Source: an uncultured Mucispirillum sp. (GTDB taxonomy: Bacteria > Chrysiogenota > Deferribacteres > Deferribacterales > Mucispirillaceae). From it: 64,000 bases of DNA. Below are positions 1-64,000 of this stretch, in pieces. The notes under the pieces were generated by a model that searched no databases, was not told where the DNA came from, and saw nothing but the letters and a program-made list of their open reading frames with translations. Location of the stretch: positions 1 to 64,000 of the forward strand of contig CALVEY010000012.1 of NCBI GenBank assembly GCA_944326705.1, read 5' to 3'. The position numbers and the translations under genes are program-made. How positions within the stretch are numbered: position 1 is the first letter of the stretch; the number at the start of each line of letters is the position of its first letter.

Positions 1-77
1 ATATTATTTTATTTAAAGAGATTTCACAACCACTTTTTATTTATATAATTTTTCGCAATCGTTTTTAGAATTTACCT

Positions 78-97
78 CTGGGGGTACCCCATTTTTT
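78..97 (+). repeat. Left arm of a 20-bp perfect inverted repeat
   Basis: The 20 bases at 78-97 are the exact reverse complement of 554-573. Each arm contains the 10-bp palindrome GGGGTACCCC followed by a run of T (on the other arm preceded by A). A perfect 20-bp match with this much G+C in a very AT-rich background is unlikely by chance, so the pair probably marks the ends of an element of about 496 bp. Confidence 0.8.
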
Positions 98-216
98 TGT
101 AAGAATATTTATAACTATTTAATAATAAATAAGAAAGTGCTTTATAAGTATAAAAAGAGACTTTTAAAATTAATATAATATTAATATGTTTTTTCTCCGC
201 ATTTTAGAGAGCCCCG

Positions 217-432
217 TGTTATTTCATTACCTTTGCGACTAAATTTCTTATGAGCTGTTTTTTTGGAATGTTTAGCTGTCAGATTGTTTGAGCGATAGCG
301 AGTTGCTGCAGCTATGCGAGTGTTTTTTACGAGGACACTTTTTTCCGACTGAGTAAGGAGGAAATAAAAAAAGTGGCTGATAGAAAAAATAGCGAATGTT
401 TAAGGAATTGGAGTACAAGGAATGAAATAACA
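217..432. repeat. Nested imperfect inverted repeats between the terminal arms
   Basis: Bases 217-228 and 421-432 are a 12-bp perfect inverted match, and the similarity continues inward imperfectly for roughly 25 bases. Further inside, 336-344 pairs with 367-375 around a loop of about 22 nt. A transcript of this stretch would fold into a long bulged stem-loop. No protein is encoded. It may be a non-autonomous element or a structured RNA. Confidence 0.5.
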
Positions 433-553
433 AAAAGTTTGCTTTATGAAATTTACGGCGGTTAGATAGTGTAAAATATCATAAAAATACATATTATTAG
501 AAAATATAAAACACAAATTTTACTGTAAAATAATTACTTTTCTATGCAGTTTT

Positions 554-573
554 AAAAAATGGGGTACCCCCAG
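554..573 (-). repeat. Right arm of the 20-bp perfect inverted repeat
   Basis: Reverse complement of 78-97, with the same internal GGGGTACCCC palindrome at 561-570. It lies 120 bases before the start of the transglycosylase gene. Function unknown; candidate terminal repeat of a MITE-like element or a paired protein-binding site. Confidence 0.8.
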
Positions 574-693
574 CTTAGCATTTTTATATCACTGCTTAAA
601 TACTTTTATTATATATGATTATTTATAAGAAAATTTTGCCACATACTTATATTTTTCTTTTATTTTTATAAAATTTATGCTATACCCAATTTT

Positions 694-1716
694 ATGAAAA
701 AATTGACTTTTTTGATAATTTTGTTGTGTTTGTCTATTTTTGACAACTCTTATGCAGAACTTACTGCTGGTAAATTTACAAATAACCCTGATGTTGATGC
801 TTTTGTTAATAAAATGAATACTAAGCATGGGTTTAGTAAAGATTATTTATATGATGTTTTTGATAAAACTATGCATTCCGGCTTTACTCCAAAATATATG
901 AATAAGCCTGCTGAAAGTGTAAATACATGGGCAGTGTATAGAAAAAATATGGTAAATGATATTCGTATTGATTTAGGTGTAAAGTATTTTAAAGAGCATA
1001 AAACTGAACTTGCAAAAGCACAAAAACAGTATGGCGTGCCTGCTCATATTATTGCAGGTATAATAGGTATGGAAACTAATTACGGATATTCCCCTATGAA
1101 ATTCCGTGCAGTTGATTCTATTGCTACACTTGCGTTTTACTATACAAGGCGTGCTGATTATTTTCAAAGAGAGTTAGAAGCTTTATTTTTATTTGCAAGA
1201 AAAACTGATACTGATATTTTTGATATTAAAAGCTCTTATGCAGGGGCTGTTGGTATACCTCAGTTTATGCCAAGCAATGTATTAACTTATGCTGTAAGCG
1301 GCACAGGGAATAAACATATAGATATTATTAATAACCATTTAGATGCTTTATACAGTGTAGCAAACTTTTTAAAACAAAAAGGCTGGAAAACTGGAGAGCC
1401 TGTATCTATGAAAGTAAGTGTAAAAGGTAAAAAATTTTATAAATATGTTACAGAATCCCCATGTAATGGCTATAAAGAAACTGTTAAAACACTAAAAAAT
1501 GCAGGAGTAACATTTCCCTATCCTGTGCCAAATGATACAAAAGCAATACTTTTTACAGTGCAGGGTGCAAATGGTAAAGAATACCATGCAGCGTTTAATA
1601 ACTTTTGTGCTGTATACAGATATAACCCAAGTATTCATTATGTTTTAGGTGTTAATTATTTAGGTAATATTGTTGGCTCTCGTGCTGGAGCTAAATTATA
1701 CTCACAAAAAAAATAG
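694..1716 (+). CDS. mltB: Lytic murein transglycosylase B-type, exported
   Basis: Cleaves the beta-1,4 link between N-acetylmuramic acid and N-acetylglucosamine in peptidoglycan, forming a 1,6-anhydro product, in the periplasm. The 340-residue protein starts with a signal peptide (KK, hydrophobic stretch, likely cut after SYA near residue 21) and has no lipobox, so it resembles the soluble MltB/SltB type. The family catalytic glutamate is in GMETNYG (E127), preceded by the typical YGVPAHIIAGIIG and followed by SYAGAVGIPQFMPS near residues 190-205. It heads a run of four closely spaced same-strand envelope genes (11-nt gap to the next), which may be co-transcribed. The extra C-terminal part after residue 240 has no domain I recognise. 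Family assignment is firm. Confidence 0.92.
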   Translation: MKKLTFLIILLCLSIFDNSYAELTAGKFTNNPDVDAFVNKMNTKHGFSKDYLYDVFDKTMHSGFTPKYMNKPAESVNTWAVYRKNMVNDIRIDLGVKYFKEHKTELAKAQKQYGVPAHIIAGIIGMETNYGYSPMKFRAVDSIATLAFYYTRRADYFQRELEALFLFARKTDTDIFDIKSSYAGAVGIPQFMPSNVLTYAVSGTGNKHIDIINNHLDALYSVANFLKQKGWKTGEPVSMKVSVKGKKFYKYVTESPCNGYKETVKTLKNAGVTFPYPVPNDTKAILFTVQGANGKEYHAAFNNFCAVYRYNPSIHYVLGVNYLGNIVGSRAGAKLYSQKK

Positions 1717-1727
1717 ATGAGGCGAAA

Positions 1728-2630
1728 ATGAAAAAAAATGTTTTGTTTTTATTGATGTTTGTTTTTTTACTATCTTTATATGGCTGTGGTGAGAGCATAT
1801 ATTCAGATGCTGCTGATACTAGAACTTCTGAAGCAAAACAGGACCAGTTAGATTTTGATTTTATCAGTAATAATTGTGCTCCCGTCATAGACTATTATAA
1901 TAATGTGGATTCTTCTGGAGCATCATTAACTAGAGATGACGCATTCAAATTTTTAAGTGCTATACTATACTGCGGCGGCTTCAATGTTATTGGTGGTATA
2001 GATATGGTTACACAAGCAGGCACTTCTGATGTATATGGAGTGGTTGCAGCCATGCTTGGTATATCTGAAGTTACTTCAGAAAATTTAAAAGCTATAAGTC
2101 CATATTATTCAAAAGCAGTTAATATATGCAGTATAAGAGAAGCTCTTGCAAAAGATAATAATACATCTCTTGATAACAGCACTGCTTCAATATGTGGGTT
2201 TGCAGGCATGATAGGTTCAGCTGTAAATGTATCTTCCCTTATAAGCTCTATTGCAGGGGAGAATGTTGCTATAACAATAAGTGAAAATGGTTTTCAGCAG
2301 GCGTTAGAGCAGATAGATGTAAATACAGCGGTAGATGAATTTCTTGCAAATACAGAAAATGATGCTTATTTAGACGACTTAACTTTAACATTAAATACAG
2401 CTTTTGGAAGCCTTAGCTCTATGGAAAGTCTTTTAGGCGGCTCAACAGATATGGTAAATGACATAAAAGGCAGCCTGCTTGATGAAATAACAAACCAGGT
2501 ATCTGCAGATAAATTAAAAGAATATATAACAAGTATAAAAGAAACTGCTAATAATAACAGCAGCGGCAGTGGCAGTGGCAGTGGCAGTGGCAGTGGCAGC
2601 GGTAATGGTCAAGGCAATGGGGGTAGATAG
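1728..2630 (+). CDS. Lipoprotein of unknown function with a Gly-Ser tail
   Basis: Predicted lipoprotein of 300 residues: short basic N-terminus, hydrophobic core and lipobox LYGC with the acylated cysteine at residue 20. The mature part is rich in Ala, Ser and Asp, looks mostly helical and matches no family I recognise. It contains a few cysteines (NNCAP, YCGG, NICS, SICG) that could form disulfides. The C-terminus is a low-complexity Gly-Ser/Gly-Asn tail encoded by a tandem hexanucleotide repeat. It sits 11 nt after the transglycosylase and 2 nt before an outer-membrane barrel gene, so a role in the cell envelope is likely. I assign no function. Confidence 0.8.
   Translation: MKKNVLFLLMFVFLLSLYGCGESIYSDAADTRTSEAKQDQLDFDFISNNCAPVIDYYNNVDSSGASLTRDDAFKFLSAILYCGGFNVIGGIDMVTQAGTSDVYGVVAAMLGISEVTSENLKAISPYYSKAVNICSIREALAKDNNTSLDNSTASICGFAGMIGSAVNVSSLISSIAGENVAITISENGFQQALEQIDVNTAVDEFLANTENDAYLDDLTLTLNTAFGSLSSMESLLGGSTDMVNDIKGSLLDEITNQVSADKLKEYITSIKETANNNSSGSGSGSGSGSGSGNGQGNGGR
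2565..2600 (+). repeat. Hexanucleotide tandem repeat (GGCAGT)5-6 inside a coding region
   Basis: Five perfect GGCAGT units at 2565-2594 followed by one GGCAGC unit encode Gly-Ser repeats at the end of the lipoprotein. Because the unit is two codons long, slippage would change linker length without shifting the frame. Confidence 0.85.
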
Positions 2631-2632
2631 GT

Positions 2633-3784
2633 ATGAAATTTAAAGCAATTTTAGTAGCACTTTTAGTAATTATTCCATTTGCATCAAGCTATGCACAAAA
2701 AGCAGTATTTTCACGAGAATATCCTAGAGTGATGACTTCTGTGCGTGCTATGGGTATGGGTAATGCTTTTTTTGGTGTAAGTGATGATAAATATGCAGCT
2801 TTTTATAACCCTGCAGGTCTTGCTATGAATAAAAGCGTGTGGAATATTGATATTATTCCATTAAGTATTGGTGCTAACAGCAATATGGTTTCAAATGTCA
2901 CAGACCTTGGCAATATGTTTTTAAAAGGCGGTTTAAATACAGACACTATTGTAAAAACATTAGATGGTATGATGGGGCAGTATAATAATGTAAGCCCAAT
3001 TACTTTTTTCCCTGCATTTACATATAAAAACTGGTCTTTTGGTATATTTGTAAACAGCTATGCTAATGTTCTTACATACAATAAAGTAATGCCTACAGTT
3101 TCTGCAAAAGTTCATGCAGATGCAGGTGCAGTGTTAACTTATGCACATTCATTTTTAAAAGATAAATCACTGCATATTGGTGTATCTTTAATGGGTATTT
3201 ATCGTATGGGTTACAGTGCAACATACACAGCAGTTGATATTGCAAATTTAAATACAAACAATGTAGTAAATGATATATTAAAAAACACAGGCTGGGGTAT
3301 TTTTGCAAGTGTTGGTGTAATGTATGAGCTTCCATGGCTTAGAAAAGAATTAAATCCGAGAGTAGGTCTTTCTTTTAATGATTTTGGCTATCAGTCTATG
3401 GCAGACGGCCTTGATAAAATTCAGCCTACATTAAACTTAAGCTTAGCAGTTTCTCCAAACTGGGAATTTATTTCATCTAATATAGTTATTGATTTTAATG
3501 ACTTAATATTTATGAACGGCACAGATGATTCTTTTGGCAAACGGGTAAATATAGGTGCAGAAATAGGTTTTTGGAATAGAATATTCCTTCGCACAGGGCT
3601 TCATCAAGGTTATTGGACAGCAGGTGCAGGTGTTAATATATGGGCACTTCGCATAAACTATGCTTACTATACAGAAGAGCTTGGTGCTTATGCTGGGCAG
3701 TATTCAGACCAGCGTCACGTTTTAGAAGTAGTTATCGGCTGGGACCAGCTTAAAAAACAGCCAAACAGCAGGCTTATTGACTAA
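2633..3784 (+). CDS. Outer-membrane beta-barrel of the FadL/TraF-like class
   Basis: 383-residue exported protein: signal peptide with likely cleavage after SYA (residue 21), then alternating hydrophobic/polar segments typical of an outer-membrane barrel. The N-terminal motif RAMGMGNAFFGVSDD followed by YAAFYNPAGLA is the hallmark of FadL-like/TraF_2-like barrels (PorV and UPF0164 relatives). The start codon is 2 nt after the preceding lipoprotein gene stops, so the two are translationally linked. The substrate, if it is a transporter, cannot be told. It could equally be an assembly barrel that works with the flanking lipoproteins. Family-level confidence is good, function is inference. Confidence 0.75.
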   Translation: MKFKAILVALLVIIPFASSYAQKAVFSREYPRVMTSVRAMGMGNAFFGVSDDKYAAFYNPAGLAMNKSVWNIDIIPLSIGANSNMVSNVTDLGNMFLKGGLNTDTIVKTLDGMMGQYNNVSPITFFPAFTYKNWSFGIFVNSYANVLTYNKVMPTVSAKVHADAGAVLTYAHSFLKDKSLHIGVSLMGIYRMGYSATYTAVDIANLNTNNVVNDILKNTGWGIFASVGVMYELPWLRKELNPRVGLSFNDFGYQSMADGLDKIQPTLNLSLAVSPNWEFISSNIVIDFNDLIFMNGTDDSFGKRVNIGAEIGFWNRIFLRTGLHQGYWTAGAGVNIWALRINYAYYTEELGAYAGQYSDQRHVLEVVIGWDQLKKQPNSRLID

Positions 3785-3796
3785 ATATAAAATAAA

Positions 3797-5041
3797 ATGA
3801 AAAAATCTGTATTAATAACAGCCTGTATAGTTTTATTACTATACGGCTGTGCAGAAAAACAAAAAGTTATTACTAACGGACAGCTTTTGCAGGTTGTAAG
3901 TCCTGTAAAGGCTGAGCCATCAAATCCAAAAGATTTTGAAGATAAAATACCAGAATCTTCAATGATGAGAAATTCTTTAATCAGCTTCAGTAAAACATAC
4001 CAAAGAGTATACAGTGACAGCAATGTTACATCAATGGCAGCAGGCAAAGATATGATTGCTGTTTTAAAGCCTGATGAAATCGGATTTACCATTGCAAGCT
4101 GCCCAGGACTTTATTTAAAACATTCCTATGAAAATGTAAAAGTATATGGTCTTGAAGCAGTTATATATAACGGCAGCCATGTTGATGTATATTCTGCTGC
4201 AGAGTGTGCAAGTGTAGGCACATATCCTAGAATGTTAAATGGCAGTGTAGAGATTGTGCCAAACTATATTATAGAGTGGGCAGGTTCTCAGGCTGCTTTA
4301 AGAAATTCTTATAATGGCGATGAATTATATAAAGGAGATACTGGGCTTTTAATACAAGCAGCAGGATATGTAAATGGTGCACCTGTGCTTTTACAGGAAA
4401 ATGGTTATATATTAACTTATGATAAAAATATGAAAGCTTTTGTATTAACTGGTCAAATCCCTTCTGGTTATAATGAAATATATCATTCTGAAGGCAGATT
4501 TTACGGCACATTAAAAGATAATAAAAAGTTTTTTGTGCTTGATAATGATACAGTGAAAATCAGCGATAATACAGACTGCACAGCCAGCCCGTACAGCGTA
4601 TCTGGGCTTTGCGGCACTACATTAATAACAGACAGCCAGATATATCATGATTTGCCTGTAAAAGATAAGTTTGCTTCCACATCTACCACATTTATAACTT
4701 TAGACAAATCAAATATTCAAATATACTATCTTGAAACAGTATGGCAGAGATTTCTATCTATGAGCTATGAAATGCCAAAAGCATGTGTTGCTGGTAATGT
4801 TTTATATTATAAATCATTCAGTGGAAATATGTATCAAAATATAAAAGGAAAAGAAACTAAAATCTCAGTAATGCCTAAAAAATGTTCCAGTAAGAATATT
4901 GTATTAAACTACGGGGAATTTTACTGTTCTGGCAAAAAATGCGGCAGATTTGCTTCACCTATTAAAAATAATTCTGAAGCTGTAATGTATCGCAGAATAG
5001 AAGATAATACTATATATTATTATTTTGATAACTTTAAATAG
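3797..5041 (+). CDS. Lipoprotein of unknown function
   Basis: 414-residue predicted lipoprotein with lipobox LYGC, acylated cysteine at residue 18. The mature protein is rich in Tyr, Ser, Asn and beta-forming segments, and repeated blocks of about 40 residues (for example near GYILTYDK and NKKFFVLDND) suggest a beta-propeller-like fold, though I cannot prove this. Several cysteines (ASCPG, AECAS, DCTA, GLCG, KACV, KKCSS, FYCSGKKCG) may pair in the periplasm. It is the last gene of the envelope run starting at 694 and begins 12 nt after the barrel gene. I do not recognise the family. Confidence 0.78.
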   Translation: MKKSVLITACIVLLLYGCAEKQKVITNGQLLQVVSPVKAEPSNPKDFEDKIPESSMMRNSLISFSKTYQRVYSDSNVTSMAAGKDMIAVLKPDEIGFTIASCPGLYLKHSYENVKVYGLEAVIYNGSHVDVYSAAECASVGTYPRMLNGSVEIVPNYIIEWAGSQAALRNSYNGDELYKGDTGLLIQAAGYVNGAPVLLQENGYILTYDKNMKAFVLTGQIPSGYNEIYHSEGRFYGTLKDNKKFFVLDNDTVKISDNTDCTASPYSVSGLCGTTLITDSQIYHDLPVKDKFASTSTTFITLDKSNIQIYYLETVWQRFLSMSYEMPKACVAGNVLYYKSFSGNMYQNIKGKETKISVMPKKCSSKNIVLNYGEFYCSGKKCGRFASPIKNNSEAVMYRRIEDNTIYYYFDNFK

Positions 5042-5357
5042 ATATAACTCTTTTCTTCATTATCCTGATTTTTAAGCTGTAATTAAATATATTTATTATG
5101 TATCTAATTGATAATTATAAGTTTTATTAATAAAATATTAAGCAGACATATAAATAAGGAAGCAGGGTTTTATTATTTTATTCCTTATGCCCTAAACTGT
5201 ATAATAATTTATAGTGAATATTTTAGAAGTGTGGATATTTATAATATTATAATTTTATTATAATTATATTGATATTATTTATAAGATTCTCGCCATAATC
5301 ATTTTTGAGCACAGCGAAGAATCTTTAAAAATAGTAATAAATATTTTCCTTTAAAAA
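5042..5357. other. AT-rich gap between convergent genes with one hairpin
   Basis: 316 bases without a gene. The only structure is a hairpin at 5283-5293 / 5314-5325, an imperfect 11-12 bp stem reading AAGATTCT...AGAATCTT with GCG at its inner edge. It is placed where a shared terminator for the two convergent genes would be, but it lacks a long T run on either strand. It also resembles short dispersed repeats of the GATTCTTCGC type found between genes in many bacteria. Confidence 0.5.
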
Positions 5358-6128
5358 CTACTGCCTGTTAAAAAGTGTTGCAGAGCGCTGCGCAGTAGGG
5401 GTTACAAGCAGATTATGTATATTAATATGCTCTGGAAGAGTAGTCATAAAGTAAATAATATCAGCAATATCTGAAGGCGAAAGTGGTTTAAATCCTTTAT
5501 ACACATTATCTGCCTTTTCTTTATCACCATTAAAGCGCACAAGAGAAAATTCTGTTTCAACTGCACCTGGCTCTATGGTAGATATTCTGATATTTGTTTT
5601 AAGCATATCCATATTCATTGCCTGATTTAATGCTCTTACAGCGTGTTTTGTAGCATTATAAACATTTCCGCCAGGGTATACCTGACTGCCTGCAATACTG
5701 CCAAGGTTTATAACTGTGCCTGTATTTTTTTCTATCATTAAAGGAAGCACGGCTCTTGCCATATATAAAAAGCCTTTTATATTTGTATCTATCATATCTT
5801 CCCAGTCATCTATATTGCCGTCCTGCAGTGCAGACATTCCTTTTGCAAGACCTGCATTATTTATAAATATGTATGGTGTTAAGTGTTTATTTTTAAGTTC
5901 CTGTCCAAATGATGCAACTGCTTCTCTATCCCTTACATCAAAACAGTATGGTGTTACTATTATATTATACTTATTTTCAAGCTCATTTTGTATTTGTGCA
6001 AGTCTGTCATCACGCCTGCCTGTGATTATAAGATTTGCTCCATTTTGTGCATATATTTCTGCACAGGCTCTACCTATTCCAGAAGTTGCACCAGTTATTA
6101 ATACCAGCTTTCCTTTAACACTAATCAT
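5358..6128 (-). CDS. Short-chain dehydrogenase/reductase, YdfG-like
   Basis: NAD(P)-dependent oxidoreductase of the classical SDR family, 256 residues, cytoplasmic. Visible motifs: the nucleotide loop TGATSGIG (12-19), NNAG (90-93), active-site Ser144 in LGSIAGS, and Tyr157-x3-Lys161 (YNATK). The GRRDDRL stretch after beta-2 points to NADP(H). Similarity in layout to YdfG-type enzymes suggests a 3-hydroxy acid, serine or malonic-semialdehyde substrate, but this is only family-level. It starts 12 nt after gspN and is likely the last gene of the minus-strand secretion operon, with no evident functional tie to secretion. Confidence 0.88.
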   Translation of the reverse strand: MISVKGKLVLITGATSGIGRACAEIYAQNGANLIITGRRDDRLAQIQNELENKYNIIVTPYCFDVRDREAVASFGQELKNKHLTPYIFINNAGLAKGMSALQDGNIDDWEDMIDTNIKGFLYMARAVLPLMIEKNTGTVINLGSIAGSQVYPGGNVYNATKHAVRALNQAMNMDMLKTNIRISTIEPGAVETEFSLVRFNGDKEKADNVYKGFKPLSPSDIADIIYFMTTLPEHINIHNLLVTPTAQRSATLFNRQ

Positions 6129-6140
6129 AATTATACCTCT

Positions 6141-6857
6141 TTACTTAATGGAAAATTTTGGAGCACGGGCAGGGCCTGTTAAAGCAAATTTTAACGGATA
6201 ATTGCCCATAGATGCTTCACCATTTATATTTAAAACAGATGTATCTATTTTCTGTTTATTTAAATCCACATGGCCTGTTACATTTAAAGAGTTTGCACCT
6301 TTTGCAGATAAGTTTTTAATAGTAAGTTTGTTTTTATTAATATCTGCCTGCCCCTGCAGAGAATCAACTGCTACTGGCATTAATGGGTGGTTAAAAGATA
6401 CTTTATTAGGGCTTTCAACATTAACAAAGCCTTTTTCATCTTTTATATTATATTCTATTTTACCATTAACTGTGCCGCTTCCTGTCATACCTGTAATTTG
6501 AGCAATACCTGCAACTGATGCTTTAATATCAACATTTAAGTTATTGCCGGAAAGTTTTCCAGATAATATAAATGCAGGGGAATCTGCTTTAAATGATATT
6601 CTTTTAAATAAAAGACCAACAGGGTTGTAATCAAGTTCTACATTTTTAATAACAAGCGGACCTGTTTGAATATTTGATGCAGTTGCACCAAAAAAAGTGA
6701 TATCAATTTTATCATATCTTAAGTCAATTTTATTATTTGTAACAGTATCTGCTATAACTTTTGAAGCAACAGAGCTAAGTGGAAAAGTTACTATTAAAGT
6801 AACTATCAGTGCTGCCAAAAAAGCTGTAATAGAAAATATTATTTGTTTTTTAGTCAT
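6141..6857 (-). CDS. gspN: Type II secretion system protein N-like
   Basis: 238 residues with one N-terminal membrane segment (about 7-29) and a periplasmic beta-rich domain with repeated short strands (LSGNNLNVDIKAS, GKIEYNIKD, LTIKNLSAKGANSLNVTGHVD, ALTGPARAPKFSIK). This is the look of the GspN family found in non-proteobacterial type II systems, and it lies directly after gspM. Its role is accessory to the inner-membrane platform or to passage through the periplasm. The call rests mainly on position and overall fold, as the family is poorly conserved. Confidence 0.7.
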   Translation of the reverse strand: MTKKQIIFSITAFLAALIVTLIVTFPLSSVASKVIADTVTNNKIDLRYDKIDITFFGATASNIQTGPLVIKNVELDYNPVGLLFKRISFKADSPAFILSGKLSGNNLNVDIKASVAGIAQITGMTGSGTVNGKIEYNIKDEKGFVNVESPNKVSFNHPLMPVAVDSLQGQADINKNKLTIKNLSAKGANSLNVTGHVDLNKQKIDTSVLNINGEASMGNYPLKFALTGPARAPKFSIK

Positions 6858-6882
6858 ATTAATTCCTTATAAATAAAAATGA

Positions 6883-7545
6883 TTACATTTTTACTATTTC
6901 AATAGAAGAATCAATCATTTTAGGGTTATCATATCTTTTATTAAAGTTTATAACTTTTATACTTAAATTATCATATTTTTCAATATCTGCTATAAATTTA
7001 ATAAATTCATCATAATATAAGTTTTCAAGCCTTAATGTAACATGCTCAATACCTTTTGAAGCACCAACTGGTCTTAAATTAACTATTTTATCAGATATGC
7101 CAAGAGTAGAGCCTGTATTTTGCACATATACAAGCAGAGTCTGAGTCATAGCATTAATACCTGTAGATTTTGCAAACTGAATCTGACCTGCCATATTTGC
7201 TACTTTTTCAAGTTTTTTATATGTATTATCAGCTTTTGTTTTTGCTGATTCTATTTTTGAGTTAAGAAAAGCATTTGTCCAGTAAAATAGAAAAAATATT
7301 CCCATAACTACAACAAAAGATGTTAAAATCTGCTGTTTATAGCGAATATAAAAACTGCGAACATCAAAATTTTTAATATCCTGCCATGATATATTTCTTA
7401 GATTTTGCAGGCTGAATTTATTAGATGATGTATTTTCAGGATTATTTTTAGATGCAGCCCTTTCTTTTAAAGCACTAAAATCCGGCTTTTTAAATTTAAT
7501 TTCAGTAGTTTTAAGTTTATGAAAAATCTCTTTTAATTTTTCCAT
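6883..7545 (-). CDS. gspM: Type II secretion inner-membrane platform protein M
   Basis: 220 residues: a charged cytoplasmic N-terminus of about 70 residues, one membrane segment near 74-95 (TSFVVVMGIFFLFYWTNAFL), a short coiled region (SKIESAKTKADNTYKKLEKV) and a small ferredoxin-like periplasmic domain. This topology matches GspM/PilO, which dimerises with GspL in the assembly platform. The gene lies 3 nt after gspL. The N-terminal cytoplasmic part is longer than usual for GspM. Assignment is by topology and gene order. Confidence 0.78.
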   Translation of the reverse strand: MEKLKEIFHKLKTTEIKFKKPDFSALKERAASKNNPENTSSNKFSLQNLRNISWQDIKNFDVRSFYIRYKQQILTSFVVVMGIFFLFYWTNAFLNSKIESAKTKADNTYKKLEKVANMAGQIQFAKSTGINAMTQTLLVYVQNTGSTLGISDKIVNLRPVGASKGIEHVTLRLENLYYDEFIKFIADIEKYDNLSIKVINFNKRYDNPKMIDSSIEIVKM

Positions 7546-7548
7546 ATA

Positions 7549-8562
7549 TTACCTTTGAGTTTTTGTATATTTCATTGTAAATGAAATACCGTCTTTTGTT
7601 TTTTTAGTATCATCTACATTTACAGTAGACTGTAATTTATTTTCCATAATTCTTTTAATTTCATCAACCTGAGCAAAGCTTTCTGCTGTGCCTGATATTC
7701 TAATATCATCATCGCGGATATTAATATTATCAAACATAATTCCATTAATAGAAGCATCATTTAAGTTATTTAAAATACTTAATATTCTTTCACTTGTTCC
7801 TGCTGATGTTACAGATTTAGACTGCTGTACAAGTGAGCCGTAAGGGTCTTTAGAAGAAGCTACTCCTAAATTTTTATATACTTTTGATAATGCTTCTTCG
7901 TAATATTTATTTACTTTATTATATGCTGCCATTTCGCTGATACTGCCTATAATCATTACAAGATATATAACAGCAAGCACAGCAGCAGGGGCAGCAAGTG
8001 GCAGTTTCATAGCAGATTTTCTAACAATTCCAGGAAGTGTCATAGAATATTTTACTGTCTGCATTGTTTCAAACAAATCTTTTGCTGTAATACAGTCCAC
8101 ATCTTTATCTTCAATAAGAGTTACCATATTTTCAGAAAGTCTGTATTTTTTACTGCCGTCTGAAAAAATAAACTCATTATATTTTATGCACTGCTCTAAA
8201 AATGGGGTAGATATTTTTTTAAAGCCGGCAAATATTTCTGCATTTTCAGAGATTATATCTATTAATGTCTGGTTAATAACATATATTATAGTTTTACCAG
8301 AGTTCTGGAATACGCCGTATTCTTTTACCATATCAGCAGGAAAAAGTACATTTAAATAGTTTGCAGCAATTGCATGAAGTTTTTTTGCACTTGTAGATAT
8401 ATTTTCCATACCAATATAAAAAAAGTAAGTGTCATCTATTAAAAGGGCAGATTTACTGCTGTCACTTATTACATCCTCACTGCTGACACGATACATTGAT
8501 GCACCAGTAAGTTTATAAAGTAATCCATCTTTTAAATAATAGTTATTTTCAGAGATACTCAA
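7549..8562 (-). CDS. gspL: Type II secretion protein L, actin-like plus periplasmic domain
   Basis: 337 residues: a cytoplasmic actin-like region (about 1-180, much shorter than in E. coli or Vibrio), one membrane segment near 190-213 (AAPAAVLAVIYLVMIIGSIS), then a periplasmic part ending in a small ferredoxin-like domain (DDDIRISGTAESFAQVDEIK). GspL links the ATPase GspE to the inner-membrane platform and pairs with GspM, encoded just downstream. The gene begins 15 nt after gspK. Assignment by order and domain layout. Confidence 0.8.
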   Translation of the reverse strand: MSISENNYYLKDGLLYKLTGASMYRVSSEDVISDSSKSALLIDDTYFFYIGMENISTSAKKLHAIAANYLNVLFPADMVKEYGVFQNSGKTIIYVINQTLIDIISENAEIFAGFKKISTPFLEQCIKYNEFIFSDGSKKYRLSENMVTLIEDKDVDCITAKDLFETMQTVKYSMTLPGIVRKSAMKLPLAAPAAVLAVIYLVMIIGSISEMAAYNKVNKYYEEALSKVYKNLGVASSKDPYGSLVQQSKSVTSAGTSERILSILNNLNDASINGIMFDNINIRDDDIRISGTAESFAQVDEIKRIMENKLQSTVNVDDTKKTKDGISFTMKYTKTQR

Positions 8563-8577
8563 AATAATGCTCCAAAA

Positions 8578-9489
8578 TTAAAAATAGTCTATGCTGTTCC
8601 CCTCAATATATTTAACTGGGGAAACATTTGTGCCGTTTCTTTGAACAAGCAGATGATAGTAAATATTATCATCTCCTATATTTAATTCAAGTTTAATATA
8701 AAATAAAGAAGATTTTACATCAATATATGGTAAAATCTTACTGTATTCGTCCTGCATTGCTGAGCCCATTAGCTGATATATTGCAGAAACATCTTTAAAA
8801 GGCTCGGTTTCTCTAGTAGAAATAATATCTTCTATGTAAGGTTCAAGCTCAGGAACGTATGCTTTTATTACTTCAGCAGAAGCCATATTTAAATTTATTT
8901 TATTATTATCTCCAGCTATTGAAACATAAGGTGTCAGCTTTTTATATTCATCTTTAAATGATGGTATAAATGCAAGCTCAATTAAAGTCTGCAGCTGGGA
9001 TGATTTTGCACTGTATGGTGCACTGTTTTCATCAAACCTTTCACCTGTTGGGTCAGATGAGCCTACCCAAGTTTTAAGTTCATAAATATCTGACTCTGTA
9101 AGGTTTAGCTCAGATATTAAAGTAGTAACTGCATTTTCTGTTCTTTTCCTTAATTTTTCATCACTTGATACAAGACCTGCCAGTGGCACTTTTGAATTAA
9201 GTGGTATCATATAAACAGTCATAAAGCCATTATCAAGTGGTATAGGTGGGATTTGTGCCCAGATATCAGATGATGAATCATAAGTTTCTTCATCATACTG
9301 AAATGCCATTTCTAATGCTTCTACTGCAGTCATAGCATATATAGCACCTTGATAATCATTCTGCAGAGTAATAACAGTGCCGTATGCATTCATGGTTTTT
9401 TCATGTATAAATAATACTAAAGTTGTGCAGGCTGCAATAATAATTAATACAGTTACTAAAATAGAGCCTTTTTTCATATTATTATTCAT
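8578..9489 (-). CDS. gspK: Type II secretion minor pseudopilin K
   Basis: 303 residues, by far the longest pseudopilin here, as is normal for GspK. The N-terminus MNNNMKKGSILVTVLIII has the prepilin-peptidase signal with Gly8 at -1 and, as typical for GspK, no Glu at +5. After the hydrophobic helix comes the GspK alpha-domain, with helix-hairpin-helix-like segments (NLNMASAEVIKAYVPELE; ISTRETEPFKDVSAIYQLMG). GspK caps the I-J-K tip complex of the pseudopilus. The gene is directly adjacent to gspJ. Confidence 0.9.
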   Translation of the reverse strand: MNNNMKKGSILVTVLIIIAACTTLVLFIHEKTMNAYGTVITLQNDYQGAIYAMTAVEALEMAFQYDEETYDSSSDIWAQIPPIPLDNGFMTVYMIPLNSKVPLAGLVSSDEKLRKRTENAVTTLISELNLTESDIYELKTWVGSSDPTGERFDENSAPYSAKSSQLQTLIELAFIPSFKDEYKKLTPYVSIAGDNNKINLNMASAEVIKAYVPELEPYIEDIISTRETEPFKDVSAIYQLMGSAMQDEYSKILPYIDVKSSLFYIKLELNIGDDNIYYHLLVQRNGTNVSPVKYIEGNSIDYF

Positions 9490-10014
9490 TTAAGTATTAT
9501 CCATAGTTCTTGCAACAGGTATAACTATCTGCTGCTCATTTATTCTTAAAGTAATATTCATCATTTTAGCATTTGCAACAGCATCTTCTTTATATTCTGT
9601 GCCGTCATAAAAAGTGGCAGAAAATTCTGTTACATTTGGAATAATACGCATTTCCATACTAAAAGCTGTATCATTATTTTCTTCTTTTCTTATAAGATAA
9701 TTTTCATCATCTATATAATATGTAACATCAACAGGCAGTGCTTTATTAAAACGCATACTGTTTTGTGTAGAAAACTTAAGCCTGTATACCTGTCCTGATT
9801 TATCAAGGGATATAGAGTTACCTATCATCATTCTGGCATCTCTATTTATAAGCCTTGTAAGTGATTCCTGCAGAATAATATTTCTGCTTTGAGTAATAGA
9901 GCTGTCACGCATATTGGCAATAGAAGAAAAAATAGAAAATACACCAAGAGCAACAATAGATGAAATAGCTGCAGCAATCAGCAGTTCTAAAAGAGTAAAG
10001 CCTTTTTTCATCAC
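9490..10014 (-). CDS. gspJ: Type II secretion minor pseudopilin J
   Basis: 174 residues. A class III signal, KKGFTLLELLIA, is cut after Gly5 leaving Phe6 as the N-methylated first residue, with Glu10 at +5. The hydrophobic helix is followed by a beta-rich globular domain. GspJ forms the pseudopilus tip with GspI and GspK. The start overlaps the end of gspI by 4 nt (ATGA), indicating translational coupling. Confidence 0.9.
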   Translation of the reverse strand: MMKKGFTLLELLIAAAISSIVALGVFSIFSSIANMRDSSITQSRNIILQESLTRLINRDARMMIGNSISLDKSGQVYRLKFSTQNSMRFNKALPVDVTYYIDDENYLIRKEENNDTAFSMEMRIIPNVTEFSATFYDGTEYKEDAVANAKMMNITLRINEQQIVIPVARTMDNT

Positions 10015-10382
10015 ATTCCAAACCCTGTGCCGCCTGAGGCTTTTTCATAATAAACAAATGTAGTGCTTGCATTGCTGGTAGACACTGTCATTGTTATTTT
10101 CTGCACCATAGGAACGCCTGATGACTCTTTTAAAAAGGAATAGTAAACTAATGTGCCGTTATAATCTTCCACTTCTTCATAAGCTTTATTTGGAAAATTA
10201 ATCTGGCGGCTTATTCTGTCATATCCTCTTTCTATAACAAACATTTTTTCTTTGGCAGAAATTAATGTTTTTAATGACATATTCTGCAGAGAGTAAATAC
10301 CAAGCATACTTATGCTCAGCACTGCAAGAGCAATCATTACTTCTAAAAGAGTAAAGCCTTTTTTTAATTTATTCTGCTTCAT
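10011..10382 (-). CDS. gspI: Type II secretion minor pseudopilin I
   Basis: 123 residues, the normal length for GspI. The signal KKGFTLLEVMIALAVLSISM is cut after Gly9, with Glu14 at +5. The remainder fits the small alpha/beta domain of GspI, which nucleates the tip complex with GspJ and GspK. Overlaps gspH by 1 nt and gspJ by 4 nt, so the block is tightly coupled. Confidence 0.9.
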   Translation of the reverse strand: MKQNKLKKGFTLLEVMIALAVLSISMLGIYSLQNMSLKTLISAKEKMFVIERGYDRISRQINFPNKAYEEVEDYNGTLVYYSFLKESSGVPMVQKITMTVSTSNASTTFVYYEKASGGTGFGM

Positions 10383-10825
10383 TATTCCTCAGTTTTTTTA
10401 TATCTTGTAGTCATAAGCAGTGGAATAGATTCTATTACTCTGCCATCATTAAGAGTTAATTCAAAATAATCACATATTCCATCAGGATATATTCTAATTG
10501 CATATTCATTTCCCTGAGTTTGATAGCGGTTAATAACTGCATCTGTAACTTCTTTAACATCAGGTATTGTTTTAGTTTCTTTATCGTGGTTTAATAAGTT
10601 GGCACTTCCTTTAAAGCCGGTAATCACAATAGGCTGCCCCAGTTCTATAGAGCGTTCCCACTCTGCTTTTATAAGCTTATCCATGTAATCAAGCTGCGGG
10701 TCTATTCCTACACTTTTTGATGTAAATTTAGGAGTTAAGCCCATAAGTCCTATGCCTATAATAAGCATAACTATCATTATTTCCATTAAAGTAAATGCTT
10801 TTTTATATTTTTGTATTTTATACAT
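10382..10825 (-). CDS. gspH: Type II secretion minor pseudopilin H
   Basis: About 147 residues from the ATG at 10825. A GTG at 10858 would add 11 residues but lies inside the stem of a perfect 11-bp hairpin, so I prefer the ATG even though no clear Shine-Dalgarno precedes it. The prepilin signal is KYKKAFTLMEIMIV: the -1 residue is Ala instead of the near-universal Gly, while Phe at +1 and Glu at +5 are kept. GspH links the tip to the GspG shaft. Position between gspG and gspI supports the identity. Confidence 0.82.
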   Translation of the reverse strand: MYKIQKYKKAFTLMEIMIVMLIIGIGLMGLTPKFTSKSVGIDPQLDYMDKLIKAEWERSIELGQPIVITGFKGSANLLNHDKETKTIPDVKEVTDAVINRYQTQGNEYAIRIYPDGICDYFELTLNDGRVIESIPLLMTTRYKKTEE

Positions 10826-10830
10826 ATATG

Positions 10831-10867
10831 AAAAACAAAGGGAAAGTAGAGAATTCACTTTCCCTTT
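10831..10867 (-). terminator. Hairpin terminator/attenuator between gspG and gspH
   Basis: Bases 10837-10847 and 10857-10867 form a perfect 11-bp stem (AAAGGGAAAGT with ACTTTCCCTTT) and a 9-nt loop. On the minus strand it is followed by GTTTTT. It starts 11 nt after the gspG stop codon. It should end many gspG transcripts and let fewer continue into gspHIJKLMN, which matches the need for far more GspG than minor pseudopilins. Confidence 0.75.
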
Positions 10868-10877
10868 TATAATAAAA

Positions 10878-11327
10878 TTACTGTCCTATAGTGTATGATG
10901 CAATGTCTGCATTATAGTTTTCACCGCCTTCCTGGCCGTCTGCTCCGAAAGTGATGATTTCATAATCTCTGTTTTCATCTTCTGTTGGGCTTCTATATAT
11001 ATAGTCGTTACCCCATGGGTCTTTTGGAACAGTAGTTGTTGAAAGGTATCCACCTGGGCTCCAGTTGTTAGGAATAGGCTCTAACTCTGGCTTTTCAACA
11101 AGAGCCTGCAGCCCTTGGTCAGTAGTAGGGTAGTTGCCGTTATCAAGTTTATACATATTTAAGCCGCTTTCTAATGCTTTAATATCATTTATGGCTTTTG
11201 TAACTCTTGCTTTATCTGGAGCGCTCATAATTTTAGGACCGATAAATGTAGCTAAAAGCCCTAAAATAACAAGAACAACCATAAGCTCAATAAGTGTAAA
11301 CCCTGGACGCATTCTTCTTTTTTCCAT
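10878..11327 (-). CDS. gspG: Type II secretion major pseudopilin G
   Basis: 149 residues, standard length. The class III signal [20 protein letters not shown] is cut after Gly9, with Glu14 at +5. The C-terminal part has the GspG signature with calcium-site-like loops ([41 protein letters not shown]). It polymerises into the pseudopilus that pushes substrates through the secretin. First gene of the minus-strand block; the 109-bp gap to the divergent gene at 11437 must hold its promoter. Confidence 0.97.
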
Positions 11328-11436
11328 ATTTAAAAACCTCTTTCAATTTATTAAATTTATCAAAAAATATCATAAATCATTAAAAAAATCAATAAATCAT
11401 TTAATTTTTAAATTTATTGTACGATAAATAAGTTAT

Positions 11437-11877
11437 ATGAAAAAATATATATTACCAATAATAGTTTTTACTGCTGTATTAATATATTTTATATGCTGTA
11501 TTTATCTTTACGGTATATCTAATATATCTATGTATAATATTATCTTGTTTTTATTTGCTTCCCCTTTATTAGAAGAGTTTATATTTAGAGGATTAGTTCA
11601 AAATAGTATAAATAAATTTTTCAAATCTGGTATTTTTCTACACATTTCTTATGGCAGTTTTATTTCATCACTAATATTTACATTTTTCCATTTGTTGTTA
11701 AATGATTTTGTTTTTATGTATATACTTGTATTTCTGCCATCCTTATTTTTTGGTTATTTGTATGATAAATATAAAACATTATTGCTGCCTGTATTATTCC
11801 ATAGTTTCTTTAATATCAATGCGTTTATATCATACCCGCTTAATGATTTAACAATTTTTTTTGTTGAGAAATTATAG
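11437..11877 (+). CDS. Small CPBP-family intramembrane protease
   Basis: 146-residue membrane protein with about four hydrophobic segments and the three CPBP (CAAX/Rce1-type, Abi) motifs: EExxxR in LLEEFIFRG, FxxxH in FTFFHLL, and HxxxN in FHSFFNI. The glutamate and histidines form the active site of glutamic intramembrane proteases. Many CPBP proteins are bacteriocin-immunity or processing enzymes. Small ones beside secretion genes include sorting proteases that cut C-terminal anchor signals (for example MrtJ- or MrtX-type). Here it sits exactly between the two divergent secretion blocks, so a role in maturing type II substrates is possible but unproven. Confidence 0.82.
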   Translation: MKKYILPIIVFTAVLIYFICCIYLYGISNISMYNIILFLFASPLLEEFIFRGLVQNSINKFFKSGIFLHISYGSFISSLIFTFFHLLLNDFVFMYILVFLPSLFFGYLYDKYKTLLLPVLFHSFFNINAFISYPLNDLTIFFVEKL

Positions 11878-11941
11878 AGAAAGTGATAATGGCATAAAAA
11901 AATGTTTGCATTTTATGTGATAAATTGATATTTCATATAGC

Positions 11942-12841
11942 ATGGTAAATTTTAAACTTCCTTATATTGTTTATCCTATAGTTATAGGTATAGCAGCAGG
12001 TTATTTAATTTCAGTAATAGCAGGAAGTGCTTTTATGGCACCAAAGCCCCTGCCTGTACCAAGGATAAAAAAAGTAGAAAAAGATAATTTAGATGTAAAT
12101 AAGGCATTAGAAGATATTATTGCTAAAAATATCTTTCTATTAGATGTTACTCCTGCTCCAGCTGCAGCTGTTGGAAGTGTAGATGTTGATAGTGACGGCA
12201 AACCAATTGTTACAAAAGATGGTGCGCCTTTAAACCCTCCGCCTCCATTTAAGGCTGCTTTAATAGGCATTATTTATGATGAAGTTAACCATGCAGGTAT
12301 AGCCACAATTAACCTTGATAATAATACTGTAAGTATTTCTCTTGGTAAAACAAAAGAAGGTATTACTTTAGTTGATTTATCATTCAGCTTTGCAACTATA
12401 GAAAAGGATAAGAAAAAATATTCAATAGTTATAGATAATGGTGCAGTTGTGCAGTCAGTGCCTAAAAAACAGACAGCACAGGCAGCAAATAGTGGTGTAA
12501 AAATACAGGACAGCGGAGCAAATATTAATATTACTGTTCCGCGGGATGAACTTAAAAACGACTTGAAAGATATAAATAAAGTGCTTCAAAGTGCAAGAGT
12601 TGCCACTTTTTATGAAGATGGTAATTTTGTAGGCTACAGAGTGGCTATGTTAAAGCCCGAATCGCCATTATTAAAGCTTGGCTTAAAAGTTGGTGATGTT
12701 ATCACCAGAATAAATGGCAGCGAGCTTACAAACCCGGCAGCACTATTTAATATGTTCTCTCAAGTTGATGATATATCAGCATTAAATGTAGATATGCTGA
12801 GAAATAATGAAAAAAAATCATTGTTTGTGGAAATTAGATGA
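11942..12841 (+). CDS. gspC: Type II secretion protein C with PDZ domain
   Basis: 299 residues: one N-terminal membrane segment (about 8-30), a proline-rich linker, a homology-region domain (about 95-165; ALIGIIYDEVNHAGIATINL) that in GspC binds the N0 domain of the secretin, and a C-terminal PDZ domain (about 210-299; SPLLKLGLKVGDVITRINGS). It connects the inner-membrane platform with the outer-membrane channel and helps select substrates. First gene of the plus-strand block; it overlaps gspD by 4 nt. Confidence 0.92.
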   Translation: MVNFKLPYIVYPIVIGIAAGYLISVIAGSAFMAPKPLPVPRIKKVEKDNLDVNKALEDIIAKNIFLLDVTPAPAAAVGSVDVDSDGKPIVTKDGAPLNPPPPFKAALIGIIYDEVNHAGIATINLDNNTVSISLGKTKEGITLVDLSFSFATIEKDKKKYSIVIDNGAVVQSVPKKQTAQAANSGVKIQDSGANINITVPRDELKNDLKDINKVLQSARVATFYEDGNFVGYRVAMLKPESPLLKLGLKVGDVITRINGSELTNPAALFNMFSQVDDISALNVDMLRNNEKKSLFVEIR

Positions 12842-15057
12842 AAAAGAAACTATTTTTATTACAATTCCTTTTTACAGTATTTTTTGCCTGCAGCGGTTAT
12901 GCTCAGCAAAATGATTATGCAGTAAACTTTAAAAATGTACCAATGAAAGATTTTATTACATTTGTTTCTGAATTTACTGGTAAAAATGTTATATATAACG
13001 AATCAGATTTACGAGGCAATGTAACAATTTCTTCTCAAAAGAATATGGATACAAAAGAAATCCTTGATATTTTTTATTCTGTTATGAAGTTAAATGGTTA
13101 TCAGCCTATCACAAAAGGTGACAGCATACAGATTGTTCCAGAAAAAGATATGCAGGCTTTTGATGAAGAAATAAAAATGACTGGTGTGAGCAGAAATGCA
13201 AAAGGGTATATGACTACTGTAATATCCCTTGAAAACTATAATGCTGCAACTATTCTTCCAGTATTAAATAGGATGAAATCTAAAACAGGCTATGTAGAAG
13301 CTGTAAAAGGCTTAAATATAGTAGTTGTAAGAGATGATGCTTCCCGCATTGAAAAAATGACAGCATTATTAAATAAAGTAGATAATGTGGCTGCAGGCTA
13401 TGAGTTTTATACACTACCTTTACAGTATAGTATTGCAAGTAAAATTGAGCAGCAGATTACTAAATTTTTTAATGAGCTTGCAAAAAACTCTATTAACCCA
13501 ACATCCCCTGTTATTATTTCAGACGATATATCTAACACATTAATTATTGCTGCAACTAAAAAAGATTATGAAAGAATATCTACAATAATAGATAACCTTG
13601 ATTCTAAAAATATGGCAATAAATACAGAGCCTAGAGTATTTTATTTAAAAAATGCAAGGGCAGAAGATGTGGAAAAAGTTTTATCAAAGCTTGTGTCATC
13701 TCTTTCTCAGCAGGCAGGAAAAACTGGAACAGCATCAACTACATCATCATCTAATTCAAAAGTAAGTATATCATCAGATAATGCAACAAACTCTATTTTA
13801 GCAATAGGGGATAAAGAATTATATGACAACTTAGATTCTTTAATTTCTAAACTTGATGTGCCGCGTCGTCAGGTATATGTAGAAGCATTAATTTTAGAAA
13901 CAACAATAGATAAAAGCTCTCAGTTTGGTGTTGAATGGTTTACAGGAGTAGGTAGTGGCTCTGGAGCACTTGTGGGCAGCAGCTCAAATGGTGGAAATTT
14001 AGGAAGTATTATCAGTTCTCTTACTCAAGGTGCATCAAGTATTTCTGGTCTTGGTACAGCTGGTCTTGGTATTGGTGTAATTGGTAATATTATTTCATTT
14101 CAAGGTGCAAAATTTCCGTCTATTGGTGCACTTGTTTCTGCTGTCAGGTCATCAAGTGGTATAAATATTATCTCAAACCCACAGATACTTACATTAAACA
14201 ACTCAGCAGCAGAAGTGTTTGTTGGTGAAAATATGCCATATCAAACAAGTACAAAATTCGACTCAAATAACAACCCAGTACAAACTTATGATTATAGAGA
14301 TGTTGGTGTGAAATTAAAAGTTACTCCGCAGATTTCAAGTGATGATATGGTAACACTTGCTATTGAACAGGAAATTAAAAAAGTTTCCAACTCGGCAGTA
14401 AGCTCAACAGCCCCTACAACTCTTACAAGAACAACAAATACTACTGTTAAGCTTAAAAACCATTCTATTATGGTTATTTCTGGTATGATAAAAGATGACT
14501 CTACTACTACAGTATCAGGTATTCCTGGTCTTTCTCAAATACCTGTTTTAGGCTGGCTTTTTAAAAGAGAGACTACATCAACTCAAAAAACAAATGTTAT
14601 GCTTTTCATTACTGCCCATATTATTGATACTCTTGAAGATAATCAAAAACTTATGGAAGGTAAACGCGCTACAATGGAAGATTTTAACCGTCAAGGTGAT
14701 AAAATATTCAGCAAAGGTTCTTTTACTGATACAGGCAGGTCTATCCAGCTGAAAAACGAAATAGAAGGCTTATCTCCAGAAGAAGCACAGAAAACTCAAA
14801 GACAAAGAGATAAAGAAAAAGCAGAAAGAGAAAAAGCAGAGAAAAAGGCTGAAAAAGAAAGGCAGAAAGCAATAAAAAAAGCTGAAAAAGAAGCAGCTAA
14901 AAAAGAAGCTAAGGAAGATGAAAAAGCAGTAGAAGAAAACACTAAGCTTTTAACTCCAGCAGCTGTTGATGATAATAATGATAATAATATAGTGCCTGCC
15001 AACCAGCCTTTAAATGAAGATACAGGTATTATAAGCCCTGAAAATCAAGGTGAATAA
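12838..15057 (+). CDS. gspD: Type II secretion secretin
   Basis: 739 residues. Signal peptide cut near Gly-Tyr-Ala (residue 22), an N0 domain (VNFKNVPMKDFITFVSEFTGKN), three N-domain repeats (VISLENYNAATILPVL; TLPLQYSIASKIEQQI; FYLKNARAEDVEKVL) and the secretin core with VGENMPYQTST and the end signature SGIPGLSQIPVLGWLFK. Fifteen or so copies make the outer-membrane gate. The tail from about residue 640 is an unusual highly charged Lys/Glu/Ala helix (KEKAEREKAEKKAEKERQKA) followed by an acidic end, instead of the usual pilotin-binding S-domain. No pilotin gene is obvious, though lipoproteins at 1728 and 3797 are candidates by proximity only. Confidence 0.96.
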   Translation: MKKKLFLLQFLFTVFFACSGYAQQNDYAVNFKNVPMKDFITFVSEFTGKNVIYNESDLRGNVTISSQKNMDTKEILDIFYSVMKLNGYQPITKGDSIQIVPEKDMQAFDEEIKMTGVSRNAKGYMTTVISLENYNAATILPVLNRMKSKTGYVEAVKGLNIVVVRDDASRIEKMTALLNKVDNVAAGYEFYTLPLQYSIASKIEQQITKFFNELAKNSINPTSPVIISDDISNTLIIAATKKDYERISTIIDNLDSKNMAINTEPRVFYLKNARAEDVEKVLSKLVSSLSQQAGKTGTASTTSSSNSKVSISSDNATNSILAIGDKELYDNLDSLISKLDVPRRQVYVEALILETTIDKSSQFGVEWFTGVGSGSGALVGSSSNGGNLGSIISSLTQGASSISGLGTAGLGIGVIGNIISFQGAKFPSIGALVSAVRSSSGINIISNPQILTLNNSAAEVFVGENMPYQTSTKFDSNNNPVQTYDYRDVGVKLKVTPQISSDDMVTLAIEQEIKKVSNSAVSSTAPTTLTRTTNTTVKLKNHSIMVISGMIKDDSTTTVSGIPGLSQIPVLGWLFKRETTSTQKTNVMLFITAHIIDTLEDNQKLMEGKRATMEDFNRQGDKIFSKGSFTDTGRSIQLKNEIEGLSPEEAQKTQRQRDKEKAEREKAEKKAEKERQKAIKKAEKEAAKKEAKEDEKAVEENTKLLTPAAVDDNNDNNIVPANQPLNEDTGIISPENQGE

Positions 15058-15060
15058 TAT

Positions 15061-16518
15061 ATGAGCATAGATTTTGACACTGTAAAATCTCAGTATATGA
15101 AATTTCCTGATAAAAGTGATTTTGTGCCTGTAAGCACAGATGATGGGGATATAAAATTTTATTATGCTGATGATGCTGGGCTGCAGAAAGCAAAATTTAT
15201 GAGTTTTTCTCTTGGTATTACTCCAGACTTTGAATATGCAGAAAAAAGGCACATATTAGAAATACTTGAAAGCTTTGGCGGCGAAGTAGATGATATGGGC
15301 TCAGATGAAGAAAGTGATGATTTAGAAGATGATGCAAATATTTTAACATCATCTTATGATGATGCGCCAGTTATCAGGCTTGTAAACCAAATTATTATCA
15401 GTGCTGTAAAAAATGGCGCCAGTGATATCCACTTTGAAGGCAGAGACGGTGCATTTTTAATCCGCATTAGAGTGGACGGCTGCTTAAATACCTTAAAAAC
15501 ATATCCTAAAAGTGTTCATGACCCAATTCTTGCTCGTATAAAAGTTATAGGTCAGCTTGATGTTGCTGAAACAAGAAGGTCACAGGACGGTAGAATAAAC
15601 TTAAAAATAGGTAACCGTGTAATAGATATTCGTGTATCAACAATGCCATCTATTAACGGAGAAAAAGCAGTTCTTCGTATATTAGAGCGTTCTTCAGATT
15701 TTACATCATTAAAACAAGTTGGTTTAGACGGCGAGCTTTATGAAAAATTCCGCCCATATCTTGATAAACCAAATGGTATTATATTAGTTACAGGTCCAAC
15801 AGGTAGTGGTAAAACAACAACTCTTTATGCCTCACTGCTTGCAATGAACAGGGATAATAAAAATGTGGTTACAATAGAAGACCCTGTTGAATATCATATA
15901 GATAATGTAACGCAGGTGCAGATGAACCCTGCAGTAAACTTAACATTTGCAGCTGCAATTAAAACATTTTTAAGGCAGGACCCAGATATTATATTAGTTG
16001 GTGAAGTTCGTGATAACGAAACGGCAGAAGCAGCCATTCAGGCATCATTAACTGGTCACTTAGTTTTATCTACACTTCACACAAACGACTCTCCAACAGC
16101 TATTGCAAGGCTTATTGAAATGGAAGTAGAGCCCTTTTTAATTTCATCTTCCCTTGCTATTGTAATAGGTCAAAGGCTTGTTAGGAAAATATGTCCACAC
16201 TGTCAGGAAGAAGTGCAGGCAGATGATTATATAAAATCTACCTTTGCACGTGCAGGTTTAGAATTAAATACCTATCTTAAAGGTAAAGGCTGTCCTAACT
16301 GTTTTAATACAGGTTACAGGGGCAGGATAGGTATATTTGAAATGCTTGAAATCACTGATAGTCTGCGAAGCTTAATAAATAAAAGAGCATCAAGCTATGA
16401 TATAAAAGAAGCAGCGCGTAAAGAAGGTTTTCGCACTATGTTTGAATATGGGGCAGAGCTTGTAAAAAAAGGTATAACAACACCATCTGAAGTGCTTTCA
16501 GTTACAAAGGTTGATTAA
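15061..16518 (+). CDS. gspE: Type II secretion ATPase
   Basis: 485 residues. Hexameric cytoplasmic ATPase that powers pseudopilus growth. Walker A GPTGSGKT at 245-252, Asp box and Walker B (ILVGEVRD, 311-318), the His box (TGHLVLSTLHTND) and the four-cysteine zinc motif CPHC (378-381)...CPNC (411-414). The N-terminal domain that binds GspL is present but short and carries an acidic loop (EVDDMGSDEESDDLEDD). Starts 3 nt after gspD and overlaps gspF by one base. Confidence 0.97.
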   Translation: MSIDFDTVKSQYMKFPDKSDFVPVSTDDGDIKFYYADDAGLQKAKFMSFSLGITPDFEYAEKRHILEILESFGGEVDDMGSDEESDDLEDDANILTSSYDDAPVIRLVNQIIISAVKNGASDIHFEGRDGAFLIRIRVDGCLNTLKTYPKSVHDPILARIKVIGQLDVAETRRSQDGRINLKIGNRVIDIRVSTMPSINGEKAVLRILERSSDFTSLKQVGLDGELYEKFRPYLDKPNGIILVTGPTGSGKTTTLYASLLAMNRDNKNVVTIEDPVEYHIDNVTQVQMNPAVNLTFAAAIKTFLRQDPDIILVGEVRDNETAEAAIQASLTGHLVLSTLHTNDSPTAIARLIEMEVEPFLISSSLAIVIGQRLVRKICPHCQEEVQADDYIKSTFARAGLELNTYLKGKGCPNCFNTGYRGRIGIFEMLEITDSLRSLINKRASSYDIKEAARKEGFRTMFEYGAELVKKGITTPSEVLSVTKVD

Positions 16519-17717
16519 TGGCAGCATACAGTTATAAAGGTATATCAAAAACAGGGAAGGAAGTTAAAGGTGTCCGTGAAGCAGTAAGCAGGCAGGCACT
16601 AACAAGTGAGCTTTTGTCTGAAGGTATATTTGTTTCTTCTATTTCTGATATGCGTGAAAAGCAGCCATTTTTTGCAAGATTGCAGGAAATGTTTGCAAAA
16701 AAACTTAATTTATCTGATACCTTTTTCCAGCTTTCTCTGCTTTTAAGAAGCGGTATACCACTTGTAGAAGCATTAAAAATTGTTGCAAAAAGCACAAAAG
16801 AGCAGCATTTAAAAAATGCCTTATTAGAATCAGCATCTAAAGTATCTGAAGGTATGCGGTTTTCAGACAGTCTTTCAAAATATCCAAAAATATTTGAGCC
16901 AATGTATGTAAACCTTATAAAAGCATCAGAGCAGGTGGGCAAGCTTGCTGCCGTTTTAGCAGATATTGCAGTATATGAAGAAGACAAAAGAAAAAATACT
17001 GATAAAATAAAAACAGCTATGGTTTATCCTATGACAATACTTGTTATGGGGTTTGCAGTGCTTGGTTTTTTACTTGCCTTTGTTGTGCCAAAAATGGAAT
17101 CAATTTTTGCATCGATGAAACAGCAGATACCAGCATCTACCCAGTTTTTATTAAAAGTATCTGATTTTGTAAGCGAATATGGGCTTGTGCTGCTGTTTTT
17201 TATTATGTTTATAATACTTTCTATTAGATATCTATATAAAAATAATAATAAATTCAGGCTTGCAGTTGATAAAAAATTATTTAAAATAAACCTTGTATCT
17301 CATGTGTCTGTATCTAAATTTGCCCATGTATTATCATTTCAGTTAAAAGAAGGGCTGCCTTTAACAGATGCTCTGCATTATGCTTCACTTGTTATTGATA
17401 ATAAGTATATGTTTAATATAGTCTCTCAAGTAAGAGAATCTGTGCAGGCAGGTACAAAATTTTCTGTAGCAGTTAGAAATGCAGGTATTTTTCCAGAGCT
17501 TTTTCCAGCAGCAGTATCAACTGGTGAATCTTCTGGTAATATGCCAGAACTTTTAGAGCGCGTAAATGAATTTTACTCTAAAAATGTAGATAAGTTTTTA
17601 ACATCATTTATCTCTGCTATTGAGCCTATTTTTATTGTTATTATCGGTGTGCTTGTAGGTTTTATTGTTGTATCTATTATGCAGCCGCTTTTCTCAATGA
17701 ACTCTTTGGTGCAGTAA
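16518..17717 (+). CDS. gspF: Type II secretion inner-membrane platform protein F
   Basis: 399 residues, usual size. N-terminal YSYKGISKTGKEVKGVREA is the GspF start signature, followed by two homologous cytoplasmic helical domains (the second with FAHVLSFQLKEGLPLTDAL) and three membrane segments (about 170-195, 220-240, 370-392). GspF is the polytopic core of the platform that turns ATPase action into pilin extraction. Last secretion gene of the plus block; 1 nt separates it from the exporter gene. Confidence 0.96.
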   Translation: MAAYSYKGISKTGKEVKGVREAVSRQALTSELLSEGIFVSSISDMREKQPFFARLQEMFAKKLNLSDTFFQLSLLLRSGIPLVEALKIVAKSTKEQHLKNALLESASKVSEGMRFSDSLSKYPKIFEPMYVNLIKASEQVGKLAAVLADIAVYEEDKRKNTDKIKTAMVYPMTILVMGFAVLGFLLAFVVPKMESIFASMKQQIPASTQFLLKVSDFVSEYGLVLLFFIMFIILSIRYLYKNNNKFRLAVDKKLFKINLVSHVSVSKFAHVLSFQLKEGLPLTDALHYASLVIDNKYMFNIVSQVRESVQAGTKFSVAVRNAGIFPELFPAAVSTGESSGNMPELLERVNEFYSKNVDKFLTSFISAIEPIFIVIIGVLVGFIVVSIMQPLFSMNSLVQ

Positions 17718-17718
17718 T

Positions 17719-18339
17719 ATGGCTGATATTACAAATTATTATGGATTTATACTGGCAGTTATTATGCTTTCCTTAACACCGGGAGCAGATACTGTTTTTA
17801 TTTTAACAAAATCAATAGCTGGTGGATACAGGCAGGGTTTTGCATCAGTTGCAGGTATTGTATGCGGTTTATTTGTTCATACAACTTTAGCAGCATTTGG
17901 TCTTTCTGTAATATTAATGACTTCTGCACTTTTATTTAATATTGTAAAAATCGCAGGGGCAGCCTATTTAATATATCTTGGCATTATGGCATTAAAATCA
18001 AAATCAAGTATTAATATTAGCGAAGAAAAAGCTTCATCATCTTTTTTTGTAGTATTTAGACAGGGGCTTTTTACAAATATTCTTAATCCAAAAGTGGCAC
18101 TTTTCTTTTTAGCACTTCTGCCACAGTTTGTAAAAAGTAATGCAGAAAGTCCTGTGCCATTTTTAATATTAGGCTTAACTTTTATTTTTATTGGTGCATC
18201 ATGGAGCTTGTTTTTAGTGTGGGCATCAGCTAGAATGTCAACTGCATTAAGAGAGTCTAAATTTTCATATTATTTAAATAAAACTGCAGGGGTAATATTT
18301 ATTGCTCTTGGTTTAAATATTTTAAGGCTTAAAAATTAG
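17719..18339 (+). CDS. LysE/RhtB-family amino-acid exporter
   Basis: 206-residue membrane protein with six predicted helices and the family motif near the N-terminus (SLTPGADTVFILTKSIAGGYRQG) plus FRQGLFTNILNPKVALFFLA in the middle. LysE/RhtB proteins export amino acids or similar metabolites across the inner membrane. The substrate cannot be read from sequence. It starts 1 nt after gspF, so is probably read through from the secretion operon without functional relation, and its 3' end overlaps the convergent TenI-like gene by 11 nt. Confidence 0.93.
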   Translation: MADITNYYGFILAVIMLSLTPGADTVFILTKSIAGGYRQGFASVAGIVCGLFVHTTLAAFGLSVILMTSALLFNIVKIAGAAYLIYLGIMALKSKSSINISEEKASSSFFVVFRQGLFTNILNPKVALFFLALLPQFVKSNAESPVPFLILGLTFIFIGASWSLFLVWASARMSTALRESKFSYYLNKTAGVIFIALGLNILRLKN

Positions 18340-18868
18340 CTTTTATAATATCATTTATTATTCTTATACCTGCAAAGCCGTAAAAGCTGTCTTTTATTTT
18401 ATCTAAATTTTCAAGATTAATTCCGCCAAGAGCAAACACTTTTTTTGTTTTATCATAATATATTATACCTAATGGTTTCACTTCATAATCTTTTGGAGTA
18501 TGAAAAATCGGGCTTAAAGTATAATAATCTGCTTTTATATTATCAATTTCTGCTGCGCTGTGGCTTGAATAACCTGTAATAAGGTTTGTTTCTGATTTTA
18601 TTATATTGTAATCTTTTATAGTGTTTTTATTAAGATGAACGCCGTCAAAGCCGTATTTTTCAGCAAGTATATAATCCCTGCTTAATATAAGTGTGCTTTT
18701 TTTTACAATTTTTCTAATTTTAGTAAGTTTTGTGTGTATATTATTATAATTTTTAAATCTGAACCAGATAATCTCAGCAGTGCCGTCAAGTTTTTCTGCT
18801 GTTTCAAATATCTTTTCTTTAAAGAAATCATCATCTAATACTGCTAAGAAATTTAATCCTGATACCAT
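18329..18868 (-). CDS. TenI/thiamine-phosphate-synthase-like protein
   Basis: About 179 residues from the ATG at 18868; an upstream TTG at 18901 would add 11 unlikely residues. It shows the ThiE/TenI barrel layout: GVHLNKNT near the position of the HLGQED motif, ITGYSSHS for the G-x-S-x-H phosphate-loop motif, YTLSPIFHTPKDY for the GP-[IV]-x-x-T motif and FALGGINLENL. ThiE joins pyrimidine and thiazole phosphates to thiamine phosphate, while TenI is a thiazole tautomerase. The protein is short, diverged and stands alone, so either role is possible. It is convergent with the LysE-type gene and divergent from the TolC gene. Confidence 0.75.
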   Translation of the reverse strand: MVSGLNFLAVLDDDFFKEKIFETAEKLDGTAEIIWFRFKNYNNIHTKLTKIRKIVKKSTLILSRDYILAEKYGFDGVHLNKNTIKDYNIIKSETNLITGYSSHSAAEIDNIKADYYTLSPIFHTPKDYEVKPLGIIYYDKTKKVFALGGINLENLDKIKDSFYGFAGIRIINDIIKANF

Positions 18869-19009
18869 ACATTGATACAACCTGTGTCTATAATAATACA
18901 ATATAATATTTATTGTTTATGTAATCAACAAAAAAATAGTAGAAAAAAATTCAGGAAAGTATATAATAAATTTCAAATGAATAAATACTGCTATAATGGT
19001 AAGGTATAT

Positions 19010-20416
19010 ATGAAGAAAGTTCAGATATTATTAATATTAATGCTGCTTGTATCCGCCACTTATTCTTATGGGGCAGATATAACATTCAGCCAGGCTTTAG
19101 AAAGCCTTTATGGCACCCATGAAGGTATGGCACAGGCAGAAGCAGATTATAAACAAAAAGAATATGCAAAAAAAGCAACGCTGGGGCTTTATTCTCCCCG
19201 TATATCTTTAAATGCAGCCTATGCATATTTTGGCAATGATTTAACTATGGATGTGGATTTATCACCTATCAGCAACACAGTAAACGGAATATTAGGCAGT
19301 CTGCCTATTCCACTTCCGCCACTTAGTCTGCCATCATCTATGGAGCAGGTAGTTCAGCAGGACCAGTTTTTTTCATTAAATGCTGCAATGATTTGGCCTG
19401 TATTTACAGGCGGTAAAATATATGCAGCAAATCAGGCAGCCAGTGCAAATTTAGAAATGGCAAAACATGGCAAAACTATACGCCATGATGAGCTTGGCAT
19501 TGCTATGGCAGAAAAATATTTTACACTTCGTTTTATTAAAGATATTATTGCATTAAAACAGGATGTAAAAAATTCTATGCAGGAGCATTACAATAAAGCA
19601 TTAAAATTAGAAAAAGCAGGTATGCTTGCAAAGGTGGAAAGACTGCATGCAGAAATGGCATTAACTGATGCAGAAAAATCACTTGATACATCTATAAGAG
19701 AAGCTCGTCTTGTAGAATCATCACTTAAATCTATGCTTAGCAGTAATGATGATAATATCACACCTGCAACACCGCTTTTTATAATAAAAGCAGAAGATAT
19801 TGAAGCTTTAATGTATTTTCAGGATATGGCATCAACTGCTAATGCTAAATTAAAACAGGTGCAGAGTGCTAAAAAACTTGCTCGTGCAGGAGTAATCAAC
19901 AGCACATCATCATTTATTCCTAAAATAAATGCTTTTGGTATGGTAAATATTTATGACTATCAGCTTTCAAGCCTTTCACCAGATTATATGGTAGGGGTGC
20001 AGATGTCACTAAACCTTTTTGACGGTCTGCAGAATTATCACCAGTTAAAAGCAAGCAAACAGACAGAAGAAAGTACAAAATTATTAGCTGCAAGAGCAGA
20101 AAAAGATATTAGAACACTTGTAGAGCAGCAGTATATAACAATGGAAAATGCAAGGGCAGATTATGAAGCATCACTTAAATCTCTTGCTTTTACAGAAGAA
20201 TATTTAAGAGCAAGGCAGAAAGCCTTTAATCAAGGTATGGCTACAAGTTTAGATGTGGTAGATGCGGAGCTTGCATTATCAAACTCTAAAATGTCAGCAA
20301 TACAGGCTGCTTATAAATTTGATATGGCTTTAATAAATATGCTGTCAACTGCTGGAATATTTGACAGTTTTGAATCATACAGAGCAAAAGCTTTTGTAGA
20401 GCCAGGGTTAAAATAA
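19010..20416 (+). CDS. TolC-family outer-membrane efflux protein
   Basis: 468 residues counted from the ATG at 19010, which follows an AAGG ribosome site and begins a proper signal peptide (cut after SYG-A, about residue 20). The longer open frame upstream has no export signal at its start. The body has the duplicated coiled-coil/beta layout of TolC: alpha hairpins around 115-200 and 330-440 and barrel strands near GKIYAANQAASANLEM and MVGVQMSLNLFDGLQN. It should form the outer-membrane channel for the HlyD-ABC2 export genes 104 nt downstream. Confidence 0.93.
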   Translation: MKKVQILLILMLLVSATYSYGADITFSQALESLYGTHEGMAQAEADYKQKEYAKKATLGLYSPRISLNAAYAYFGNDLTMDVDLSPISNTVNGILGSLPIPLPPLSLPSSMEQVVQQDQFFSLNAAMIWPVFTGGKIYAANQAASANLEMAKHGKTIRHDELGIAMAEKYFTLRFIKDIIALKQDVKNSMQEHYNKALKLEKAGMLAKVERLHAEMALTDAEKSLDTSIREARLVESSLKSMLSSNDDNITPATPLFIIKAEDIEALMYFQDMASTANAKLKQVQSAKKLARAGVINSTSSFIPKINAFGMVNIYDYQLSSLSPDYMVGVQMSLNLFDGLQNYHQLKASKQTEESTKLLAARAEKDIRTLVEQQYITMENARADYEASLKSLAFTEEYLRARQKAFNQGMATSLDVVDAELALSNSKMSAIQAAYKFDMALINMLSTAGIFDSFESYRAKAFVEPGLK

Positions 20417-20447
20417 CTAAGATAATTAAGGCACAGTGAAAGCTACA

Positions 20448-20464
20448 GCCAAATTAATTTTGGC
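20448..20464 (+). other. Short palindromic hairpin between the tolC-like and hlyD-like genes
   Basis: GCCAAA (20448-20453) pairs with TTTGGC (20459-20464) around a 5-nt loop. No T run follows, so it is more likely a processing or mRNA-stability element than a terminator. Confidence 0.35.
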
Positions 20465-20520
20465 GGAGCATGTTTTAAATAAGTTTAAATACTAATGAAA
20501 TATACAAGGAGATAAATTCT

Positions 20521-21507
20521 ATGAAATACATTTATTATTCTGTTGCTTTTATTGTAATAGGTGCGATTATATCAGTCAGCGTGTGGTATGCATCAAGACC
20601 TGTTCCTTTAACTATACAAGGGGAATTTCATTCAAAACAGGTGCAGGTGGCAGCAAAAGTTCCAGGAAATATTGCAACACTGCCTATTATAGAAGGACAG
20701 CAGGTTAAAAAAGGCGAAGTTTTAGCAACTATTGATTCCCCTACCTTAAAAGCAAAAGAAGCTCAGGCAGTAGCTGCAGTTAAAGCAGCAGAAGCACAGC
20801 AGAAAAAAGTAGATGACGGCGCAAGACAGGAAGAAATTACTGCCCTTTATAATGTATATCAAAAAGCAGTAGCTGCAGAACAGTATGCTTTTAAAACTTA
20901 TTCAAGAGTAAAATCTCTGCATGATGACGGCGTTGTTACTACCCAAAGTTTAGATGAAGCATTAACTCAGTGGAAAGTGCTGCAAAACGATGTGAGAGCA
21001 TCAAAAGCAAACTATGAAATGGCTAAAATTGGAGCAAGACCTGAAGATAAAACAGCAGCAGAAGCATTAAAAGAGCAGGCACAAGGTGTGCTGCAGGAAG
21101 TAATGGTGCTGCTTGAAGATACAATACTTCATTCTCCAATAGATGGTGAAGTATCAACAGTTGTTGTTGAGCAGGGGGAGCTTGTAACGCCTGGATTTCC
21201 AGTTATTACTCTTGTAGATTTAGAAGACACATGGGTTACTTTTTATCTGCGTGAAGATTTATTAAAAGATATCCGTATGGGTACAGTTATAAATGTGGAA
21301 ATCCCTGCATTATCTGACAGTCAGGTATATCCTGTGGAAGTAAGGTATATTGCACCAGCAGGCAGCTATGCAGTATGGAGCGCCACAAAAACAAGTGCAG
21401 ATTTTGATTTGAAAACATTTGAAGTAAAAGCATATCCACAGCATAAAATTCCAGGGCTTCGGGCTGGTATGACTGCTGTATTTTATTCTAATATAAAGCA
21501 TAAGTAA
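20521..21507 (+). CDS. HlyD/EmrA-type membrane fusion protein
   Basis: 328 residues: one N-terminal membrane anchor (about 5-24), a split biotinyl-lipoyl-like domain (VAAKVPGNIATLPIIEGQQVKKGEVLATID and the return half near TILHSPIDGEVSTVVVEQGE), a long coiled hairpin between them (about 80-195), and a beta-barrel part. It bridges an inner-membrane pump and the TolC-like channel in the periplasm. The layout is like YhiI/YbhG partners of ABC-2 exporters. It starts after a good GGAG site and is followed after 5 nt by the first permease gene. Confidence 0.93.
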   Translation: MKYIYYSVAFIVIGAIISVSVWYASRPVPLTIQGEFHSKQVQVAAKVPGNIATLPIIEGQQVKKGEVLATIDSPTLKAKEAQAVAAVKAAEAQQKKVDDGARQEEITALYNVYQKAVAAEQYAFKTYSRVKSLHDDGVVTTQSLDEALTQWKVLQNDVRASKANYEMAKIGARPEDKTAAEALKEQAQGVLQEVMVLLEDTILHSPIDGEVSTVVVEQGELVTPGFPVITLVDLEDTWVTFYLREDLLKDIRMGTVINVEIPALSDSQVYPVEVRYIAPAGSYAVWSATKTSADFDLKTFEVKAYPQHKIPGLRAGMTAVFYSNIKHK

Positions 21508-21512
21508 TAAAA

Positions 21513-22697
21513 ATGGGATTATTGGAATATTTTAAAACTATAAAATATTTTTTTGAAAGAGAATGGTATTTCCTGCTGCATACACGCAGGAAACTGTTTT
21601 ATTTTATCCTTATTACTCCAGTTATTTTATGCACTATTTTAATAGGTGTTTTTGCAAACCCTGTAATAAGAGAAATACCGATTGCTTTGATAGATGAAGA
21701 TAATAGTGCATTATCATTAGAATTAACAGGCATTATTCAGGCATCTCCTTATGTAAATATTATAGAGAAAGTGCCAAGTATGGATAAAGCAGAAAGATTA
21801 ATCCGCGGTGGTAAAGTATATGGTGTAGTGCTTATTCCTGAAGATTTTTCAAAAAGAGCATTAGGATATAAAGGTGCAGAAGTTGTGCTTTATTATAACA
21901 ATGAGCTTTTTATTGTGGGCAGTCTTGTTAATAAGGGAGTTTTTACTGCTGTAAAAGATTATTCTGATTTTCATAATAAAAAATATATGATGAGCCATGG
22001 GGTGCCTGCTTATGATGCAGATTTTCAAGTGCACCCTGTAAATATTGGCGAAAAAATACTTTTTAACCCATATTTAAATTATCAGTATTTCTTTGTATTT
22101 GGTCTTATTCCAGCAGCATTTCAGCTTTTTGTAATATGCTCTGTTATATATGGCGTGCTTTATGAAGAGCGTTCAAGAAAGTTTTTAGAAATTGTAGATA
22201 TGGTTAATAATGCACCATTTTCATACACTTTCGGCAAAATGCTTCCTTATGCAGTTTTATTTGCATTTTCAGGAATGTTTATGCTTTTTGTATTATTTGT
22301 ATATATGAAAGTGCCTATGGTTTCAGGTTACTGGAAAATACTGCTTGCAACAATGATGTATATGTATGTATCAATGGCAGCAGGGCTTTTTATTGCAGTT
22401 ATTCTTCGTCCCCTTGCTTTTAGTGCAGCTGCAGTATATGCTGCCCCAACATTTGCTTATGCTGGTATTTCCTTTCCACAGGTGGCAATGCCAAAATATG
22501 CTTATTATTTAAGTGAATTTTTTCCATTAACCCATTATCACAGAGTATTAGTAAATGAGGCAATCAGAGGCAGTGCCCCTTATAACTCTACAAACTATGA
22601 AATATTATATCTTTTTTTACTTGGTACTGCAGCATTTGCAATATCCATAGCTGTTATTAAATTTTACAGCCATTTATATCTCAGGAGGCAGGAATGA
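21513..22697 (+). CDS. ABC-2 type export permease (first of a pair)
   Basis: 394 residues with the ABC-2 membrane layout of the YbhS/YhhJ type: first helix near 28-48, a large periplasmic domain (about 50-185, starting ANPVIREIPIALIDEDNSALS), then five helices in the C-terminal half. It should form a heterodimeric export channel with the product of the next gene, whose start overlaps this stop by 4 nt. No ATP-binding subunit is encoded in the cluster. Substrate unknown; such pumps move drugs, lipids or small peptides. Confidence 0.9.
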   Translation: MGLLEYFKTIKYFFEREWYFLLHTRRKLFYFILITPVILCTILIGVFANPVIREIPIALIDEDNSALSLELTGIIQASPYVNIIEKVPSMDKAERLIRGGKVYGVVLIPEDFSKRALGYKGAEVVLYYNNELFIVGSLVNKGVFTAVKDYSDFHNKKYMMSHGVPAYDADFQVHPVNIGEKILFNPYLNYQYFFVFGLIPAAFQLFVICSVIYGVLYEERSRKFLEIVDMVNNAPFSYTFGKMLPYAVLFAFSGMFMLFVLFVYMKVPMVSGYWKILLATMMYMYVSMAAGLFIAVILRPLAFSAAAVYAAPTFAYAGISFPQVAMPKYAYYLSEFFPLTHYHRVLVNEAIRGSAPYNSTNYEILYLFLLGTAAFAISIAVIKFYSHLYLRRQE

Positions 22698-23842
22698 AAA
22701 ATTATTTAGCTATTCTCAGGCTGGAATACAGAAGAATAATTTTTGATATGCTTTCTATAACTATTATATTTGTAGGCACAGCATTCTATTCATTTTACTA
22801 TCCATTTCCTTATGAAAATGATATTGTCCGTAAAATGCCTGTTGCAATAGTTGATTTAGATAAATCAGATTTAAGTAAAACTGTTGTAACAATGCTTAAT
22901 AATACAGAAAGTTTAAAAGTAATGCAGTATCCATCTATGGAGGAAGCAAAAAAGGCAGTTTATCTAAGAGATGTGTTTGGTATTATATATATCCCTGATG
23001 AATTTTATAAAATGGTAGCAAAAGGTGAAAGCCCGACAGTATCTGTTTTTGCAGACGGCTCATATTTTATTCTTTATTCTACAGCGATTACAGCAGCCAC
23101 TCAGATTGTGCTTATGACAGCAGCAGGGGTAAAAATACAAAAAATGACTATGCTTGGTGTGCCTATAACAGATGCACTTTTATTGCAGTCAGCAGTAAAT
23201 GTAACAGCAAAGCCTGTATTTAATCCGAAAGCAGGATATGTTGGTTTTGTAGCTCCTGCAATTTATGCTATTATTGTTCAGCAGATATTATTAATGGTTA
23301 TACTGCTTGTTCATGCAGCAGGTTATGAAAGAGGTTATGGCTATCCAGAAAACACATCAACATTTACAATACTTTGTGCAAAAATGACTGTATATATGAC
23401 TATCTTTGCAGCTGTATTTTCATTTTTCTTTACAATAGGTCCTATGGTTTTTGGTATTCAGCTGCATAATTCGCTTTTAGAAGCAGTAATGTTTGCAATA
23501 CCTTACGGCTTATCTATTGCACTTTTTGGTATAAGTTTAAGTGTATTTGCCAGAGACAGAGATGCTGTGCTTTTAGTAATGCTTATGACATCTATTCCTT
23601 TTGTTATGCTTGCAGGCTTTATATGGCCTCACTGGATGATGCCTGACTGGGTGAAATATTTTTCTTATATAATTCCATCTACTCCAGGAGTAACAGGGTT
23701 TTTATATATCCGTCAAATGGGGGCAGATATAACAGATGTTATGCCTAAATATATAAACCTTTGGATACAGGTTGCAGTATATACTGTTACTGCAGTTTTA
23801 GCAATCAGGTGGCAGCAGAAACAAAGACAATTTATAATTTAG
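22694..23842 (+). CDS. ABC-2 type export permease (second of a pair)
   Basis: 382 residues, paralogous to the preceding permease: first helix near 15-35, periplasmic domain beginning RKMPVAIVDLDKSDLSKTV, then C-terminal helices with the ABC-2 signature region (MLAGFIWPHWMMPDWVKYFSYIIPSTPG). It resembles YbhR. It is translationally coupled to the first permease. Without an ATPase in the operon the pump must borrow one encoded elsewhere or belong to the ATPase-less branch of this family. Confidence 0.9.
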   Translation: MKNYLAILRLEYRRIIFDMLSITIIFVGTAFYSFYYPFPYENDIVRKMPVAIVDLDKSDLSKTVVTMLNNTESLKVMQYPSMEEAKKAVYLRDVFGIIYIPDEFYKMVAKGESPTVSVFADGSYFILYSTAITAATQIVLMTAAGVKIQKMTMLGVPITDALLLQSAVNVTAKPVFNPKAGYVGFVAPAIYAIIVQQILLMVILLVHAAGYERGYGYPENTSTFTILCAKMTVYMTIFAAVFSFFFTIGPMVFGIQLHNSLLEAVMFAIPYGLSIALFGISLSVFARDRDAVLLVMLMTSIPFVMLAGFIWPHWMMPDWVKYFSYIIPSTPGVTGFLYIRQMGADITDVMPKYINLWIQVAVYTVTAVLAIRWQQKQRQFII

Positions 23843-23918
23843 TGATAATTTTAAAATTATGTAATTGCAAAAAAATTAAACTTATTATACAATAATACAA
23901 AGATTTAAAGGAGACATT

Positions 23919-24287
23919 ATGAAATATTTTAAATTATTACTTATTGCACTTATGATTGTTCCAACTATTGCATTTGCTGCACAAAAAGATGTATTAAACG
24001 GTAAAGAATTTACTGCAGAAAAATATCCATCTATCTTAATTGGCTTTAGAAACGGCGGCGTATATGGTTATGCCCTTAGAAACACATATATGGGTACTTA
24101 TGAAATTAAAGATGCAAATAAAATAAGACTCAGCTATATGGCTTATACAAAAATGGAAGGCACTCAGGAACAAGAAGATGGAGAATATGAATATTTTAAT
24201 TATTTAAGAGAAGCTAAAACATACAGTTATGACAGCAAAACTGGTGTATTACTGATTGGCGATATGAAGTTTAAAGAAAGAAAATAG
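23919..24287 (+). CDS. Small exported protein of unknown function
   Basis: 122 residues with a clear signal peptide (cut after AFA, residue 20) and a mature part of about 100 residues that looks all-beta: repeated short strands, an N-terminal LNGKEFTAEKYPSILIGFRNGGVYGY and a C-terminal TGVLLIGDMKFKE. The pattern recalls small META/HslJ-like or lipocalin-like periplasmic proteins, but I cannot place it in a family. It has its own GGAG ribosome site and a strong terminator after it, so it may be a single-gene unit. Confidence 0.75.
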   Translation: MKYFKLLLIALMIVPTIAFAAQKDVLNGKEFTAEKYPSILIGFRNGGVYGYALRNTYMGTYEIKDANKIRLSYMAYTKMEGTQEQEDGEYEYFNYLREAKTYSYDSKTGVLLIGDMKFKERK

Positions 24288-24311
24288 TTAAATAATCAAT
24301 ATTTATTTATC

Positions 24312-24337
24312 AGCCGCTCAATTTTGGGCGGCTTTTT
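24312..24337 (+). terminator. Intrinsic terminator after the small exported protein
   Basis: AGCCGCTC pairs with GGGCGGCT (one G-T pair) around a 6-nt loop, followed by six T residues. It starts 24 nt after the stop codon and fits a Rho-independent terminator. Confidence 0.85.
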
Positions 24338-24450
24338 TATTAATTTTATATAATAATTATCTAAAAATTAAGGATTTTAATTATTTTCTGCTTGCAAAAT
24401 AAGTCTGTATGTTTAAACTAATACTTTATTTAACAAATTGGAGTTTAAAA

Positions 24451-26103
24451 ATGAGTGTATCTAAAGTATTAATTATCGGCGGTGTTGCAGGGGGTGCTTC
24501 TGCAGCAGCAAGACTTCGCAGGCTTAATGAACAGGTTGAAATAATATTATTTGAAAAAGGTGAATACATATCCTTTGCTAACTGCGGTCTGCCATATTAT
24601 ATTGGCGGCGATATTAAAAATAAAGCCGATTTAACTTTACAGACACCACTTGGTTTTAAAAAAAGATTTAATATAGATGTTCGCACTTTTAATGAAGTAA
24701 CTGCCATTAATAAAGATAAAAAAACAGTTACAGTCCTAAACCATAATACAAATGAAACTTATGAAGAAAGTTATGATATTCTTCTTTTATCTCCAGGAGC
24801 TGAGCCAATCCGTCCAAATCTTGAAGGCATAAATTTAAGCAGAGTTTTTACTTTAAGGAATATTCCAGATACATACAGAATAAAAGATTATATAGATAAT
24901 AATGCACCAAAAACTGCTGCAGTAATAGGCGGCGGATATATTGGAGTAGAAATGGCAGAAAATCTTGTGCAGGCAGGGCTTTCTGTTACTATTGTTGAAA
25001 TGCAGAATCAGGTGATTGCGCCACTTGATTTTGATATGGCATCTATTCTTCATAATGAATTAGAAAGAAATGGTGTTACATTAAAACTTGAAACTGCATT
25101 AGAAAAAATAGAAGAGCAGGGCAGTTCTTTAAATGTTGTAACTAATAAAGGTGCATTTGATGCAGATATGGTTATTCTTGCAATCGGCGTAAAGCCTGAA
25201 ACAAAAATTGCAGCTGAAGCAGGGCTTAAATTAAATCAGCGTGGTGCATTAATTGTAGATGATAATATGAAAACAAGTGATGATTTCATATATGCAGCAG
25301 GTGATGCTGTAGAAGTTACAGACTTTATTACAAATGAAAAAACAGTTATTCCACTGGCAGGGCCTGCAAATAAACAGGGAAGAATTGCAGCAGATAATAT
25401 ATGTGGCATTAAAAGTGAATATAGAGGCACTCAGGGTAGTGCAGTATTAAAAGTATTTAACTTAACTGCAGCTTCAACAGGCATTACAGAAAAGCAAGCA
25501 AAACAGCTTGGCTTAAATTATGAAAAAAGTTTTACGATATCAGCAAGCCATGCAGGATATTACCCTGGTGCTAAAGAAATGTTTATAAAAACAATATTTG
25601 ATAAAGAAACTGGTAAAGTTCTTGGTGCTCAGATAGTAGGAAGTGAAGGTGTTGATAAAAGATGTGATGTGATAGCAGCTGCTGTTAATTTTAATGCAAC
25701 AGTATACGACTTAACTAAACTTGAGCTTTGTTATGCGCCGCCATATTCATCAGCAAAAGACCCAGTTAATATGGCAGGCTATGTGGCAGAAAATATATTA
25801 AAAGGCATATCAAAAATATTTCATTATCATGATGTATCATCTCTTCCAAAAGACGGCAGTGTTAATTTAATTGATACAAGAACAAAAGGGGAATACAGAC
25901 TTGGGCATATTGACGGCTTTATAAATATTCCAGTAGACAGCTTAAGAGAAAGAATGAATGAAATAGATAAAAGCAAGCCTGTATATATAGTATGTCAGAT
26001 AGGTTTAAGGGGCTATCTGGCATGCAGAATACTGTCAGGTTACGGCTATGACTGCTATAATCTTAGCGGTGGATATGCACTTTATAAAGAAATAATAAAA
26101 TAA
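24451..26103 (+). CDS. CoA-disulfide reductase fused to a rhodanese domain
   Basis: 550 residues from the ATG at 24451, which has GGAG eight bases upstream; the frame runs further 5' but without a ribosome site. N-terminal FAD domain with GGVAGGASAAARLRR (about 10-24), then the single redox cysteine in SFANCGLPYYIGG (C45), which marks CoADR/NADH-oxidase-like enzymes; NAD(P) loop VIGGGYIGVEMAE near 158-170; dimer domain; and a C-terminal rhodanese domain (about 460-550) with its own active-site cysteine in CQIGLRG (C515). Such fusions (CoADR-Rhd, Npsr-type) reduce CoA or glutathione persulfides, and so suit sulfur respiration or sulfide and peroxide defence. Single gene. Confidence 0.92.
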   Translation: MSVSKVLIIGGVAGGASAAARLRRLNEQVEIILFEKGEYISFANCGLPYYIGGDIKNKADLTLQTPLGFKKRFNIDVRTFNEVTAINKDKKTVTVLNHNTNETYEESYDILLLSPGAEPIRPNLEGINLSRVFTLRNIPDTYRIKDYIDNNAPKTAAVIGGGYIGVEMAENLVQAGLSVTIVEMQNQVIAPLDFDMASILHNELERNGVTLKLETALEKIEEQGSSLNVVTNKGAFDADMVILAIGVKPETKIAAEAGLKLNQRGALIVDDNMKTSDDFIYAAGDAVEVTDFITNEKTVIPLAGPANKQGRIAADNICGIKSEYRGTQGSAVLKVFNLTAASTGITEKQAKQLGLNYEKSFTISASHAGYYPGAKEMFIKTIFDKETGKVLGAQIVGSEGVDKRCDVIAAAVNFNATVYDLTKLELCYAPPYSSAKDPVNMAGYVAENILKGISKIFHYHDVSSLPKDGSVNLIDTRTKGEYRLGHIDGFINIPVDSLRERMNEIDKSKPVYIVCQIGLRGYLACRILSGYGYDCYNLSGGYALYKEIIK

Positions 26104-26385
26104 AGTGTGTTATATCAAAGACTTGCAGATAAATAAAAAACTTTTAAAAAAAGTAAAAAAAAGCTTGATATTTCTTAAAAAATATGTAAAAGTATCATTC
26201 CACGCATAAAGCGTTATACCTATATCTATGCTCAGAAATAAAGATATAGTGAAAAAAGTTAATAATAAGGCATTAAGCCTTTTAAATAAAAGATTTTGTG
26301 CGATAAGCTTTTAAGCCTTTTATGCACAAATACATATATCAGGATATCCTATCTGGTATATGTGAAAAATTTTAGAGGAAATCTA
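26104..26385 (+). promoter_or_regulatory. Structured leader of the rplD-first ribosomal operon
   Basis: This 282-nt gap contains several consecutive stem-loops: ACGC/GCGT at 26202-26214, TATATCT/AGATATA at 26221-26248, AAGGC/GCCTT at 26267-26281, TTTGTGC/GCACAAA at 26295-26330, and an 11-bp stem with one G-T pair at 26332-26342 / 26353-26363, the last ending about 22 nt before the rplD start. A run of hairpins ahead of rplD suggests autogenous control by L4, as known for the S10 leader in gamma-proteobacteria. Here the fold is different and this is inference. No clear -35/-10 pair was found. Confidence 0.5.
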
Positions 26386-27027
26386 ATGGCAAAAATTGAT
26401 GTATTTGACGTGAAAAACTCAAAAGTCGGTTCAGTTGATTTGCATGACGCTATTCTTGATTATCCAGTGAATACTGTATTAATCCATGAAGTAGTTAAAA
26501 TGCAGCTTGCTTGCAGAAGAGCAGGTACTCATGCAACTAAGACTAAGGGTTTGGTTTCCGGCGGCGGCAGAAAGCCATGGAAACAAAAAGGAACTGGCAG
26601 AGCTAGAGCTGGTTCTTCAAGGTCTCCATTATGGAGAGGCGGTGGCACAATATTTGGACCACAGCCAAGAGATTATTCTTACTCTATGCCTAAGAAAAAG
26701 GTTAAAAACGCATTAAGAAGTGCAATCCATGCAAAATATGATGCAGGTGCAGTTGTAGTTTTAGACAACCTTTTTGTAGAAAATGGCAAAACTAAAGAAG
26801 CAGTTGAAATATTAAAAGCTTTCAACGCTGACAGAAGAGTTCTTATTGTAGTTGATGCAATTGATGAAAAAGTTGCTAGAGCTTTCAGCAACATTCCTTA
26901 TGCAGACATATTACATGTAAACGGTTTAAATGTTTATGACATTATGAACTCTTACAAAATAATTTTCCTCAAAAACAGTCTCCCTATGGTAGAAAAAGCC
27001 ACAGGCGTTGCAGTGGAAGGTGAATAA
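26386..27027 (+). CDS. rplD: 50S ribosomal protein L4
   Basis: 213 residues from the ATG at 26386, preceded by GAGG; the open frame extends 30 codons upstream without a start signal. Typical L4: the loop that reaches into the exit tunnel (GGGRKPWKQKGTGRARAGSSRSPLWRGGG in part, residues about 62-90) and the C-terminal domain. L4 is an assembly-initiating 23S rRNA binder and, in some bacteria, an autogenous regulator. Unusually it is the first gene of the run: rpsJ and rplC, which normally precede it, are absent. Confidence 0.97.
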   Translation: MAKIDVFDVKNSKVGSVDLHDAILDYPVNTVLIHEVVKMQLACRRAGTHATKTKGLVSGGGRKPWKQKGTGRARAGSSRSPLWRGGGTIFGPQPRDYSYSMPKKKVKNALRSAIHAKYDAGAVVVLDNLFVENGKTKEAVEILKAFNADRRVLIVVDAIDEKVARAFSNIPYADILHVNGLNVYDIMNSYKIIFLKNSLPMVEKATGVAVEGE

Positions 27028-27311
27028 TGATTACTAAGTATGATGTTATAAGAAAACCCTTTCTTACTGAAAAAGCAATGATGATGCAGGAAAATGGCCT
27101 TAACACTGTAGTTTTTCAAGTGCACACAGATGCTACTAAAACTCAGATTAAAGAAGCCGTTGAAGATTTACTTAAAGTTAAAGTTGAGCATGTTCGCACA
27201 ATGAACTTTAAAGGTAAAGAAAAACGCTTTGGCAGAATTCTTGGCAGAAGAAATGATTGGAAAAAAGCTATCGTTACTCTTAAAGAGGGCGAAAAGCTTG
27301 ATATAGTGTAA
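27027..27311 (+). CDS. rplW: 50S ribosomal protein L23
   Basis: 94 residues, normal length. Starts with the L23 pattern YDVIRKPFLTEKAMMM and has the usual FQVHTDATKTQIKEAVEDLL segment. L23 sits at the exit-tunnel mouth and docks trigger factor and SRP. Its start overlaps the rplD stop by one base (TAATG), so translation is coupled. Confidence 0.97.
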   Translation: MITKYDVIRKPFLTEKAMMMQENGLNTVVFQVHTDATKTQIKEAVEDLLKVKVEHVRTMNFKGKEKRFGRILGRRNDWKKAIVTLKEGEKLDIV

Positions 27312-27325
27312 TGGGAGAGTGGTAA

Positions 27326-28147
27326 ATGGGTATCAAAACCTTTAAACCGACGTCAAAAGGCGTTCGTTTTAGAACAAACAGCGATTATGCGGATATCACT
27401 ACTTCTACTCCGGAAAAATCGCTTACAACAGTTCTTCAATCAAAAGGCGGTCGTAATAATAGAGGCCGTATTACAGTTCGTCACCAAGGTGGCGGCAATA
27501 AAAAATTATACCGTATTATTGACTTTAAAAGAAATAAAGACGGTATTCCAGCTACTGTTGCAACAATCGAATACGACCCGAACCGTTCTGCTCGTATTGC
27601 ATTAGTTGTATATAAAGACGGTGAAAAACGCTATATTGTTGCTCCAATATCATTAAAAGTTGGTGATATTGTTCAAAGCGGCGAAGGCGCAGATATTAAA
27701 GCTGGTCATGCTATGGCATTAAAAGATATGCCTGTTGGTACTGTAATTCACAACGTTGAATTAAGACCTGGAAAAGGCGGTCAGTTAGCTCGTTCAGCTG
27801 GTTCGTATGCTCAGCTTCTTGCAAAAGAAGGTGAATACTGCCACGTAAGGCTCCCATCTGGTGAGATTAGACTTGTAAAAGCTGAATGTAAAGCAACTAT
27901 TGGCCAAGTATCTAACACAGAACATGAAAACTTAAAAATTGGTAAAGCTGGTAGAAAACGCTGGAAAGGTATTAGACCTACAGTTCGCGGTGTCGCGATG
28001 AACCCAGTTGATCACCCAATGGGTGGTGGTGAAGGTAGAACTAGTGGTGGTCGTCACCCTACTACACCTTGGGGTAAACCTACTAAAGGTTACAAAACCC
28101 GTAAGAAAAATAAACCATCTAATAAGTATATTGTATCTAAAAGATAG
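27326..28147 (+). CDS. rplB: 50S ribosomal protein L2
   Basis: 273 residues, standard size. Shows the conserved N-terminal [14 protein letters not shown], the central [23 protein letters not shown] block and the C-terminal loop [21 protein letters not shown] with the histidine important for peptidyl-transferase assembly. Preceded by GGGAG. L2 is a primary 23S rRNA binder near the active site. Confidence 0.98.
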
Positions 28148-28164
28148 CATGATAGGAGGACAAT

Positions 28165-28443
28165 GTGCCAAGATCGCTTAAAAAAGGACCTTTTATAGAC
28201 GCTCATGTTGAAAAAAAGGTAAAAGAAGCTAAAGAAACTAACAGCAAACAAGTTATAAAAACTTGGTCACGCAGAAGCACTATCGTGCCAGATATGATAG
28301 GCTTAACATTTGCTGTTCATAATGGAAATAAATTTATCCCTGTCTATGTTACTGAAAACATGGTAGGTCATAAGTTAGGTGAATTTTCTTTGACTAGAAC
28401 TTTTCGTGGTCATAAGAAAGATGATAAAAAGGTCAAAAGGTAA
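28165..28443 (+). CDS. rpsS: 30S ribosomal protein S19
   Basis: 92 residues from a GTG start at 28165 following [25 protein letters not shown] and [14 protein letters not shown] are the S19 signatures. It binds 16S rRNA with S13 in the head of the small subunit. An ATG two bases earlier is in another frame and is not used. Confidence 0.98.
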
Positions 28444-28448
28444 GTCGT

Positions 28449-28868
28449 ATGGATGTTAAAGCAACAGAACCATCAAAAGCACCTGTTAAAAACAAAAGAA
28501 AAACTCAAAGAGAGTTAGAACCAGGTGTTTGGGCAGTAGCCAAGTTCGCTCGGGTATCCACACGAAGAGCCCGTGAAGTAGCAGCTCTTGTAAGAGGCAA
28601 ACAAGTTGAGGAAGCTATGGCTATCCTTAAATTCACTCCACGTAAAGCAGCTGCAGTTATTGCAAAAGTTATTAAATCAGCTATGGCAAATGCTGAAGAA
28701 AACCACGGTATTCGTGATGTGACCCGCTTAAAAGTAGGCGTACTTAGAATTGAAATGGGGCCACCTATGAAGAGGTTTACTCCTCGTGCATACGGTAGAG
28801 CATCTCTTATCCGTAAACCGACTACTCATATCAAAGTAGTTTTACAAGAACAAACGGAGGTGAAATAG
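28449..28868 (+). CDS. rplV: 50S ribosomal protein L22 with N-terminal extension
   Basis: 139 residues; the conserved L22 core begins near [25 protein letters not shown], about residue 28, so the protein has an extra charged N-terminal tail ([18 protein letters not shown]) compared with the usual 110-residue form. The hairpin that lines the exit tunnel ([18 protein letters not shown]) is present. Its stop overlaps the rpsC start by one base. Confidence 0.97.
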
Positions 28869-29521
28869 TGGGACAGAAGGTTAATCCTAATGGTTTCAGG
28901 CTCGGCGTAAACAAAAACTGGAATTCTGTATGGTATTCTAACAAAAAAGAATACAGCCAAAACTTAATTGAAGATATCAGAATTCGTAAGTATTTAAGAC
29001 AACGCTTAAACCAAGCAGGTATTGCACAAATTGGTATCGAGCGTATGAGCTCTAAAATCAGAGTAACACTCAATACTAGCCGTCCGGGTATTGTTATTGG
29101 TAAAAAAGGTGCGGAAATTGAAAAGCTCAAAAGTGAGCTTAAAAAATTCACTTCAGCAGAAGTATTACTTGTTATCCGCGAAGTGAAAAAACCTGAGCTT
29201 GATGCAACATTAGTTGCAGACTCTATTGCTCAGCAGCTTATTCGCCGTGTAGCTTTTAGAAGAGCTATGAAAAAAGCAGTTTTACAAACACTTAAATCTG
29301 GTGCATTAGGCATCAAAGTTATGTGCGGCGGAAGGCTTGCAGGTGCAGATATTGCACGCAGCGAATGGTATATTAAAGGACGCGTTCCTCTTCAAACTCT
29401 TCGTGCAGCTATTGATTATGGCACAGCAGAAGCACTTACTGCTTATGGTATCATAGGCGTAAAAGTATGGATATTCACTGGTGAAATCCTTGAAGACAGA
29501 AGCGGCAAGGGGGCAGAATAA
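28868..29521 (+). CDS. rpsC: 30S ribosomal protein S3
   Basis: 217 residues from GTG at 28868, preceded by GGAGG inside the end of rplV. Type-specific [18 protein letters not shown] start, KH domain ([17 protein letters not shown]) and C-terminal [16 protein letters not shown]3 helps form the mRNA entry and helicase site of the 30S subunit. Confidence 0.98.
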
Positions 29522-29523
29522 TC

Positions 29524-29949
29524 ATGTTAATGCCAAAGAAAACCAAATACCGCAAAATGTTTAAAGGCCGTATTAAAGGTAAAGCTCAAAAAGGCAACAC
29601 TGTTGTATACGGTGATTTCGGTTTAGTAAGCGTTGATAAAGCAAAAATAACAAGCCGTCAAATTGAAGCTGCTCGTATCGCCATTAACCGTTACTTAAAA
29701 CGTGGTGGTGATGTTGTAATTAGAATATTCCCTCACAAACCTATTACTAAACGTCCTGCTGAGGTTCGTATGGGTAAAGGTAAAGGTCCTTTAGAAGGAT
29801 ATGTTGCTCCTATTAAGGAAGGAACAGTTTTATATGAAATCGGTGGAGTAGATGAAGCATTAGCTAGAGAAGCTTTCCGCCGTGCAGCTCATAAACTGCC
29901 TGTTAGATGTAAAGTTATTACAAAAGCAGCAGCAGAAGAGGTGAAATAG
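29524..29949 (+). CDS. rplP: 50S ribosomal protein L16
   Basis: 141 residues; [16 protein letters not shown] and the C-terminal [20 protein letters not shown] are typical L16. It helps to build the A-site region of the 50S subunit. Starts two bases after rpsC and overlaps rpmC by one base. Confidence 0.98.
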
Positions 29950-30158
29950 TGAAAGCAGCTGAAATTCGTGAATTAAGCACAGAAGAATTAATGAAAAAAG
30001 AAGCGGAACTGAGAGAAGATTCTTTCCGTCTCCGTTTTAAACTTTCTACAGGCGAGCTTGAAGATACATCTAAAATCAAACAAACTCGCAAGGATATTGC
30101 TCGTATTAAAACAATACTAGCTGAGCGTCGTAAGCAAGAGGTTGCAAATGGAAAGTAG
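29949..30158 (+). CDS. rpmC: 50S ribosomal protein L29
   Basis: 69 residues from a GTG start at 29949, behind GAGG. Two-helix L29 pattern: [20 protein letters not shown] and [20 protein letters not shown]. It lies by the tunnel exit with L23. Its 3' end overlaps the beginning of rpsQ by 11 nt. Confidence 0.97.
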
Positions 30159-30429
30159 AGGGCGTAGGAAAGTTCGCCGCGGCATAGTCGTAAGCGATAA
30201 AATGCAGAAGACAGTTACTGTTAAAGTAGAACGTCAAATCCTGCATCCAATGTATAAAAAATTCATCAAACGCAGTAAAACTTTCTTTGTTCATGATGAA
30301 GAAAATACTGCAAGAGTAGGTGATTTTGTTCAAATAGTTGAAACAAGACCACTTAGTAAGAATAAACGCTGGAGAATCGAGAGCATCATTACCCGCTCTG
30401 TTGAGTCTACAGGCGAGGAGACTGTTTAA
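30148..30429 (+). CDS. rpsQ: 30S ribosomal protein S17
   Basis: 93 residues from the ATG at 30148, with AGAGG at a good distance; a TTG two codons earlier is less likely. OB-fold pattern [20 protein letters not shown] and [20 protein letters not shown] identify S17, an early 16S rRNA binder. Starts within the end of rpmC. Confidence 0.96.
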
Positions 30430-30797
30430 TGATTCAAGTTCAATCTCGTATGACAGTTGCTGATAACTCTGGTGCGCGTGAAATCATGTGTATTAAAGTA
30501 ATAGGTGGTTCTCGCAAACGCTATGGTAAAGTCGGCGACATTATAGTGGCAAGCGTAAAAGATGCTAGCCCAGACAGTAATATTAAAAAAGGTGCGGTTG
30601 TTCGTGCTGTTGTAGTTCGCACAGCTAAAGAAAAACGCCGTGCAGACGGAACATATATTAAATTTGACGATAACGCAGCAGTTTTATTAAACAAACAAAA
30701 TGAGCCTATCGGCACACGCGTTTTCGGTCCAGTTGCCAGAGAATTAAGGGGTAAAGGTTTCCTTAAAATCGTTTCTATGGCACCTGAAGTATTATAG
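30429..30797 (+). CDS. rplN: 50S ribosomal protein L14
   Basis: 122 residues, exact family length. [20 protein letters not shown] and [13 protein letters not shown] are L14 signatures. It contacts 16S rRNA at an intersubunit bridge. Overlaps rpsQ by one base (TAATG). Confidence 0.98.
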
Positions 30798-30806
30798 GAG
30801 TTAAGA

Positions 30807-31136
30807 ATGCCTATAAAATATAAACTTAAAAAAGATGACCCAGTTGTAGTTATAGCTGGTAAAGACAAAAAGAAAGTATCTAAAATAATTGGTTTAGATA
30901 AAGAGAAAGGTCAAGTGGTTGTTGAGAATGTGAACGTTGTAAAACGCCACACTCGTCCAAACCAAACTAACCCGGACGGCGGTATTATTGAAAAAAATAT
31001 GCCGTTTTCCATCTCTAATGTAATGTATCATTGCAGCAATTGCAAAACTGGCGTTCGTTTAGGCGTTAAACATTTAGAAAACGGCAAAAAAGTTCGCTAT
31101 TGCAAAAAATGTAATGAAGTTATTGATAAGGCATAG
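30807..31136 (+). CDS. rplX: 50S ribosomal protein L24
   Basis: 109 residues. KOW domain ([20 protein letters not shown]) and, at the C-terminus, a CSNC...CKKC pair of cysteine motifs of the zinc-binding L24 type. L24 starts 50S assembly. Preceded by AGGAG. Confidence 0.97.
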
Positions 31137-31146
31137 GTGGAAAGAT

Positions 31147-31683
31147 ATGACTGAATTAAAAGAGAAGTATCTCAAAGAAGTTGTTCCCCACATGATGAAA
31201 ACTTTTTCTTACAAAAACATTAACCAAGTGCCTGTAATTGAAAAAGTTGTTCTTAATATGGGTGTAGGCGAAGCAGCTGCAAATGCAAAAGTTCTTGAAC
31301 ATGCTATCAATGATATGACTAAAATAGCTGGTCAAAAACCAGTTGTTACAAGAGCTAAAAAATCAATAGCTGGTTTCAAAATCCGTGAAGGTCAGGCTAT
31401 TGGTTGTAAAGTTACTTTACGCCACGATGTTATGTATGAATTCTTACAAAGATTTTTTAACATAGCTCTTGCTCGCGTTCGTGACTTTAAAGGCGTTAGC
31501 CCTAAATCATTTGATGGTCGTGGCAACTATGCTATGGGCGTAAAAGAACAAATTATCTTCCCGGAAATTGATTACGATAAAATAGATAAAGTACGCGGAT
31601 TAGATGTAATAATTACTACAACGGCTAAAACCGACGAGGAAGGCAGAGAACTGCTTAAAGCTCTCGGTATGCCTTTCGCTTAA
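31147..31683 (+). CDS. rplE: 50S ribosomal protein L5
   Basis: 178 residues from the ATG at 31147, which has AGGTGG upstream; the frame runs 11 codons further up into rplX but that is not a normal L5 start. Typical L5: [24 protein letters not shown] and RARDFKGV-like [19 protein letters not shown]. It binds 5S rRNA. Confidence 0.97.
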
Positions 31684-31697
31684 GTAGGAGGATATAA

Positions 31698-31883
31698 ATG
31701 GCTACTACTGCGAAATATAACAGTGCTTTTGAAAAGAAAAAATTTCAAGTACGTAAAAATAACAGATGCCCACTTTGTGGTCGTCCGCGTGCTTTTATGA
31801 GACGGTTTAATATGTGCCGTATGTGTTTCCGTAAACTTGCGTTAAATGGTGATATACCAGGCGTTCGCAAGTCAAGCTGGTAG
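31698..31883 (+). CDS. rpsN: 30S ribosomal protein S14, zinc-binding short type
   Basis: 61 residues, the short type Z form. Zinc ligands are in CPLCGRP and CRMC (four cysteines all present), followed by [18 protein letters not shown]. Located in the normal place between rplE and rpsH and preceded by AGGAGG. Confidence 0.98.
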
Positions 31884-31901
31884 GATTGGAGGAGCAGCAT
31901 A

Positions 31902-32300
31902 ATGAGATTGACTGACCCTATTGCTGATATGCTTGCACGTATGCGTAATGCATTAATGGTTAAGCATTCAGAAGTTACAATACCTTATTCTAAAATAAAA
32001 GAAAGCATCGCAGCTATCTTTAGAGATGAAGGTTATATAAAAAATTACAGAGTTGTTACAAACGGCAATAAAAAAGACATTATCGTTTATTTAAAATATA
32101 ATGATATGAATGAGTCTGTTATCCGTGGATTAAAACGTATATCTAAACCTGGTAGAAGAGTTTATGTAAATACTAAAAACTTAACTCTCGTATTAGGCGG
32201 CTTAGGTAACGGTATTATATCTACATCTGCTGGTATTAAAACAGTGAAACAATGCCTTAATGAAAAAGTAGGCGGCGAATATCTCTGTCAAATTTGGTAA
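31902..32300 (+). CDS. rpsH: 30S ribosomal protein S8
   Basis: 132 residues. [17 protein letters not shown] and the C-terminal [16 protein letters not shown] identify S8, which organises the central domain of 16S rRNA and represses the spc operon in E. coli. Preceded by GGAGGAG. Confidence 0.98.
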
Positions 32301-32313
32301 TTGGAGTATAAAT

Positions 32314-32895
32314 ATGGCACAAAATAGTCAAGCAACCCAAGAGCCGAAAGTTAAAGTATCTCGTATTGGTAAAGCGCCAATTACTATTCCGGCGGGGGTA
32401 AAAGTAAATGTTGAGGGCAATCTTGTAAAAGTAGAAGGCCCAAAAGGGAAACTGTCACAAGAAGTTACTGAAGGTATCATCGTAAAAGTTGACGGGTCTC
32501 AAGTAATAATTGAATGTGCTGATGGCTCAATTGGTTTAAGACAAAAACATGGGCTTTTCAGAACACTTATTGCTAACATGGTTGAAGGTGTAACTAACGG
32601 ATTTTCTAAAAATCTTGAAATAATCGGTGTAGGTTATAAAGTTGCTATGAAAGGTAAAGATTTAGACCTTTCTATGGGCTTTTCTCACCCAGTTATATTT
32701 AAAGCACCAGAAGGTATAGAGTTTTCAGTTGATGGAACTACTAAAATATCTGTAAAAGGTATCGACAAACAGCTTGTTGGTCAAGTTGCAGCAAATATCC
32801 GCAAAATCAGAAAACCAGAGCCATACAAAGGTAAAGGTATCCGCTATGCAGGTGAATATGTTGCTATGAAAGCCGGCAAATCTGGTAAAAAATAA
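32314..32895 (+). CDS. rplF: 50S ribosomal protein L6 with short N-terminal extension
   Basis: 193 residues. The usual start SRIGKAPITIPAGV is found at residue 16, so there is a 15-residue tail (MAQNSQATQEPKVKV); no start codon lies at the usual place, so the extension must be used. The C-terminal KIRKPEPYKGKGIRYAGE signature is intact. Near the factor-binding centre of the 50S subunit. Confidence 0.97.
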   Translation: MAQNSQATQEPKVKVSRIGKAPITIPAGVKVNVEGNLVKVEGPKGKLSQEVTEGIIVKVDGSQVIIECADGSIGLRQKHGLFRTLIANMVEGVTNGFSKNLEIIGVGYKVAMKGKDLDLSMGFSHPVIFKAPEGIEFSVDGTTKISVKGIDKQLVGQVAANIRKIRKPEPYKGKGIRYAGEYVAMKAGKSGKK

Positions 32896-32907
32896 GGAGA
32901 GCAGATA

Positions 32908-33273
32908 GTGAGCAGGTTTAATAGAGCTGAAGGACGCGTTAGACGTCACATCAGGTTAAGAAAAAAAATCCGCGGGACAGAGTCTCGTCCACGCCTTGCT
33001 GTATTTAAAAGTAATACAAACATATATGCTCAGGTTATCAATGATAAAACTGGGGAAACTATTGTTTCAGCAAGCTCTCTTGAGAAAGAGTTTCGTGCAA
33101 AATTCGGTGGTAAATTAAATGTTGAAACAGCTAAAACTATCGGTGAAACAGTTGCTAAACGCGCTAAGGCAAAAGGTGTTACATCAGTTGTTTTTGATAG
33201 AGGCGGTTTTATTTATCATGGCAGAATAAAAGCATTAGCAGACAGCGCACGCGAAGCTGGTCTTGAATTCTAA
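32908..33273 (+). CDS. rplR: 50S ribosomal protein L18
   Basis: 121 residues from a GTG start at 32908, preceded by [27 protein letters not shown] and AFDRGG-like [20 protein letters not shown] are L18 signatures. Binds 5S rRNA with L5. Confidence 0.97.
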
Positions 33274-33287
33274 TAAGGGGGTCTGAT

Positions 33288-33788
33288 TTGATTACAGAAG
33301 AAAAACAATTATCTGATAAAGTTGTTCACATTGGCAGAGTTACAAAAGTTGTTAAAGGTGGACGCATATTCAAGTTTACAGCCCTTGTTGTAGTTGGTGA
33401 CCACAATGGTAATGTTGGTATAGGCCACGGTAAAGCAAGAGAAGTACCTGATGCTATTCGTAAAGCTATGGATAATGCTAAGAAAAATATGGTAAGCATA
33501 CCAGTTGCTAAAGGCAGTATCCCACACGAAATCGTTGGTAAATTTGGAGCAAGCGAACTGGTTATGAAACCAGCTGCATCTGGTACTGGTATCATTGCTG
33601 GTGGTGCTGTTCGTTCATTATTTGAACTTGCTGGTATCCACAATATATTATGCAAATCTGTTAGAAGCAGAAACCCATATAACTCTTTATATGCTGCTAT
33701 GAATGGATTTAAAAATATGAGAACTATAGACCAGGTTGCTTCAGCACGCGGTCTTGAAATTTCAGACATCGTTAAAAATAATAAATAA
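33288..33788 (+). CDS. rpsE: 30S ribosomal protein S5
   Basis: 166 residues from a TTG start at 33288 behind AGGGGG. Double-stranded RNA-binding N-domain (VVKGGRIFKFTALVVVGDHN, GKAREVPDAIRKA) and C-domain (PAASGTGIIAGGAVRSLFEL). S5 takes part in proof-reading and the mRNA entry channel. It is the last gene before a hairpin terminator; rpmD, normally next, is missing. Confidence 0.98.
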   Translation: MITEEKQLSDKVVHIGRVTKVVKGGRIFKFTALVVVGDHNGNVGIGHGKAREVPDAIRKAMDNAKKNMVSIPVAKGSIPHEIVGKFGASELVMKPAASGTGIIAGGAVRSLFELAGIHNILCKSVRSRNPYNSLYAAMNGFKNMRTIDQVASARGLEISDIVKNNK

Positions 33789-33817
33789 TTTATGGGGCTT
33801 TATGCCCCATAAATTTT
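33789..33817 (+). terminator. Hairpin terminator between rpsE and rplO
   Basis: TTTATGGGGC and GCCCCATAAA form a perfect 10-bp stem with a 5-nt loop at 33789-33813, followed by TTTT. It directly follows the rpsE stop codon. It should end or reduce transcription ahead of rplO, splitting the spc operon. Confidence 0.75.
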
Positions 33818-33961
33818 ATCTACTTATTTCTCTTATTAAGTTTCTGTATTTTATTAAAATTTTTACTTTACTTTTAAATCTAAATAATATATTTTATTAT
33901 TTCATTAACAGCGGCTTGCGTTAGAGAAAAGCGAGTAAGTCACTGAATTTAGGAGAAAAGA

Positions 33962-34441
33962 ATGCAACTTAATGACCTTAGACCAGGACGTGGTGCTAAC
34001 AAAGAAAGAAAACGCAGAGGTAGAGGTACAGGCAGCGGCCAGGGTACTACTGGCGGACGCGGTAACAAAGGCCAAAACGCTAGAAAAAGTGGACAAGTTC
34101 GTCCAGGATTTGAAGGCGGTCAAATGCCATTACTTCGCCGTATTCCAAAAAGAGGCTTCAACAATGCTCAATTTGCTACAGTTTATGAAATAGTTAACTT
34201 AGCAGAAATTGAAGAAAGGTTTGAAGCAGGTGAAGTAGTTAATGCTGAAAACTTAAAAGCAAGAAGATTAGTTCACTGCAATGAAGACGGCATCAAAATA
34301 TTAGGCGATGGCGAATTAACTAAAAAATTAACTTTTGAAGTTGATAAAGTTTCAAAATCTGCAGAAGAAAAAATCAAAAAAGCGGGCGGCGAAATCAAAT
34401 TAATCGAAAAAGTAAAATACGTTGCTAAAAAAGACAAATAA
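33962..34441 (+). CDS. rplO: 50S ribosomal protein L15
   Basis: 159 residues. MQLNDLRPGRGANKERKRRG, the glycine-rich GQGTTGGRGNKGQNARKSG and GGQMPLLRRIPKRGF are L15 signatures. It begins 173 nt after rpsE, behind a terminator and AGGAG, and is followed by a second terminator rather than by secY as in most bacteria, so it is probably transcribed on its own. Confidence 0.97.
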   Translation: MQLNDLRPGRGANKERKRRGRGTGSGQGTTGGRGNKGQNARKSGQVRPGFEGGQMPLLRRIPKRGFNNAQFATVYEIVNLAEIEERFEAGEVVNAENLKARRLVHCNEDGIKILGDGELTKKLTFEVDKVSKSAEEKIKKAGGEIKLIEKVKYVAKKDK

Positions 34442-34447
34442 GTCTAT

Positions 34448-34478
34448 AAGCCCATCTTTTAAAGATGGGCTTTCTTTT
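34448..34478 (+). terminator. Terminator after rplO
   Basis: AAGCCCATCTTT and AAAGATGGGCTT form a 12-bp inverted repeat at 34448-34472 followed by TCTTTTT. It closes the first part of the ribosomal cluster before the respiratory insertion. Confidence 0.85.
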
Positions 34479-34617
34479 TAATATCAATCCATTACATTAA
34501 ATTACTTTTAATAATAACCCTACTTTTTCGCTATATTTAATAAAATATATTGCTTAAATTCAAAAATTGACTTAGTATATATTATCTCACTAGAGAAATA
34601 AATTTAGGAGTTACAGA

Positions 34618-34689
34618 ATGGGAAAAGAAAAACATTCTAAACATGCAGAAATGGGGGGGGGGTGGCCCTTTCAAGAAGAAATTTTATAA
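34618..34689 (+). CDS. Out-of-phase 5' reading frame of the molybdoenzyme gene
   Basis: The ATG at 34618 has an ideal ribosome site (TAGGAG, eight bases upstream) and reads 23 codons (MGKEKHSKHAEMGGGW...) through a run of ten G before stopping at 34687. In this phase it cannot enter the enzyme frame. With eight or eleven G residues the same ATG would continue as MGKEKHSKHAEMGG(G)VALSRRNFIKAS, a natural Tat signal peptide. I regard this as the true 5' end of the gene below, caught in the off phase or affected by a sequencing slip. Confidence 0.75.
   Translation: MGKEKHSKHAEMGGGWPFQEEIL
34653..34662 (+). repeat. Homopolymeric G10 tract in the start region of the molybdoenzyme gene
   Basis: Ten consecutive G residues in a genome where such runs should be extremely rare. 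It lies 35 bases inside the reading frame that has the good ribosome site. One added or two lost G residues restore the frame with the 954-codon enzyme. This is the pattern of slipped-strand phase variation. Confidence 0.85.
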
Positions 34690-37526
34690 AAGCATCAGCT
34701 GCTTTTAGTGCTGCAGCTGCGCTTGGCGGATGTACTAAAGGTGGAGATGATGTATTTGACCCAGCAGGCTCTGCTGGCAACCAGCCTGATTTAAGACCAA
34801 CTAGAAAAGTCTATTCTACATGTCCTGTTGAGTGTTTAACTCACAGTCTTAATTGTCAGCTTGTAGGTAACGAAGTTATACGAGTTGAACCAACAAAAAA
34901 ATCTGGAGATATATATTTCACAACTGCTTGTGCCAGAGGAATGAGCAGAATGCAGTTTTTAACAGAAAACAGAGCTGCAACTCCAATGAAAAGAATAAAA
35001 AAAGGCTCAGAATATTCAGAACTTGGTGTTCAACTTAAAGATAATTCTGTTGATGAATGGGTTTCTATAAGCTGGGAACAGGCATTATCTGAAATAGCTG
35101 CTCCATTAAGAGAATACTACCAAAGGAAAAAACAAAATATTAATGATGCAGAAAAAGGTATTATGGTGTGGACTGGTTCTGGAAATATGGGACCAATTGT
35201 TAATACCTTAATAGGTAACTTCTTTGACCACATAAGCCCTAATAGAGCAACAAAATTAGGCAACTCATGCTGTGCAGGTGTTGATGCTGGTATGGTACCT
35301 GTATATGGCAAACGCAGTATTGATACAAGAGATACAATAAGAGATTCTAAATGTATTATTAACTGGGGTAATAACCCTGCAGATACTACAAATACATACT
35401 GGAAATTTGTAATAGATGCAAAATTAAATAATAATGCAAAAATAATTACAATTGACCCAAGATACAGCACAAGTGCTGAAAAATCAGATATCTGGGTTCA
35501 ATTAAAACCTGGAACAGATACACTATTTGGTATAGGTATGCTCCGCTGGATATTTAGCCAGGATACAACTGGTACAGAAAACAGTGGTACATATATTGAC
35601 ACTGATTTATTAAAATATAGGACAAATGCTCCATTTTTAGTAGATATTTCTGCAATAATGAATGGTGAAACAGGTCAGTTAATTGATAAAGCATATAATC
35701 ATATACATAAAGTAAGCTTAAAAAGAGATGCAGAAAATAATTACTTAGTATGGAATGGTACAGCAGAAGAAATTGCTCAGGAAAATAAAGGTAGAAATAA
35801 TGCTAATCCAAATCCAAATCAAAATGCTGACTTATACTATACTGATTTAAGTAAAAAAGTAACAACAGTTTATCAGCTTTTAAGAGCATTATATGCAGGC
35901 GATTTATTAACTGGCGCACAAAACCCAGTAGATGCAGAGCTTGCAAAACTTCATGACCCTGTATATACAGAAACAAAAATTGCTGAAATTACAGGAATAC
36001 AAAAACAAACATTAATTGAAGAAACAGCAAAAGCATACGCATCAACTAATGGAGCATCTATGATTATTGAAAATATGGGTGGTGCTCAAAGAACAGAAAG
36101 TGCAGGTCATGAATGTGCTATGCATTGTATACTTTCTTTGATTACTGGTAATGTTGGTAATGCAGGAAGTGGTGTTGATGATACATCTGGCTGGTCATCT
36201 TCAGCTGCAGGGCTGCAGGCAAATCTTGATGATGTTGCTAATTTATCACTTGGAACATCAATGACATTATTAAAAAAAGCAGAAGGAAAAACAAATCCAC
36301 ATAACATACCTTTTGGAACTCTTGGAAGAAGAGCTCTTGCAGCAGCTAAAAATGAACCTTATGATACATATCTGAAAAAAGAAGGTATGGCAGATAAAGA
36401 CCCGCATATAAAATTCTGGTATTTAGCAACAAGCAGTTTATTAACTCAATTTCCAAATACTGATGCTATAAAAGAAGCATTAAGGCGTTCAGAATGTGTT
36501 GTTACTGCTAAACCAACATGGAATACAGATGCAGATTATTCAGATTATTTTCTGCCTGTAACAACTCCATTTGAATATGAAGATATAGGTGCAGCAAACA
36601 GAAATAAATATATTCAAGTAATGGAGCCAGGTGTTGTTCCTTACGGACAGTCATTATCAGACCAGCAGATATTAAGAATGCTTGCTAAATTAGTATTTGA
36701 TGACCCAGAAATTATTGCAGGTTTTGACCATGATGATGCAGATTATCCAAAAGATATTGTAGAAAATCCAGCTAACAATATTATGAAAAATGGTCTTGCA
36801 AGTTATGACCAGCTTAAAGAAGTAAAAGTGTTCAGACCAGCATGTTATGGTGAAAAATTTGTGCCACTTAGAAACTTAGAATTTTACAATGATTTAAAAA
36901 GAGCTAATATATATGTATATCAATGGCAGGATACTGCATCATATCCATATATAGATTTATCTCCAAACCCAGCAAGAGATTTATATAAAGGTCCATTCCC
37001 ACGCTATGTGCCAGCACTGCAGAGTCAGCAGGAATTTTTACCGGATTTTCAATATTTAGACCCTGATAATGAAGTAAACAGTGCATTTTATCAAACAGTG
37101 CCTGCTGATATGAAAAAAATTAAACTTAAAGATGGCAGAGAAATCAATTATCAGCAAAACAGAGAAATGTATCCTTTATGCAATGTGCAGTATAAAGTTG
37201 CTAGAACTGTCCATTCATCATTTACAGGACTTCCTTGGATTAGAGAAGCATTTGGTGATAAAGGTGTTGTATTAATGAACACTGCAGATGCTGCAGCAAG
37301 GGGTATTTCTGATGGTGATGCTGTATATGTAACAAGTAATATTGGTACAGTTGAGCGTATAGCAAAAGTAAGTGACCAGATGATGTATGGCGTAACAGCT
37401 GTAGAAAACGGATGGTGGGATGATTATGGTAAAATTTCTTCTTCAACTATTGGTGTTGAACTTCCCGGCCCTATGAGCAATGCCCATACTCATAATAATA
37501 CTCTTGTGCAAATTGTGAAAAAATAG
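34662..37526 (+). CDS. DMSO-reductase-family molybdopterin oxidoreductase, catalytic subunit
   Basis: 954 residues from the in-frame GTG at 34662, the last base of a G10 tract; the likely real start is the ATG at 34618 when the tract has a compatible length. Tat motif SRRNFIKA, then AAAALGGC, a possible lipobox with cysteine 24. A 4Fe-4S region follows (C54, C58, C65, C90) and the molybdopterin core: EWVSISWEQALSEIA, GNSCCAGVDAG near 200-210 in the Mo-ligand region, NNPADTTNTYWK, IDPRYSTSAEKSDIWVQLKPGTD, and a C-terminal dinucleotide domain (GVVLMNTADAAARGISDGDAVYV). It resembles DmsA-type reductases. Substrate (S-oxide, N-oxide, thiosulfate or other) cannot be decided. Next come an iron-sulfur subunit, a chaperone, a barrel and a cytochrome. 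Confidence 0.88.
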   Translation: MALSRRNFIKASAAFSAAAALGGCTKGGDDVFDPAGSAGNQPDLRPTRKVYSTCPVECLTHSLNCQLVGNEVIRVEPTKKSGDIYFTTACARGMSRMQFLTENRAATPMKRIKKGSEYSELGVQLKDNSVDEWVSISWEQALSEIAAPLREYYQRKKQNINDAEKGIMVWTGSGNMGPIVNTLIGNFFDHISPNRATKLGNSCCAGVDAGMVPVYGKRSIDTRDTIRDSKCIINWGNNPADTTNTYWKFVIDAKLNNNAKIITIDPRYSTSAEKSDIWVQLKPGTDTLFGIGMLRWIFSQDTTGTENSGTYIDTDLLKYRTNAPFLVDISAIMNGETGQLIDKAYNHIHKVSLKRDAENNYLVWNGTAEEIAQENKGRNNANPNPNQNADLYYTDLSKKVTTVYQLLRALYAGDLLTGAQNPVDAELAKLHDPVYTETKIAEITGIQKQTLIEETAKAYASTNGASMIIENMGGAQRTESAGHECAMHCILSLITGNVGNAGSGVDDTSGWSSSAAGLQANLDDVANLSLGTSMTLLKKAEGKTNPHNIPFGTLGRRALAAAKNEPYDTYLKKEGMADKDPHIKFWYLATSSLLTQFPNTDAIKEALRRSECVVTAKPTWNTDADYSDYFLPVTTPFEYEDIGAANRNKYIQVMEPGVVPYGQSLSDQQILRMLAKLVFDDPEIIAGFDHDDADYPKDIVENPANNIMKNGLASYDQLKEVKVFRPACYGEKFVPLRNLEFYNDLKRANIYVYQWQDTASYPYIDLSPNPARDLYKGPFPRYVPALQSQQEFLPDFQYLDPDNEVNSAFYQTVPADMKKIKLKDGREINYQQNREMYPLCNVQYKVARTVHSSFTGLPWIREAFGDKGVVLMNTADAAARGISDGDAVYVTSNIGTVERIAKVSDQMMYGVTAVENGWWDDYGKISSSTIGVELPGPMSNAHTHNNTLVQIVKK

Positions 37527-37535
37527 GGGGATAAT

Positions 37536-38102
37536 ATGTCTAAAAGATTAGCATTTTTAATAGATACAAGATATTGCAATAACTGCAAAACATGTGAAAT
37601 AGCATGTAAAATGGAAAGAAAACTGCCTATCGGTCAGCAGTGGAGAAAAGTGCGTGAAGTAAGAACTGCAAATCAGGCAGCAGATTCATCTAATCCATTA
37701 TCTACATTTTATGTAGCAATGAGCTGTAACCACTGTGAAGAACCAGCATGTGCTCAAGTATGCCCACAAAATACATACAGGAAAACACCAGAAGGTCCAG
37801 TTATTCAGTATCAGGAATATTGTATAGGCTGCACAAAATGTGTCAGCGCATGTCCATATTCTGCTCCAGTATATAACACTGCTACTCAAATTACAGGAAA
37901 ATGTGATATGTGTTACAGCAGACTTCAAGAAGGTCTGCAGCCATATTGTGTGCAATGCTGCCCAAATAATGCTCTTAAAATTGGTGATTATGAAGAGCTT
38001 GTTGCTGCTTATGGTGAAAGCCAGGATTTAGGTTTTGAAACAACAATCATACCTAACGGCAGTGAAACAAACCCTTCAATAGTTATTGTTAAAATAAAGT
38101 AA
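37536..38102 (+). CDS. Four-cluster ferredoxin subunit, DmsB-like
   Basis: 188 residues with 16 cysteines in four 4Fe-4S motifs: CNNCKTCEIACKM, CNHCEEPACAQVCP, CIGCTKCVSACPY, and CDMCYSRL...CVQCCP. This is the DmsB/PsrB/NrfC type electron-transfer subunit that partners a molybdopterin catalytic subunit. It has no signal peptide of its own, so it would be exported with the Tat-bearing catalytic subunit. Ten bases after the catalytic gene. A membrane anchor subunit (DmsC/NrfD type) is not encoded next to it. Confidence 0.95.
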   Translation: MSKRLAFLIDTRYCNNCKTCEIACKMERKLPIGQQWRKVREVRTANQAADSSNPLSTFYVAMSCNHCEEPACAQVCPQNTYRKTPEGPVIQYQEYCIGCTKCVSACPYSAPVYNTATQITGKCDMCYSRLQEGLQPYCVQCCPNNALKIGDYEELVAAYGESQDLGFETTIIPNGSETNPSIVIVKIK

Positions 38103-38113
38103 CAGACTAATGG

Positions 38114-38138
38114 CATATCTGCTTTTTGTGCAGATATG
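38114..38138 (+). other. Intercistronic hairpin before the chaperone gene
   Basis: CATATCTGC (38114-38122) and GCAGATATG (38130-38138) form a perfect 9-bp stem with a 7-nt loop. No T run follows, so it is not a classic terminator. It may lower or stabilise expression of the downstream genes relative to the two enzyme subunits. Confidence 0.5.
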
Positions 38139-38150
38139 TCTGGAGCATTT

Positions 38151-38804
38151 ATGAATAAAAAAGAAATAGAAAGCAGCATAATTAGTGGAAGAAGAATTAT
38201 TCTGGAATATTTATGGCATTCATATTATTTTGTTCCAGATAATGATTACATACAATATACAAACAAAATACTGCCTGTAATACAGGAAATATGCACAGGT
38301 ATAGATGGTTTTCCTGAAAAAGCCGAAATAATCAACTGTTTTCAAGAATTTGGCAGTTTAAGAAGCAGTTTAGATATACTTGAAAAAGCAAACATCTCTT
38401 TTACAAAGTTTTTTGTAAGTGGAGAAAAGGTAAAAGACAGGGAATTTTTGTGGCGGAATAAGGAAATATCAAAAGAAGATATAATTGTGTCACTGCAGTC
38501 TGTATATGATAAATACAGTATCGCAAAACCTGTAAAAATTAACCTGCCCATAGATAATATAAGTATGGAACTTTTTCTTTTATACAAGCTTGCAGCCAGT
38601 GAGCAGAAAAAAGAAATAATTGCTGATGAGCTGTGCTTATATGAAAACCATCTGTTAAAATGGATTGCGCTATATTTTAAGGCTCAAGAAGAAAAGTGTA
38701 GTTTAAAAAATGCAGATACGCTGTATAAAGGGCTTTTTATGTTTTCCAGAATATATTTGCTGCATGACTATTTCTTTTTAAAAGAAATATATGGTGAAAT
38801 ATGA
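38151..38804 (+). CDS. TorD/DmsD-like molybdoenzyme chaperone
   Basis: 217 residues from the ATG at 38151 (GGAG five bases upstream; an ATG five codons earlier has none). An all-helical cytoplasmic protein with the TorD-family pattern of a mid segment (FTKFFVSGEKVKDREFLWRN) and a C-terminal DELCLYENHLLKWIALYFKAQEE resembling the ExxHL...W...F signature. Such proteins hold the Tat signal of the catalytic subunit until cofactor is inserted. Gene position after the A and B subunits supports this. Confidence 0.82.
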   Translation: MNKKEIESSIISGRRIILEYLWHSYYFVPDNDYIQYTNKILPVIQEICTGIDGFPEKAEIINCFQEFGSLRSSLDILEKANISFTKFFVSGEKVKDREFLWRNKEISKEDIIVSLQSVYDKYSIAKPVKINLPIDNISMELFLLYKLAASEQKKEIIADELCLYENHLLKWIALYFKAQEEKCSLKNADTLYKGLFMFSRIYLLHDYFFLKEIYGEI

Positions 38805-40327
38805 AATGGATAAGCAAATATAAAAGGCTGAGTATTTTATCTGCTTTATTTGTGCTGATATCTTATTCCATTCCTGTATATGCTTATGTTGGTGATGCTT
38901 ATGTTACCCCTGACAGCTGGAGCAGGCATTTAAGTGCTTACGGTGTGAAATCATCTATTAATGGTTTAGATTTTGGGGACAGCGGCACATTAAAAATAGG
39001 GCTTACAACAAGAGCACAGCTTAGGTATGCAGATGAAGATGACTGGAGTATTTATCAGTATGCTAAACTTCGTTTAGGTGGCAGTAAAGTTGGTGATGGC
39101 GTAATTAATATGAATATAAATGTACGCGGAGCCTATGATGATATGCCTGTAATAGGTGATAATAAATATCACCAGTTTTATGATGGCTTATATACTGCAC
39201 GGAAATATAATGAGTTTACAAGAAGCAGCGAAAATATGGACGGCGACTTTAGGATATATCAGGCAAATATTGAACTTAATAAAGTAATTCCTTTAACTGA
39301 TGTATCTCTTGGCAGAATATATCTTACAGCTTTTAATGGATATAAAATAGATGGTGTAAATATTAAGATAGACCCAGTAAAATATTTAAACTTAAATTTA
39401 TACTATGGTTTGCCAGTCAGCTATTACAGCAATCTTAAAACTCAGGTTGCTGGTGTATCTTTTGAAATACCAGTAGAGCAAAGCGGCACAAAAATCAGAG
39501 GTGAATACAGCTATTTTATGCATGAAGATGGTGGTGATTTAAATACCCATGTTCTTCACGGCAGAATTGACCAAAGCTTAAATTTTACAGATATTTTAAA
39601 TGCATCAATATATGCAGAAGGTGCCGTAATTGGTAAAGCAATGGTATATGATATAGGGCTTGAAGCAAATATTGATAAAAGTAAAACAGGTATATCTGCA
39701 TATGTTATGGGGCAGTATGATAAAAATGATGGTGCCATAAATCCGTATGTATCTATGTATGAAAGCCTTCTCAGCGGCGAAAGAGAATATGTTATGGGTG
39801 GTGTAATGATTACTCAAGGTATAACAGACTATCTTATGCTGGGGGTAGGATACGAAGGCAGATTTAATTTTAATGAAGCCTATGGCGACAGAGACTATCA
39901 CAGAGTCTTTGGCAATATTGATTTGGTTGGATTAATACACAGAAATAACTATCTCAGCTTAATTGTAGATTATTATAAAGTTGCTCAATATCAGCGTCTT
40001 GATGAAAATGCACAAATAATGGGCGGCTTTAGAATGACACAAGTATTTACAGATAAAATTGAAGCGTGGATTGGAGTTAATGTGCAGAACTATCAGTATC
40101 ATAGAAGCCCTGTGAAACTTTATCAGTGGGAAACATTAGGTCAAATTACTAACCAAAACCTGTTAAATGAGAATACAACAGTTGCATATATTGGTGGTAT
40201 GTGGCAGGTGACAGACTGGTGTGTGCTGCAGCTTGATTATACTTTTGAGTATGCAGATTTATCTAAAGCTCAGGATATGCAGCCAGAATCTCACACTGTA
40301 GAGATGTGGGTAAATTTTTTATGGTAG
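38801..40327 (+). CDS. Outer-membrane beta-barrel next to the molybdoenzyme genes
   Basis: 508 residues: signal peptide cut after VYA (about residue 28), then many amphipathic strands and a C-terminal aromatic residue (EMWVNFLW), the usual end of an outer-membrane barrel. Its start overlaps the chaperone stop by 4 nt, and the cytochrome gene follows after 6 nt, so the three are one unit. In porin-cytochrome systems (MtrB/DmsF in Shewanella) a barrel sheathes a multihaem cytochrome to carry electrons across the outer membrane. This protein could do the same, but it is shorter than MtrB and I see no CxxC at its N-terminus. A simple porin is the alternative. Confidence 0.75.
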   Translation: MKWISKYKRLSILSALFVLISYSIPVYAYVGDAYVTPDSWSRHLSAYGVKSSINGLDFGDSGTLKIGLTTRAQLRYADEDDWSIYQYAKLRLGGSKVGDGVINMNINVRGAYDDMPVIGDNKYHQFYDGLYTARKYNEFTRSSENMDGDFRIYQANIELNKVIPLTDVSLGRIYLTAFNGYKIDGVNIKIDPVKYLNLNLYYGLPVSYYSNLKTQVAGVSFEIPVEQSGTKIRGEYSYFMHEDGGDLNTHVLHGRIDQSLNFTDILNASIYAEGAVIGKAMVYDIGLEANIDKSKTGISAYVMGQYDKNDGAINPYVSMYESLLSGEREYVMGGVMITQGITDYLMLGVGYEGRFNFNEAYGDRDYHRVFGNIDLVGLIHRNNYLSLIVDYYKVAQYQRLDENAQIMGGFRMTQVFTDKIEAWIGVNVQNYQYHRSPVKLYQWETLGQITNQNLLNENTTVAYIGGMWQVTDWCVLQLDYTFEYADLSKAQDMQPESHTVEMWVNFLW

Positions 40328-40333
40328 GAAGTT

Positions 40334-40822
40334 ATGAAACATATATTAATTATAATGATTATGGTATCTACAGCTGTTGTTGCAGCTTATGCTGTTGACA
40401 GCACAAAGCCATCAACTCACAATAATTACTGGCTGTATAAACACGGCCAGGCAGCAAAGGCTAATGAAGCAGAATGTTTAATGTGCCATGAAGAAAGAGT
40501 TGAATGTATTGAATGTCATGAAGACATGCCTCCAAGAAGCCATACATCAACTTTTGTAAACAGAACTCATGGTTTAGAAAGCAGGTGGAAAAAAACATCT
40601 TGCCAGACATGCCATAGAGAAGACTTTTGCACCGCTTGTCATGAAACAGCTTTTCCCAAAAGTCATATGAAACAGAATTTTAAAGGCGGGACAAATACCC
40701 ACTGCGGATTAAGCTGCCAGCTTCCTGTTGGAACATGGACAAATACTGTATCTAAAAACTGTATTGTCTGCCACCAGACAAGGCCGCAGCTCCAAAGTGG
40801 TGGTTTACATTCTATAAGGTAG
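40334..40822 (+). CDS. Periplasmic pentahaem c-type cytochrome
   Basis: 162 residues: signal peptide cut after AYA (residue 20), then five CxxCH haem sites (CLMCH 48, CIECH 58, CQTCH 90, CTACH 99, CIVCH 143). A further C-x3-C pair (C124, C128) in HCGLSC is not a standard haem site. Spaced histidines can act as sixth ligands. The paired sites resemble class III/c7-like or Desulfo-type cytochromes. It is the last gene of the molybdoenzyme operon and so probably delivers electrons to the enzyme from an inner-membrane quinol oxidase encoded elsewhere. Confidence 0.93.
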   Translation: MKHILIIMIMVSTAVVAAYAVDSTKPSTHNNYWLYKHGQAAKANEAECLMCHEERVECIECHEDMPPRSHTSTFVNRTHGLESRWKKTSCQTCHREDFCTACHETAFPKSHMKQNFKGGTNTHCGLSCQLPVGTWTNTVSKNCIVCHQTRPQLQSGGLHSIR

Positions 40823-40848
40823 ATTAAACTGCTTAAAAGCAACATAAA

Positions 40849-40877
40849 GGGCTGGTTTTAAACCAGCTCTTTTTTTA
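40849..40877 (+). terminator. Terminator after the cytochrome gene
   Basis: GCTGGTT pairs with AACCAGC around TTA at 40851-40867, followed by TCT and seven T residues. It ends the molybdoenzyme operon. Confidence 0.85.
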
Positions 40878-41013
40878 TGCTGATATAAATTATTAATATT
40901 CTTACAATTCTTTTTTAAATTATAAAAAATAAAATTTTTTACCTTAAATAACTATAGTAAAACCGTAGAATGTTTAATTGGAGAAATATCTAATAAATAT
41001 GAGAGGTGGTGCT

Positions 41014-41040
41014 ATGTGTATTCATATGAAATCAAAATAA
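41014..41040 (+). CDS. Possible leader peptide MCIHMKSK
   Basis: Eight codons with start ATG at 41014, preceded by GAGAGGTGG, one of the best ribosome sites in the window; an in-frame ATG at 40999 would give 13 codons. A terminator-like hairpin begins 14 nt after the stop. This arrangement resembles a transcription-attenuation leader, but the only possible downstream gene starts 380 nt later and has its own promoter, so it may instead be a free-standing micro-gene. Low certainty. Confidence 0.4.
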   Translation: MCIHMKSK

Positions 41041-41053
41041 GACATATTAAAAG

Positions 41054-41100
41054 CTCTATACAGTATATCTATCAGTATTATGCTGTATAGAGTTATTTTT
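41054..41100 (+). terminator. Terminator-like hairpin, first copy
   Basis: CTCTATACAG (41054-41063) and CTGTATAGAG (41083-41092) form a perfect 10-bp stem, followed by TTATTTTT. The identical stem sequence recurs at 42751-42787 after the flavocytochrome gene. Confidence 0.75.
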
Positions 41101-41361
41101 TACATATTTAATATTTATTCTATCGTAATAGTTACTTAAAATGTAGAGAAATAATTAAAATCAAATATGATTGAAAATATATATATTATAAATTCAAATT
41201 TACTATTTTTATATCCTGCAATAAAAAATAAGCCACAATTTAATAATATATAAAATATTTTAAAAAAATGTATTTATTCAGTATCAATGGTGATTTAATT
41301 AAATAAATTAATTAATATACAGCAATTGTGTTAAAAAATAAGAAATGTGTAATCTAAATAA

Positions 41362-41391
41362 TTGACAAAGAACTTTAGATATTTTTATAAT
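41362..41391 (+). promoter_or_regulatory. Sigma-70-type promoter for the flavocytochrome gene
   Basis: TTGACA at 41362-41367 and TATAAT at 41386-41391 with an 18-base spacer, both boxes at consensus. The predicted start of transcription falls some 20 bases before the ATG at 41419. Confidence 0.75.
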
Positions 41392-41418
41392 AAGAAAAAA
41401 ATGAGGTAACATGATAAA

Positions 41419-42723
41419 ATGAAATTTAAAGCTTTACTTGTATTATTTATAGTGAGCATATTGTCTTATGTTCTTTCTCCTAGTATGGATTATCTTTTAA
41501 AAACATCAAGTTTTAATTCTTTTAGAATTCAGTTAATGTATATTACAGGTTCAATGGGTATAATTTTTATGTCTGCTGCGGTTATAATTTCAGCAAGACT
41601 TTCATTTGTTAACAAAATATTTGGTGGGCTTGATAAAGCATACGATGTGCATAGAATAACAGCGGCTGTCGGTTTTTTTCTTGGTGTATTCCATTTGCTT
41701 CTTAAACTTTTAAATAATCTTCTTATTGACTTAAATGTGTTAGAAGCACCTGCAAAATCAGTAAACAAATTGCAGGGATTTATTTTAGAATTATATAAAG
41801 CATGCTATGCTTATTTAGAGCCTGCTTTTTATATAATGATTATAGTAGTATTACTGGCAATAATAAAAGCAGTTCCTTATTATTATTTCAGAGTAACTCA
41901 TAAATTAATATCTGTATTATATTTATTTGTAGCATTCCATGCATTTATGGCTCCATTCAGGTCATCATGGCAGTTAACTGTTGGTGGCAGTATAATGCAT
42001 ATATTTATAATAGCAGGGACAGTATGTGCCTTTATTTCTATTTTTAACCTTACAGGTATAATGCATAGATACACTGGAAAAGTAAAAAATAAAAAATATT
42101 TTGGAGATAATATTATTCAGCTTGAAATCCAGCTTCAAGATAAAGATTTTAAATTTAACTGCGGTCAGTTTGTATTTCTAAAATTTTCATATACTATGGA
42201 AGCTCATCCATTTAGTGTGGCAGGCTGGGATAAAAATAATAATGTATTAACTTTTTATATTAAGCAGATTGGTGATTTTACCAGTAAATTATATGACAAA
42301 ATATCAGCAGATGATAAAGTTGTAGTAGAAGGTCCATATGGAGAATTTACTTTCCAGGATACAGGTAAACAGGTATGGATAGCTGGCGGCATAGGTATTA
42401 CTCCATTTTTATCTAAAATAAACAGTTTAAATGGCAATGAAACGAACAATGTGGAGTTAATATACAGCTATATGGGTAAGTCGCCTTTTGAAGATATACT
42501 TGTTCAGCAGTGTGCAGAACAAAATGTTAAACTTCATATAATAGACAGTCAAAAAGAAGGTTTATTAACTTTTGATAAGATTATGGAATTATCACCAGAT
42601 ATTGTATCTTCTACAGTGTGGTTTTGTGGTCCTGTAATGTTTAGAAAAATAGTAGAAGATGGAATGAAGCAAAACAATATATCATTAAATAAACTTCATT
42701 TTGATAATTTTAGTTTTAGATAA
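41419..42723 (+). CDS. Ferric-reductase/NOX-like transmembrane flavocytochrome
   Basis: 434 residues. N-terminal half: about six membrane helices with pairs of histidines (DVHR and GVFHLLL; VTHKL and VAFHAFM) placed to bind two b-haems as in the ferric reductase domain. C-terminal half: an FAD-binding barrel (AHPFSVAGWDK for the HPF[ST] flavin motif) and NAD(P) domain (VWIAGGIGITPFLSKI, WFCGPVMF). Such enzymes pass electrons from NAD(P)H across the inner membrane to iron, oxygen or quinone-like acceptors. It has its own promoter and terminator, so is a single-gene unit inside the insertion between rplO and secY. Confidence 0.9.
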   Translation: MKFKALLVLFIVSILSYVLSPSMDYLLKTSSFNSFRIQLMYITGSMGIIFMSAAVIISARLSFVNKIFGGLDKAYDVHRITAAVGFFLGVFHLLLKLLNNLLIDLNVLEAPAKSVNKLQGFILELYKACYAYLEPAFYIMIIVVLLAIIKAVPYYYFRVTHKLISVLYLFVAFHAFMAPFRSSWQLTVGGSIMHIFIIAGTVCAFISIFNLTGIMHRYTGKVKNKKYFGDNIIQLEIQLQDKDFKFNCGQFVFLKFSYTMEAHPFSVAGWDKNNNVLTFYIKQIGDFTSKLYDKISADDKVVVEGPYGEFTFQDTGKQVWIAGGIGITPFLSKINSLNGNETNNVELIYSYMGKSPFEDILVQQCAEQNVKLHIIDSQKEGLLTFDKIMELSPDIVSSTVWFCGPVMFRKIVEDGMKQNNISLNKLHFDNFSFR

Positions 42724-42750
42724 AATTGTAAAATCAGCATTAATATCAGG

Positions 42751-42796
42751 CTCTATACAGTGTTTTATCAAATAAATCTGTATAGAGCTATTTTTT
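42751..42796 (+). terminator. Terminator after the flavocytochrome gene, second copy of the repeated stem
   Basis: CTCTATACAG (42751-42760) pairs with CTGTATAGAG (42778-42787), followed by CTA and seven T residues. Same stem as the hairpin at 41054, with a different loop. Confidence 0.85.
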
Positions 42797-42888
42797 TCAA
42801 AAAAATTAATATTTTTATTTGCAAAATTTTTTTATATATGGTATCAAATTTCTTTATAGTGTATTTTATTAATTAAAAGGCGGACAAA

Positions 42889-44205
42889 ATGTTTAAGAAA
42901 ATTGAGGAAATATTTTCTATTCCAGAATTAAGAAAGCGTATTTTAATGACGTTAATGCTTTTAGCAGTCTTTCGTATAGGTGCGCATGTACCTACACCTG
43001 GCGTTAATGGCCACGCATTATCTCAATTTTTTCAAAATGCAGGTAATAGTTTACTAGGTTTCTTTGATATGTTTACAGGTGGTGCATTAGAAAAACTTAC
43101 AGTTTTTGCTATGGGCGTTATGCCTTACATCTCTGCATCCATCATTATGGAGCTTTTAGCTGTTGTTATTCCAACTCTTGCTGAGCTTAAAAAAAGAGGC
43201 AGTGAAGGCAGACAAAAAATTACAAAATATACAAGATACTTAACTGTTGTTGTTGCGGTTATTCAAGGGCTTGCAATATCAATAGGTATTGAAAATATGA
43301 GAGCACCAGACGGCTCACCAATCGTTTTTATGGACGGCTGGCAGTTTAGATTTATTGCTACATTAACTCTTACAACAGGTACTATGTTTTTAGTATGGCT
43401 TGGTGAGAAAATCACATCTTATGGTGTTGGTAATGGTATGTCATTAATCATTATGGCAGGTATTATATCAGCATTTCCTGGTGCAGTAGTAAACACTTAC
43501 TCTTTAATGGAAACAGGCACAGTTCAAATCATTCCATTAATTATAGCTGTTGCGATTATGGTTGCTGCTTTTATAGCTATCGTATTTATGGAAACTTCTC
43601 AAAGAAGACTGCCTATTCAGTATGTTCGTAAAGGTAATGCTGGCGGCACTGTAAATGCAGGCAACTCATATTTACCATTAAGATTAAACCCAGCAGGCGT
43701 TATTCCTATAATCTTTGCTTCTACATTAATAACACTTCCTGCTACTCTTGCAACATTTATGCCGCAGGACCCACTGGTACAGAAAATTAACTTTTTCTTC
43801 TCTCCAGAATATCCTGTATATTATGTGTTAGAATTAACTTTAATTATATTCTTTACATATTTTTATACATCAATTATCTTCAATCCAACAGATATTGCGG
43901 ATAATATTAATAAATCAGGTGGTGTGATGCCTGGCAAACGTCCTGGTATTGAAACAGCTAACTACATAGACTATGTACTTACTCGTCTTACATTTGTAGG
44001 TGCAATCTACTTAGCAATAGTTTCTGTTATGCCACAGTTATTTATTAGAGCATTTGGGCTGCCATTTTATTTTGGTGGAACAAGTCTTTTAATTGTAGTG
44101 GGAGTTGGTCTTGATGTTATTCAAAAGATAGAATCTCACTTACTTACTCATAACTATGACGGCTTTCTTAAAAAAGGTCGTATTAGAGGGAGAAACTGGT
44201 CATGA
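42889..44205 (+). CDS. secY: Preprotein translocase subunit SecY
   Basis: 438 residues with ten membrane helices; start region FSIPELRKRILMTLMLLAVFRIGAHVPTPGV, plug-region and GVMPYISASIIMELL, and C-terminal QKIESHLLTHNYDGFLKKG are SecY signatures. It forms the protein-conducting channel with SecE and SecG. Behind AGGCGG; it begins the second part of the ribosomal cluster, 8.4 kb from rplO. Overlaps adk by 4 nt. Confidence 0.98.
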   Translation: MFKKIEEIFSIPELRKRILMTLMLLAVFRIGAHVPTPGVNGHALSQFFQNAGNSLLGFFDMFTGGALEKLTVFAMGVMPYISASIIMELLAVVIPTLAELKKRGSEGRQKITKYTRYLTVVVAVIQGLAISIGIENMRAPDGSPIVFMDGWQFRFIATLTLTTGTMFLVWLGEKITSYGVGNGMSLIIMAGIISAFPGAVVNTYSLMETGTVQIIPLIIAVAIMVAAFIAIVFMETSQRRLPIQYVRKGNAGGTVNAGNSYLPLRLNPAGVIPIIFASTLITLPATLATFMPQDPLVQKINFFFSPEYPVYYVLELTLIIFFTYFYTSIIFNPTDIADNINKSGGVMPGKRPGIETANYIDYVLTRLTFVGAIYLAIVSVMPQLFIRAFGLPFYFGGTSLLIVVGVGLDVIQKIESHLLTHNYDGFLKKGRIRGRNWS

Positions 44206-44849
44206 AAAACATTGTATTTTTAGGTGCACCTGGTGCAGGCAAAGGAACACAGTCTGAGTTTATTATTAAAAAATATGGTATAATACAAATCTCTACTGGT
44301 GATATGTTAAGAGCGGCTGTAAAAGCAGGCTCACCACTTGGAAAAGTTGCAAAAGAGTTTATGGACAATGGTAAACTTGTAACTGATGAAATTATTATAG
44401 GCTTAATGAAAGAAAGGCTTGCTCAGCCAGACTGTAAAAACGGCTTTATATTAGATGGCTTTCCAAGAACATTAGCTCAGGCAAAAAGCTTAGATATTAT
44501 GCTTAAAGAAGATATGAAATCAGAAATTACTCATATTATAAGCCTTGAAGTGCCAGATGAATATATTGTAGAAAGAATTACTGGCAGAAGAACAAGCCCT
44601 ATAACAGGTAAAATATACCATGTTAAATATAATCCACCTGCTGTAGAAGGTATGGCAGAAGATGGTAAAACACCGCTTATACAAAGAGATGATGATAAAG
44701 AAGAAACTGTTAAAAAACGCTTAGAAGTTTTCCATGAACAGGCTGATGCTTTAAAATCATATTATAAATCAACTGGCAAATTATTTATAGTTGACGGAAC
44801 AAAAGCTCCAGAAACAGTATTTGCTGAAATAGAGGAAATACTTAAATAA
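44202..44849 (+). CDS. adk: Adenylate kinase
   Basis: 215 residues, long-LID form. P-loop GAPGAGKGTQ (8-17), STGDMLRAA, DGFPRTLAQA and the LID with GRRTSPITGKIYH, which lacks the zinc cysteines of Gram-positive types. Converts ATP and AMP to two ADP. Overlaps secY by 4 nt and map by one base. Confidence 0.98.
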   Translation: MKNIVFLGAPGAGKGTQSEFIIKKYGIIQISTGDMLRAAVKAGSPLGKVAKEFMDNGKLVTDEIIIGLMKERLAQPDCKNGFILDGFPRTLAQAKSLDIMLKEDMKSEITHIISLEVPDEYIVERITGRRTSPITGKIYHVKYNPPAVEGMAEDGKTPLIQRDDDKEETVKKRLEVFHEQADALKSYYKSTGKLFIVDGTKAPETVFAEIEEILK

Positions 44850-45607
44850 TGGTTGTTTTATACTCTAAAAGTGAGATTGAAAAGATAAAGGAGGCTTCCT
44901 TAGTAGTTAAGGAAGTCTTTAAACAATTAAAAAATTACATTAAGCCAGGAATTTCAACAAAAGATGTTGACAAACTGGTAGAAGATGTTATATACTCAAT
45001 GTCCGCCATACCATCAAGTAAAGGTTATTATGGTTTTCCAGGCTCATGCTGCACATCAGTTAATAATGTTGTAGTGCATGGAATACCTGATGATAAAACA
45101 ATACTGAAAGATGGCGACATTATAAGTGTCGATGTGGTTGCCAATAAAAACGGCTTTCACAGTGATGCTTGCAGAACATTCCCTGTTGGGAAGATTAGTG
45201 CGGAAGCAGAGCGTCTTATAAAAGTCACAAAAGAGGCTTTCTTTCAAGGCGTAGAGTTTGCAAAAGTGGGAAACAGGATTTCAGATATTTCTCACGCTAT
45301 CCAAACCCATGTAGAAGCGGCTGGCTTTGGTGTTGTTAGAGAATACCAAGGGCATGGAGTTGGAAGAAGCATGCATGAAGAACCATCTATTCCAAACTAT
45401 GGCAGACCAAACCGTGGTTTTAGATTAAAGCCTGGGGCGGTATTGGCAATTGAGCCAATGGTTACTTATGGTAACTATTCCGTTAAAGTGTTAGCAGATA
45501 AATGGACAGCAGTTACTGTAGATAATTCTATTGCGGCTCACTATGAGAATACAGTGGTAGTTACAAATGACGAACCGCTTATTCTAACAATTGAAGATGA
45601 AGCCTAA
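44849..45607 (+). CDS. map: Methionine aminopeptidase, type I
   Basis: 252 residues. Metal ligands and active-site residues are in the standard places: VVHGIPDD, ISVDVVANKNGFHSDACRTF, GHGVGRSMHEEP, AIEPMV and the final YENTVVVT. Removes the starter methionine from new proteins. The start overlaps the adk stop (TAATG). The place between adk and infA is classical. Confidence 0.97.
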   Translation: MVVLYSKSEIEKIKEASLVVKEVFKQLKNYIKPGISTKDVDKLVEDVIYSMSAIPSSKGYYGFPGSCCTSVNNVVVHGIPDDKTILKDGDIISVDVVANKNGFHSDACRTFPVGKISAEAERLIKVTKEAFFQGVEFAKVGNRISDISHAIQTHVEAAGFGVVREYQGHGVGRSMHEEPSIPNYGRPNRGFRLKPGAVLAIEPMVTYGNYSVKVLADKWTAVTVDNSIAAHYENTVVVTNDEPLILTIEDEA

Positions 45608-45650
45608 AAATTTTGGTTTCACAACGCAGTGTTGAGGAGAAGAGAACACA

Positions 45651-45872
45651 ATGAGTAAAAAAGATGACGTTATTGAGACATCAGGCATAGTAGCAGAGGC
45701 GCTGCCAAATGCTCAGTTTAAAGTTACTCTTGAAAATCAACATACCATTCTTGCCCATTTATCAGGCAAGATGAGAATGAACTTCATCAGAATCTTACCA
45801 GGTGACAAAGTAACTGTTGAACTTTCACCTTATGATTTGACGAAGGGCAGAATAACATATCGGCAGAAATAA
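45651..45872 (+). CDS. infA: Translation initiation factor IF-1
   Basis: 73 residues, OB fold: [40 protein letters not shown] and [13 protein letters not shown]. It binds the A site of the 30S subunit during initiation. Preceded by GAGGAG; 13 nt before rpmJ. Confidence 0.98.
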
Positions 45873-45885
45873 ACGGAGCAGACAA

Positions 45886-45999
45886 ATGAAAGTAAGAGCT
45901 AGCGTTAAACCGATTTGCAGCAAATGCAAGATTGTGAAAAGGAAAGGGGTAATCAGAATAATCTGTGAAAATCCCCGCCACAAACAGAGACAAGGCTAA
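45886..45999 (+). CDS. rpmJ: 50S ribosomal protein L36
   Basis: 37 residues read directly from the sequence: [20 protein letters not shown], then [17 protein letters not shown]. It carries the zinc ligands (C11, C14, C27, H32) of the cysteine-containing form. ATG behind CGGAG; normal place between infA and rpsM. Confidence 0.97.
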
Positions 46000-46010
46000 G
46001 GAGGCGAATA

Positions 46011-46379
46011 GTGGCGCGAGTAGCCGGAGTTGACATTCCAAATAACAAGAAAGTAGAAATCGGTCTTACCTACATTTATGGAGTAGGTAGAAGTACAGCC
46101 CGCAAACTTATCGAAGAAACAGGTATCGATAGTAACAAAAGAGTGGCTGAGTTAACAGAGCAGGAAATTTCCTCAATCAGAAAATTATTAGAGGAAAACT
46201 ATAAGGTGGAAGGCGATTTACGTAAAGAAATCGGCCTTGCTATCAAGCGCCTTATGGAAATAAACTGTTACCGCGGCTGGAGACATAAAATGGGTCTTCC
46301 AGTTAGAGGACAAAAAACTCGTTCTAATGCAAGAACTCGTCGTGGTCTTGCTGGTAAACGCGGTATAAAAAGGAAGTAA
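46011..46379 (+). CDS. rpsM: 30S ribosomal protein S13
   Basis: 122 residues from GTG at 46011 behind [27 protein letters not shown] and [25 protein letters not shown] are S13 signatures. It contacts P-site tRNA and forms bridges to the 50S subunit. Confidence 0.98.
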
Positions 46380-46491
46380 AACTTGATAGTTGTCTTATTA
46401 TAAGACACTGCGCAGATATTAGCTGGACTACCTGTTAAAGGGTATTCAATAATAAGTTAATAGTCTGTCATAATGCTACTTTGGAGGAACC
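46380..46491 (+). promoter_or_regulatory. Intergenic leader before rpsK with a perfect hairpin
   Basis: 112 bases between rpsM and rpsK, which usually almost touch. It contains TGTCTTA/TAAGACA (46391-46407), a perfect 7-bp stem with a 3-nt loop. The alpha operon is repressed by S4 in several bacteria, so this may be a regulatory leader. That is inference; no promoter boxes were identified. Confidence 0.4.
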
Positions 46492-46878
46492 ATGGCAGGT
46501 CCTAGAAAATCAGGTAAAAAAGAAAAAAAGAGTGTACCAAGGGGTATAGCTCATATTAATTCTACATTCAACAACACACATGTTGCTTTTACTGATGTAA
46601 AAGGTAATGTAGTATGCTGGGCAACTGGCGGAACAGAAAATTTTAAAAACTCAAGGAAATCCACTCCTTTCGCTGCTCAACTTGCAGCTGAAAATGCAGC
46701 TAAAAAAGCTGTTGATTTCGGTATGAGAGAAGTTGAAGTTAGTGTTAAAGGTCCGGGTTCTGGCAGAGAAAGTGCTATTAGAGCAATTCAAGCAGCTGGA
46801 ATAAAGATTACTGTTATTAGAGACATTACACCCGTTCCACATAACGGATGCCGTCCTATTAAGAAAAGAAGAGTTTAG
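46492..46878 (+). CDS. rpsK: 30S ribosomal protein S11
   Basis: 128 residues. [21 protein letters not shown], the [13 protein letters not shown] loop and [18 protein letters not shown] identify S11, which lines the mRNA exit. Preceded by GGAGG. Confidence 0.98.
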
Positions 46879-46889
46879 GAGAGGATACC

Positions 46890-47516
46890 TTGGCTAGATA
46901 TACAGGTGCAAACTGCAAACTTTGCAGACGCGAAAATATGAAGCTTTTTCTTAAAGGCGAACGTTGTTACAAAGACAAATGTGCTTTTGAAAGAAAAGAA
47001 TACGCACCAGGTCAACATGGCAAACTGCACAAAAAATTAAGCGACTATGGTGTTCAGCTTCGTGAAAAACAAAAAGCAAAAAGAATTTACGGCGTATTAG
47101 AATCTCAATTCCGCAGATATTTTGAGAAAGCGTCTTCTGTTGAAGGCATTACTGGTGAAGTATTACTTCAATTCTTAGAACGCCGTCTTGACAATGTTGT
47201 TTACAGAGCTGGTTTTGCTTCAAGCCGTAAAGAAGCTCGTCAAATGGTAAAACACGAACATTTTACTGTAAACGGCAGAAAAGTAAGTATTCCATCATTC
47301 TTAGTTAAACCTGGAATGGTAGTAGAAGTTAAAGAAAAAAGCAGAAACCATGCAAGAATAATTGAATCTCTTGATACTGCTGCAGGTAGAGGAATTCCTG
47401 AATGGATAACTCTCGATAAGCAAAACTTTAAAGCAGAAATTAACCGTCTGCCAGAAAGAACTGATATCGCTTACGATATTCAGGAATCGCTCATCGTAGA
47501 GCTCTACTCTAAATAA
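46890..47516 (+). CDS. rpsD: 30S ribosomal protein S4
   Basis: 208 residues from a TTG start at 46890, behind AGGAGAGG. The zinc-type N-terminus has CKLC and two more cysteines ([10 protein letters not shown]). S4 domain [25 protein letters not shown] primary 16S rRNA binder and known autoregulator of the alpha operon. Confidence 0.98.
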
Positions 47517-47544
47517 CGCTTTTAAAGCGGAGGATGCATTACCT

Positions 47545-48552
47545 ATGATAATGATGAATTTTAGGAATTTAATAAAACCTAAAAGTATTGAACCGGTTGG
47601 TCAAGTTTCAAGCACTTCTGGCAAATTTATTATTGAGCCATATGAAAAAGGGTTTGGAACTACTATTGGTAACGCTTTAAGACGAGTTATGCTTTCTTCT
47701 ATTGAAGGCACCGCCGTTGTTGGTGTGCGTATTTCCGGAGTTACAAATGAGTTTTCAACTATTCCAGGCGTCATTGAGGATGTAGTAGAGATTCTCTTAA
47801 ATATTAAAGACCTTACATTATGTTCAAGTATACCTGAACAAACTAAGGTATTTATTAAGAAAAAAGGCAAAGGTCCTGTTACTGCAGGCGATATCCAGAG
47901 TGACGGCACTGTAGAAGTGCTTGACCCTGAACAGCATATTTTAACAATAAGCGATGATAACTATGAGTTATATATGGAGCTTATTGTAGAAAGAGGTATT
48001 GGATATGTTCCTAGCGGTGAATTTGAGAATAAATTCAATAACGAAATTGATATAATGCCTATTGACGCTATATTTACTCCAATTAAAAGAGTAAATTATC
48101 ATGTAGAAAATGCTCGTGTTGGGCAAAGTACTGATTATGATAAGCTGATATTAGAAATTGATACTGACGGTTCTGTTAGACCAGAAGAAGCAATGGCTTT
48201 TGCAGCAAAAATAGTTAAAGACTACATGACTCAGTTTATAAACTTTGAAGAAAAAGATGAAGAAGAGGCAGATGTTGAAGAGAACAGAGGTAACAGCCAG
48301 GTTCTTGAAATGCTTGATAACAGCATTGAAGAATTAGAGCTTTCTGTTCGTGCATATAACTGTCTTAAAAATGCTAATATTAAAACTCTCCATGAGCTGT
48401 GCAGCAAAACTGACGGCGAAATGCTGAAAACTAAAAACTTTGGCAGAAAATCACTGGAAGAAATCAAAAAAGTTCTTTCTGATTTAGGTTTAAGCCTTGG
48501 TATGGATTTAGAGAGTTTAGGCTATAAGAAAAAGGATACTGAGGTTGAATAA
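47545..48552 (+). CDS. rpoA: RNA polymerase alpha subunit
   Basis: 335 residues. N-terminal domain with FIIEPYEKGFGTTIGNALRRVMLSS for assembly and a C-terminal domain (about 265-335) with LELSVRAYNCLKNANIKTLHELC and NFGRKSLEEIKKVLSDLGLSLG for UP-element and activator contact. An acidic linker (EEKDEEEADVEEN) separates them. Three ATG codons are close together at 47545-47553; the first is taken. Overlaps rplQ by one base. Confidence 0.98.
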   Translation: MIMMNFRNLIKPKSIEPVGQVSSTSGKFIIEPYEKGFGTTIGNALRRVMLSSIEGTAVVGVRISGVTNEFSTIPGVIEDVVEILLNIKDLTLCSSIPEQTKVFIKKKGKGPVTAGDIQSDGTVEVLDPEQHILTISDDNYELYMELIVERGIGYVPSGEFENKFNNEIDIMPIDAIFTPIKRVNYHVENARVGQSTDYDKLILEIDTDGSVRPEEAMAFAAKIVKDYMTQFINFEEKDEEEADVEENRGNSQVLEMLDNSIEELELSVRAYNCLKNANIKTLHELCSKTDGEMLKTKNFGRKSLEEIKKVLSDLGLSLGMDLESLGYKKKDTEVE

Positions 48553-48917
48553 TGAGACACAATGTGGTTAATAACAAGTTTAGAATGAAGACATCTCACC
48601 GTATTGCTACTTTCCGCAATATGACAGTGTCTTTAATAGAAAATGGTAAAATAGAAACTACACTTGATAAAGCAAAAGTTTTAAGAGGTGTTGTTGAGCC
48701 ATTAATCACTCTTGCTAAAAAAGGCGATGTTCCTGCAAGAAGATTAGCTCTTAAAAAACTCCCTCATGCTGAAAGTGTTAGAAAACTTTTCCATGAAATC
48801 GCTCCTGTTTTCAAAGACAGAAACGGTGGCTATACAAGAGTATTAAAAACTGGCCGTCGCGCGGGCGATAATGCTGAAATGGCAATCATTGAATTTGTAG
48901 AAGAAATCAAAAAATAA
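48552..48917 (+). CDS. rplQ: 50S ribosomal protein L17
   Basis: 121 residues. FRMKTSHRIATFRNMTVSLIENGKIETTLDKAKVLR and the final GGYTRVLKTGRRAGDNAEMAIIE are L17 signatures. It lies near the tunnel exit. Last gene of the alpha operon, followed by a strong terminator. Confidence 0.98.
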   Translation: MRHNVVNNKFRMKTSHRIATFRNMTVSLIENGKIETTLDKAKVLRGVVEPLITLAKKGDVPARRLALKKLPHAESVRKLFHEIAPVFKDRNGGYTRVLKTGRRAGDNAEMAIIEFVEEIKK

Positions 48918-48920
48918 TTT

Positions 48921-48948
48921 AAGGGGCTTTTAAAAGCCCCTTTTTTTA
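48921..48948 (+). terminator. Terminator of the alpha operon
   Basis: AAGGGGCTTTT and AAAAGCCCCTT make an 11-bp stem at 48921-48942 followed by T residues to 48947. It closes the ribosomal cluster. Confidence 0.9.
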
Positions 48949-49089
48949 TCATCTGCATAAACTGCTTGTTATATTTTTATCAACATTCTAAAACAGTAGA
49001 AATAAATATATAATTTATATTTATAGTACCGCCTTATATTGTCGCCAAGTGTAGTATTATTATTAATATAATATTTAGACTGGTGATAT

Positions 49090-50286
49090 ATGATAAATAA
49101 TAAGTCAAAAAATTTTGCAAAAGCTGTAAAAGATTTAAAAAATCATAGGAAATTTAATATTTTTACTGATTTGAAACCTTATGAACCTGATGAGCATTAT
49201 AATTATCATTGCAAAAGTGACCTTATAGGATATCTGCTTGACCCATTAGAAAAACATGATTTAAAAGATTATTTTATAAAGCAAATTATTGATATTATAA
49301 AGGATAAATATAAAATAAATGCTGCAAGTTATATGGATTTGCAGGTTAAAGTTGGTTATAACTCAAGCAAAAGTAAATATTTTACCGCAATAGATGAAAT
49401 CAGAGCATCCAGCATAAGTAATAATATTTTATTTGTTTTTTATATAGAAGCAGAGGATATTGACCCATTATATTCACTAGTTGTTCAAAAAAATTATGAA
49501 GCGGTATTAAGTAGATTGAATTCTTTAAAAAATTTTTTTAAACCAAATCAATTAATACCTGTTTTAATAACTGATAATAAAAGTTTATGCAAAAAATACG
49601 ATATATTTTATACAATTATGATTAATGATATTATAAATATAATGGACAATATACCTGAAGTATATAAAAACAAACATTATAAAGATTTTATTAGGAAATT
49701 TACAATGCAAAGCACATATAATCATAGTAAAGAAGATATCTTATTTAAAAATTATCTTAAAATATACAGCAGGTATTCACAAGAAGTAGATAATATATAT
49801 TATTATGGTCCAACATATTATATAAAAAAAATTCTTTTATCTCTTTTTCAAAATAAAAATTTTATAGAAAAAGATACAATAATGGACTGCAATGTAGATG
49901 GTTCGCCATCTTTTACATTTTTGCCATCAGGGTTAGATGATGAATTTATAGATTTATACTATAAAAAATCATATATTATAGGTTTTGATATTCATGTATA
50001 TCATGAGAAAATAGAAGTATATTTCACACTAAATACAATAGATGACAAGCTGAAATTATTAAAGCAAAAGCTGGTATCATTATTTAATGATAAATATAAT
50101 TTAGATTATCAAGATAATAAAAATGATAATATGTATATTACTATTTTTAAATTTGATATAAATGCATATAATCTGATTTATATTAATCACAAAGCATTAG
50201 CACAAGGAATAGATATAGTTCTTGAAGATTTGTATGATAAAATAGTATCTGTTAAAAATATTCTGCTGGAAATATATGGTAAATAA
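49090..50286 (+). CDS. PD-(D/E)XK-like protein of unknown function, first paralogue
   Basis: 398 residues, very rich in Lys, Asn, Ile and Tyr. The N-terminal 150 residues follow the layout of the PDDEXK_4 nuclease family: FNIFTDLKPYEPDEHYNYHC, LIGYLLDPLEKHDLKDYFIKQII, AIDEIRAS, then FYIEAEDIDPLYSLVVQKNY where active members have E-x-K followed by a glutamine. Here E-A-E stands in that place, so the metal site may be lost. The C-terminal half (KNYLKIYSRYSQEVDN, LPSGLDDEF, SLFNDKYNL) is shared with the next gene. 172 nt after the rplQ terminator and 62 nt before its paralogue. Family call is tentative. Confidence 0.6.
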   Translation: MINNKSKNFAKAVKDLKNHRKFNIFTDLKPYEPDEHYNYHCKSDLIGYLLDPLEKHDLKDYFIKQIIDIIKDKYKINAASYMDLQVKVGYNSSKSKYFTAIDEIRASSISNNILFVFYIEAEDIDPLYSLVVQKNYEAVLSRLNSLKNFFKPNQLIPVLITDNKSLCKKYDIFYTIMINDIINIMDNIPEVYKNKHYKDFIRKFTMQSTYNHSKEDILFKNYLKIYSRYSQEVDNIYYYGPTYYIKKILLSLFQNKNFIEKDTIMDCNVDGSPSFTFLPSGLDDEFIDLYYKKSYIIGFDIHVYHEKIEVYFTLNTIDDKLKLLKQKLVSLFNDKYNLDYQDNKNDNMYITIFKFDINAYNLIYINHKALAQGIDIVLEDLYDKIVSVKNILLEIYGK

Positions 50287-50347
50287 AAAATGCAGCAGCT
50301 TTTTAAATTATATACTATTAATATAAGATTAATGTGGGTGGTATATT

Positions 50348-51544
50348 ATGAATAAATTATTAAGTTTAAAAAAAGAACTTGAAAGCATTTCAAATGATAA
50401 CAAGTTGAATATTTTTTCATTAACTTATTCTGAAAGATGTGAAGAACATTATAATTTTATAAAACATTTACTTAATCCCTATGAAAAACATAACTTAGAA
50501 GATTATTTTATTAAGCAGATAATAGAAATTATCAAAGATAGATGTGAAATCAATGGTAACAATTATATGGATTTAAATGTAATGGGATATTATCAAACAA
50601 ATATAACACAAAATGATATGCCTTTGTGGCTTACAGCAGTAAGTATTACTAATAAAGTTTTTTTTATATTTATAATTGAAACAGAAACTATATATTATGA
50701 ACATACAATATATGATATTGAAAATTATAATAAAATAATGAAACAAGTAGATTTTATAAAACAATTATACAACACTTATCAGGTAATACCAATTTTAATA
50801 AGTGATTATGAAAATATAAATAAAAGATATGAAGTATTATATCATATAAAGTTTGATAAAATAATAAATATAATGAAAAAAACGGTTAAAGAAAAAATTA
50901 AAGATGCACATTATAAGTTTATTATAAATGAGTATATCAGAGAAAGAGAGCAAGAGTTTGCAGTGTTTAATTGTAAGAAAGATAGTATTCCGTGGGAAAA
51001 ATATCTGAAAATATACAGCAGATATGCAAAAGAAATAAATAATATGCAATATTTTTGTTTTACATATTATAGAAAAAGGTTACTTTCATATATTTTAAAA
51101 AATAAAAGTTTTGTTGAAAATATTATAATAATGGATTGCGAGGCAGATGCATCGTTTTTTGTTTTTTTACCATCTGGGTTAAGTGATGAGTTGATAGAAA
51201 TATTATATAAAGATTCAAATATATTATATTTTAATTTTGATATATCTAATGTGGGAATAGAAATTTATTTATCATTATATATTAAAAATAATATGTTAAA
51301 ACAGCTAAGAGAAAAGCTGATTTCATTATTTAATGATAAATATAATTTACTTTACGAAGAAAATGAAAGAGAGCATATGTATTTATTAATCCATAGGTTA
51401 GATATTGATGTTAATACTTTAATCTGCCTGGATGAAAATACATTAATTGGGGAGCTTGATAGAACTTTTAATAATTTATCAGATAAAATAATATCTATTA
51501 AAAATATTATTCATCAGATATTCAGCAAGTTAATTAAAAATTAA
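50348..51544 (+). CDS. PD-(D/E)XK-like protein of unknown function, second paralogue
   Basis: 398 residues, clearly homologous to the preceding gene along its whole length (shared EEHYN, LNPYEKHNLEDYFIKQII, NYMDLNV, EKYLKIYSRYAKEINN, IIMDCEAD, FLPSGLSDELIE, LISLFNDKYNL) but strongly diverged. In the place of the E-x-K signature it has FIIETETIYYEHTIYDIENY, again without the lysine. Tandem duplication followed by divergence next to an McrBC system suggests a defence-related role such as recognition or an antitoxin-like partner, but nothing proves it. Confidence 0.6.
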   Translation: MNKLLSLKKELESISNDNKLNIFSLTYSERCEEHYNFIKHLLNPYEKHNLEDYFIKQIIEIIKDRCEINGNNYMDLNVMGYYQTNITQNDMPLWLTAVSITNKVFFIFIIETETIYYEHTIYDIENYNKIMKQVDFIKQLYNTYQVIPILISDYENINKRYEVLYHIKFDKIINIMKKTVKEKIKDAHYKFIINEYIREREQEFAVFNCKKDSIPWEKYLKIYSRYAKEINNMQYFCFTYYRKRLLSYILKNKSFVENIIIMDCEADASFFVFLPSGLSDELIEILYKDSNILYFNFDISNVGIEIYLSLYIKNNMLKQLREKLISLFNDKYNLLYEENEREHMYLLIHRLDIDVNTLICLDENTLIGELDRTFNNLSDKIISIKNIIHQIFSKLIKN

Positions 51545-51698
51545 GCAGTGTATATTGTATATGATTTTTATTGTTTAATAAGATAATAAACGACATCAAA
51601 TGTCGCTGAATTATGACAAATAATATTTAATATGTATACTGTTGAAATTATTTTTTTTTATTATATAATAAACATATTAAATTTATTTGGAGGAATTT

Positions 51699-52142
51699 AT
51701 GAACACATTTATAGTTGGAAGTAATGTTGACGGCAGCACAGGAAAAAATGATTATTATTTAAATATTATTGGTCAACACCATGTTGCATTAGTTTACTAT
51801 AATCCTTCAGGAACCATAGAAAGGGAATTTAATAAAATCCAGCAAGGTGATTTAGTAATAATCGGTTATGGAAGTAATAAGAATAAAAGATGTTTTTATG
51901 CTGGTTATGCTCAAAGTAGTAATAAAGGAGCTTTTGTGTTAAATGGAGAAGAACTTGCAGAGGGGCATATTTTTCTTGATGATTTTACTTCACTATCCAA
52001 TTATGATATACAATTTAGTGAAAACAATGCATATGGAAATTCAAAACAACCTGCAGCTGTTTATCAATTATATGAAATAAATCCAGCAGATAAAGCGATA
52101 ATAGAACAAATAGTAAGTATACTTAACCAAGAACATAAATAG
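51699..52142 (+). CDS. Stand-alone copy of the McrB-like N-terminal domain
   Basis: 147 residues from the ATG at 51699, behind GGAGG. The protein is almost identical to residues 1-137 of the McrB-like protein encoded directly downstream; visible differences are at the first residues, Ala for Ser in NPADKSIIEQI, and the last ten residues. It ends without any ATPase domain. The compact alpha/beta domain (FIVGSNVDGSTGKNDYY, QHHVALVYYNPSGTIEREF, QQGDLVIIGYGSNKNKRCFYAGYA) loosely resembles EVE/PUA-like modified-base readers. It may be a recent duplicate acting as a separate reader subunit or an inhibitor. Confidence 0.8.
   Translation: MNTFIVGSNVDGSTGKNDYYLNIIGQHHVALVYYNPSGTIEREFNKIQQGDLVIIGYGSNKNKRCFYAGYAQSSNKGAFVLNGEELAEGHIFLDDFTSLSNYDIQFSENNAYGNSKQPAAVYQLYEINPADKAIIEQIVSILNQEHK
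51707..52108 (+). repeat. 402-bp direct repeat, first copy
   Basis: Bases 51707-52108 repeat at 52160-52561 (offset 453). Two base differences were noted (52064 T against C; 52095 G against T); not every base was checked. This is a recent tandem duplication of the recognition-domain coding sequence. Confidence 0.85.
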
Positions 52143-52151
52143 AGGTGGTCA

Positions 52152-53969
52152 GTGTCTGTATTTATAGTTGGAAGTAATGTTGACGGCAGCACAGGAAAAA
52201 ATGATTATTATTTAAATATTATTGGTCAACACCATGTTGCATTAGTTTACTATAATCCTTCAGGAACCATAGAAAGGGAATTTAATAAAATCCAGCAAGG
52301 TGATTTAGTAATAATCGGTTATGGAAGTAATAAGAATAAAAGATGTTTTTATGCTGGTTATGCTCAAAGTAGTAATAAAGGAGCTTTTGTGTTAAATGGA
52401 GAAGAACTTGCAGAGGGGCATATTTTTCTTGATGATTTTACTTCACTATCCAATTATGATATACAATTTAGTGAAAACAATGCATATGGAAATTCAAAAC
52501 AACCTGCAGCTGTTTACCAATTATATGAAATAAATCCAGCAGATAAATCGATAATAGAACAGATTAAAAGCATTATAAGACAAGAGAATAGTAAAATGAA
52601 AAATGAAATTTATGAGTTACTTAAAAATAATTATAACCTTATATTAACAGGTGCACCAGGAACTGGGAAAACATATCTTGCGAAACAGATTGCCGCAAAA
52701 ATGATATTTGGTGAAGATAAAAACCTTAAAGACTTGAATGATGATGAAAAAGCTAAATTTGAATATCAGTATAAGTTTGTGCAGTTTCACCCATCTTATG
52801 ATTATACTGACTTTGTAGAAGGTATAAGACCAGCTACAGAAAATGATGATACCTATGGCTTTGAAAGAAAAGATGGCACTTTTAAAGAATTTTGTAAAAG
52901 GGCAGTATATATTAATATTGAATATCATAAGTTAGTTCTTAGCAAATTAAAAGAATTTTGTGAGTATTTATTACAAGAAACGCAAAACCATACAGTAGAT
53001 ATTGAAAATGTTAAAGGCATAAAAGGTGCACCTGCTCCTATTAAAACTGTTATTTATAATAAAGAGAATGAGACTGTAAAAATTATTGTTGATACAAAAA
53101 GTGGTAACAATGGTATTAGCCCAACGTCTTTACATAAAATAGTAGACTGGTATCAGTTATACACAACACAATTTTTAGAATTAGATAAAGAACAGCAAAA
53201 TATGAAAATCTTTGATAATATATTGGGTATTACTTATGGTGGCAGCCATACCTATGTATATGGATTTATAAAATTATTTCATGATAAATATAAAGATGCA
53301 TTACAAATGCCAATAAACTATCAAGTAGAAAAAGATGATAAAACACCTTTCGTTTTCGTTATAGATGAAATCAATCGTGGTGATATTAATAAAATACTTG
53401 GTGAGCTTTTTTATGCTATAGATTTAGGCTACCGCGGTGAAAAAGGTAAAGTAGAAACACAATATCAAAATCTAGTAAAAGCTGATGATGTGTTTGTAAA
53501 CGGTTTTTATATTCCTGAAAATGTATATATTATAGGCACAATGAATGATATTGATAGAAGTGTGGAAAGTATGGATTTTGCAATCCGCAGACGCTTTGCA
53601 TGGCAGGAAGTAAAACCAGAAGATACTGCTGATGAAATACTTAAAGATGTAAAAATAAATAATGCAGCATCTGTTCTTAATGGTTTTAATAAAATGATTG
53701 CAGACAAAGATGCACTTGGAGAAATGTATCAAATCGGTGCTTCATACTTTTTAAAACTTAATAATTATATTAATGATGATAAGGTAAATGACCAGGAAAG
53801 CATAAAAGAAGCATATCAAAAATTATGGGATAACCATTTAAAAGGACTTATTTATGAATATGTTCGTGGCAAAAAATCAGGTGAAGAAATTTTTGATAAA
53901 ATAAAAAATAAGTATTTTGATTTAACAGGAATAAACTGTAAAGAAAATAACGAAGATACAGCAGAATAA
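52152..53969 (+). CDS. mcrB: McrB-like AAA+ GTPase of a modification-dependent restriction system
   Basis: 605 residues from GTG at 52152 behind GAGGTGG. Residues 1-140 are a DNA-recognition domain, duplicated in the gene before. The motor follows: Walker A GAPGTGKT (167-174), Walker B FVFVIDEINRG (400-410) and the McrB signature TMNDIDRS (463-470), then RRRFAWQEV. About 100 residues between the first and second parts (250-350) form an insert not found in short McrB proteins. McrB hydrolyses GTP and moves DNA, and with McrC cuts DNA with methylated cytosines. mcrC starts 9 nt downstream. Confidence 0.92.
   Translation: MSVFIVGSNVDGSTGKNDYYLNIIGQHHVALVYYNPSGTIEREFNKIQQGDLVIIGYGSNKNKRCFYAGYAQSSNKGAFVLNGEELAEGHIFLDDFTSLSNYDIQFSENNAYGNSKQPAAVYQLYEINPADKSIIEQIKSIIRQENSKMKNEIYELLKNNYNLILTGAPGTGKTYLAKQIAAKMIFGEDKNLKDLNDDEKAKFEYQYKFVQFHPSYDYTDFVEGIRPATENDDTYGFERKDGTFKEFCKRAVYINIEYHKLVLSKLKEFCEYLLQETQNHTVDIENVKGIKGAPAPIKTVIYNKENETVKIIVDTKSGNNGISPTSLHKIVDWYQLYTTQFLELDKEQQNMKIFDNILGITYGGSHTYVYGFIKLFHDKYKDALQMPINYQVEKDDKTPFVFVIDEINRGDINKILGELFYAIDLGYRGEKGKVETQYQNLVKADDVFVNGFYIPENVYIIGTMNDIDRSVESMDFAIRRRFAWQEVKPEDTADEILKDVKINNAASVLNGFNKMIADKDALGEMYQIGASYFLKLNNYINDDKVNDQESIKEAYQKLWDNHLKGLIYEYVRGKKSGEEIFDKIKNKYFDLTGINCKENNEDTAE
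52160..52561 (+). repeat. 402-bp direct repeat, second copy, inside the McrB-like gene
   Basis: Second copy of the 402-bp repeat, encoding the N-terminal domain of the McrB-like protein. The 51-bp stretch between the copies holds the end of the small gene and a GAGGTGG ribosome site. Confidence 0.85.
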
Positions 53970-53978
53970 GGTATTGTT

Positions 53979-55376
53979 ATGAGTAATCCATATCTTTATG
54001 GTCAAACAGAAGACAATAATCACTCTGTATCTTTAGATGAAATTTTTGAAACAGAGTTTCCTAAAGAATTGCTAAATGAGCTGTATGATATATCTGGTAA
54101 GAAAATCAGTGATTTAAAAAATCAAGATGGTTTTTTAATATACTGTAATGAAGATAAGTTAAAAGATGATGTGGAAAGTAGCAGTATTTTTACTATATCT
54201 GGTAATAAATTAACCACATATAATATTGCTGGATTTATAGGAACAAAACATACTTTTTTGACTATCCGTTCTCGGTTTGCAAAAGAAAATGATGATTATT
54301 TTCTACATTATATGCTGCAAAAAGTGTTTAATATAAATATCAGCACATTAGAGCATGCAACTGACAGGAATAAGGCTTTTCAGTTTCTGCCATATCTTTT
54401 TAAATACTATTTTTTACAAGCATTAAGCCAAGGTTTATATAAAAAATATGTATGGAATAAATATAACGACAGTAAAGTAAAAGGCACAATAGATATAGCA
54501 CGGCACATAAAGCATAATTTTATTTTTACCGGCAATATTGCTTATAATGTGCGAGAGCACAGCTATGATAATAATATTAATCAGCTTATCCGCCATACTA
54601 TAGAATATATCAGCAATTTAAAAATGTTTAGTATGATGCTTGAAAGTGATGATATGGCAGATTTAGTGCAGGATATAAGAAGTATTACTCCAACATATTC
54701 TGAAAAAAACAGGCAGCAGGTAATAAATAATAATTTAAAATCAGATATTCACCCGTATTATTCTGAATATGAACCATTAAGACAGATATGTCTGCAAATA
54801 TTAATGGAAGATGATGAACTTAAATATGGCAGGGCAGAAAATAAAATATATGGTGTATTATTTGATGCTGCATGGCTTTGGGAAGAATATCTTAATACAT
54901 TGATAAAGGAAATAGACAGCAATTTTATCCATACCCGTAATAAAGAAGGTGCTGGCAGAATATATATGCTGAAAAATGAAAATAACGAGCCTAAATATTG
55001 GCAGGCTTATCCAGATTTTTATTCAAAAAAATTAGGCATTGTAATGGATGCAAAGTATAAGCATGCAAATGGTATCAGTAAAATAGGAAGTGATGATAGA
55101 ATGCAGATAATATCCTATATGCATATATTAGGTTTAAAAAAAGGTGTATTTTTGCATCCTGCTGATAATAAACATGCAGGTAATATTTCATATGGTAAAT
55201 TAAATATACCAGAAAAAAATACTGATGAATATGTATATCAGTATTGTTTTAAGATACCACAGGGTAAAATTAACAGTATGCAGGATTTTATTGATGAAAT
55301 AGAAAAATCTGAAATAAAGTTTAAAGAATACTTAAAATCAGTATTAAGCCAAAATAATGAAATGGTAAAATGCTAA
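53979..55376 (+). CDS. mcrC: McrC-like nuclease subunit
   Basis: 465 residues. N-terminal beta domain that inserts in the McrB ring, and a C-terminal PD-(D/E)XK nuclease: YPDFYSKKLGIVMDAKYK with D346, D357 and K359 forming the metal site, and GRAENKIYGVLFDAAWLWEEYL before it, the usual McrC helix. All catalytic residues are visible, so it should be active. A bidirectional terminator follows. Confidence 0.93.
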   Translation: MSNPYLYGQTEDNNHSVSLDEIFETEFPKELLNELYDISGKKISDLKNQDGFLIYCNEDKLKDDVESSSIFTISGNKLTTYNIAGFIGTKHTFLTIRSRFAKENDDYFLHYMLQKVFNINISTLEHATDRNKAFQFLPYLFKYYFLQALSQGLYKKYVWNKYNDSKVKGTIDIARHIKHNFIFTGNIAYNVREHSYDNNINQLIRHTIEYISNLKMFSMMLESDDMADLVQDIRSITPTYSEKNRQQVINNNLKSDIHPYYSEYEPLRQICLQILMEDDELKYGRAENKIYGVLFDAAWLWEEYLNTLIKEIDSNFIHTRNKEGAGRIYMLKNENNEPKYWQAYPDFYSKKLGIVMDAKYKHANGISKIGSDDRMQIISYMHILGLKKGVFLHPADNKHAGNISYGKLNIPEKNTDEYVYQYCFKIPQGKINSMQDFIDEIEKSEIKFKEYLKSVLSQNNEMVKC

Positions 55377-55415
55377 TTATTTCATTATTCCACAGCTTAT
55401 ATCATCTAAATAAAA

Positions 55416-55452
55416 AGCCTGATAATAGATTATATTATCAGGCTGATTTTTT
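55416..55452. terminator. Bidirectional terminator between mcrC and the ankyrin gene
   Basis: AGCCTGATAAT (55416-55426) and ATTATCAGGCT (55434-55444) form an 11-bp stem with a 7-nt loop. On the plus strand GATTTTTT follows and on the minus strand TTTTTA, so it can serve both convergent genes. Confidence 0.88.
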
Positions 55453-55477
55453 AATAGTTTATAGCATCTCTTTTTAA

Positions 55478-57433
55478 TTATTCATCTTCAATAATTAATT
55501 CTACATCTGCTTCATCATTGTTGTTAGCATTATTATTTTCTTCAACAGTGTATGCTTCTTCTGTTTCTGCTGCATTATCTGTTGCTGGTTCATCAAATAA
55601 TCCTTGTTTTTCAGCTTCCGCTTCTGCTGTTACAGTATCCCATTCATAAAAGCCCTGCATATTAACTTTTAAAGATGATGGGTTTTTAAGCATTGTTTTT
55701 ATTGCTTCGCACTGGGAAACTCTGTCTGCAAAATCATAAGCATCATATTTTAAATCGTTTTCACCAGTGATTCTTATATCTGCATCAGCTTTTGCAAGTG
55801 CTAAATAACGAGCAGTATCTTCAGAACATGCAATAGCAGCAGCAATTAATGGTGTAGCATCTTTTGGGAATGGGTCTATTTCATACATATAAGTTGCAAA
55901 TTTAAGCTGATTATTTAATCCGCCCTGTAAAATTCTTACAATTTGTGGGTTAAGGTCTCTTTCAGCATAATTTTTAGCCATAGATAATAAATATCCCCTT
56001 ACTTCTATATCTTCTACTTTTATATTATATTTATTAAGAGCATCATTTACTGCTTTAATATTTTTTGCATATTCTAAAGTTTCTTCATCAAGTGTTAAAG
56101 CATAGTTAGTTTTCGTATTAGCTGCACTTGTTAAAAGAAGCCTTACAATAGATGCCTGATTTTTACCGTTATATTCTTTTATTGCAACAGCAAGTGGAGT
56201 TAAGCCGTTATTATTTTTTATATCAAGATAAGCGCCAGCTTCTAATAAAATTTTTGCTGTTCCTAAAAAGCCCTGCCTTACAGCTATATGAAGTGGAGTA
56301 TCACCATTTCCGTCCTGTATATTTAATATGTTAGTTTTATCATTATAAAAAGCTGCTGCTTTAATAAGTGAATCATAATTACCTACGTATGCAGCAATGT
56401 GCATCATAGTAGAGCCTGCTGGAATTTCTCCTTTTTTAGCTGTTATTGGAGCATCAGTTTTTGCAGTTATATCACCGCTTTCAACTATTTTTTTTATTTC
56501 AGGAATACCCTCTCCATCTGGTTTGTAACCATTTATTAAGGATTTAAAAAACATATTAGCTGGTATATCAGCTTTTTTTATATCTTCATCCATTGCATTA
56601 TAGAAAAGATAATCAATTAATGAAACGCCAGTTACTCCGTCAATAGTAGTCATCTTTTTAAAAAGTGAGCCTGTTTTTTCAAAAAATAATCTAACAGCTT
56701 CATAGTTTTGGTAATTTAAAGCTGTAACAATTGGTAAAAGGTTATTAGGGTTATTATTATCATTACTAAAATAGTTTATACCACCTGCATATCTTAATAT
56801 AACAGGAACAGCATCATTTAAGTTATTTTGAACAGCATAGTTTAAAATTGTTTGGTTTGGTATATATTCTCCATTATCGCCTTTAACACTTATTATAGAG
56901 TTTGCTGCATATAATGCAGGTTTGTCTTTATAAATTTCAGGATTATTTTGCTCAAATTTGCGTACAGTTTTAAGGTAGTTTTCAAACATACCAGCCTGTT
57001 CTGCTTCGCCGCATTGGATAATAACAGCAGCAATAGAGTTGCCGTTAACAGTTGTTTTTAAATCTGCCCCTTTTTCTATTAAATCATTAACAAGTGAAGG
57101 TGTGCAGAAAAGAGCAGCAATACCAAGTGGTGTTGCACCTTTTTGAATAGTGATTTGTTCATCATTAATTAAAAGGCGTTTTGCATGGCTTGGATAAGGT
57201 ATTGTAACATTATCTTCAAGTTCTTCATTGATACCTTTTTCAATTAACTTATAAAGTAAGTCATACTGTGGGTTTTGAAATAAAGAAAGTGATTTTTCAA
57301 ACTGAGTCATATCAGTTTTTTCTACTGCCTGCTCTGTGCTTACATTATCCTGCTGTTTTTGTGCTTCTTCTTTTTTACACCCAAAAGTAAAAAGAGCAAC
57401 AGCAGCAGCTGCTAAAATTACAAGTTTTTTCAT
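55478..57433 (-). CDS. Ankyrin-repeat lipoprotein
   Basis: 651 residues. Lipoprotein signal with lipobox FGC, acylated Cys19. Ankyrin units are visible at about 80-130 (GATPLGIAALFCTPSLVNDLIEKGADL in part), 340-425 (TMMHIAAYVGNYDSLIKAA, GDTPLHIAVRQGFLGTAKILLEAGA, GLTPLAVAIKEYNG) and near 540-560 (ATPLIAAAIACSEDTARYLAL). The C-terminus is acidic and Asn-rich. Ankyrin repeats bind proteins; the partner is unknown. Gram-negative envelope ankyrin proteins sometimes protect against oxidants or neutralise toxic partners, but I make no such claim here. Single gene, convergent with mcrC. Confidence 0.85.
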   Translation of the reverse strand: MKKLVILAAAAVALFTFGCKKEEAQKQQDNVSTEQAVEKTDMTQFEKSLSLFQNPQYDLLYKLIEKGINEELEDNVTIPYPSHAKRLLINDEQITIQKGATPLGIAALFCTPSLVNDLIEKGADLKTTVNGNSIAAVIIQCGEAEQAGMFENYLKTVRKFEQNNPEIYKDKPALYAANSIISVKGDNGEYIPNQTILNYAVQNNLNDAVPVILRYAGGINYFSNDNNNPNNLLPIVTALNYQNYEAVRLFFEKTGSLFKKMTTIDGVTGVSLIDYLFYNAMDEDIKKADIPANMFFKSLINGYKPDGEGIPEIKKIVESGDITAKTDAPITAKKGEIPAGSTMMHIAAYVGNYDSLIKAAAFYNDKTNILNIQDGNGDTPLHIAVRQGFLGTAKILLEAGAYLDIKNNNGLTPLAVAIKEYNGKNQASIVRLLLTSAANTKTNYALTLDEETLEYAKNIKAVNDALNKYNIKVEDIEVRGYLLSMAKNYAERDLNPQIVRILQGGLNNQLKFATYMYEIDPFPKDATPLIAAAIACSEDTARYLALAKADADIRITGENDLKYDAYDFADRVSQCEAIKTMLKNPSSLKVNMQGFYEWDTVTAEAEAEKQGLFDEPATDNAAETEEAYTVEENNNANNNDEADVELIIEDE

Positions 57434-57812
57434 AACTCTCTCCGTTACTATATATTAATGAAGCATAGTTTATCATATATTTTATATTAAGTCATTAAAA
57501 AAGATGAAATCTGTATATTAATTAAAAATGTATATGCGAAAATTTAGTATTTAGTATACTGATATGTTTTACTTATTTAGGTATAAATATAAAAAAGGTA
57601 TGTTTTATAAATTTCTCTTGACAAAGTTTTTAATATATAATAATAAAGAAATATAATTTATTCCATTATTTTCTAAAAGGTTCTGTATATTATCAACCAA
57701 ATTTTTTAGTTAAATTTCAGTTACCTTAAATTTTATTGTTGCTTTATTCTTATGTTTTTGTGTGAAAATATTTTAAGTAATATATAAATGTTCATTAAAT
57801 AGGGGTATATTT
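57434..57812. other. 379-bp divergent promoter region of the ankyrin gene and rho
   Basis: AT-rich and without a gene. A possible promoter for rho is TTGACA at 57618-57623 with TAATAA 17 bases downstream; this would leave a leader of roughly 165 nt. Long rho leaders used for autogenous control are known in other bacteria, but no specific motif is seen here. No clear promoter was picked for the ankyrin gene. Confidence 0.4.
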
Positions 57813-59099
57813 GTGAATCTTACAGAGTTAAAAAAGAAATCTATTGAAGATTTAGTGGCTATTGCTACTCAGCTTGAAATTGAAAATGCTGAAAACTTAT
57901 TAAAACAAGAGCTTGTTTTTGAGATATTAAAATCAACAAGCATAAAAAATGGTCAGATTTATGGTCAGGGTGTTTTAGAGATTTTACCAGATGGTTTTGG
58001 TTTTCTGCGTTCTCCAGACTATAACTATCTGCCTGGCCCTGATGATATATATGTATCGCCTGCACAAATCAGACGATTTGGACTTAGAAATGGGGATACT
58101 GTTGCTGGAGAAATCAGACCTCCAAAAGATAATGAAAAATACTTTGCACTTTTAAAAGTGGAAACAGTAAACTTTGATGCTCCTACAAGGCAGAGAAATC
58201 TTTTTGAAAACTTAACTCCTCTTTTCCCAGACGAAAGGCTTGATTTAGAAGCAGACCCTACAAAATATGACACAAGATGTATAAATTTAATTGCTCCAAT
58301 AGGTAAAGGACAGCGTGGTTTAATTGTTGCACCACCTAGAACTGGTAAAACTGTTCTTATGAAATCTATTGCAAGCTCTATTGCAAAAAATCACCCAGAA
58401 GTATATATGATACTTTTATTAATAGATGAAAGGCCGGAAGAAGTTACAGACTTTAAAAAAACTGTGGCAGCAATGACAGCAGAAGCTATTAATGAAGGTA
58501 GAGAGCCTATGCAGGTAGAAGTTATATCTTCTACTTTTGATGAGCCTGCATACAGGCATGTTCAGGTGGCTGAAATGGTGCTTAATAAGTCAAAACGACT
58601 TGTAGAAAGCGGCAGAGATGTTGTTATTATATTAGATAGTATTACACGCCTTGCAAGAGCATATAACGCTGTTGAGCCGTCAAGTGGTAAAGTGCTTTCT
58701 GGTGGTGTTGATGCTAATGCACTGCATAAACCAAAACGCTTTTTCGGTGCTGCAAGAAATATTGAAAATGGCGGCAGTCTTTCTATTATAGCATCTGCTC
58801 TTGTAGATACTGGCTCAAGAATGGACGAAGTTATTTTTGAAGAATTTAAAGGAACAGGTAATATGGAGCTTCACTTAGATAGAAGACTTGTGGAACGCAG
58901 ACTGTTTCCTGCTATTGATATTAATAAATCAGGCACACGCCGTGAAGAACTGCTGCATACTCAGGAAGAGCAGAACAAAGTATGGATTTTACGCAGGTTC
59001 TTATCTAATATGAACCCAGTAGATGCTATGGAACTTGTGCTTGATAAAATGCGTGGCACAAAAACAAATTCAGAATTTTTAAATAATATGAGCAAATAA
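57813..59099 (+). CDS. rho: Transcription termination factor Rho
   Basis: 428 residues from GTG at 57813. N-terminal helical part ([20 protein letters not shown]), cold-shock-like RNA-binding domain ([20 protein letters not shown]) and hexameric ATPase: P-loop [28 protein letters not shown]-loop region and [12 protein letters not shown]. The R-loop and arginine finger regions are intact and no insertion interrupts the RNA domain. Terminates transcription on untranslated RNA. Followed by a strong hairpin terminator. Confidence 0.98.
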
Positions 59100-59107
59100 A
59101 TTATTAT

Positions 59108-59131
59108 AAGGGGCTTTATGCCCCTTTTTTT
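59108..59131 (+). terminator. Terminator after rho
   Basis: AAGGGGC and GCCCCTT form a 7-bp stem with a 5-nt loop at 59108-59126, running into seven T residues. Its 15-base core is identical to that of the hairpin after rpsE. Confidence 0.88.
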
Positions 59132-59142
59132 ATAGGTGATGT

Positions 59143-59859
59143 ATGGCTAAAATGTTGTTTTTCAGTGGTGCAGGGCTTAGTGCAGACAGCGGGCTTGGAG
59201 TATTTCGCGGCAGCAATGGTCTGTGGGATAAGTATGATATAAATAAAGTATGTAATATTGCAACCTGGAGAGCAAACTACCATATGGTGCATGAGTTTTA
59301 CTCAAAAAGAAGATGCCAGTATGCTGATGCAGAGCCTAATAAAATGCATAAGGTTATTGCAGAGCTGCAGAATAAATATGGGGAAGAAAAAGTTATAGTT
59401 ATTACACAGAATATTGATAATCTTCTTGAAAAGGCAGGCTGTACAAAAGTTATGCATGTTCATGGTCATATAAACTATATTCACTGTACAGAATGTCTTA
59501 ATGAAGTATATATTGAAGGTGAATATAAACCTTTAAAATGTGAAAAATGCGGCGGCACAGAATTTAAGCCGTCTATTATATTCTTTGGCGAACAGGCACC
59601 AAGATATTATGATATGTATAATGCTTTTGCACAGCTGCAGCAAGAGGACGGCACAGCAGTTATAGGCACAGAAGGCTCAGTAGTGCCTATTGCTCAAATT
59701 CTTGGCACAAAAACAAATGGTGTAAAAGCTGCAAGACTTTTATGCAACCTTGATAAATCTCCATATATTAATGACAGACTTTTTGATGAAGTGCTTTATG
59801 AAAGAGCAGAACTTGCATCTGAAAAGGTAAGGGCATTTGCTGAAAATATTTTAGGCTAA
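59143..59859 (+). CDS. Sir2-family NAD-dependent protein deacylase
   Basis: 238 residues, the short bacterial form. NAD motifs GAGLSADSGLGVFRGSNGLW (8-28) and TQNIDNL (88-94), catalytic His107 in HVHGHI and the zinc motif with C115/C118 and C133/C136. The NAD-end motif VIGTEGSVVP replaces the more usual GTS. Removes acyl groups from lysines and makes nicotinamide and O-acyl-ADP-ribose. Whether it prefers acetyl or succinyl groups is not clear; the Tyr-x2-Arg pair of desuccinylases is not evident. Confidence 0.92.
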   Translation: MAKMLFFSGAGLSADSGLGVFRGSNGLWDKYDINKVCNIATWRANYHMVHEFYSKRRCQYADAEPNKMHKVIAELQNKYGEEKVIVITQNIDNLLEKAGCTKVMHVHGHINYIHCTECLNEVYIEGEYKPLKCEKCGGTEFKPSIIFFGEQAPRYYDMYNAFAQLQQEDGTAVIGTEGSVVPIAQILGTKTNGVKAARLLCNLDKSPYINDRLFDEVLYERAELASEKVRAFAENILG

Positions 59860-59884
59860 AAGTTTTGTTATAAGGCGGTTATTT

Positions 59885-60445
59885 TTGGAAAATATATTAT
59901 TACAGGTAGAAAATTTAGAAACCCTTGTAAACTCTAATAAAGTAAATTTCTCTGCAGAAAAAGGGGATATTATATGTATTTTTGGTCTTAATGGCAGCGG
60001 AAAAAGTGTGCTGCTTAAAACCTTATGTGGAGTAATCAATAAAAAGCAGGGCAGTATTTCATATAATATAGATAAAAAGCAGCTTGGAGTGTGTCTGCAG
60101 TTCCCAGAACATTTAATATTTAAAGAAACAGCTTTCGCAGAAGCTATGCTTATTATGGATAATGATGAAATTCTTGCTAAAAATTTACTGAAAGAAATCA
60201 ACGCCAGTGAAGATATGAGCCCCTTTTATCTAAGCGATGGTCAAAAACGACTGCTTTTTATATACGGCTATCTTGAAACAAAAGATTTAATTATCCTTGA
60301 TGAGCCTTTTGTTTCTCTTGATGATAACTCTAAAATAAAAGTTGCTGCAAAAATAAAAGAAGCTGCAGACTCTGGAAAATGTATAATCTATACAGCAAAC
60401 AGGGAAGTAGATAAAGAAATCGCAGATAAATTTATATATGTATAA
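59885..60445 (+). CDS. Orphan ABC-type ATP-binding protein
   Basis: 186 residues from a TTG start at 59885 behind AAGGCGG. Walker A GLNGSGKS (34-41), Q-loop LQFPEHLIF, signature LSDGQ and Walker B LIILDEPF are present, so it can bind ATP. The region after the D-loop reads YTANREVD and the usual switch histidine is not apparent. At 186 residues it is shorter than most ATPase subunits. The FPEHLIF motif resembles energy-coupling-factor ATPases (CbiO/EcfA). No permease is encoded beside it; it lies 25 nt after the Sir2 gene. Confidence 0.85.
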   Translation: MENILLQVENLETLVNSNKVNFSAEKGDIICIFGLNGSGKSVLLKTLCGVINKKQGSISYNIDKKQLGVCLQFPEHLIFKETAFAEAMLIMDNDEILAKNLLKEINASEDMSPFYLSDGQKRLLFIYGYLETKDLIILDEPFVSLDDNSKIKVAAKIKEAADSGKCIIYTANREVDKEIADKFIYV

Positions 60446-60618
60446 TACTAAAGAAATTAATATTTCAAATATAACATTAAACTTAGCAATATTTGTATAT
60501 TTTTACTTCATAAACCTTATAGTTATACATGAAGGTCGTAATTTTTGAGCCTGTGAAAAAAAGTCTGTAAATAGTGCAAACTTAAGTTTTCTATGATATA
60601 CTAAAAAAATATGAAAAT

Positions 60619-61053
60619 ATGATTAATTTTAGCAAATACAGGGCAAATTTTGCTGCTGTTTTTTTCCTGCTGCTTTTATATTATTTATTTTTAATAATGT
60701 ATGAATATTATGCAGTTTATCAAGATTTTAAGCCAATAAAAAAAGAGTCAGTTTATATACTGCACCTGTTTATTCCATTAGTAATATTTTTCTTTATTAT
60801 GATTATATCGGCTGTTGTTCTTTTTGAAAGCAGACATGTTATTTCTTTATACTCATTAAGTGAATATAAACAAGTGCCTTTATCTGTTCTTACTTCTCTA
60901 TTTAATAACAGCATACTAGATGAAAATGATATGAAAAAATGGTTTAATGATAAAATAAGTATTTATATGAATGGAGTATTTTTAGATACAGAGCGTAAGA
61001 TGATAATTTTTGAAGATATTACAGCAGATATTCCACTTGAAAATAAAATTTAA
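60619..61053 (+). CDS. Small membrane protein of unknown function
   Basis: 144 residues with two hydrophobic segments (about 11-30 and 46-70), the rest predicted to be cytoplasmic or periplasmic with charged helices (DENDMKKWFNDKISIYM). No family recognised. No strong ribosome site. 173 nt after the ABC ATPase and 168 nt before hemL. Coding status is supported by length and an uninterrupted, compositionally normal frame. Confidence 0.6.
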   Translation: MINFSKYRANFAAVFFLLLLYYLFLIMYEYYAVYQDFKPIKKESVYILHLFIPLVIFFFIMIISAVVLFESRHVISLYSLSEYKQVPLSVLTSLFNNSILDENDMKKWFNDKISIYMNGVFLDTERKMIIFEDITADIPLENKI

Positions 61054-61221
61054 ATATATGATATGCTTTATACAGTTTAGATAAAGTTTTAAAAAGATAT
61101 ATTTAAATAAGATATGTAAATGTTGAAAAAAGATGTTAAATTATATAAATCATTTCTTGAAAAATTTTGTATTATAGTATTTAATATGCCTAATCTTATT
61201 TTTAATTAATGGAGAGATAAA

Positions 61222-62487
61222 ATGTCACTTTTTGATGAAGCTAAAAAATACATCCCTGGTGGAGTAAACAGCCCTGTAAGAGCATTTGGCTCTGTTGGCG
61301 GCGAGCCTTATTTTGTTGCAAAAGGTAAAGGCAGCCATATTTGGGATACAGATAATAATGAATATATTGACTATGTATGTTCATGGGGTCCTATGATTTT
61401 AGGTCACTGCGATAAAGATGTTAATGATGCAGTAATTAAAGCAGTTGAAGACGGCACAAGCTTTGGAGCACCTACTAAAAAAGAAACAGAGCTGGCAGAA
61501 AAAATTGTAGAACTTATGCCATCTGTAGAAAAAGTTCGTATGGTATCATCAGGCACAGAGGCAGTTATGAGTGCATTAAGGCTTGCAAGAGGTTTCACAA
61601 AAAGAGATAAGATTATAAAATTTGAAGGCTGCTATCATGGTCATTCTGATTTTATGCTTGTTAAAGCAGGCAGCGGTCTTTTAACTTTTGGAGAAACATC
61701 ATCTCCAGGCGTTCCACAGGATGCAGCGAAAAACACTATTATTGCCCAATATAACGATTTAGAAAATGTGGTAGAAATATTTAAGCAGAATAAAAACGAA
61801 ATAGCATGCTTAATAGTTGAGCCTGTTGCAGCAAATATGGGTGTTGTCCTTCCTAAACCAGGCTTTTTAGAAGGGCTTAGAAAATTATGTGATGAAAACG
61901 GCGCATTATTAATATTTGATGAAGTTATTACAGGTTTTAGATTATCTGCAGGGGGCGCACAGAAATATTTTGGTGTAAATCCTGATATTACTACTATGGG
62001 TAAAATTATTGGCGGCGGTATGCCTGTTGGTGCTTATGGCGGCAGAAGTGATATTATGGATATGGTATCTCCTGCAGGTCCTGTATATCAAGCTGGTACA
62101 TTATCAGGCAACCCACTTGCAATGACAGCAGGTCTTAAAACATTAGAAAAATTATCTGCACCAGATTTTTATAAAAATTTAAAAGATAAATCTGATAAAT
62201 TATGGGCTGGATTTAGAGAAAATTCTAAAAAGTTAGGCTTAAATTATGCTTTTAACACAATAGAATCTCTTTCCTGCACATTTTTTACTGAAGGCAAAGT
62301 GGAAAGCTATGCAGATGCAGTAAAAAGCGACACTAAAAAATATGCAAAATTTTTCCATAATATGCTTAGCCGTGGTATAGCATTAGCTCCTGCACAGTTT
62401 GAAGCAATGTTTGTTTCAAGTGTTCACAGCGATGAAGATATTGAAAAAACAATAAAAGCACATTATGAATCATTAAAAGAGTTATAA
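61222..62487 (+). CDS. hemL: Glutamate-1-semialdehyde 2,1-aminomutase
   Basis: 421 residues, normal length. PLP enzyme of aminotransferase class III that makes 5-aminolevulinate, the first dedicated tetrapyrrole step of the C5 route. Seen are [18 protein letters not shown] at the N-terminus, [26 protein letters not shown] and the PLP lysine 261 in [18 protein letters not shown]. Haem supply fits with the cytochrome genes in this window. Followed 1 nt later by the atpZ-like gene. Confidence 0.97.
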
Positions 62488-62488
62488 A

Positions 62489-62773
62489 ATGGCATATATT
62501 CCACAAAACAATGGTGATGAAGAAGATAAGGACAAGTCTGTTTACAAGCAGCTTTTTAATGCTTCTACTGTTGGAATGGCTCTAGTTTCTGGTATGCTGG
62601 TTGGGGGAGCAATAGGCTATTTTTTAGATAAATGGCTTGGCACTTCCCCATGGCTTTTATTTATATTTTTAATTTTTGGTGTTATTGCAGGTATTAAAAA
62701 TGCAATACATTATATGAAAAAAGCAGGCATCACCTTAGAAGATATAAGGGACGATAAAGAAAAAAAACAATAA
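62489..62773 (+). CDS. AtpZ/AtpI-type small membrane protein
   Basis: 94 residues: charged N-terminus, two membrane helices (about 27-48 and 53-75; GMLVGGAIGYFLDKWLGTSPW is the AtpZ-like signature) and a charged tail. AtpZ, often with AtpI, is encoded at the head of ATP synthase operons and has been linked to Mg or Ca transport and to c-ring assembly. Its place before the subunit I-like gene and atpB supports the call. Starts 1 nt after hemL. Confidence 0.85.
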   Translation: MAYIPQNNGDEEDKDKSVYKQLFNASTVGMALVSGMLVGGAIGYFLDKWLGTSPWLLFIFLIFGVIAGIKNAIHYMKKAGITLEDIRDDKEKKQ

Positions 62774-62877
62774 ATCAGTGTTTTATATACACTTGTAAAC
62801 CATAAAGAAAAAACACAAAATTAGTGTAGAAAACACTTGCGAAAAAAAAATATATAATATAGTATAATAAGGGTGTG

Positions 62878-63249
62878 ATGATAAAAAGTTATAAACCTGT
62901 GCTTATAATCTCTATTATAATGTTAATATCTGGTTATACAGCATTTTATTTTTGTTATGATATAACTTATGCAAATGCTTTTTTTGCAGGTTTTATTATC
63001 ATACTTATTGATTTACTTTTACTTGCCCGCTATTTAAAAAGAGCAGTGAAGCAGGCTACCGTTACTGGTTTTCTGCTGCAAAGCTTTACAAGGTGGGTTT
63101 TTATTGGTGTTTGTATATATATATCACTTGTAGTGCTGCATTTATACAAATGGTCATTTGCACTGGGTATAATACTTCCTTTTGTGGGAGTTTTTATTAC
63201 TGGAATATATCAAATCTTTCGGGGGAAAGAAGATGGAACATCCTCTTAA
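62878..63249 (+). CDS. atpI: ATP synthase subunit I-like protein
   Basis: About 123 residues from the ATG at 62878 (a GTG just before it is too close to the AAGGG site). Four predicted membrane helices, with AFFAGFIIILIDLLLLARYL and the C-terminal GIYQIFRGKEDG. Topology, size and place before atpB match AtpI/subunit I, a chaperone for c-ring formation. Sequence of this family is weakly conserved, so the call depends on context. The end overlaps atpB by 17 nt. Confidence 0.78.
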   Translation: MIKSYKPVLIISIIMLISGYTAFYFCYDITYANAFFAGFIIILIDLLLLARYLKRAVKQATVTGFLLQSFTRWVFIGVCIYISLVVLHLYKWSFALGIILPFVGVFITGIYQIFRGKEDGTSS

Positions 63250-63904
63250 TTTGACATCATTTTTACCAGCAAGTATTCAGCATCATTATCTTCATGTAAT
63301 TATGCTTTGTGTTGCTGTATGTATTATTTTCTTTTTAGGTTTATATGTCCGCACATTACGCAGCGAGATACCTTCTAAATCACAAAACTTTTTTGAAGTT
63401 TTAGTTGGCGGTATCAGTAACTTAGCTGTAGATGTTATGGGCAAAGAAGGTAAACCTTATCTGCCAGTAGTTTTTGGTATTGGTCTTTATGTTGCAGTAT
63501 CAAACCTTATGGCACTTATTCCTGGACTTATTCCACCTACAAGTAACATGAATACAACTGCTGCTCCTGCAATATTTGTATTTTTCCTTTATAACTTTAT
63601 AGGTATTAAAAAACATGGTGCATCTTACATTAAGCACTTTTTAGGACCTTTACCTGCACTTGCACCATTTATGTTAATTATAGAATTTATCAGCCACTTA
63701 GCAAGGCCATTATCTCTTACAATGAGGCTTTTTGGTAACATCGCTGGTGAAGATTTAGTAGTGGTAATATTATTTATGCTTGTACCATTTTTATTACCAA
63801 TACCAATGTTCTTCTTAATGATATTTACAAGTATACTGCAGGCATTCGTGTTTATGATGCTGACTATGGTTTATATAGCTGGAGCTTTAGAAGAAGCTCA
63901 CTAA
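63233..63904 (+). CDS. atpB: ATP synthase Fo subunit a
   Basis: 223 residues from the ATG at 63233, which has a GGGGGAAAG site; the frame extends 17 codons upstream into the previous gene without a suitable start. Proton-path signatures: the essential arginine in LSLTMRLFGNIAGEDLV and the last-helix ILQAFVFMMLTMVYIAGALEEAH. GKEGKPYLPVVFGIGLYVAVSNLMALIPG is also typical. Works with the c-ring to turn ion flow into rotation. The remaining Fo genes should lie beyond the window. Confidence 0.96.
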   Translation: MEHPLNLTSFLPASIQHHYLHVIMLCVAVCIIFFLGLYVRTLRSEIPSKSQNFFEVLVGGISNLAVDVMGKEGKPYLPVVFGIGLYVAVSNLMALIPGLIPPTSNMNTTAAPAIFVFFLYNFIGIKKHGASYIKHFLGPLPALAPFMLIIEFISHLARPLSLTMRLFGNIAGEDLVVVILFMLVPFLLPIPMFFLMIFTSILQAFVFMMLTMVYIAGALEEAH

Positions 63905-63934
63905 TTTAGCAGCCTTTTTTCTTTATACTGTGTT

Positions 63935-63995
63935 GGAAAGTTTTTAAATTCGGTCATTTACTATTATGTAAACTCCCTTCATTTTAAAACTTTCC
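63935..63995. repeat. Inverted repeat after atpB
   Basis: GGAAAGTTTTTAAA (63935-63948) and TTTTAAAACTTTCC (63982-63995) are inverted with about 11 matched bases around a 33-nt loop. It lies between atpB and whatever follows the window. It may balance expression of atpB against the next gene. Confidence 0.45.
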
Positions 63996-64000
63996 GCCTT

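Follow-up and report, generated by a model that had tools for sequence, protein, structure and literature searches.

We conclude, with high though not complete confidence, that a slipped-strand phase switch consisting of a poly-G tract is the best explanation for the structure of the 5' end of a molybdoenzyme gene (hereafter, the target) in an uncultured Mucispirillum sp. The target is located in a 64,000-nt stretch of DNA (the window), which is part of contig C12 of a 2.39-Mb draft genome in 79 contigs (G000). Under this model, translation would begin at the ATG at 34618 and, with ten Gs in the tract, would end after 23 codons (the OFF state). The gain of one G or the loss of two would fuse the leader to the enzyme (the ON state), resulting in a predicted Tat-exported lipoprotein enzyme. 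The model would further imply switching within a population and absence of the enzyme from OFF cells; the enzyme may also be exposed at the surface. G000 would contain about 37 G/C-tract contingency loci, the target among them, and these are expected to act in two modes: (i) frameshifts in 5' coding regions, i.e., in at least seven molybdoenzyme operons, in LPS-modifying enzymes, and in HsdS; and (ii) changes in the distance between the -35 and -10 boxes of the promoters that precede lipoprotein and outer-membrane genes. Phase variation had been proposed in a sequence-only reading of this DNA, and that interpretation is supported by the 37 contingency-like tracts, by single-G frame changes in sibling genes, by a common MGKE leader, and by purifying selection on the enzyme.

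The features of the target switch and its operon are listed in Table 1. Frame reading confirmed that the frame of the ATG enters the G10 tract (34653-34662) and stops at 34687, and that the 954-codon enzyme, together with the Tat motif, occupies another frame, which is open from a GTG inside the tract (34662) to 37526. As had also been claimed, 8 or 11 Gs fuse the leader and the enzyme; with G9 or G10, the two are out of frame. The predicted ON fusion has MGKEKHSKHAEM... joined to ALSRRNF. A ribosome site and ATG had been placed at 34605-34620; a good Shine-Dalgarno-ATG pair is indeed present, with the Shine-Dalgarno sequence corrected to 34606-34610.

Table 1. Features of the target switch and of the target operon (window positions).
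Feature	Position	Strand	Comment
Shine-Dalgarno AGGAG	34606..34610	+	7-nt spacing to ATG 34618-34620
Leader frame, OFF state: MGKEKHSKHAEMGGGWPFQEEIL	34618..34689	+	ATG 34618-34620, stop TAA 34687-34689
G10 tract, proposed slipped-strand switch	34653..34662	+	followed by TGG
Molybdoenzyme catalytic subunit, DMSO-reductase family, PF00384 + PF01568	34662..37526	+	-1 frame relative to leader
Twin-arginine motif SRRNFIK	34671..34691	+	readable in the enzyme frame only
Lipobox-like LGGC, predicted Tat-exported lipoprotein	34722..34733	+	inferred from sequence
DmsB-like four-cluster Fe-S subunit	37536..38102	+	Fer4_11 match
TorD/NarJ-like chaperone	38136..38804	+	PF02613
508-aa exported protein, porin-like by inference	38801..40327	+	strand-rich in low-confidence model
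162-aa c-type cytochrome, 5 CxxCH, last gene of module	40334..40822	+	motif count

The tract had been described as striking, and the counts agree: it is the sole G/C run of at least 6 in the 64-kb window, in which there are 328 runs of length 3, 76 of length 4, and 14 of length 5. Three overlapping G8 matches were observed, compared to a mean of 0.12 in dinucleotide shuffles. The target has three properties of a simple-sequence-repeat contingency locus: a pure tract well beyond chance expectation in the 5' coding region, a reading frame that changes in repeat number would toggle, and a coding frame that selection has kept despite the OFF state.

The closest relative carrying the target gene is G003 (uncultured Mucispirillum sp. 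BRZ_PM bin31; locus L031), in which the enzyme is 97% identical; no other tract-bearing ortholog of the target was found. The tract and the following bases are G10 then T in G000, and G9 then TT in G003. Because the total length is equal, the target is OFF in both species, each of which is represented by one genome carrying the tract. For the target enzyme, the comparison of these two OFF alleles yields dS of 0.16 and dN of 0.016; the ratio of 0.10 indicates that the gene is not a decaying pseudogene. The most economical reading of these sequences is that the target gene is switched ON frequently enough for selection to act on it. It should be noted that the chaperone and porin-like genes of the same operon (38136-40327) have dS of approximately 0.02 between G000 and G003, compared to 0.15-0.23 for rpsE/rplO and 0.16 for the enzyme; this low divergence suggests recent exchange or homogenization.

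The tract is missing in the distant Deferribacterales orthologs L003 (71% identity) and G019 (54%), which carry an ordinary n-region ahead of the RR motif (MSWKELSEKAKKGCSRRTF in L003). These n-regions have approximately 15 residues or more, comparable to the leader. Given its absence from these orthologs, an origin of the tract within the Mucispirillum line is most likely. These orthologs also bear on the possibility that the enzyme starts at the GTG at 34662, in which case the G-run would be a degenerate Shine-Dalgarno sequence, the upstream ATG would be irrelevant, and there would be no switch. Both GTG (in G000) and TTG (in G003) are start codons, and either would produce MALSRRNFIKA with a complete Tat motif. 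Nevertheless, we find this start quite improbable, given that the distant orthologs have n-regions of comparable length before the RR motif and that a near-ideal Shine-Dalgarno-ATG pair is located just upstream. The leader that begins at this ATG starts with MGKE in the target and in six paralogous molybdoenzymes (MGKETNVLKSLEESSVSRRSFLKG...), which supports the ATG at 34618 as the start. The target tract precedes the RR motif, whereas the tracts of the six paralogs follow the lipobox, so that an internal start in the paralogs would drop the signal peptide. In addition, a G-run at 4-nt spacing is likely to be a poor ribosome site.

A slipped-strand switch is expected to show variation in tract length, and comparison with relatives gave a divided answer: total length is the same at the target (G10T versus G9TT), whereas sibling loci vary by single Gs. 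For example, L084 of G000 has G9 and is ON, whereas L106 of G003 has G10 and is OFF, with 45 identical bases on each side; likewise, L068 (G9) is ON and L123 (G10) is OFF. An orthologous molybdoenzyme (...DLTPDYIRYG...) is OFF with G9 in G000, G003, and G006, and ON with G10 in G009. The frame correction that is needed differs among the sibling genes, being -1, +1, or none. Altogether, 10 of the 28 tract-bearing molybdoenzyme genes from seven genomes are in the ON state, about one in three, as would be expected if the frame were random, in a tally that takes in the target pair and omits unclassified cassette loci (e.g., L218, L226-L228, L236, and L239).

Across genomes, there are 37 G/C runs of at least 8 in G000, 35 in G003, and 49 in the single-contig G006, with a modal length of 9; most other Deferribacterales genomes have 1-10 such runs. 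The run lengths in G000 are bimodal: 13 runs of G6, one of G7, two of G8, 32 of G9, and three of G10. This rules out a chance origin of the tracts, and the distribution is the signature of what appears, from the sequences, to be a maintained hypermutable class of tracts with no decay tail. Loss of mismatch repair as the cause of instability was also ruled out, as MutS1 and MutL were found in the Mucispirillum genus; their presence means that switching rates may be below those of Campylobacter, and equality is not to be assumed. In another genus of the same family, G011 has 73 runs of G8 or longer, and its molybdoenzyme leaders with a tract, of which there are at least six, include both ON and OFF frames (L234-L246); a sister genus (G010, G012-G014) has 1-5 runs only.

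The coding tracts of G000 are found in two MBOAT acyltransferases, a heptosyltransferase-type enzyme, RgpF, a sulfatase-type transferase, a radical-SAM/SPASM protein, and a type I restriction specificity subunit (HsdS); the largest coherent tract-bearing coding group is that of the DMSO-reductase-family molybdoenzymes. The LPS acyl- and glycosyltransferases and HsdS are of the kinds typically found at contingency loci. The hsdS gene (L069, C8:53431 in G000) contains a mid-gene tract, which is G9 in G000 and G003 and G8 in G006, and a phase-variable methylome is a possible consequence. Other tracts, C8-C11, separate a TTGACA-like box from a TATAAT-like box upstream of lipoprotein and beta-barrel outer-membrane genes; at C9, the spacer is 15 nt long in most cases. 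Both boxes are matched at 11 or more of 12 positions in eight of the 37 G000 tracts, compared to an expectation of 0.0027 per tract from shuffled flanks. Eight G000 loci (L080, L081, L089, L090, L091, L095, L096, and L098) have C8-C9 or G9 between the -35 and -10 boxes of strong sigma-70-like promoters, and the genes that follow are mostly lipoprotein or outer-membrane genes. We propose that these spacer tracts mediate promoter-type phase variation.

The promoter tracts are important for weighing another explanation, namely, that programmed or leaky slippage of RNA polymerase or the ribosome on a G-run of fixed length yields some full-length enzyme. A -1 shift on G-GGG-GGG would mend the frame, and the same offset in both species, together with purifying selection on the gene, is compatible with such recoding. 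However, RNA structure near the tract is ordinary (z = -0.93), the siblings need different corrections, and orthologs vary in DNA length. Furthermore, recoding is meaningless in promoter spacers and cannot explain the equivalent tracts found there; we therefore regard slippage as very improbable. That the gene is a degenerate pseudogene, or that the tract contains a sequencing or assembly error, is extremely improbable: homopolymers are error-prone and the assembly is a draft in 79 contigs, but the frame of about 950 codons is intact in two species with dN/dS of 0.10, and run lengths peak sharply at 9 in three independent assemblies, one of them single-contig. None of these three alternatives accounts jointly for the tracts in promoters, the bimodal run lengths, and the frame changes among siblings.

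The tract anatomy is not confined to one gene: the target locus, which had been viewed in isolation, is real, and is one of at least seven tract-bearing molybdoenzyme operons in G000. Of the six sibling operons, five could be followed through their last gene and share the same order of five genes; the sixth (L099/L186) is truncated by the end of its contig. Across the sibling operons, DNA identity is about 80-92% in the leader-plus-tract segments (compared over about 150-340 nt; lower in some pairs) and 96-98% in the final gene pair (over about 2.0-2.2 kb; proteins 97-100%), whereas identity among the catalytic, Fe-S, and chaperone subunits is no more than 24-58%. Judging by these identities, the sibling operons are mosaics with a common switch, a variable core, and a common end. 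The mosaic operons L182, L183, L184, and L185 are located on G000 contigs C10, C16, C22, and C33, and their structure points to gene conversion or an exchange of cassettes. The target operon has diverged from its siblings, with 63% (508-aa protein) and 60% (cytochrome) identity to the sibling copies. A tentative extension, to which we assign somewhat less than an even chance, is that Mucispirillum runs a combinatorial set of phase-variable respiratory modules. Interchangeable catalytic cores, in seven or more operons with a separate poly-G switch in each, would be combined with a homogenized leader-plus-switch and with an outer-membrane conduit and a cytochrome that all the operons have in common. 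Individual cells would then display random subsets of the terminal reductases and their surface lipoproteins, and cores might be swapped by recombination via the near-identical ends.

The domains of the target enzyme (PF00384, 1.6e-30; PF01568, 5e-17; profile search), its Tat signal, and its Fe-S partner place it in the DMSO reductase/CISM molybdoenzyme superfamily; the TAT_signal profile scores 21.9 bits, just below the cut-off of 22.7. The enzyme does not reach the curated cut-off of TIGR02166 (DmsA/YnfE; 175.5 versus 777.7 bits), and the DmsB-like profile score of the Fe-S subunit is 155 versus a curated cut-off of 214 bits. The 508-aa protein had no match to Pfam or to MtrB/DmsF profiles in the profile search, and its AlphaFold model (pLDDT 31) is too poor for a fold search. 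The lipobox and the cytochrome suggest a surface-exposed respiratory system, possibly of the porin-cytochrome kind. The target operon and a ferric-reductase-like gene (41419-42723) are located between rplO and a SecY-like gene (33962-44205), within the spc ribosomal-protein operon, which is normally uninterrupted.

In textbook examples, poly-G contingency loci bring about variation in surface sugars, adhesins, and restriction systems, and anaerobic respiration is usually viewed as being under the control of sensing. Mucispirillum is a core mouse-gut commensal genus, with one species in the Altered Schaedler Flora. In M. schaedleri, a DMSO/tetrathionate/TMAO-reductase-like system is upregulated in inflamed mice (PMC5285517); that genome and expression study refers neither to phase variation nor to homopolymer tracts. 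The open-access literature yielded no account of phase variation in Mucispirillum and no report of phase-variable (poly-G-switched) respiratory molybdoenzymes, including DMSO reductases, in agreement with the statement of the sequence-only reading that no such switch was known; the words "reductase" and "respiration" are absent from the review PMC11868660. If the proposed switch is real, contingency loci extend to Deferribacterota and to energy metabolism, bet-hedging on electron acceptors in mucus becomes testable, and a single sequenced Mucispirillum genome does not define the respirations of the population. Automated annotation will label the tract-bearing genes as short or broken.

Among known enzyme systems, the DmsA/YnfE-type DMSO/selenate reductases (TIGR02166) share with the target the combination of a catalytic subunit, an Fe-S subunit, and a chaperone; however, the target and its Fe-S subunit score far under the curated cut-offs. 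The dmsEFABGH cluster of Shewanella encodes an extracellular DMSO system. The target operon resembles it in having an exported strand-rich protein and a multihaem cytochrome near the reductase genes, and differs in that its 508-aa protein has no MtrB/DmsF profile match.

With respect to the switches, porA of Neisseria is an example of a promoter-spacer homopolymer switch. A tract (T)11C(G)6 at porA is listed in PMC1097732. As in porA-type switches, the Mucispirillum homopolymers between -35 and -10 alter the spacer, although here C8-C11 is used ahead of lipoprotein and outer-membrane genes. Campylobacter jejuni NCTC11168 has 29 poly-G/poly-C contingency tracts (PMC4965091). The two systems share pure G/C tracts of around 8-11 in an AT-rich genome, location in coding regions, and frame toggling by single units; the C. 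jejuni tracts are predominantly in surface-modifying genes, and such genes are also among those with tracts in Mucispirillum. In contrast to C. jejuni, Mucispirillum belongs to a different phylum, has MutS1 and MutL, commonly carries tracts in promoter spacers, and has respiratory molybdoenzymes as the largest coherent group of tract-bearing genes.
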